The notes under the pieces: generated by a model | The model's database searches: none | What the model saw: the letters and a program-made list of their open reading frames with translations, nothing else | What the model was told of the DNA's origin: nothing | Shown: piece by piece, positions 1 through 26,431 of the stretch | Layout: every line of letters starts with the position of its first letter | How positions within the stretch are numbered: position 1 is the stretch's first letter | Position numbers and translations under genes: made by a program | From: a virus | IMG/VR virus record: IMGVR_UViG_3300018868_000040 | Span: 1 to 26,431 of that record | Direction: 5' to 3' (one strand) | DNA: 26,431 bases

Positions 1-167
1 CCGTTGTGGGGCTCCGCCAGCATCATGCGGGTGATGATGAATCCTGCAATGAAAAAGAACAGGGTCACACCAAATCCACCCGGCACCCATGGTGTCACAA
101 CGTGGCTGACCAGGACGATCAGGATGGCGACAGCACGAAGACCATCAAGAATTGGGATGTATTTCAT
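1..167 (-). CDS. Acyltransferase family 3 (OafA/YrhL-like), N-terminus only
   Basis: The minus strand from an ATG at 167 reads without a stop to the window edge and gives about 55 residues. The start (MKYIPILDGLRAVAI) followed by a hydrophobic helix, then VSHVVTPWVPGGFGVTLFFF and a second helix with AGFIITRMML, is the classic N-terminus of the acyltransferase-3 family: a catalytic His after the first helix, a GG.GV..FF pattern and a (S/A)GF(I/L)I motif. Family members are integral inner-membrane proteins that acylate O-antigen, exopolysaccharide or other surface sugars. The C-terminal part lies outside the window, so the substrate cannot be named. It is a host gene next to the prophage, divergent from the tRNA. 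The start is the only ATG that fits the family N-terminus. Confidence 0.85.
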   Translation of the reverse strand, partial: MKYIPILDGLRAVAILIVLVSHVVTPWVPGGFGVTLFFFIAGFIITRMMLAEPHN

Positions 168-521
168 TGCTTGATGGACGGCACAGGCATACCACTTCAT
201 AAAATTGTTTACGGATTGCAATTGTCGCAAATCGTGGCCCGGAACCATGGCGCAAGATGGCAAAAGTGCGATCCGATAGGCAACAGGGCATCGCATCGGA
301 ACGCAGAATGGCCCTGCTCAAACTCCGCAGCCTCAGGCGTCGATGCGCAAGAACACTTCCATTGGGCGCTTGGCGTCAGAAAATATCCCACCACTCGCCC
401 AATACGTCTCTGCCCCGAGGCCGAGCAACACCCCAGATGCCTGCTTGCAGTCGAAATATTTGAACCCTGCCCAGCGCCAAGCCAAACCCCTCTGGTTTTC
501 CTGCTATAGTTGAGGGCTTCC
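168..521. other. Host intergenic stretch without a recognisable gene
   Basis: This stretch separates the divergent acyltransferase and tRNA genes and should hold their promoters. A TATAGT hexamer at 505-510, 11 bases before the mature tRNA, is a good -10 candidate for the tRNA; no convincing -35 is seen. Short open frames on both strands here have no family features or Shine-Dalgarno sites, so I do not call them genes. Confidence 0.6.
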
Positions 522-612
<91 letters not shown>

Positions 613-636
613 TACACGCGTCACAGACGCTTTAAG

Positions 637-658
637 ACGGCCCTTCGGGGCCGTTTTT
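637..658 (+). terminator. Rho-independent terminator after the tRNA
   Basis: A perfect 7-bp stem ACGGCCC / GGGCCGT closes a TTCG tetraloop and is followed by five T. It ends tRNA transcription before the integrase gene, so integrase should need its own promoter. A TATACT hexamer at 673-678 could be that -10, but no good -35 accompanies it. Confidence 0.88.
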
Positions 659-723
659 CATTGGGGCGCCCCTATACTGACCCGCCGTAACACTCCATTG
701 GCCACCGCTTAAGCGCAGCATTT

Positions 724-747
724 ATGGCCTATGGGATGGCCTATCGA
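724..747 (+). repeat. Two tandem 12-bp repeats just before the integrase gene
   Basis: ATGGCCTAT occurs at 724-732 and again at 736-744, giving two adjacent 12-bp units that match in 9 or 10 positions. They sit between attL and the integrase start, where arm-type integrase sites or excisionase/AlpA sites are common. The function is not shown by the sequence. Confidence 0.6.
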
Positions 748-755
748 AGTCAGTC

Positions 756-1961
756 ATGCCAAAGATCCCCCGCGAGCTGTCCCCCCTGGAGGTTTCCAGG
801 CTCAAGAATGAAGGCGCCCACGCTGTTGGTGGTGTGCCCGGCCTTTACCTGCAGGTGCTGGGGGGATCCAGGTCCTGGGTGTTGAGATTTGTGGTCGGCG
901 GGCGCCGCCGGCGCATGGGCCTCGGGCCATTCCCATCGGTCACACTGGCCGCGGCCAAAGAAAAGGCTCGGGCCGCGCACCAGGTGATCGACCGGGGCGA
1001 GGACCCCATCCAGGCGCGCCGGCACCAGGTCATGACGGCCGAGGCCGCCAATGCCAAGGCCCTCACCTTCAAGAAGGCCGCCGAGCTGTTCATTGCTGCT
1101 CGCGAGGCCGAGTGGAAAAACTCGAAGCACAGACAGCAATGGGAGAACACGCTGGCCACCTACGCTGAGCCGGTGCTGGGTTCGATTGATGTGTCCATGA
1201 TCGAGACCACCCACGTCATGCGGGTGCTGGAGCCGATCTGGCGCGAAAAGACCGAGACCGCAATCAGAGTCAGGGGACGAGTCGAGCAGGTGCTCGACTG
1301 GGCCAAGGTGCGAGGACACCGCAAGGGCGAGAATCCAGCCAGGTGGCGTGGCCACCTGGACCACCTACTGCCGGCGCCGGCAAAGATTGCCAAGGTGACC
1401 CATCATCCAGCGGTGGCGATCGAGGATGCCCCGACCGTTGTAGCCCGCATCGCTGACGCTGTCGGAATGGGTGCCCGGGCCTTGCTATTCCAGGTCCTGA
1501 CTGCGACGAGGTCTGGGGAAGTTCGGGGCGCCGTCTGGTCAGAGATCGATCTGGATGAGTGCCTCTGGACCATTCCGGCCATCCGAATGAAAGCTGGCCG
1601 TGAGCACCGCATCCCCCTCTCCCGCCAGGCTGTAGCCCTGCTGCAGGCCCAGCCGATCATTGACGGGGCAGACCTGATTTTTCCGAGTCAGAAGTTGACC
1701 ATGCTCTCCGACATGAGCCTGACGGCCGTGATGCGCCGGATGAAGCTGGAGGCTGTTCCGCATGGGTTCCGGTCGACGTTCAGGGACTGGGCATCTGAGA
1801 AGACGAGCCACCAAAGTGAAGTGGTCGAGATGGCCCTGGCGCATGCGATTGCTGATAAGACTGAGGCCGCCTACCGGCGGGGCGACCTCTTGGCCAAGCG
1901 CGTGGCCTTGATGCAGGACTGGGCCGACTACTGCCGCCCCATGCCGGTGCCTGCTGCCTGA
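756..1961 (+). CDS. int: Tyrosine integrase (P4-type, DUF4102 arm-binding domain)
   Basis: This 401-residue protein has the full layout of a P4-like site-specific recombinase. An N-terminal arm-binding domain (about 1-90, with the typical GLYLQVL..G.RSWVLRF and MGLGPFPSVTLAAAKEKA patterns) is followed by a SAM-like core-binding domain (about 100-195) and a C-terminal catalytic domain. The catalytic residues are present: Arg252 in TATRSGE, Lys279 in the beta-hairpin, His336 and Arg339 in HGFRSTFRDW, His363, and the nucleophile Tyr373 in EAAYRRG. It should integrate and, with an excision factor, excise the prophage at tRNA-Ser. The length is normal. No strong Shine-Dalgarno precedes the ATG, but the family N-terminus fits this start. 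Its stop abuts the stop of the convergent AlpA-like gene. Confidence 0.96.
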   Translation: MPKIPRELSPLEVSRLKNEGAHAVGGVPGLYLQVLGGSRSWVLRFVVGGRRRRMGLGPFPSVTLAAAKEKARAAHQVIDRGEDPIQARRHQVMTAEAANAKALTFKKAAELFIAAREAEWKNSKHRQQWENTLATYAEPVLGSIDVSMIETTHVMRVLEPIWREKTETAIRVRGRVEQVLDWAKVRGHRKGENPARWRGHLDHLLPAPAKIAKVTHHPAVAIEDAPTVVARIADAVGMGARALLFQVLTATRSGEVRGAVWSEIDLDECLWTIPAIRMKAGREHRIPLSRQAVALLQAQPIIDGADLIFPSQKLTMLSDMSLTAVMRRMKLEAVPHGFRSTFRDWASEKTSHQSEVVEMALAHAIADKTEAAYRRGDLLAKRVALMQDWADYCRPMPVPAA

Positions 1962-2165
1962 TCAGTCCTCGTCGCAGGAGTTTGCTGTGGCTTTGGGCCT
2001 GGTATCGAGCCAGGTCTGCACCTCGGTAGCCACCCAGCCTACAGCGCGGGCGCCCAACTGCCTTGCCAAGGGGAAGTCGTCATCCTTCATCCAGCGGCGC
2101 AGGGTCGTTTCCGAGATTTGCAGCAACTGCAGCAAGGTCTTCTTCCGGTAGATCAATTGGTTCAC
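1962..2165 (-). CDS. AlpA/Cox-like small DNA-binding regulator
   Basis: This 67-residue protein has a single MerR/AlpA-type helix-turn-helix (YRKKTLLQLLQISETTLRRW, about residues 6-25, then a DDDFPLARQLGARAVGWVATEVQTWL wing and helix). The pattern 'recognition helix, F-P-x-x-x-x-L-G-x-R-x-x-G-W, E-V-x-x-W' is typical of the AlpA family, whose members activate integrase or act as excisionase. Being the last gene of the early operon and directly facing the integrase gene supports an excision or integrase-control role. It starts with GTG at 2165, overlapping the previous stop by four bases (GTGA), so it is probably translationally coupled. Its TGA meets the integrase TGA back to back (TGATCA), leaving no room for a terminator between them. 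Confidence 0.9.
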   Translation of the reverse strand: MNQLIYRKKTLLQLLQISETTLRRWMKDDDFPLARQLGARAVGWVATEVQTWLDTRPKATANSCDED

Positions 2166-2524
2166 AGCTCACCTCCAGTAACCACATATCCATGACGACG
2201 CAGCAGCTTGGCCGCGTCTCTCAACTTGGTCTGCATCTGAACGTCATAGGCCCAGCTCCAGTGGAATTGGCCCTCCCGGGCCACGATCCTGCCGAGTCTG
2301 ATGTCGTTTTTCAGAAGGGCCCAGACCCGGCCTGATGCGCCCGGCACATCCAGTGCCACCGAGATCTGTTGGGCTGTGAGTGGCCCCTGGACCTTGACCA
2401 TGGCTCTGATGCGCTCGGTCAATGATGGCGAACGCTCAACAGGATCAGCAGCTCGCACATGAGGCCAAGCCGCATAGGGTCGACCTGTGAGACCGCATGC
2501 CATCCTCTCAATTGCGTTGTTCAT
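2162..2524 (-). CDS. Small phage protein, possible winged-helix
   Basis: I do not recognise this 120-residue family. The middle (about 32-90: SLTERIRAMVKVQGPLTAQQ, then ISVALDVP and helix-rich sequence ending REGQFHW) has the look of a winged helix-turn-helix: a 'x-L-T-A-Q-Q-I-S-x-x-L' helix pair and a 'G-R-I-V-A-R-E-G-x-F' wing. A DNA-binding role is therefore possible but not proven. The frame is open much further upstream, but the ATG at 2524 is preferred because it overlaps the stop of the zinc-ribbon gene by one base (TGATG) and follows the purine-rich AGAAGGGCGG. It belongs to the early operon. Confidence 0.75.
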   Translation of the reverse strand: MNNAIERMACGLTGRPYAAWPHVRAADPVERSPSLTERIRAMVKVQGPLTAQQISVALDVPGASGRVWALLKNDIRLGRIVAREGQFHWSWAYDVQMQTKLRDAAKLLRRHGYVVTGGEL

Positions 2525-2982
2525 CAGGCACCGCCCTTCTGAGCTTCCTTGAACCCCTTCATGTACCAAAGCTCCAGAATATGGACAAACCTCTCGGTGT
2601 CGCTGGACCAAAGGCCGCGCCAAGACCTTCCAGCCTGGACGTGCAGCCTCGCCTTCTCCCGAATGACGGAATCGGTCAGCAGGGCCTGTTCTGGCAGCCC
2701 TTCGTCTGCAGCGGCCTCCGGTTTTGCAGACTTCCCACAAAACGGGCAGAACGACCAGACCATGTTGCCGGACATCTTTTTGGGCCTGTACTCGCCGGTC
2801 TTCTTCACCGGGTGGTCAGCGGTAGCCGTTATCTGCACGGCGCCCTGGTGGGTCATCTTGTTGCCGATGATGGCGAAGCCGTAGCCGCCCAGGGTGACCT
2901 TGTGGTTCTTGGCATCCGGGTGCTGCTTGACGTGGCGTTCGGTCAGCTTGGCCTCCAGCTCGGCCTTGCAATTGCAGTTCAT
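2524..2982 (-). CDS. Zinc-ribbon-like phage protein of unknown function
   Basis: The 152-residue product has Cys3 and Cys5 at the very N-terminus and a CPFCGK knuckle at Cys79/Cys82, suggesting one zinc site built from both ends of the N-terminal half. The segment between them (HKVTLGGYGFAIIGNKMTHQ and on) looks like a small beta domain. The C-terminal part is helical, with a conserved-looking RSWRGLWSSDTERFVHILEL stretch. No enzymatic motif is visible. Its start overlaps the stop of the upstream kinase-like gene by four bases (ATGA) and its stop overlaps the next start, so it is a co-translated member of the early operon. Confidence 0.82.
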   Translation of the reverse strand: MNCNCKAELEAKLTERHVKQHPDAKNHKVTLGGYGFAIIGNKMTHQGAVQITATADHPVKKTGEYRPKKMSGNMVWSFCPFCGKSAKPEAAADEGLPEQALLTDSVIREKARLHVQAGRSWRGLWSSDTERFVHILELWYMKGFKEAQKGGA

Positions 2983-3632
2983 CGTACGACCTCCTCGAGA
3001 GCCAACTTGCCCAGCAGTTCGACCACGCTGTCGGCCAGGGCCTGCAGGGAGCCATCGTTCAGGATGTCGAAATCCGCCTTGATGCGGTGGTGCTGCTCGC
3101 TCACATGGCCAGCGGTGTCGGCAGGCAGGCAGGCCAACTGGGGGCGGTGCACTCGCGCCACCTTGGCTCCCAGGGCCCGCAACATCTCCTCCTCAACCGG
3201 GTCGCGCAGATCCGTGACAACGATGCGGGTCCATCCGGTACCGATCTGGCGCCCGATCCAGCGTTCGACGATCGAGGCGTAGTAGGTTGGAGAGAACCGG
3301 CGCTTGTAGGAGGCCCAGCGCTGCAGCACCCAGCGCGGGCTGCGCGGTGCGGTCAGGAGGTCACCACCATCAGCAATCCAGCGCGCAAAGCCTGGGTCGC
3401 TGCACATGCCGGCGGCCAGGGCCGGCAGCGGGGTTTCCTTGGTGGGGCGGTGGGTGAGCATGCGGATATCGATCCGCCAGGCCTCTGCGACCTCGCGGCG
3501 CAGGGCATCAGCAAAGGCAATGCGCACGAAGCCCTGCTGTGGGGCCAGTACATCGGCCACGGTGTCTTTGCCCACGTCGGGGCGGCCTGTGAGGGCCAGG
3601 ATCAGCGCAGGCGTTGCAGAGGGTCGTTTCAT
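2979..3632 (-). CDS. Phage deoxynucleoside monophosphate kinase-like P-loop protein
   Basis: The 217-residue protein carries a Walker A loop GRPDVGKDT (16-24) immediately after a first beta strand (ALILALTG). The Asp after the Lys (GKDT) is typical of phage dNMP kinases and dephospho-CoA-kinase-like folds. Downstream features also fit: FADALRREV (about 46-54), an Arg-rich lid-like middle, and a VVTDLRDPVEEEMLRALGA strand-helix in which Asp-Leu-Arg is usual in this group. The likely role is phosphorylating (possibly modified) dNMPs for phage DNA synthesis. The frame extends to a TTG at 3650, but ATG 3632 has a proper AGGAG eight bases upstream. It lies downstream of the primase-helicase gene, which suits nucleotide supply. 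Confidence 0.8.
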   Translation of the reverse strand: MKRPSATPALILALTGRPDVGKDTVADVLAPQQGFVRIAFADALRREVAEAWRIDIRMLTHRPTKETPLPALAAGMCSDPGFARWIADGGDLLTAPRSPRWVLQRWASYKRRFSPTYYASIVERWIGRQIGTGWTRIVVTDLRDPVEEEMLRALGAKVARVHRPQLACLPADTAGHVSEQHHRIKADFDILNDGSLQALADSVVELLGKLALEEVVR

Positions 3633-3657
3633 GAGTAGATCTCCTGTCAAAAGTGGT

Positions 3658-3912
3658 TCAGTCGTCGCGGTCGCCGGCGGCGGCTCGCTTCACATCGGTG
3701 GTCAGCCCATAGGGCCTGGTCATGGGGTAAGGGGGTGGCACAGTCCGCTGCATCTGTCGCGTGGCCGGGCTGCGGGTCCGCAACATGGCCTCCAGACGCA
3801 CCAGACGCATGGCGATCGGGTCAGCCATCACCTGGTCAAAGTCCTGCGGCCAGGCCGCACAGCAGCGCCGGTAGCGCATGGACTCCCAAGCAGCTCGCAG
3901 ATCCGCGCTCAT
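3658..3912 (-). CDS. Small phage protein of unknown function
   Basis: This 84-residue protein (MSADLRAAWESMRYRRCCAA ...) is basic, with a helical N-terminal half and a Pro/Arg-rich C-terminal tail; no motif is recognised. The open frame continues upstream to 4137, but the ATG at 3912 overlaps the stop of the 69-residue gene by four bases (ATGA), the pattern used throughout this operon, and the longer version would read over two other genes. It precedes the kinase-like gene by 25 bases. Confidence 0.7.
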   Translation of the reverse strand: MSADLRAAWESMRYRRCCAAWPQDFDQVMADPIAMRLVRLEAMLRTRSPATRQMQRTVPPPYPMTRPYGLTTDVKRAAAGDRDD

Positions 3913-4118
3913 CTGCCACCCCGGGCCGTGAGAGGCATGGGCACCACCGTGGTGGGCTCCAGATCCAGAGAGGCCTGTGGTGGCAGCGAAGCCTTCAAGG
4001 AGGCCTGTTCGCGTCTGATTCGGGCAAAGGTCTTGCGGATGTCGGTCGCCGCGGAGTTGCGGTACCGAAAGGCCTTGTCTGTGATGCCCAGGGTGGGCAT
4101 GGTCTTGGTGATTGGCAC
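3909..4118 (-). CDS. Small basic phage protein of unknown function
   Basis: The 69-residue product has a basic helical stretch (SAATDIRKTFARIRREQASL) and a Pro-rich tail ending in RGGR. It starts with GTG at 4118, preceded by a strong AGGAGG seven bases away, one of the best ribosome-binding sites of the operon. It begins 15 bases after the primase-helicase stop. An overlapping frame from 4137 lacks such a site and is rejected. No function can be assigned. Confidence 0.72.
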   Translation of the reverse strand: MPITKTMPTLGITDKAFRYRNSAATDIRKTFARIRREQASLKASLPPQASLDLEPTTVVPMPLTARGGR

Positions 4119-4133
4119 GGTCGATCCTCCTGG

Positions 4134-6962
4134 TCATGGCTTGCGGGATGGCTTGGATGGGGACTCGAAAACCCAGCAGTGCACCGCCCTGCCCTGTTCC
4201 ACCGCGGGGGCTTCTTCGCCAGGCTTGTATGGCTTGTTGTTCCGGGTTCTGATCGCGCTGTTGACGGTCTTCACGTCGACAAAGCGGCGGGCTTTGCTGG
4301 TGCGCAGCACCTTCTTCAGCTCGGCCAGGACGGGGATCTGTTGGCGATGCTGGGCCGCCATTTCCACGAACTCGTTCAGGTTCACCGCGATCTGCTGTTG
4401 ATCCCTGCTGTGGTCCAGGCGAGGCATGTCCCTGGGGCCCGCTGCCGTCGCCAGTGGGATGCCATTGAGGTAATCGAAGGCCTCCCAGAACTCCTGCACC
4501 AGCGGGTGATCAGAATTGATCGACTGCTGCCGCTCCTGGGCCATGGCGACCACCTGCTGCTGCACCTGTTCCATTTGCTGATCCGAGATCCGGACCACCC
4601 GGCGCATGAGCTGAGCCATGGCCAAGAGCTGGGCATGGTTCTTGGCAATCCGAGGCTTGTGGATGCCGTCAGTGGCCAGCAGTGCCTTGGTGTGCTGTTC
4701 TGTCAGCGGCACCATTTCCGCCATCACCTCCGTTTCACGCTTGAGCGCTTCCAGGATGAAACCGCTCACGCCTTCGATCGCGACCTTCTCCAATGCCTTG
4801 GCGCTCTCGTAGCTGGCAGGGGTGAAGCCCCGCGTGTCGAAGGTCATGTGGCAGATCCGCTCCATGATCGGCTGGCTGGCCTGCACCTGGTTGTTCTGGC
4901 TGATGACGATCGAGGCCCGGAATGGCGGGTCGTAGGTCTCGTTACCGCCCGTCTTAACCCCGGTGGTCCGGATGCTGTTGCCGTTGTATGCGTCCTTGAG
5001 CTCATCCCAGTCGAACGCCTTCACGTGGGCCTGGCCACCGGTCTTTGTCTCCCGGTCGGATTCGATCAGCACGATCGGCAGGTTGCTGACCTGGGTAAAG
5101 GTGCGCAGGCGGCCCGCCGAGGTGGACTTCGACGGGTCGAACCCCTCATAGTCCCGGCCAAACAGCTTCCAGAGGAACTGGATCAGCGTGGACTTGCCTG
5201 CACCAGGCTCGCCGACGATCTCCAGGAATGGCCAGCTCTTCTGTTCCTCGCGGATCTGCTCGGCAAACAAGCTGCCGAACCAATATGCGAGGGCGATGTA
5301 GCCCTTTGCACCAAACGCAGACCAGAGGTGATTGATCCAGCCGCGCTCGTAGGAGTCGGTGCGGGTGTTGATGTCCAGGGCGATCGAGCGCTGCAGGCTC
5401 TTGATCGACAGCTTCTCGAAGTCGAAATAGTCCTCGCTGTTGGCGTCATGGACCTGGCCACCACGCACTGCAACCTTGCCCAGCAGGTAGGTCTTGTGCG
5501 CGGCGCTGTAGCCGATGAAGTCGACCGTCTGGACGATCTTGATGTTGTCCAGTTGGCGCTGCATCATCCGCTCGAGCTGGGGGCTGGAGCCGCTGTAGAT
5601 CGCCCCTGCGGCCATGTGCAGCAACTGCTTCTTGAACTCGCTGGCGGTGGTCAGTTGGCCCGCAGTGAAAGTGCCCTTGACCACACCACCGTCGTGGGGG
5701 AAGGAAACACGGAAGTAGTACCAGGCCTCCTGTGTCACCTCATTGCGTTGGTAGTACAGGGCCTGGGGCAGGCAGTTCGCGATCGGCTGCAGCACGTTGG
5801 CCTCGCGCACCGCTTTCTCGCGCAGCTCCTCATCGCTCAGTGGCTCGGCCTTGCCATCACTGATCGCCTCCTCAATAGCGTCGCGGGCCTTCGCGTAGCG
5901 CTCAAGATCCAGCTTGAACCAATACAGCCGGTTGTTGAACGACAGATCGAACTCAGTCTTCGACTCGTGGTTGTAGATCAGCAGGGCTTTGTCCAGTGCG
6001 CTGCGGGCAATCAGCAGGGCACCTTGGTAGAGGTACTCGTCCAGGTGTTCCCGCTCCAGCTTGTCGCGCTGGTGCATGTCATTCCAGTCCAGCTTGGCGC
6101 GGCCTTTCTGGAGGATTTGGGCCGCCTCGCACTTCCAGCCAGCAGCTCGGGCGCGCTCCACGTGTTTCAAGGTGAAGGCTCGGCCGGCCTTGTCGCCGTC
6201 GAGAGCCCAAACCAGCGTGGGCATGGCCACGGTGCTGCCCTGGCGGGCCAGCAAGGCCTGCAGCTCGGCCAGGGCATGCTCCGGGTAGTTGTTGCAGCTC
6301 AGAAGCGCCACAGCAGCCACACCATGGTGGGCCAGGGAGATGGCGTCGAAGATCCCCTCCACCAGCCACAGCTCGGTGGGGGGCTTTGGCGCGTCGGCTT
6401 GGGCCTGGGGCCCGAGGTCCACGAATGACAGGTCGGGCAACGACCACCAGTACCCCTGGTAGGTGCCGCCGTACTTGAAGTTGGCCTTCTTCTTGCCGAA
6501 GCGCCAGGGGCGATCGATCAGGCGTTCCCACCAGGTGTCCGCGACGGCAAAGCGCACCGTGGCAGATCCGGCGCCACGGCCATGGTCGGCGTCCTGGTCG
6601 AAGTAGGCCTCCTGCGTGAACAGACCTTTCACCTTGGCCAGGTCAAAACCCCGGGCCTGGGTGAGGTAGGCCTCGGCCGCAGCGTTGGGGTTGCGCTCCT
6701 CCGGAGGCTTGGCCATCTCGGGCACCTGGTAGCGATCAGTCCAGCTCTCGAACAGATCTGGGTAGAGCTCCTTGGCGTGGGCTTCCCAGCCGCAATTGTT
6801 CAGGCGCTCGCACCGGACCACCCAGGGGGAGTCGGCAAAGGTCCAGAGGCTTTTTTCATTGCACTGGGGGCACTTCCCCTTGCGCATGTGCTTGCCCTTC
6901 GGCGGCTTGAAGTCGTAGTCGGCCTTCAACCGCGCGGCAATGTCGTCCAGAAGGTCAGCCAT
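4134..6962 (-). CDS. Phage bifunctional primase-helicase (zinc-binding, Toprim and P-loop ATPase)
   Basis: This 942-residue protein combines the parts needed to start replication. Residues 31-57 hold a DnaG/T7 gp4-like zinc site (Cys31, Cys34, Cys51, Cys57). A Toprim domain follows at about 196-290, with the catalytic Glu202 in LVEGIFDA and Asp255-Gly-Asp257 in WALDGDKAG. The C-terminal half contains a Walker A GEPGAGKST (584-592) and a Walker B-like strand LPIVLIESD (628-636) of a AAA+/SF3-like helicase, then a helical tail. It should synthesise primers and unwind phage DNA, replacing the P2 A/B replication system. The start ATG at 6962 overlaps the previous stop by one base (TGATG). The central 300-560 region is not assigned to a family. 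Family recognition is solid; exact mechanism is inferred. Confidence 0.92.
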   Translation of the reverse strand: MADLLDDIAARLKADYDFKPPKGKHMRKGKCPQCNEKSLWTFADSPWVVRCERLNNCGWEAHAKELYPDLFESWTDRYQVPEMAKPPEERNPNAAAEAYLTQARGFDLAKVKGLFTQEAYFDQDADHGRGAGSATVRFAVADTWWERLIDRPWRFGKKKANFKYGGTYQGYWWSLPDLSFVDLGPQAQADAPKPPTELWLVEGIFDAISLAHHGVAAVALLSCNNYPEHALAELQALLARQGSTVAMPTLVWALDGDKAGRAFTLKHVERARAAGWKCEAAQILQKGRAKLDWNDMHQRDKLEREHLDEYLYQGALLIARSALDKALLIYNHESKTEFDLSFNNRLYWFKLDLERYAKARDAIEEAISDGKAEPLSDEELREKAVREANVLQPIANCLPQALYYQRNEVTQEAWYYFRVSFPHDGGVVKGTFTAGQLTTASEFKKQLLHMAAGAIYSGSSPQLERMMQRQLDNIKIVQTVDFIGYSAAHKTYLLGKVAVRGGQVHDANSEDYFDFEKLSIKSLQRSIALDINTRTDSYERGWINHLWSAFGAKGYIALAYWFGSLFAEQIREEQKSWPFLEIVGEPGAGKSTLIQFLWKLFGRDYEGFDPSKSTSAGRLRTFTQVSNLPIVLIESDRETKTGGQAHVKAFDWDELKDAYNGNSIRTTGVKTGGNETYDPPFRASIVISQNNQVQASQPIMERICHMTFDTRGFTPASYESAKALEKVAIEGVSGFILEALKRETEVMAEMVPLTEQHTKALLATDGIHKPRIAKNHAQLLAMAQLMRRVVRISDQQMEQVQQQVVAMAQERQQSINSDHPLVQEFWEAFDYLNGIPLATAAGPRDMPRLDHSRDQQQIAVNLNEFVEMAAQHRQQIPVLAELKKVLRTSKARRFVDVKTVNSAIRTRNNKPYKPGEEAPAVEQGRAVHCWVFESPSKPSRKP

Positions 6963-7120
6963 CAGCGGGTGCCTCCGATCAGACGGATGGCGCTGATGTA
7001 CCAGGCGTCGCCGTAGAGCTGCTCAATCCAGGCCATGGCCTGCAGGCGGTTGCCAGCGCCGTGGACCACCAGGCGGCGCCGGCGGTGGTGCATGTCGAAG
7101 TGGGTCACGCGGAAGGTCAT
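6962..7120 (-). CDS. Small early-operon protein of unknown function
   Basis: This 52-residue protein (MTFRVTHFDMHHRRRRLVVH ...) has a beta-type N-terminus, a His/Arg-rich stretch, and a helix followed by a GDAWYISAIRLIG strand. The pattern resembles small conserved proteins found beside phage primase genes, but I cannot name it. The start at 7120 overlaps the upstream stop by four bases (ATGA), and its stop overlaps the primase-helicase start by one base. A longer version starting at 7177 would overlap the neighbour by 61 bases and is not preferred. Confidence 0.72.
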   Translation of the reverse strand: MTFRVTHFDMHHRRRRLVVHGAGNRLQAMAWIEQLYGDAWYISAIRLIGGTR

Positions 7121-7470
7121 GGCGCCCTCCGTTCCAGCGGTGGCAGTGCCGACTTCTTCACGGCCCCCTTCATGCACCAGTCGTAGGCCAGGTGCTCAAA
7201 GCGGGCGCCCATGTCGGTCACGCCATACAGGCGGTTCAGAAGGTCATGCACCTCGGCCTTTGGGCTCGCATCCATGCGCAGCACCGCCAGGCAGTCATTC
7301 AGGTGGCGCTCGTCCAGCAGTCGCAGGTCGGTCAAATCGAAGCGAAAGCGCTGGCCGTTGTACAGGCCCAGCAACAGAGCCGCGCACACCTTCGCGCCCC
7401 CATGGAATCCCTGGGCTGTTTGCCACAGGCGATCCAGAGCCGCCAGTGGATCTTGTGACGATGTATTCAT
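7117..7470 (-). CDS. DUF7673-like phage protein
   Basis: The 117-residue protein has the sequence pattern I associate with DUF7673 phage proteins: a helical N-terminus (ALDRLWQTAQGFHGGAKVCA), LLLGLYNGQRFRFDLTDLRLLD, then a 'VLRMDASPKAEVHDLLNR' helix. Function is unknown for the family. The ATG at 7470 overlaps the preceding stop by four bases; the same frame is open to 7836, but that extension is low-complexity Arg/Pro sequence, a shadow of the gene on the neighbouring frame. The C-terminus (KKSALPPLERRAP) overlaps the next start. Family name from memory, moderate certainty. Confidence 0.75.
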   Translation of the reverse strand: MNTSSQDPLAALDRLWQTAQGFHGGAKVCAALLLGLYNGQRFRFDLTDLRLLDERHLNDCLAVLRMDASPKAEVHDLLNRLYGVTDMGARFEHLAYDWCMKGAVKKSALPPLERRAP

Positions 7471-7778
7471 GCCGCCCTCCGAGCTGGACGGGTGTTCATC
7501 GAGCGGGCCCGGGCAGCAGCTCGCTGGAGCTGGCCAGCCAGCTCTTCGGCCTCGTTCGCGGTCAGGTTGAACTGGAGCTGAAACGGGCCGCTGGCGGCAT
7601 TGACGTACACCGATGCGTCGCCGCCGATCCGCCCGTTGCGGTAGGAATAGACGCCCAGCGAGCTGCCAAGGTCTTTCTCTTCGGGGTGGCCCATGCGGCC
7701 GTGGTGCAGGGCGGGCTGTTCCTCTTGCCAGTGGTTGCCACCGGCATCGATCACTGGGGTCAGATGGGGTTTTGACAT
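7467..7778 (-). CDS. Phage protein of unknown function
   Basis: This 103-residue protein has a beta-rich middle (LGVYSYRNGRIGGDASVYVN, then GPFQLQFNLTANEAEELAGQ) and a basic helical tail (LQRAAARARSMNTRPARRAA). It resembles small single-domain phage proteins but I recognise no family. The ATG at 7778 has only a weak purine stretch (GAAGAAAG) upstream. Its stop overlaps the next start (ATGA). The 87-base gap before it holds a strong hairpin, so its expression may be set separately from the Ogr-like gene. Confidence 0.78.
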   Translation of the reverse strand: MSKPHLTPVIDAGGNHWQEEQPALHHGRMGHPEEKDLGSSLGVYSYRNGRIGGDASVYVNAASGPFQLQFNLTANEAEELAGQLQRAAARARSMNTRPARRAA

Positions 7779-7810
7779 CGAATTGACTTTCTTCAGGGTG
7801 AGCGAATCCC

Positions 7811-7834
7811 GCAGAGCCTGAAAACAGGCTCCGC
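7811..7834 (-). other. Inverted repeat (hairpin) between the ogr-like gene and the next gene
   Basis: GCAGAGCCTG and CAGGCTCCGC form a 10-bp stem with a single mismatch around an AAAA (UUUU in the transcript) loop. No T-run follows on the minus strand, so it does not look like a simple terminator. It may be an RNA processing or stability element within the early transcript. Confidence 0.5.
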
Positions 7835-7865
7835 AAGGGGTGTTTGCGATTGGGGTAGGCGGCGT

Positions 7866-8186
7866 TTAGCCGGGGTGGGGATCAGCCTCGAACAGGTCGA
7901 GGGTCCGGGGCTGGCTCACATGGGTCGGCGTGTAGTCGGCCTTCGGCATGTGTTCCAACTGATGCTGCAGCAGCGATCGGCGGGTGTGGCTGCTCAGTGG
8001 CAGGGCTACCGATGAATCGGGGGTAGCGCTCGGGCTGATGGTGTGCTCAACCGTCGAGATGACAGAAAAGGTGTGGCCGCACTCGTAGTTGCTGCACACG
8101 AAGATGCCCTTTCGGGTCAGGTCCGTGACTTGGGCGCTGGTGCGCGAGTGCGCAGTGGCCTTGCAGTGGGGGCAACGCATCCTCAT
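7866..8186 (-). CDS. ogr: Ogr/Delta-family late-gene transcription activator with extended C-terminus
   Basis: The first 50 residues match the Ogr/Delta zinc-finger pattern: Cys5-x2-Cys8 (MRCPHC), then A-H-S-R-T-S and T-x-x-x-x-x-G near 10-27, and Cys31-x4-Cys36 followed by H-T-F. In P2 the Ogr protein binds upstream of the late promoters and recruits RNA polymerase through the alpha subunit, turning on head, lysis and tail operons. The same job is likely here for the 12.7-26.4 kb tail genes. At 106 residues it is longer than P2 Ogr (72), the extra part being a Ser/Thr/His-rich tail. Unlike in P2, the gene is not next to D but inside the early operon. A GGAG lies eight bases before the ATG. 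Confidence 0.92.
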   Translation of the reverse strand: MRMRCPHCKATAHSRTSAQVTDLTRKGIFVCSNYECGHTFSVISTVEHTISPSATPDSSVALPLSSHTRRSLLQHQLEHMPKADYTPTHVSQPRTLDLFEADPHPG

Positions 8187-8239
8187 GGGGCCAGCTCCAA
8201 AAGGGTGATTTCCCTGTCAACGAAAAATGGGGTTCGCAT
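8183..8239 (-). CDS. Possible 18-residue leader peptide upstream of ogr
   Basis: A short frame (MRTPFFVDREITLLELAP) ends with a TGA that overlaps the ogr start by four bases (ATGA), as do most gene pairs in this operon. It has no clear Shine-Dalgarno site, and the same frame is open back to the antirepressor stop. It could be a coupling leader that lets ribosomes reach ogr, or chance. Confidence 0.3.
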   Translation of the reverse strand: MRTPFFVDREITLLELAP

Positions 8240-8320
8240 GTTGATAGCCAAATAGTTCACGCTGTCACGGCTGTTGGGTGGCACCAAACACCAGGGAGGG
8301 GCGACTTGTTCGATGGTCTT

Positions 8321-8878
8321 TCAGGCAGGGATATCGCGCTGATAGGGCAGCCCCAGTTCGCCAGCCATCTTCTCGATGAGGGATCCGAGGGCCTGGCGGT
8401 CCGCCACGTCGGGCGTTTTGCTCTTGATCGAGATCAGTTGGGCGAACGACATGCGATGCCGGCGGAGCACTTCTTGGGTCTTGGCATGGTTGAGGTTCAC
8501 AGCCACGCCCAGCTCTTCGTAGTCGTGCAAGGCATCGGCCCACTCTTCCTGTTTGGCGATCAGGAAATCGGCGCCGTCAATGTTTCCTGCAGCGCGCACA
8601 CGTTCGGGACTGATGCTCGAAAGGTAGGCAGCTACTCGCGAAAGCAGGATGCAGGTCTGTTCGCGGCGTTGCCCATCTGCCGAGTACATAGGTACTTGGA
8701 CGGTCCCCAAAAAGCGAGGGTAGTAGACCCCCTCCGTCACACGCTTTCGTTGACGAACCCACTCCAGACCGAACAGATCTGCAATGGGTTTCAGGGGTGT
8801 GACTTCTTGACCTTGATCGTTTTTGGCGACTTGCAGAGTCAGGCCGGCGTACTGGATGGAGAAGGAGATTTTGGACAT
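8321..8878 (-). CDS. Phage antirepressor (P22 AR N-terminal domain)
   Basis: Residues about 1-115 of this 185-residue protein match the P22 antirepressor N-terminal domain: YAGLTLQVAKNDQGQEVTPL, KPIADLFGLEWVRQRKRV, and a CILLSRVAAYLSSISPERVR stretch like the 'x-L-P-L-x-x-L-x-x-W-L-x-x-I' element. The C-terminal part (about 120-185) is helical. P22 Ant inactivates repressors by direct binding; here the likely target is the XRE repressor at 9244-10095, which has no self-cleaving domain. It follows the RHH regulator, the same order of RHH control gene and antirepressor as Arc/Mnt and Ant in P22. The ATG at 8878 has no good Shine-Dalgarno site, so translation may be weak or controlled. Confidence 0.85.
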   Translation of the reverse strand: MSKISFSIQYAGLTLQVAKNDQGQEVTPLKPIADLFGLEWVRQRKRVTEGVYYPRFLGTVQVPMYSADGQRREQTCILLSRVAAYLSSISPERVRAAGNIDGADFLIAKQEEWADALHDYEELGVAVNLNHAKTQEVLRRHRMSFAQLISIKSKTPDVADRQALGSLIEKMAGELGLPYQRDIPA

Positions 8879-8941
8879 GGTCAGTAAAGGAGGTTGGGGA
8901 TTTCTTGGGGGAGCACCTGAGTTCCGTCTCAGCGGGCTGGT

Positions 8942-9130
8942 TCAACTGGGCAGCGAGCCTGTGCGCTGGTAGTGGTTCAGCGCTCGGATGACGATCAGGC
9001 GGGCCATGTTGGCCAGCGGGCGGTCTTCCTTTTCGGCGAGCGCCTTGAAGTCGATCAGCTCCTGCGGGAAGAGGCGCATTGCAATGGGCTTGGTGGTTTC
9101 AACCCCGTGTGGGGCGCGTTTGCGTGGCAT
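8942..9130 (-). CDS. Arc-like ribbon-helix-helix regulator
   Basis: This 62-residue protein has the strand-helix-helix pattern of Arc/MetJ repressors: KPIAMRLFPQELIDFKALAE supplies the DNA-contacting strand and first helix, and RPLANMARLIVIRALNHYQR the second. Such dimers bind short direct or inverted sites. It is the first gene of the minus-strand early operon, followed by the antirepressor gene, which in P22 is exactly what Arc controls; auto- and antirepressor control is the likely role. An AAGGA seven bases before the ATG supports the start. The leader contains a perfect palindrome (9175-9188) and an ACATAG site. Confidence 0.85.
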   Translation of the reverse strand: MPRKRAPHGVETTKPIAMRLFPQELIDFKALAEKEDRPLANMARLIVIRALNHYQRTGSLPS

Positions 9131-9174
9131 CTGTTGGTCCTTAAGAGGCAGTTACTTCTATGTGTGTCGGGTAG

Positions 9175-9188
9175 CATGGGCACCCATG
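9175..9188. promoter_or_regulatory. Perfect 14-bp dyad in the early leader
   Basis: CATGGG and CCCATG form a perfect inverted repeat separated by two bases. It lies between the outer two ACATAG sites and just upstream of the RHH gene. It may be the binding site of a second regulator, for example the RHH protein, or a small hairpin in the mRNA leader. Confidence 0.4.
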
Positions 9189-9206
9189 AAATTACATAGT
9201 GGTCGC

Positions 9207-9235
9207 ATTCTCTTATGAAAAAACATAGGAGTCAA
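9207..9235 (-). promoter_or_regulatory. Predicted early promoter of the minus-strand operon
   Basis: TTGACT (9235-9230) and GAGAAT (9212-9207) are separated by 17 bases, a 5/6 and 4/6 match to the sigma-70 consensus. It would start transcription near 9200, about 70 bases before the RHH gene. An ACATAG site lies inside the spacer and another at the start point, so a bound repressor would block it. Confidence 0.55.
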
Positions 9236-9243
9236 TAAAGTTT

Positions 9244-10095
9244 ATGGTTTTACATAGCATCGGTGATCGCCTGCGCTCCGAACGAGAGCGTCTGAAGTTG
9301 AGCCAAGCAGCGCTCGCGGAGTACGGCGGAGTAAAGCCACTCACACAACACAGCTATGAAAAAGGTAGCAGCTACCCAAATGCTGACTACTTGGCGAAAG
9401 TGAATGACCTGGGCATTGATGCCATGTACGTCATCACTGGAGCGCGCGCCAAGCCTTCGCAGGCGCTCCCGGGTGCAGAGCCCGAGATGGCTGTACTCGT
9501 GGCACTTCAGAACAGGGGCATCTTTCCAGATGGCGAAGGTGGTGGCAGAGTCTCGCCAGCAGGCTTGGCGCTGCTGTTGGACTACGTGCGTGAGGTCAAG
9601 GACAACAGGATCACAAAACTCACCAAAAAAGAGCTGCAGAAGGTCGTCAGCTTCGCTCCCAAGGATTCACGGGAATGGGTGATTCAACCTGTGGCACTCA
9701 CGCCCTATCCAGACGGAAAAGCCAGCCACATCCTGTTGGTGTATCGCAAACGGTCACCTGTTTCTGTCGTTTGGAAGATTGGCCCATTCCAAGGGGACGT
9801 ACCTTCTCGGATTGACATCACCACAGGGTCTGAACTACCGCTCAGATCTGTTGGTGAGGAGGACGACGACGAACTGCGCTGGCAACTCGATCTTTCACTC
9901 GATGGAGCAGATTCAATACTGCCTCAAGGGCTAGAGCTTCGCTTCAACCCTTTACCGATAGCTCCTGTCAAAGCACAGAAGATAAAAGAGCGGCCTGTCA
10001 GGATCCATATCGGTGGCGATGTTGGCCAGACGGTCCACGGCGATCAAATCAACCATGCTCCTGTGTCATTCAATGTTGGCAAGGCGCGAAAATAA
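9244..10095 (+). CDS. XRE-family prophage repressor without a cleavage domain
   Basis: The 283-residue protein starts with a helix-turn-helix (about 5-62: IGDRLRSERERLKLSQAALA, then YGGVKPLTQHSYEKGSSYPN and YLAKVNDLGIDAMYVITG). The middle and C-terminal regions are not a LexA/CI-type S24 peptidase: no Ser/Lys catalytic pattern or Ala-Gly cleavage site is seen. The C-terminus ends in an unusual glycine/aspartate motif, IGGDVGQTVHGDQI (256-269), followed by N-x-A-P-V-S-F-N-V-G. Divergent placement from the early operon and the ACATAG array make it the lysogeny repressor. ATG 9244 follows AGGAG at a long 12-base spacing. The gene is less G+C-rich than the tail genes. Inactivation by the antirepressor, rather than by RecA, is my inference. 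Confidence 0.85.
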   Translation: MVLHSIGDRLRSERERLKLSQAALAEYGGVKPLTQHSYEKGSSYPNADYLAKVNDLGIDAMYVITGARAKPSQALPGAEPEMAVLVALQNRGIFPDGEGGGRVSPAGLALLLDYVREVKDNRITKLTKKELQKVVSFAPKDSREWVIQPVALTPYPDGKASHILLVYRKRSPVSVVWKIGPFQGDVPSRIDITTGSELPLRSVGEEDDDELRWQLDLSLDGADSILPQGLELRFNPLPIAPVKAQKIKERPVRIHIGGDVGQTVHGDQINHAPVSFNVGKARK

Positions 10096-10122
10096 ACCCT
10101 CATTTTTCAGGAGTGATTGATT

Positions 10123-10455
10123 GTGACTAAAAGTGCAATTTGGCTTTCATATGATTTAGGTGTTCAAGGCGACTATTCATCATTGTATGAGTGGCTTGAC
10201 GAGCACAAGGCGAAAGAGTGTGGCGACTCCTTGGCATTTTTTAATTACGAACACGAAAAACCAATCAAAGACCAACTCAAGATTGATCTAAAAGATAGAA
10301 TTAATATAAACAACAGAACAAGAATTTATGTTATTTATCGTGATCATGCGACCACCAAAAATAAGGGCGCCTTTATTTTTGGTGGACGTCGAGATGCACC
10401 ATGGACTGGATGCGCATCAAATGAGGATGAAGTAGTAGATGAAGAAGGAGCGTAA
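10123..10455 (+). CDS. Cas2/VapD-like small protein paired with a PIN nuclease
   Basis: This 110-residue protein begins with a strand-loop-helix reminiscent of the Cas2/SinR/VapD ferredoxin-like group: AIWLSYDLGVQGDYSSLYEW, comparable to the '(I/L)-x-S-Y-D-L ... (D/N)-Y-x-x-L-Y-x-x(L/I)' start of those families. Further strands follow (RTRIYVIYRD and KGAFIFGGRRDAPWTG), then an acidic tail (EDEVVDEEGA). The fold call is my own reading and not a firm family match. GTG 10123 is chosen because GGAG ends nine bases upstream; a TTG at 10117 is too close. The stop (TAA) is immediately followed by the start codon of the PIN gene, so the two form one unit. The gene is A/T-rich compared with phage genes, suggesting separate acquisition. 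Role as antitoxin, toxin or defence component is open. Confidence 0.7.
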   Translation: MTKSAIWLSYDLGVQGDYSSLYEWLDEHKAKECGDSLAFFNYEHEKPIKDQLKIDLKDRININNRTRIYVIYRDHATTKNKGAFIFGGRRDAPWTGCASNEDEVVDEEGA

Positions 10456-10893
10456 TTGGCCAACATATTAGTTGATACGGGGGTGTGGTATGCCATTTTT
10501 GACAAGAACGATCACCCCCATGAGCGCGTCGAAATCGACAAACTTGCCGATTATATTCAATCCATGAATGCCATTATTCCCTGGCCAGTAATCTACGAAA
10601 CAGTTTGCACGAGATTTGCAAAAAACAAAATTGCACTAACGGGTTTTGAGAAGATTCTTAAATCGGCACGAGTAAGTATTATTGACGATGCTCCATTTCG
10701 TCAATCCGCACTTGATCATTCATTTAATTCATCAATCCGCAGGCAACGTCCTCTCAGCTTCACTGATTGCCTCTTAAGGGTGATGATTGACAGCAGCGAT
10801 ATGAGAATAAGCTCTTTCGCAACCTTTAATGCCGGCGATTTCTCCGATATATGTTACGGGCGTGGGGTGGATATTATTCCAAGTCAATATTAG
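10456..10893 (+). CDS. PIN-domain nuclease
   Basis: The 145-residue protein has the complete acidic set of a PIN ribonuclease: Asp7 in ILVDTGVWYA, Glu48 in PVIYETV, Asp104 in LSFTDCLLRV, and Asp128 in TFNAGDF. These bind Mg/Mn and cut RNA, as in VapC-type toxins. It starts with TTG directly after the stop of the preceding gene, with GAAGGAG five bases upstream, so it is certainly co-expressed with it. VapC toxins normally sit with a DNA-binding antitoxin (VapB, AbrB or RHH type); the partner here is not of that kind, so this may be a non-standard toxin-antitoxin or phage-defence pair. Length is normal for the family. A/T-rich. End at 10893 is 28 bases from the convergent DUF4238 gene. Confidence 0.88.
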   Translation: MANILVDTGVWYAIFDKNDHPHERVEIDKLADYIQSMNAIIPWPVIYETVCTRFAKNKIALTGFEKILKSARVSIIDDAPFRQSALDHSFNSSIRRQRPLSFTDCLLRVMIDSSDMRISSFATFNAGDFSDICYGRGVDIIPSQY

Positions 10894-10921
10894 CTCCCGC
10901 AAACAAATTGGCGCCCTGAAT

Positions 10922-11872
10922 TCAAAGTTCCAAATCTGAATTTGCACCGCCTCTAGTTGCTCGAATTTTTTCTAGCACACTCATCTCGGAAGCATAGACT
11001 TGACGTTGACTTCTTGCAGTCATCTGCAAATTGAGAGTTACGATTTCTTCTTCGGTTAAACCGAACTCTGGAAGCGTAGGCCTCCCCGGCTCGCCAATAT
11101 GCAAAGCGAGTCTTGGCGAGATTGGATAGTAAATTGTCATCTGCTCTGGCGCATTTTCTCCATCAGCATCGAGATTAACTACCGGCTGGTCGGATGTAAC
11201 GAATGGCATTGAACTCTCATTACGAACAAGAATAAGCGGCCGGTCTTTTCTGCCCATAAACATACTGCACCCAAGATTAAATCCATAAATAAGACCAATT
11301 ACTCCCCAGATGCGACTTACATCCAGTTTTATTCGATTTCTCAGCCTCTCAATGACTCTTGATTGAACGGCCTTAGTTCGCATGTGCTGAGCGGCAATGA
11401 AATTACAGAACGCAATAGCACTCTGGGGATCATCAAACCATGTGATATCTTCCTTTAGGCAGCGGGCGAGAAGCGGAACGAACTTCCCCTCAATAACAGT
11501 GTGCTGGTCATCTATGGCATTTGTTTTATGAATTTCCAGCAACTCCAGAACTTCAGGTTGTTGGAGTAGTTCAGGGTGCTGTTGCGATAGGAGCAGCGGA
11601 CTGAGGATGTTGTGAAGCACCATTTCGTAGTGGCGTCGCGCGATCGGTGAAGCCTGCTCAACTGTTAGCAGTCGAATTAGTTTTATCTCTTCACTGGTTA
11701 AGTCTTGCAATTTATAGAAGTTGTTCTCAACACCAAGTGACTTGGTACCAGTAGCGAAAATCCGTTCATCCATCAAGCAATGAAGTGAGCCGTTCGTCAC
11801 CCACGCCTTGAGGTAGTGCTGCCAAATGAAGTGCTGGTAAGGCTTTCTGATGGGTACGTGTGTGTTCGCCAT
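10922..11872 (-). CDS. DUF4238 family protein
   Basis: The 316-residue protein has the DUF4238 start (HFIWQHYLKAW..NGSL, equivalent to the family's 'H-x-x-P-x-x-Y-L-x-x-F/W' opening), then a KSLGVENNFYKL segment, a helical middle, and a FVTSDQPVV strand typical of the C-terminal half ('P-F-x-T-S-D-x-P-V'). Function of the family is not established. The gene is convergent to the PIN pair with 28 bases between stops and no evident terminator, and is visibly A/T-rich compared with the tail genes. It therefore looks like part of the accessory cargo. Position suggests a lysogenic-conversion or defence role, but nothing in the sequence shows catalysis. Confidence 0.8.
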   Translation of the reverse strand: MANTHVPIRKPYQHFIWQHYLKAWVTNGSLHCLMDERIFATGTKSLGVENNFYKLQDLTSEEIKLIRLLTVEQASPIARRHYEMVLHNILSPLLLSQQHPELLQQPEVLELLEIHKTNAIDDQHTVIEGKFVPLLARCLKEDITWFDDPQSAIAFCNFIAAQHMRTKAVQSRVIERLRNRIKLDVSRIWGVIGLIYGFNLGCSMFMGRKDRPLILVRNESSMPFVTSDQPVVNLDADGENAPEQMTIYYPISPRLALHIGEPGRPTLPEFGLTEEEIVTLNLQMTARSQRQVYASEMSVLEKIRATRGGANSDLEL

Positions 11873-12028
11873 AACGGAAGCTTATCTGAAAGCTGCCAAA
11901 AATTGGCATCATGAAGCACGATTCGGAATCGCGGACGTCCGATCTATTTCAACGCTGCAAAGAAGCTCAAAACAGTTGATCATCCCAACACGAAAAGGCG
12001 GACCAAACAACACCGCCGGGAGATCAGG

Positions 12029-12372
12029 TTGGCTCAGGATTTGGATATTGGCCGTGACGTCGCAAGTCTCGTGGCTGGTGACTCTGTCACCCACATCGGC
12101 AAGTTCGTTTCGCTCAGCCCCCGCATGGGGCTGCAGGGTTTTTTTTTACCGCACTCGCCATCGTCATGATCTTCCTGGCCGTGCTGTTCGGGGTCCTGGT
12201 GAACAACGGTGGCCGCCCCGTCATCGGCCCGGATCCTGCCGTGCTTTGCCATTACGAGGGGAGCACGTATTCGCTGGGCTCAATGATCGAGATGCTCGAA
12301 GGCCAGTTCAGGGTGTGCCAGCTCGATGACGGGACCCCTGTTTGGAGTGCCATGGAAAGTGAAAGTAGGTGA
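12029..12372 (+). pseudogene. Small membrane protein (DUF1496-like) split by a run of nine T
   Basis: A frame from TTG 12029 (GGGAG six bases upstream) reads MAQDLDIGRDVASLVAGDSV, then THIGKFVSLSPRMGLQGFF, and stops at 12167-12169. One extra base in the T9 run at 12139-12147 would join it in frame to FTALAIVMIFLAVLFGVLVN, a transmembrane helix, and then to a periplasmic-looking domain with two Cys and CHYEGSTYSLGSMIEML, like DUF1496. The joined product would be about 115 residues with a cytosolic N-terminus. Either the gene is broken or slippage at the T run makes the full product. A shorter start at ATG 12166 lies inside the helix and would remove half of it. Neighbours are the accessory segment and the tail cluster. 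DUF1496 assignment is tentative. Confidence 0.6.
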
Positions 12373-12385
12373 GATTTTTGTTGTG

Positions 12386-12401
12386 CTGTATATTTGACCA
12401 G
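12386..12401 (+). promoter_or_regulatory. LexA-like box
   Basis: CTGTATATTTGACCAG keeps the CTG-N10-CAG core and a perfect CTGTATAT half site. A similar ending (ACCAG) is, to my recollection, found in the E. coli dinB LexA site. TTGACC inside the box could be the -35 of a promoter whose -10 (CATACA) lies 15 bases downstream, so LexA would block it directly. Confidence 0.55.
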
Positions 12402-12442
12402 TGTTTTGCACTGTCATACAGCTCAGAGATCGAGGCCTGCGC

Positions 12443-12793
12443 TTGCGCCGGGATGAGTGGCCTGCGCCCATAGAGGGGCGCCTCCAAATGGTCGAAATGG
12501 ATGCGCGCATCTCCTCTTTCAGGCGGGCCACACACATGGCCCAGTTGATTCAGATGCAGGGGATGGTTGCCGTACCCGCTGAGGTTCTGGCTGACCCAGT
12601 GATGACCCATGTCGTTGAGCGCGGTTTCGTGCTGCGAGGCATCCAACTGCACGTCGAGGGCGACCGGGTCTGGGAGCATGAGCAGGTGTGGCTAGTGACT
12701 CCTGTCATTGGCAGCGGTGGCCGAGCCTCCTCATCATTCGATCAGTCATCCGAACCGATGCTCGAGCTGTCGCCTGTGGCGTCGTCCTCCTGA
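12443..12793 (+). CDS. Plus-strand protein of unknown function behind a LexA-like box
   Basis: The 116-residue reading starts at TTG 12443 (GAGG seven bases upstream). The protein is helical in its first half (RLQMVEMDARISSFRRATHM, then AQLIQMQG) and has a beta-like second half (ERGFVLRGIQLHVEGDRVWE, HEQVWLVTP), with a Ser-rich tail. I do not recognise the family. The start is uncertain: GTG 12401 would overlap the LexA-like box, and ATG 12488 with GAGGGG nine bases upstream is a good shorter option (101 residues). The last 52 bases overlap the 3' end of the convergent D gene. If the LexA-like box is real, the gene is SOS-induced; in phage 186 the LexA-controlled tum gene triggers prophage induction, so an analogous role is possible but unproven. 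Confidence 0.65.
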   Translation: MRRDEWPAPIEGRLQMVEMDARISSFRRATHMAQLIQMQGMVAVPAEVLADPVMTHVVERGFVLRGIQLHVEGDRVWEHEQVWLVTPVIGSGGRASSSFDQSSEPMLELSPVASSS

Positions 12794-13821
12794 GCCGTAT
12801 CGTCGTCTGGAACCGCCCCTGTTTCGAGTTCGACACGGGTGGTGAGTCCAGCGTCCCCGAGGTGGTGGTGCACCTTCACCACCAGCCAGGCTGTGCCGTC
12901 GATGTCCGATTTGAAGCCTTTCACGGTGACCGGGGTCTGCGGCATCAGCTCCGGGCGGCCGAGGGCCAGCGTCAGCTCAAGCGTAGCCGCCCCACGAGCG
13001 ATCCGGTTCATCTCTGCTCGGGCCGCGGCCAACGCATCGGCCTCACTGCCGTAAGTGTCCTTCAGCCGCTTCTCGTGGCCCTTCTTGCCGACCAGCACAC
13101 CGCGCCGGCGGGCTCGGCCAGCGTCGTGCCAGTAGGCCCGCACGCCGCTGTAGCTGTCGCGGTCGCTGATGTGGAAACGGTGCTGGTCGCCGTCGTCTCG
13201 GCTGATCGCGACCTTAGCCAGGGCCTGCCCTGAGCTGCTGCGCGTGCCGTTGATGGGCAAGAACACCAAGCGCTCCTTTTTGACGGTGGCAACGGCGTCG
13301 TGCTGGGTTGCCAGGCGGGTCAAGAAGTGCAGGTCACTTTCACCTGTCTGGTCGATGTGACCGATTTTCACGCTCGACAGCGCGGCATCCACCCTGCCCT
13401 GCAGTTCATGCCGCTTGGCAATGGTGCCCACGATGTCGCCCAGGGTGGTGGCGTGCCAGCTCTGATCGCGGCGGATGCGCAGGCTCTTGCGCATGTCGGC
13501 GGCCCGGGCGCGGATGTGCACCTGGTCGGGTGAACCGCTGTGCTCCACCTCATCGACGGTGAACAGGCCTTTGTCGATCAAGGTCTGTCCCGCCCACCCA
13601 AGGCGCAGCGCGATCTCAGCTCCGCGCGGGGGCAGGCGCACGGCGCCGTCGCTGTCGTTGAGCACCAGGTCGAGCTGATCGCTTTCATTGCCGCGGCACT
13701 CACTGAGTGACAGGCTTTCCAGCCGAGCATCGATCGAGGGGGTGATGTCCCGGCCGTCGATGGTCAAGGCAAAGTCAGGGGCCCGATAGGGTGCCCGGTC
13801 CATGTAAGGGTTTGTCGCCAT
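12742..13821 (-). CDS. D: Late control gene D protein (tail hub, gpD)
   Basis: The 359-residue protein is the P2 gpD-type hub protein. The opening (YMDRAPYRAPDFALTIDGRD) and SLSLSECRGNESDQLDLVLN, GLFTVDEVEHSGSPDQVHIR and SDLHFLTRLATQHDAVATVK are all standard for the family, and the beta-rich body is followed by a strongly acidic tail (DDDTAQEDDATGDSSSIGSD). It forms the ring linking the tail tube to the baseplate spike. ATG 13821 is chosen over GTG 13830 because it overlaps the stop of U by one base (TGATG). As in P2 it is the last gene of the F-operon-type set; here ogr does not follow it. Its 3' end overlaps a plus-strand gene by 52 bases. Confidence 0.94.
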   Translation of the reverse strand: MATNPYMDRAPYRAPDFALTIDGRDITPSIDARLESLSLSECRGNESDQLDLVLNDSDGAVRLPPRGAEIALRLGWAGQTLIDKGLFTVDEVEHSGSPDQVHIRARAADMRKSLRIRRDQSWHATTLGDIVGTIAKRHELQGRVDAALSSVKIGHIDQTGESDLHFLTRLATQHDAVATVKKERLVFLPINGTRSSSGQALAKVAISRDDGDQHRFHISDRDSYSGVRAYWHDAGRARRRGVLVGKKGHEKRLKDTYGSEADALAAARAEMNRIARGAATLELTLALGRPELMPQTPVTVKGFKSDIDGTAWLVVKVHHHLGDAGLTTRVELETGAVPDDDTAQEDDATGDSSSIGSDD

Positions 13822-14261
13822 CAGATCCACCAGTCCACCGGCCAGGGCTCGCCAGGGTTCACGCCACCGCTCGCATCGGCCATCTTGTCGTCCACCCGGG
13901 CCAGGCTCAGGTCAAATGAAATGCGCCGCGGCACGCCCTGGGCCACAAACACCGAGCCGGTCTCGCTGATGCCCTCGATCACCCAGGCCCCGTACACGCC
14001 GCCGGCACCGTCCACCAGCGCCCAGGCCCGGCCACTGTCGGCCATGTCGCGCAACTGGGGCAGCGACTGCCTGGTGCCCATGAACTCGGGCACCTGCACG
14101 CCGGTCAGGTTGATCGTGTCATCACCTGGACCGACGAACTGACGGGCTGGGCGCTGACCGACCCGGGAGTTGCTGGGGTGGCGCCAGGTGGTCTGGCGCT
14201 TCAGCTCTTCAAAGGCCAGCGTGTTCAGGCTGAACACGAACTGGCCGAGGCTCATCATCAT
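13821..14261 (-). CDS. U: Phage tail protein U (gpU)
   Basis: The 146-residue protein has the gpU signature: SLGQFVFSLNTLAFEELKRQ, TTWRHPSNSRVGQRPARQFVG-type opening and the DDTINLTGVQVPEF segment, with a GAWVIEGISETGSVFVAQG region. gpU is a tail-completion protein at the head-proximal end of the contractile tail. The first of three ATG codons is used, with GAGAG six bases upstream. It lies 13 bases after the tape measure gene and overlaps D by one base, as in P2. Confidence 0.94.
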   Translation of the reverse strand: MMMSLGQFVFSLNTLAFEELKRQTTWRHPSNSRVGQRPARQFVGPGDDTINLTGVQVPEFMGTRQSLPQLRDMADSGRAWALVDGAGGVYGAWVIEGISETGSVFVAQGVPRRISFDLSLARVDDKMADASGGVNPGEPWPVDWWI

Positions 14262-14274
14262 GGTGGGCTCTCTT

Positions 14275-16848
14275 TCAATCGATATCGCTCATGCTGGACA
14301 GCACCCGCGACCGGGCCGCCCTGTCTCGCCGGTCCAGCTCGGCCGACACCGCGCGGGCAATGGCCTGCGGGTCCATACCCTGGGTGGCATTGATGGTGAT
14401 CTGGTGGCTACTGGCCGGTGCGGCGGCGGCAGATCCGCCGGCACCGGCCTGGCGGGCCGCCATCACTGGGCGCTGGGCCAGCACCAGGGGCTGGGCATCG
14501 GAGCCCAGGCCATCGGCCGCCATCGAGGCGCCGGCGACGGCCGTTCCCGCCATGGCCAGCACCGCGCGCCGCACCAGGTCCTGGCGCCCGGTGATGCCCA
14601 GGGCGGTGCCCTCGCTGATGAAGCCGCCGGCCTCCATGAAGACCCGGCTGGGGCTCTTGATGCCCAGGCGGTCTCGGAACCACTGCGCCACCGAGTCAGC
14701 CGCGCCGGCAATCGTGTCGCGCACGGCCGCCAGCCGGCTGGTGATGCCATCGGTCAGGCCCGCCATCAGGTCGGCGCCGGCCTGCAGGAAGCGGCTCTTC
14801 AGGTCCACCACGTACTGCCAGGCGGCCTGGCCGCCCGTGCTGATGCTGTTCCACCAGCCGCTCACGGCCCCCGACAGGGTCTCCCAGATCGCGATCAGCC
14901 CGCCCTTGATACCGTCCCAGTTGCGCCAGACCATGAAGGCGGCCACGGCGATCAGCGTAAGGGCGAGCCCGATTGGGTTGGCCAGCATCAGGGCGCCCAG
15001 GCGAACGATGGCTGAACCGGCGGCGGTCAGGATGGGGCCCAGCACCGCAAACGCCCGCCCAGCCATGAAGCCGACCTTGTACAGCAGGCCCATGCCCGGC
15101 CCCAGGCCGAATAGCTTCACACCCAGCGTCGTCATCAGGTAGCGCATCAGGATGAACTTGCCGGCCAGCAGTCCCACCGGGATCATCACCGCGCCCAGCA
15201 CGGCCAGCAGAGCGGACCCGGCCAGTACCACCTTGAGCACGCCTGAAACGAGCCCTTCGTTCTCTTTGACCCAGGCCGCCGTCTTTTCGAGCACAGGGTT
15301 GATGCCGTTCATCAACTCAATCAGGCCAGGCTTGAGGTTCTCTCCGATAGCCGCTTTGAGGTTGAAGGTACGGTTTTGGAACATCTTCCACTGTGCCGAC
15401 AGCGTGGCGTTGCGGGCCGCGGCCTCTCGCGCCATCGAGCCCTTGCCGGCGTCACCGTTGGCCAGTTCGCGCTGGCGGGTCAGCTCCTCGGGCTTGTCCA
15501 CCAACTTGGCCAGGGTATCGCTGTGCTCCAGGCCCACCAGTTCCACCATCACGCCGATGCGCTTGTCTTGAGGGAGAGCCCTGATCGAATCCAGCACCTT
15601 GGTCAGGGTTCCCATGGCATCGGTGGCCATGCCCTTCTGGATGGCGGTGTCCTTCAGCCCGATCTCGGCCAGGGCCGCGTGGAACTTCTTGGTGCCCTTG
15701 GTGGCGGCGGCCAGCTTCTGCACGATGGCATTGGTGGCTGTGCTGGCGGTCTCTTCGCGCTCGCCCAAGGTCAGCAAGGTGCTGCCCAGGGCTGCGGCAT
15801 CCTTGGCCGACATGGCCACGGTGGACACCACGCCCGAGGTGCGGTTCAAGAAGCCGATGATGTCGGCCCCCTTGCTGATGGCGTTGTCGTCCAGGTAGTT
15901 GATCGAATCGGCCAGGCCCCGGATCTCGGTGAGCGGGATCTTGAAGTTCTTGGCCACCTTGCCCATGGACTCGGTCACCTGGTCGGGCACCGCGTCGAAG
16001 GCGGTGGCCATCTCGCTGGCCATCAGCGTGAATTCCTTGAGCTGGTCGGTGGGCACCTCCATGCGGGCTGCGGCCGTCATCATGGCCGCGATCTGGGTGG
16101 TGGCCAGGGGCACCTGGCCTGACAGCTCTCGCACCTGTTGCTCCGCCAGGCGGTACACCTCAGTCAACTTGCCCATCTCGTCTCGGGCGCCCGGCACCTG
16201 GCGTGCGATGCCCAGCATGGCGTCCTCATGGGCGGCAAAGTCTTTGACTGGCGCCATGCCGATGTCGATCCCCTTGCGGCCGGCGGCATTCATGGCCACG
16301 CCGGCGCCCACCACCAGGCCGGCCTTCATGCCCTGGCTGGCGGTGGTCTCGCGGATCTTGGCCAGGCGCGAGAGCTGGGCCTGTTGGCGCTCCACCGAGC
16401 GGGTGGTGGCGTCGATCTGGGTGCGCAGCCGGGCCTCGGCCTCGGTCACGTTGCCGATGCCCATCTCTTTCATGGCGCGGCGCACGGCGATCAGGCGCTG
16501 GCGTAGGGTGTCGCTGGTGGCGTTCAGGCGCTGCAGCTCTTTCTCGGCCGTGGCGATCTGCTGGGCCAGCTTGCGTTGTTCGGTGGCCGTGGCCGGTGTT
16601 TCCTGGCGCAACTGGGCCAGCATCACGGTGGCCACCTTGGTCTGTTGGCCGGTGGCCGCGAGCTGCTGCTGCAGGCCGCGCATGCGGTCGATGGCGCCCT
16701 GCTGGGCGTTCAGGTCGCGCAGTTCCTTGCGGGTGGCGCTCAGGGCCTGGGCGGTGGCCTTGCTGCCCTGGGTGATGCGTTTGAGGGGGGCCAGGGCGCG
16801 GTCTGCCAGGTCAAGCACCACGCGCAGGCGCAGCATGTCTGCAGCCAT
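14275..16848 (-). CDS. T: Tail tape measure protein (gpT)
   Basis: The 857-residue protein is long, Ala-rich and helical, as expected of a tape measure. Residues about 25-170 are coiled-coil-like (repeated K/R/Q/E with Leu spacing). The TP901-type core follows at about 195-440 (e.g. VKDFAAHEDAMLGIARQVPG, SINYLDDNAISKGADIIGFL, TSGVVSTVAMSAKDAAALGS). A hydrophobic region at 533-641 probably inserts in the host membrane during DNA entry. The C-terminus contains IKSPSRVFMEAGGFISEGTA, common to such proteins. It sets tail length. The gene begins 18 bases after the E' stop. Confidence 0.95.
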   Translation of the reverse strand: MAADMLRLRVVLDLADRALAPLKRITQGSKATAQALSATRKELRDLNAQQGAIDRMRGLQQQLAATGQQTKVATVMLAQLRQETPATATEQRKLAQQIATAEKELQRLNATSDTLRQRLIAVRRAMKEMGIGNVTEAEARLRTQIDATTRSVERQQAQLSRLAKIRETTASQGMKAGLVVGAGVAMNAAGRKGIDIGMAPVKDFAAHEDAMLGIARQVPGARDEMGKLTEVYRLAEQQVRELSGQVPLATTQIAAMMTAAARMEVPTDQLKEFTLMASEMATAFDAVPDQVTESMGKVAKNFKIPLTEIRGLADSINYLDDNAISKGADIIGFLNRTSGVVSTVAMSAKDAAALGSTLLTLGEREETASTATNAIVQKLAAATKGTKKFHAALAEIGLKDTAIQKGMATDAMGTLTKVLDSIRALPQDKRIGVMVELVGLEHSDTLAKLVDKPEELTRQRELANGDAGKGSMAREAAARNATLSAQWKMFQNRTFNLKAAIGENLKPGLIELMNGINPVLEKTAAWVKENEGLVSGVLKVVLAGSALLAVLGAVMIPVGLLAGKFILMRYLMTTLGVKLFGLGPGMGLLYKVGFMAGRAFAVLGPILTAAGSAIVRLGALMLANPIGLALTLIAVAAFMVWRNWDGIKGGLIAIWETLSGAVSGWWNSISTGGQAAWQYVVDLKSRFLQAGADLMAGLTDGITSRLAAVRDTIAGAADSVAQWFRDRLGIKSPSRVFMEAGGFISEGTALGITGRQDLVRRAVLAMAGTAVAGASMAADGLGSDAQPLVLAQRPVMAARQAGAGGSAAAAPASSHQITINATQGMDPQAIARAVSAELDRRDRAARSRVLSSMSDID

Positions 16849-16866
16849 GTTCAGTTTTCCTTGGGG

Positions 16867-16983
16867 TCAGTCGTCAGGGTTCAGCCGCTCGATGGCCAGC
16901 TCTCGCCAGGCCATCAGCTCGGCCACCGTCATCGGGGTCATCTCCGACAGCGGCCAGTGAAAGGCCACGGCCAGGTCGGCCAT
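16867..16983 (-). CDS. GpE-type tail chaperone extension (E')
   Basis: The 38-residue frame (MADLAVAFHWPLSEMTPMTV, then AELMAWRELAIERLNPDD) is the GpE family sequence that in P2 forms the C-terminal part of E+E'. It is in the -1 frame relative to E. From the slippery site the -1 frame is open through this ATG, so the main product is probably the 157-residue fusion (103 residues of E plus 54). Tail assembly chaperones of this type bind the tape measure, encoded next. Independent initiation at the ATG is possible but has no good Shine-Dalgarno site. Confidence 0.88.
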   Translation of the reverse strand: MADLAVAFHWPLSEMTPMTVAELMAWRELAIERLNPDD

Positions 16984-16991
16984 GGCGCTCT

Positions 16992-17339
16992 CTACGCGTT
17001 CAGGAAGGCCTGCACCTGATCCTTCGGCAGCAAAAAAGCGAGCACCTCGCTTCCCAGGGCTACCAGGTCGACCGGGTCGATGTTGGCCACGTCGAACTTG
17101 GTGAGGGTGGGCGAGCTGATGCGCGGCAGCAGCACCTGCAGCGAGTCGACGTCGACGCGCATCAGGGCCGACAGCGACAGGCCGCGCAGTTCGCCGCTCT
17201 TGGGCTTGCGCAGGGTGACCGAGGTAATGGTCTGATCGCCGCGCTTGATGGGTGTTTCCAGGGGCACCACGGCGGTGTCGGTCTGGGCTGCAGGGATGGC
17301 GTTGGGGGTGGCGGCGGTGGTGGATTCAGGGGTGGTCAT
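16992..17339 (-). CDS. E: Tail assembly chaperone E (gpE)
   Basis: The 115-residue protein has a disordered Thr/Ala/Pro-rich start followed by the gpE tail-assembly domain (PLETPIKRGDQTITSVTLRK, PKSGELRGLSL, then helices to LLPKDQVQAFLNA). It should bind the tape measure protein together with the frameshifted E+E' form while the tube polymerises. The gene stops at TAG 16994-16992; a T TTT TTG heptamer covering codons 101-103 allows -1 frameshifting into E'. It is placed between FII and T as in P2. Confidence 0.92.
   Translation of the reverse strand: MTTPESTTAATPNAIPAAQTDTAVVPLETPIKRGDQTITSVTLRKPKSGELRGLSLSALMRVDVDSLQVLLPRISSPTLTKFDVANIDPVDLVALGSEVLAFLLPKDQVQAFLNA
17031..17037 (-). promoter_or_regulatory. 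Programmed -1 ribosomal frameshift site (T TTT TTG) in E
   Basis: Reading E as GCT TTT TTG, the heptamer T TTT TTG fits the X XXY YYZ rule and equals the P2 E/E' slippery sequence as I know it. After slipping, the frame has no stop up to the E' end at 16867. A fixed ratio of E to E+E' is the expected output. Confidence 0.85.
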
Positions 17340-17414
17340 GGGATTTCAGGAGATTGGGTAATGGGGCTGGGCGGCCCGCCTGGGGCCGCCCGAGGTGGGC
17401 ATCAGATGCCAAGA

Positions 17415-17924
17415 TCAGATGCCAAGAGCGGCGCGCACCTGCTGCATGCGGTCCACGCCGTTGACCAGCTCGATCATGTTGACCACGTCGATCTCGATCA
17501 GGGCGGTGCCATTGACCGTGAGCTTGTAGTAGCTGATCGCCGACTTGATGGTGATTTCGGTCTTGTCGCCGCCCTTGGCCTTGCCCGGGTCAAATTCCTT
17601 GTGGCGGCCGCGCACCACGACCTCCAGCGAGTCGACGGATTCGGAATCATCCGACTGGAGCATGCCGGCGAAGCGCAACAGCACACCGTTGTGGGTTGTG
17701 ACGCCCCACTGCTTGAGGATGTCGGAGATCCAGCCGGCGGCCTTCCAGTCCATCTCCATGGCTTCCGAGCCGAGATCCAGTTCGATCTCGCCGGCCATGC
17801 CGCCCGAGCGGTACTTCTCCATCTTGCGGGTGAGCTTGGGCAGGGTGACCTCTTCGGTCTCGCCGACATAGCTCACGCCGTCGACGAACAGGGCAAAGTT
17901 CTTGAGTTTCTTGGGCAGTCCCAT
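17415..17924 (-). CDS. FII: Major tail tube protein (gpFII)
   Basis: The 169-residue protein has the FII pattern: MGLPKKLKNFALFVDGVSYV, a GETEEVTLPKLTRKMEKYRS strand-loop, GMAGEIELDLG, then RGRHKEFDPGKAKGGDKTEI and TIKSAISYYKLTVNG, all typical of the P2 tube family. It polymerises into the inner tube through which DNA passes. It follows the sheath gene by 41 bases and precedes E, the P2 order. Start is the ATG at 17924, with no longer option. Confidence 0.95.
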   Translation of the reverse strand: MGLPKKLKNFALFVDGVSYVGETEEVTLPKLTRKMEKYRSGGMAGEIELDLGSEAMEMDWKAAGWISDILKQWGVTTHNGVLLRFAGMLQSDDSESVDSLEVVVRGRHKEFDPGKAKGGDKTEITIKSAISYYKLTVNGTALIEIDVVNMIELVNGVDRMQQVRAALGI

Positions 17925-17965
17925 GAGGTTCTCCAGTGATCAGGGGTTGAAAAGGTGCTGCGGGC

Positions 17966-19159
17966 TTACAGACCCGTGCCGACGCGCACGGCGAAGTCGC
18001 TGAAATACGCGTCGGTGATGCGTTGCTGAAACTCGAGGTCTTCCAGGGGCGGCACCGGGGTGTAGTCGTAGTCGAGGCGCAGCTTGCCGACCTTGAGGGT
18101 GGCGGTGGTGTTGATTTCCTCGTCGTACCAAGCCTTGCCGTCGAGGATGTAGCCGCCGGTCTTGAGCTCGCGAAACTTGGCGTTGACGCCCTCCAAGATG
18201 TCCTTCACCAGGCTTGGGTGCAGCGTCTTATCCGACGCCCACATGTGGCCCTCGGCCATGGTGTCGGCCAGCACCTGGGCGGTTCGGGTGGTGCTCTCGA
18301 AGGCGAACAGCTCCTCGCTGCTGGTGGTGCGGCTACCCCAGAAGCGGTGGCCGTTGGACTGGATCAACGTGGTGACGCCGGCGGCATTGAGCAGGCCCGC
18401 ATCGGTGTCGGGGCTTTGCAGGTCCCAGTGCACGTCGCGGCTGATGCCCTGCACGCCGTTGATCTGCACATTGGACAAGGTCTTGTGCCAGCCATATTCC
18501 TGGTCGATGCGCGCGCGCAGGCCCATGGCGTAGGCCACGGCCGGGGCCTCGACAATGCCGGCGGCGTTGACATCGAACTTCTTCCAGTTGGGCCACAGCA
18601 GCATCAGCTCGCGGGCGCCGAACAGGTCGCGGTAGGCCATGGCCCCGCTCACGTCCTCGCCGTGGGCTGCGGCATAGCCAAAGCCGCGCAGCTTCTTGGC
18701 CACCGACACCAGGGCATCGGCCACGGGCTCGCTGTCCAGGCCTGGCGCGCCCAGGATGCGGGGTTTGACGCCCAACTGGGCCTGGGCCGCCAGCAGGGCC
18801 TGCAGGCCGGTGTAGCGCCCGCCCACGCTGGTGCCGATCACCTTGGCGTCTTGGTCGGCTTGCTTGGCCTGGGGGTCGGCGCCTTGGCCCTCGGCCACGC
18901 GCACCACCACCAGGATGGGGCGGGTCTGCTCGCTGATGGCGGTGAGGGACGGGGCCAACGTACCCTGCACGCCGGCCTTGTCGATGGCGGTGTTGATCTT
19001 GGTGACCAGCACGGGGGTGTTCAGGGGGAACACGGTGGCGTCGGCGTCGGGCGCGGTGGCCACCAGGCCAATGATGGCCGTCGAGATCATGGTGATGGCC
19101 TGCAGGCCGGCAGAGATTTCCGTGACGCGTACGCCGTGGTGGTAGTTGGCAGAAGACAT
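17966..19159 (-). CDS. FI: Tail sheath protein (gpFI)
   Basis: The 397-residue protein is a contractile sheath. It opens with [20 protein letters not shown] and [20 protein letters not shown], then [20 protein letters not shown], and the C-terminal [14 protein letters not shown] and [20 protein letters not shown], all standard for P2 FI. The protein forms the sheath that contracts on infection. Length agrees with P2 (396). GGAG lies seven bases before the ATG. No P2-like late promoter was found in the 41-base gap upstream, so it may be read through from the fibre and baseplate genes. Confidence 0.96.
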
Positions 19160-19200
19160 TGATGGCTCCAGGTTGAAAAACTTTGAAAGGGATCCGGCGG

Positions 19201-19443
19201 TCAGTTGCGCAGCGCCGGAGGCTGCTGCAGGCGGCGCTGCTCAGCCTCGAAGGCTTCGCGGCAGTGGTCCGCCTGCCAGAAGAACAAGGTGTTGATGGCT
19301 CGGGCAGTCCAGCCCCAGACGGGCTGGCCCTTCTCCCGCATGCGGTGGGCGCGCGATGACAGGGCTTCGTCGGGTTCGCCGGCCAGTAAGGTGTTGACGA
19401 GCTGGTCCAGCCCGATCAGGACGTTCAAGAACCATTCGCCCAC
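19201..19443 (-). CDS. Small phage protein of unknown function
   Basis: This 80-residue protein ([20 protein letters not shown] ...) has a hydrophobic start, then [12 protein letters not shown] and a [26 protein letters not shown] segment. I have seen the 'FDQLxNxL.GG.PDETLSSR' pattern in small proteins of several phage types, but their role is unknown. GTG 19443 is chosen because GGAGG sits six bases before it and it begins one base after the stop of the upstream gene. The frame is open upstream to 19512, but that part overlaps the neighbour. It lies between the fibre genes and the sheath gene. Confidence 0.75.
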
Positions 19444-19444
19444 G

Positions 19445-20029
19445 TCAGGCCTCCACCACAAAGATCGTGATGCCGGCAAAGCGCATGCGCTGGTCAGGCG
19501 GAAGGGCCTCATTCACGCCGGATTCCCTGACCATCCACCGGCCGCTGTCGGCCATGGTCGCTTGCAGGCTGATCGCCCCTTGCACCATGGTGGCCAGCAG
19601 GAATCGCTCTCGGCCATCACTGGCCCGCATGGGCAGCCGAAACGACCCGTCCGATGGGAATGCCTCACCGTCAAGCTGCAGCTCAGCCTGGACGCTCAGT
19701 CGCGTGCCAGCCACGCAGGTGACCTCGGTCATCGCTTCGTTCACCGAGAGATGAGCGGCGTTTTCCGGACCAGCCTGAATGGACTTGACCACGATGGCCA
19801 GGGCCGGCGGTTCGGTGACCTCCGTCACGGGCGCGCTGATCACATCAGTCTCCGGGTCAAAAGACCAGCCGATTTGGCAGTCCGCGGTCGTTTCACGGAT
19901 GGCCTGCCATCTGTCGGCCTGCAGGGCAGCGAAATCGTCGGTTGCCATGATGATGTTCATCACGGTGCCCCCTTTGATCAGTGCGAGGCGCTTTGCGAAC
20001 TCTGTTTGATTGGTTGCGTTGACCATCAT
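19445..20029 (-). CDS. Protein of unknown function following the tail fibre gene
   Basis: The 194-residue product has a beta-rich body (SDGSFRLPMRASDGRERFLL, ATMVQGAISLQATMADSGRW, MRFAGITIFVVEA). I do not recognise the family. Its place, directly after the fibre gene, is where P2-like phages keep fibre-assembly proteins or fibre accessory subunits, so such a role is possible. The start is uncertain: GTG 20038 overlaps the fibre stop (GTGA), while ATG 20029 and ATG 20026 follow a GAGAG purine stretch; I use 20029. The C-terminal stop is one base before the next GTG. Confidence 0.68.
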   Translation of the reverse strand: MMVNATNQTEFAKRLALIKGGTVMNIIMATDDFAALQADRWQAIRETTADCQIGWSFDPETDVISAPVTEVTEPPALAIVVKSIQAGPENAAHLSVNEAMTEVTCVAGTRLSVQAELQLDGEAFPSDGSFRLPMRASDGRERFLLATMVQGAISLQATMADSGRWMVRESGVNEALPPDQRMRFAGITIFVVEA

Positions 20030-20034
20030 TTCTC

Positions 20035-21042
20035 TCACTTGAAGAATCGAAATTTCGCGAATCCATTCCCGCCCGTGGCAGAACCAACACCCGCAGGAAA
20101 TCCCCGACCGCCACCGCCATCGCCGCCCTGGCCAGGGCTGGCTGCAGTTGCTGCCCCGCCTGGGCCCAGAAGCCCGCCTCCACCACCGCCGTAGGCGTTC
20201 TGAGCGCGGGATGACTGAAATGCCGTGATGCCGACCGCACCCGGAAAGCCGCTCAGCCCCCAGATTTGGTAAGGGGTGAGAGAGGCGCCTGGCTGGCCTG
20301 TGTCGTATTGCTCGTAGTACTGGTCGAAGGCATTGACTTCATGCCATCCGACAGCCCCTCCTCCGCCAGGACTGAAGGGACGCCAGAGCAATCCGGTGGA
20401 CGCGCCGGTCGTTGAGCCCTGGCTGTTGGACGCGTAGAGCGTTCCATTGATCTCCACCGAGGTGACTCCACCGTAGGACCATGCAGTTCCGGCTCCGACT
20501 GTGAGGGTCATGGTGGGCGCAATCACTGGGATACGGTGGATCTCCACCCCACCAAAATTCACACCGCCACCACCGCAGAGCAGTGCCTCGATGTATCTGG
20601 TCCCATCAGGAACTGAAACCAGGCCAGACACGCGATACAGCGGGCTCTCCGTGTATTGAGAAATCGGCTTGTCCGCCCCTGTGCTGAGCAACTGGGCCAG
20701 CTCGTTGGTCCAAACCGCAGTGCTCAAGGCAGTGGAGGCCGGCGCTCGGCTGGTGATGGCTGCATCGAGGCGATCGAGCAGCACGGCGCGCGCGTTGGTC
20801 CACTGCGCGGTGCTCAGTGCGCTGCCGGCCGGAGCCACGGTGTTCAAGGCGCCGATGACGGTCTGCAGCTCGGCATGCAGGCTGGTCAGCACATTGCCCA
20901 TGGCGTTGGTCAGCAGCGCCGGGATGGCCGCATCCAGCGTCTGAATCATGTTGCGCAGGCGAATGATGTCCACATCGGCGTCGTTGGCCGGGTGAGGCAG
21001 CGCCAGGCCCAGGTTGGGCGTGATGTCGTTGACAGTGGTCAT
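20035..21042 (-). CDS. Tail fibre / receptor-binding protein with glycine-rich end
   Basis: The 335-residue protein has a helical N-terminal part with two related segments of about 30 residues, each containing (A/S)x-A-L-S-T-A-x-W-T-N (residues 73-83 and 103-113), a repeat style known in phage fibres. The middle is beta-rich (GLVSVPDGTRYIEALLCGGG, IAPTMTLTVGAGTAWSYGGV). The last 50 residues are glycine-rich (residues 284-326: GGGGGG, GGDGGGGRGFPAGVG) before a KFRFFK terminus. Glycine-rich ends of this type form polyglycine-II-like sandwiches in T-even gp38-type adhesins, and here may form the receptor tip; this is inference. It sits after the DUF4815 fibre gene, as a separate subunit. Confidence 0.8.
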   Translation of the reverse strand: MTTVNDITPNLGLALPHPANDADVDIIRLRNMIQTLDAAIPALLTNAMGNVLTSLHAELQTVIGALNTVAPAGSALSTAQWTNARAVLLDRLDAAITSRAPASTALSTAVWTNELAQLLSTGADKPISQYTESPLYRVSGLVSVPDGTRYIEALLCGGGGVNFGGVEIHRIPVIAPTMTLTVGAGTAWSYGGVTSVEINGTLYASNSQGSTTGASTGLLWRPFSPGGGGAVGWHEVNAFDQYYEQYDTGQPGASLTPYQIWGLSGFPGAVGITAFQSSRAQNAYGGGGGGLLGPGGAATAASPGQGGDGGGGRGFPAGVGSATGGNGFAKFRFFK

Positions 21043-21064
21043 TTCAGGGTCTCTCTTGCCTGTG

Positions 21065-24000
21065 TCACAGCACCACGGCGCGCAGGTTGGTGATGGCCGG
21101 GCGAGCCGCGTGGGTGCCCGTCAGGCTCAGGCGCAGGCGGGCCTTGTCGGCGGCGTAGTTGTCGAGCTGGTAGACCAGCTCCATCACGCCAGCGGTCTGG
21201 GGGCTGCTGCTCACAAAGGGCACAGGCGTCCAGGCGCCGGCGGTTTGGTTCTGGGCATGCAAGGTGAGCGAGCTGCCGGCAGGCAGATCCGCCTCGAGCA
21301 CCACGCGCACGCTGACCTGGCCGCCGGCGTTGACCAGGGGGCTGATGTAGGTGCCGGCGGTCTGAAGCGAGCCCACCACCAGCTGGATGCCAGGCTCCAG
21401 GATGGCGCCAAGCGAGCCGACACCCCGCAGACGGGCTGAGGCTTGGATATGGCCGGTGTACCGAGAGGCCAGCGTCACCACCTGACCAGGGGCGGCCTCG
21501 ATCACGCTGCCGTTGTCCAGTGTGAGGCGGAACACACAGCTCGACGCGGCCGAGGGCTGGTGCGCATAGGCCTGCACCAGCAGGTCGGTGGCGTCCACCA
21601 CGTCCACGGTGCCCAGGTCGATCAGGCGCTCGGTCTGGGTGTAGTCGGCCGCCAGCAGCTCGAAGGCCATGTCGCGGTCCTGGTGGGCCGTCCAGGTGCT
21701 GGCATTGCTGCTGGAGAGCAGCACGCCCACCTGATAGGGCTGTGCCGTGACGATGCGGCTGTTGGTGGCATCCCACTTGCCCAGGTCGGCCACGGCCACC
21801 GCGGTAGTGGCGTCGTCACACAGCAGCACCACGCAGTACTCCCGGCCAGCATCGGCCAGCACGGGCGACCAGGTGACCTGGGTCTTGCCGTCCAGCACGA
21901 TCGCTGCGGGCTGCAGGCGGGCCTCGATCAGCACGCGGGCCGTGGGGTAGCCGTTCTCGGCCTCGCGCAACTGCACCAGCACGTCGCTGGTGCCCTTGGC
22001 CGTGAACCACAGGTTGACACCGGTCAGGTGCACGGTGGCCGAGGTGGTCAGGGTCTGGGCCAGCGGGTCGGTGCGCACATACCAGTACTTCACGATCTGC
22101 TGCTGTTCGCGCTGCACTAGGGTGCCCTGGCCAGTGAACAGGGCGCTGGCATGGTTGCCGCCCGAGCCGGTGATCTCCACGCTCTTGGTGCCGGCGGGCA
22201 CGTTGGCTGGCACGGTGAACTTGCCTTGCAGCAGTCCTTGGGCGTTGGCCGCCAGCGCGCCACCGTTCAGGGCGGTGGGCTGCACCGCGATGCCGTCGAA
22301 GGTCATGGCCGCCACGGTCTCACCGGGCCCGAAATGGCTCTCGAACTGCACCTCGATCTGGCGCAGGGTCTCCAAGGCCGTCGACGACTCGGCCAGGATG
22401 TTGGCCTCGGTGGTGACGGTGTTGCTGCCGCTGCCCACGTAGAACACCTGCTCGATGGGCTTGGCCCACTGGGTCTGCACCTCGATCCAGCGGTCCACGG
22501 CCGGCTGCAGCACCAGGTCGGTGGGCAGCGGGTCGAAGGCGGCGTAGGGGTTGACCAGCATCTGGCCGGTGCGCATGGTCTGCGAGATCACGGCCTTGTG
22601 TCCGTGGGCCAGGGCCTGGCGTTCGGTGATGCCCAGGCCGAGCTGGTGCACGGTGATGGCGATCGGCAGGCGCAGCGCCCCGCCCGAGATGGCGGCGGTC
22701 TGGGCCACGCCGGCGTCACGCATCGAATCGTTCAGGAACGGGTCAGCGAAGATCCCCTTCTTGATGCCGCTGTTGCGGCCCGAGATGTCCAGGGACAAGC
22801 GCAGCTCGGCCTGGTCTTCGAACACCCGGCGCACCATCACCTTCAGAGCGGCGTGCTCCTGCATGGGCACCATGTGCACGGCGTCCTGGTCGATTCGGCG
22901 GTTGCTGTCCCAGCTCTGGTACACGGTGGCCAGGCTCAGGCAGTTCTGCGGCACGGTGGGGGCCACCGGGCTCCATTCGGCCGGCACGCCCCGGATCCAG
23001 GTGATGTTGCCGTCGCTGTCCATGCACAGGCGGTCGTAGCGGCGCAGGGCCTGCTGGTAGCTCACCAGGATCAGGGAGCCCTGCAGGGCGCCGGCCACGT
23101 CAAAGCCCGTGCTGGTCAGGTTGCTGACCTGGGCGGTGATGATGTGCTGGTACGTGACCTGGTAGGTGCTGCCCGGGTTGGGCTCGGCACCGGCCGGGCT
23201 CCAGTCGATCTGGCCGGCGGTGAGCTTCCAGCTCACGTCCTTGGCAAAGACCGTCGCGCCCTGCTTGACCGATTCGACCAGCAGCACACTGGTGTCGGGC
23301 AACGGGTCGGCCGCGCCATTGAAGCCGCCGTGCACGATGTCGTGGGTGCTGCGAACGGTGATCTTGACCGTCAGCGTGCCCACAGCCGGGGTGCGGTCGA
23401 AGGCGATGTGCTGCAGGCCCTCTGTGGTCGAGGCGTGGGGCTCGTCCTCGATCGCCAGCAGCTCGGGGGTGGCGTCGTACACCACACGGCGCGAGGCGGG
23501 CAGTTCCAGGCCCCGGCCGCTGATGCGAGCCGCGCCCTCGGCCAGGGTGTAGACCTGCTGGCCGGTGGGCAGATCCGCGCCCATGACCACCTCCAGGCCG
23601 CGCACCACGTAGGTGCCGCCAGTGCTGTCGCGGTCGTAGCGCGAGAGGGCCTGGGTGATGGCGTCCAAGTTGGGCGGGGCCTCACGGGCGCGCACCGAGC
23701 CATCTTCCACGGCCCACAGCGGGTAGAAGTCGCCAGCTTGGCCGTCTCCCTTGAAGCCCCAAACCAGGGTCACCTGCTCGCGCCAGGCGCCGGGCTCCTG
23801 ATAGCCCCGGGTGCCTACGGCGGGGTTGAGCAAGGTGGGGTCTTGCTCTTCGGTCACCACCGCGACCTGCAGGTATACACCCACGTTGACGATGCCCACG
23901 GTGGCGATCTGGAGCTGGCCGGCGGGCACAGGGCGCACAGTGCCGTCCACGTAGACCAGGCCTGCCTCGCACAGGGTGGCGCCGGTGGTCGAGTTCACGA

Positions 24001-24178
24001 CGATGCCGGCACCCTCGACGATGCCACCGTCCTTGAACAGCACATCAGAGACGGCCTTGGCCCGGTGGATCAGCGCGGCCTGCATGTCGTTGAGCTCGGC
24101 CGACTGGAGCACGCGGTCGGCATTGAACAGCACCCGGTTGTAGCGCTTGGCCGGGTCGAAGCGGTTGTAAATGGTCAT
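21065..24178 (-). CDS. DUF4815 tail fibre protein
   Basis: The N-terminus (YNRFDPAKRYNRVLFNADRV, LQSAELNDMQ and on to about residue 230) matches DUF4815, a domain I associate with the base of long phage fibres. The remaining 800 residues are mostly beta-rich, ending in a series of about 100-residue beta modules of the type found in carbohydrate-binding fibres (e.g. VHLTGVNLWFTAKGTSDVLV near 700; RLRLSLTGTHAARPAITNLR at the end). At 1037 residues it is the largest protein in the tail cluster and replaces the P2 H fibre. It starts at ATG 24178 after GGAAAA. It is not glycine-rich, unlike the next gene. Attachment to the baseplate through the DUF4815 end is likely. Confidence 0.85.
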   Translation of the reverse strand: MTIYNRFDPAKRYNRVLFNADRVLQSAELNDMQAALIHRAKAVSDVLFKDGGIVEGAGIVVNSTTGATLCEAGLVYVDGTVRPVPAGQLQIATVGIVNVGVYLQVAVVTEEQDPTLLNPAVGTRGYQEPGAWREQVTLVWGFKGDGQAGDFYPLWAVEDGSVRAREAPPNLDAITQALSRYDRDSTGGTYVVRGLEVVMGADLPTGQQVYTLAEGAARISGRGLELPASRRVVYDATPELLAIEDEPHASTTEGLQHIAFDRTPAVGTLTVKITVRSTHDIVHGGFNGAADPLPDTSVLLVESVKQGATVFAKDVSWKLTAGQIDWSPAGAEPNPGSTYQVTYQHIITAQVSNLTSTGFDVAGALQGSLILVSYQQALRRYDRLCMDSDGNITWIRGVPAEWSPVAPTVPQNCLSLATVYQSWDSNRRIDQDAVHMVPMQEHAALKVMVRRVFEDQAELRLSLDISGRNSGIKKGIFADPFLNDSMRDAGVAQTAAISGGALRLPIAITVHQLGLGITERQALAHGHKAVISQTMRTGQMLVNPYAAFDPLPTDLVLQPAVDRWIEVQTQWAKPIEQVFYVGSGSNTVTTEANILAESSTALETLRQIEVQFESHFGPGETVAAMTFDGIAVQPTALNGGALAANAQGLLQGKFTVPANVPAGTKSVEITGSGGNHASALFTGQGTLVQREQQQIVKYWYVRTDPLAQTLTTSATVHLTGVNLWFTAKGTSDVLVQLREAENGYPTARVLIEARLQPAAIVLDGKTQVTWSPVLADAGREYCVVLLCDDATTAVAVADLGKWDATNSRIVTAQPYQVGVLLSSSNASTWTAHQDRDMAFELLAADYTQTERLIDLGTVDVVDATDLLVQAYAHQPSAASSCVFRLTLDNGSVIEAAPGQVVTLASRYTGHIQASARLRGVGSLGAILEPGIQLVVGSLQTAGTYISPLVNAGGQVSVRVVLEADLPAGSSLTLHAQNQTAGAWTPVPFVSSSPQTAGVMELVYQLDNYAADKARLRLSLTGTHAARPAITNLRAVVL

Positions 24179-24220
24179 TGTGATTTTCCTGAGTGAGCAG
24201 AGCTGCGTCGGCGGGATGGG

Positions 24221-24703
24221 TCAGAACGGCAGCACGTACTCAAAGATCTGGCGGGTGGCGCCATTGCGAGGGAAGGCAGGCACGCGCTCGAGCGCGTACA
24301 GGCGGCCAGGGCTGGTGAGATCGGCGGGCAGGAAGTAGCGCTGGCCGGCGGGCAGGCCGGGCTTGACCTGAGTGCCCAGGAAGATCCCTTGCTCGCGGAT
24401 GGTCTCGCCGGCGGCCTCGGCAAACGCGAAAACGAAGCGCACATAGACGTAGGTGGTCGGCTCGGCCGACAGGGTGTAGCGGCCGGTGGCCAGCTCAATC
24501 TCGCCATTGGCGTCGGGTCGGCAGTAGCCCACCTGGGTGGAGGCCCGGCGGCCGATCTCGTCGACCAGCGCGGTGTTGGTGTTGCCCTCGGGCTGGGGCG
24601 CGTCATCCCAGGCGGGAGAGCCGTGGCCCCAGGCCAGGTGGATGGGCTGGCTGGCGACGGCGATGGCCAGGGCGATGCGGCCGGATTCTTGGAGGGTTGC
24701 CAT
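24221..24703 (-). CDS. Tail-fibre-associated protein of unknown function
   Basis: The 160-residue protein has an Ile/Leu-rich start (ALAIAVASQPIHLAWGHGSP), a GYCRPDANGEIELATGRYTL segment and a TYVYVRFVFAFAEAAGETIR stretch with REQGIFLGTQ. It is likely a beta-sandwich-type structural protein. I recognise no named family. Its position between gpI and the DUF4815 fibre suggests a baseplate-to-fibre connector. ATG 24703 begins five bases before the stop of gpI ends upstream, with AGGA nearby. Confidence 0.75.
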   Translation of the reverse strand: MATLQESGRIALAIAVASQPIHLAWGHGSPAWDDAPQPEGNTNTALVDEIGRRASTQVGYCRPDANGEIELATGRYTLSAEPTTYVYVRFVFAFAEAAGETIREQGIFLGTQVKPGLPAGQRYFLPADLTSPGRLYALERVPAFPRNGATRQIFEYVLPF

Positions 24704-24708
24704 GGTGG

Positions 24709-25653
24709 TCAGTCCTGTGTGTGCTTGGATTCAATGGAGGTGCGCCAGGGCCTGGAATCCCAAGGGCCCACCCAGCGGCGAGGCGCCGGCATGGGGCTTG
24801 AGATCTCGACGGCATTGGCGTCGGTGCGGATACCGGTCGGATCGGAGGCAGGCCACGCAATCTCTGCTTGATGCAGACGGCCCGGAACCATCAGCGGCTC
24901 ACCGGGTGTCGGGGCCTCGCAGGTGCCGGTGAACATGGCCCCGACACCGCTGTAGGTGTCGACGATCACGTAGCTGTCCAGGCTCCAGGCGTCCAGATCC
25001 ACCCGATCGGCGCGGGGCATGGTCAAGGCGTGCACAGCCGTGCCCGTGGCCTCGATAGCCCCATGAGGCCAGGGCGTCACGTCCCGGGCCTGCAGGTGGG
25101 CGAAGCTGGCCTTCAGGTCCCCGGTGTCGGTGCTGACCCAGACGCCCGAATCGTTGTCGAGCTGGCCCACGTCCATGGCCTGGCCACCGTCGAAGGTGAT
25201 GGGGCGCAGGTCGTAGCTGTGGAACACCCGATAGAAGCGGATATGGGCCGGGATGCTGGAGCGCACCACGCGGGCGATCTCGCCCATCTCGGCGGGGCTG
25301 GCGGCCCGGCCGAGATCGATGTGCAGGTAGGCGCCGTCTTCCTCGATCAGCACTTGGTCGAAGCCAAGCCAGCCCAGCACGCGGCGCACAGCCGCGGCGG
25401 TGCCGCGTTCCAGTAGCCAGGGGCGGCCGGCTTCCAGTAAGGCGGCCAGGCTGTCGAAGTAGCGGGCGAAGTCGGCCAGGCCCCATTCGGCGGCCAGCCA
25501 GGGATAGAAGGCCTCCGGGTAGGCGTCGACCACGCGGGGGCCGGTGGGTGCCATGGCCTCGGCCAAACCATCCCAGGCCGGCATGCCCTGGTCGATGGCC
25601 CGCTCCAAGGCGGTTGAGGCCGGTGGGAGGACGGTGGTCACGGTGGTGGCCAT
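24709..25653 (-). CDS. I: Baseplate protein I (gpI) with extra C-terminal region
   Basis: Residues about 1-185 match the P2 gpI baseplate family (LPPASTALERAIDQGMPAWD, YPEAFYPWLAAEWGLADFAR, RPWLLERGTAAAVRRVLGWL). The protein is 314 residues, clearly longer than P2 I (176), with an additional region from about 190 (e.g. DVTPWPHGAIEATGTAVHAL, DLDAWSLDSYVIVDTYSGVG) that is not in P2. The extra region may form the attachment for the different fibres in this phage (inference). ATG 25653 overlaps the stop of J by one base (TGATG). Confidence 0.93.
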   Translation of the reverse strand: MATTVTTVLPPASTALERAIDQGMPAWDGLAEAMAPTGPRVVDAYPEAFYPWLAAEWGLADFARYFDSLAALLEAGRPWLLERGTAAAVRRVLGWLGFDQVLIEEDGAYLHIDLGRAASPAEMGEIARVVRSSIPAHIRFYRVFHSYDLRPITFDGGQAMDVGQLDNDSGVWVSTDTGDLKASFAHLQARDVTPWPHGAIEATGTAVHALTMPRADRVDLDAWSLDSYVIVDTYSGVGAMFTGTCEAPTPGEPLMVPGRLHQAEIAWPASDPTGIRTDANAVEISSPMPAPRRWVGPWDSRPWRTSIESKHTQD

Positions 25654-26431
25654 CAGGAAACTCCCTCGTCGGTGAGGTCCAGCACGCCCACCACCGGGTA
25701 TTCATCGGCGGCCAGAGTGGTTGTCTCGGCGGGCCGCAAGTTGTCCACGTAGCGCACCGCGGCCACGCCAGAGACGTGCAACTGGGTGGTGATCCAGGAC
25801 CTGGGCACGGAGCGGCCCAGGCGGGCATAGGTGGCCATGGCCAGCGGCAGGCTGGTGCGCAGCTGAGCCACCAGGTCGGATGGGGCCGAGGCCTCACGCC
25901 AGATCTGGGCGCTGATGTTGACCGGCCTGGGCTGGGCTACGGCCACCGTGACGGGCACGCCCAGCGGCCGGGCCCCTTCGGCGTTCTCGGCATTGAGCAC
26001 GGCCAGCGCGGTAACGTCGGCCAGGCTGGCATCGTCGATCCACAGCAGCACCTGCACCCGACCTGGCTGGGGCTGGGTGGCCAGGGCGTCGCGCACGTTG
26101 AGCGAGGTGCTCAGGGCGATCAGTTCGTAATGCTCGCGGGTGCCATTGCCTGCCAGGGCGCGGATGCGCAGGCCAATGCGCAGGCGAAGGCGTTCATCCA
26201 ACTCGCCGGGCAGGCGCTCTAGACCGTAGAAGGCGGCCTTGTGGTCGAGGTCGCCCTTGGTGGCAAAGGCCAGCAGGGCGGCCCGGGCGGCTTCGTTGAC
26301 GCGCTGGCGGTACAGCAACTCGCGGTAAGCATGGGCCTGCAGCAGCTTCTGCAGGGGCTCGCTCTCCAGGTCGATCACATCGGCCACGCCCGGGTAGCGC
26401 TGCAGCAGGTCGGCGCGCTCGGCCTCCAGGA
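25653..26431 (-). CDS. J: Baseplate assembly protein J (gpJ), 5' part outside the window
   Basis: The frame is open to the window edge, so this is a C-terminal fragment of about 258 residues of P2 gpJ (302 in P2). The visible part (YPGVADVIDLESEPLQKLLQ, YRQRVNEAARAALLAFATKG, DHKAAFYGLERL, then VQVLLWIDDAS and SWITTQLHVSGVAAVRYVDN) is characteristic of the family, which forms the outer wedge of the baseplate. The GTG at 26387 is only an internal codon, not the start. As in P2 it comes before I, with a one-base overlap. Confidence 0.95.
   Translation of the reverse strand, partial: LEAERADLLQRYPGVADVIDLESEPLQKLLQAHAYRELLYRQRVNEAARAALLAFATKGDLDHKAAFYGLERLPGELDERLRLRIGLRIRALAGNGTREHYELIALSTSLNVRDALATQPQPGRVQVLLWIDDASLADVTALAVLNAENAEGARPLGVPVTVAVAQPRPVNISAQIWREASAPSDLVAQLRTSLPLAMATYARLGRSVPRSWITTQLHVSGVAAVRYVDNLRPAETTTLAADEYPVVGVLDLTDEGVS

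Follow-up and report, generated by a model that had tools for sequence, protein, structure and literature searches.

PIN-domain toxins rank with the most common toxins of bacteria; the antitoxins known for them are mostly DNA-binding proteins. The Cas2-type fold is absent from the antitoxin lists of PMC2701414, and the Cas2-fold antitoxins that are already known (VapW) counteract VapD toxins. In the VapD-VapX, VapD-VapY, and VapD-VapW modules, VapD is the toxin; VapW is a VapD-fold antitoxin that has lost the catalytic residues, and neither PIN nor VapC is mentioned in the paper on these modules (PMC11980593). Kinship between Cas2 and the VapD toxin, together with a toxin-like role for Cas2, has been proposed (PMC3506569). 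BPSL1038, from a Cas2/VapD nuclease subfamily of Burkholderia, is a stand-alone protein with a Cas2-type fold and the motif D11(X20)SST; its description does not use the word 'operon', and it is not known to have a PIN partner (PMC10491678). DS-5 is a two-protein defence system in which a PIN ribonuclease requires a partner, with DUF5830 and an AcrIF4-like domain, that is not an antitoxin (PMC13092281). The NetFlax antitoxin SynP1 is listed among the partners of nuclease toxins (PMC10440598) and, judged by that text, might be a relative.

The two-gene cassette analysed here lies in a 26,431-nt stretch of viral DNA (the window). As in VapBC type II toxin-antitoxin systems, gene B encodes a protein with a predicted VapC fold and four acidic residues, and a small partner gene (A) lies directly upstream, abutting gene B here and adjacent to or overlapping it in homologous loci. 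Unlike in VapBC, the predicted fold of the gene A protein is Cas2-type rather than RHH, AbrB, Phd, HTH, or MerR, and it has no recognisable DNA-binding domain. As in the VapD modules, a ferredoxin fold of the Cas2/VapD type forms part of a two-gene unit, but the second gene specifies a PIN nuclease rather than a VapD toxin and the gene A protein keeps Asp11, two differences that also separate it from VapW. Like CRISPR-associated Cas2, the gene A protein has this predicted fold, with an aspartate ending the first strand; it differs in lacking a Cas1 partner and in its additional acidic tail, and its sequence shows no significant similarity to Cas2. BPSL1038 shares the Cas2-type fold and Asp11 but has its own motif, and DS-5 likewise joins a PIN ribonuclease to a second protein, which in our case has a predicted Cas2 fold instead.

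In the sources searched, we found no description of a Cas2-fold protein that both pairs with a PIN protein and retains the aspartate, and a search of the open-licence literature, which would miss a subscription-only description, returned no case of a PIN module partnered by a Cas2-type protein. We think that the cassette is probably a type II-like toxin-antitoxin module, in which a VapC-type PIN toxin would be paired with a Cas2-fold antitoxin. An earlier note on this DNA had not proposed such an arrangement, which the one-sided decay described below suggests. If gene A does encode an antitoxin, it would add a new antitoxin type for PIN toxins, in a gene family that is small and well defined, and the presence of a core CRISPR protein fold in a toxin-antitoxin-like module would bear on the Cas2-VapD kinship and the toxin-like role of Cas2 proposed in PMC3506569.

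Layout and prophage setting

The cassette and its surroundings in the window are as follows.

7866-8186: ogr-like gene of the P2-like prophage
8229-11988, no strand: variable segment, swapped for a 1.4-kb segment (other repressor plus cargo) in the sister prophage L082
9244-10095, plus strand: HTH repressor-like prophage gene, 27 nt upstream of gene A on the same strand
10109-10113, plus strand: AGGAG, likely ribosome-binding site of gene A, read from the sequence
10123-10455, plus strand: gene A, GTG start, 110 aa; Cas2-fold partner by structural model, predicted antitoxin, with a disordered acidic C-terminal tail
10444-10450, plus strand: GAAGGAG, likely ribosome-binding site of gene B within the 3' end of gene A, read from the sequence
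10456-10893, plus strand: gene B, TTG start, 145 aa; VapC-fold PIN nuclease, predicted toxin; its start abuts the gene A stop
10922-11872, minus strand: DUF4238 gene, low in GC, convergent, behind the cassette
12742-13830: gene D of the P2-like prophage

The gap between the gene A stop and the gene B start is zero, with both genes on the same strand, and the coordinates, frames, abutting TAA and TTG codons, and GAAGGAG motif reported in the earlier note are correct by sequence. The P2-like setting that it described was borne out by the ogr-like gene, gene D, and tail genes that match those of P2-like phages, as was the A/T-rich character of the cassette (~39-43% GC, compared with ~60-66% in the flanking phage genes) and its position in a variable slot. 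In L082, which is 92-93% identical to the window prophage, the same slot is occupied by a repressor and a 157-aa gene that both differ from the genes of the window, and in L081, whose repressor is 69% identical, other genes occupy the place of the cassette. The DUF4238 gene is probably separate cargo. Another P2-related phage group has a defence hotspot adjoining the repressor (PMC9122126). The interval between the repressor gene and gene A contained no called promoter-like or terminator-like site, and the promoter of the repressor gene probably drives the cassette in a lysogen.

By eye, the 157-aa slot protein of L082 (L082:8918-9391) is BRCT-like. The repressors of the window (9244-10095), L082 (L082:9434-9931), and L081 (L081:5992-6846) have in common a C-terminal stretch, GG/GN-VGQ...G(D/N)...F.VG, outside of which those of L082 and the window differ.

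Predicted folds and conserved residues

Gene B matched the Pfam PIN family weakly (E 0.001) and scored 17.5 bits against the NCBIfam VapC model, for which the cut-off is 80 bits. The top PDB matches of its AlphaFold model (pLDDT 92) were nearly all VapC toxins, and the nearest solved proteins by sequence profile were AF_1683 and VapC20. The four acidic PIN residues to which the earlier note drew attention are intact in the window protein; Asp7, Glu48, and Asp104 were invariant in 18/18 homologues and Asp128 was present in 17/18. A PADLOC lead for the window protein, PDC-M08B, was weak (E 0.0055) and was rejected.

Gene A had no meaningful family match in Pfam, NCBIfam, PHROGs, or PADLOC, and no RHH, AbrB, HTH, or Phd domain was matched in Pfam or NCBIfam, in keeping with the earlier view that the partner is not of the VapB type. 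Its AlphaFold model (pLDDT 83, with a disordered tail) has the topology strand, helix, strand, helix, strand, strand. Among the 50 PDB matches listed for this model, the top 12 were all Cas2 chains; the best had a probability of 1.00, a TM score of 0.74 by target length, and an E-value of 0.028, and no match reached E 0.001. The nearest fold of the modelled protein is Cas2, of the ferredoxin-like type. The earlier note had called the partner Cas2/VapD-like; the model supports the Cas2 part of that description, and no VapD structure appeared among the 50 matches listed to support a special tie to VapD. Kinship to Cas2 by sequence profile was not significant: hhalign aligned gene A to canonical Cas2 with a probability of 2%, with Asp11 in register, and gave 6% for a reversed control. 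This comparison has little power: the canonical and type I-E groups, both accepted as Cas2, match each other no better (just 1%). The PADLOC leads for gene A, PDC-S15 and Cas2d, were weak and matched by one member each (best E 0.019), no named match in the viral fold library was convincing, and the PDB sequence search with gene A did not retrieve BPSL1038.

The opening pattern noted earlier (Y10-D11-L12 ... Y18-x-x-L-Y22) and the acidic tail are both present and conserved, with 4-8 acidic residues in the tail of every homologue. Asp11 was invariant in 23/23 homologues and occupies the position of the catalytic aspartate of Cas2 and VapD, at the end of strand 1, so gene A may have an activity of its own. 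Position 36, by eye the counterpart of the second catalytic residue (Ser), was Ser in 18/23 homologues and Asn or Cys in 5/23. Conservation of the VapD and Cas2 aspartate, together with the predominance of Ser36, would suit a module of opposite polarity, in which A is a VapD/Cas2-like nuclease toxin restrained by B; the substitutions at position 36 and the retention by B of a full PIN active site argue against this arrangement, which we regard as very improbable.

Gene A has 23 invariant residues, including Trp7, Asp11, Arg67, Arg89, Pro93, and Trp94. This high conservation, and the ligand or nucleic-acid site that these six residues suggest, favour the main alternative to a toxin-antitoxin module, namely a single defence nuclease that needs both A and B as subunits, with the Cas2-fold protein recognising nucleic acid or a phage product, B cutting, and A not acting as an antitoxin. 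The required, non-antitoxin partner of DS-5 (PMC13092281) provides a precedent, and the prophage cargo slot and the defence genes that adjoin some other loci fit the same idea. The distribution and decay of the genes speak against it, as set out below, and we consider it possible but unlikely.

Pairing and distribution

Gene A was found on one plasmid (Advenella) and at 21 genome loci, and family searches added more. Thirty loci with an intact gene A were spread over several proteobacterial classes, Desulfobacterota, Bacteroidales, a plasmid, and the window prophage. Gene B was intact at 20 of these (counting the divergent B of L022 and that of L017, whose C-terminus is altered), broken at 7, and missing from 3, so that B or its remains lay directly downstream of A in 27/30 loci. 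Beyond the 30, L038 has an intact B and a gene A cut by the contig end. The A-then-B order was kept in the homologous loci measured, with spacings of -8 to +3 nt, and the recurrence of adjacent, same-strand genes in distantly related bacteria indicates more than chance. The main survey was seeded from gene A; in a reverse PIN-profile search covering 306 genomes of two families and the 21 seed genomes, each intact close relative of B adjoined A. Distances among A proteins closely tracked those among B proteins (Mantel r 0.82, n 18), which fits genes that are inherited together. The earlier note had listed as contrary outcomes an unrelated fold in genes that do not co-occur, or a toxin-antitoxin family already catalogued; we found a predicted Cas2 fold, strict pairing, and no entry for the pair in Pfam, NCBIfam, PHROGs, or PADLOC; neither gene matched a PADLOC model of phage defence, known or candidate.

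Gene A occurred in 6/38, 4/268, 2/298, and 2/86 genomes of the families holding a seed genome (seeds included) and in 0/368 of the other Gammaproteobacteria sampled. The chromosomal contexts of most copies are unrelated, with ordinary genes all around, and some neighbours are defence genes; no constant or obligatory third gene emerged among 108 neighbour proteins, just one of which matched cas1. The scattered distribution, the plasmid copy, and the lack of a constant third gene fit a mobile two-gene module. Scans of viral contigs yielded no further contig with the cassette; with most copies in chromosomal contexts, its description as prophage cargo, accurate for the window, does not hold for the family. 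The ordinary chromosomal settings and strong conservation of A could also reflect a housekeeping RNA-processing pair with no role in conflict, but the genes are rare and scattered even inside families and include a plasmid copy and a prophage copy, and B decays often, making this explanation very improbable.

No shared operator-like palindrome was seen within 120 nt upstream of the homologous loci. Strong hairpins upstream in L014 and L020 were rejected as operators, as they resemble terminators that serve the gene before. In an Entotheonella genome, a partial duplicate of gene A lies directly upstream of the full copy (L026:4971-5492).

One-sided decay and a proposed mechanism

Comparison of the loci suggests that A would be the antidote and B the poison. 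First, B decays while A persists: beside an intact A, gene B is broken in L002, L004, L009, L018, L021, L030, and L031 and absent from L024, L025, and L165, having been lost by frameshift, deletion, truncation, or absence, in events that are not all independent and, as most loci are metagenome bins, may in some cases be shared or assembly artefacts. Second, no intact B without A was found among close B relatives in the 306 genomes of two families and the 21 seed genomes. Third, the solo A genes of L024 and L025, the sole measurable solo pair, have a dN of 0.016 and a dS of 1.24, indicating strong purifying selection and suggesting that A is not harmful alone. These solo copies could act in trans, because both genomes also hold an intact pair.

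The same observations weigh on the alternatives. A protein needed only as a subunit of a defence nuclease would not be expected to outlast a working B in 10 loci when no intact B was found without A in the genomes searched, and the neighbourhoods are largely unrelated to defence. With the polarity reversed, a toxin gene would not be tolerated intact where its restraint is broken or absent, or kept under purifying selection as in L024 and L025. Some points do run against a plain toxin-antitoxin module: A, at 52% mean identity between pairs, is better conserved than B, at 38%, unlike a fast-evolving antitoxin; it lacks a recognisable DNA-binding domain, with no shared palindrome seen upstream, and keeps Asp11.

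In the toxin-antitoxin module that we favour, A would be produced first, from a transcript shared with gene B and, in a lysogen, made behind the repressor. Its Cas2-fold protein may bind and inhibit B, with the disordered acidic tail perhaps obstructing the active site or the RNA groove of the PIN protein. B, as a VapC-type PIN endoribonuclease, would target the translation machinery by cutting tRNA or rRNA, and the cassette might stabilise the prophage or respond to an incoming phage upon loss or displacement of A. A more specific proposal, which we hold tentatively and think rather unlikely, is a sensor-effector pair in which the Cas2-fold A, with its aspartate kept, restrains B and releases it upon meeting nucleic acid or a phage product. 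If true, such a pair would show the Cas2 fold at work outside CRISPR and would be a present-day instance of the toxin-antitoxin ancestry that has been proposed for Cas2.

Three of the decayed loci have other features of note. In the Methylococcaceae loci L024 (5433-5747) and L025 (1090-1401), solo gene A is followed by genes that by eye are hicA/hicB-like, with no PIN gene. In L021, a CRISPR array of 18 repeats with 64-65 nt spacing (L021:6229-7370) lies behind the A and B genes and truncates the PIN gene, and a cas1-cas2 locus stands at the far end of this array on the same contig.
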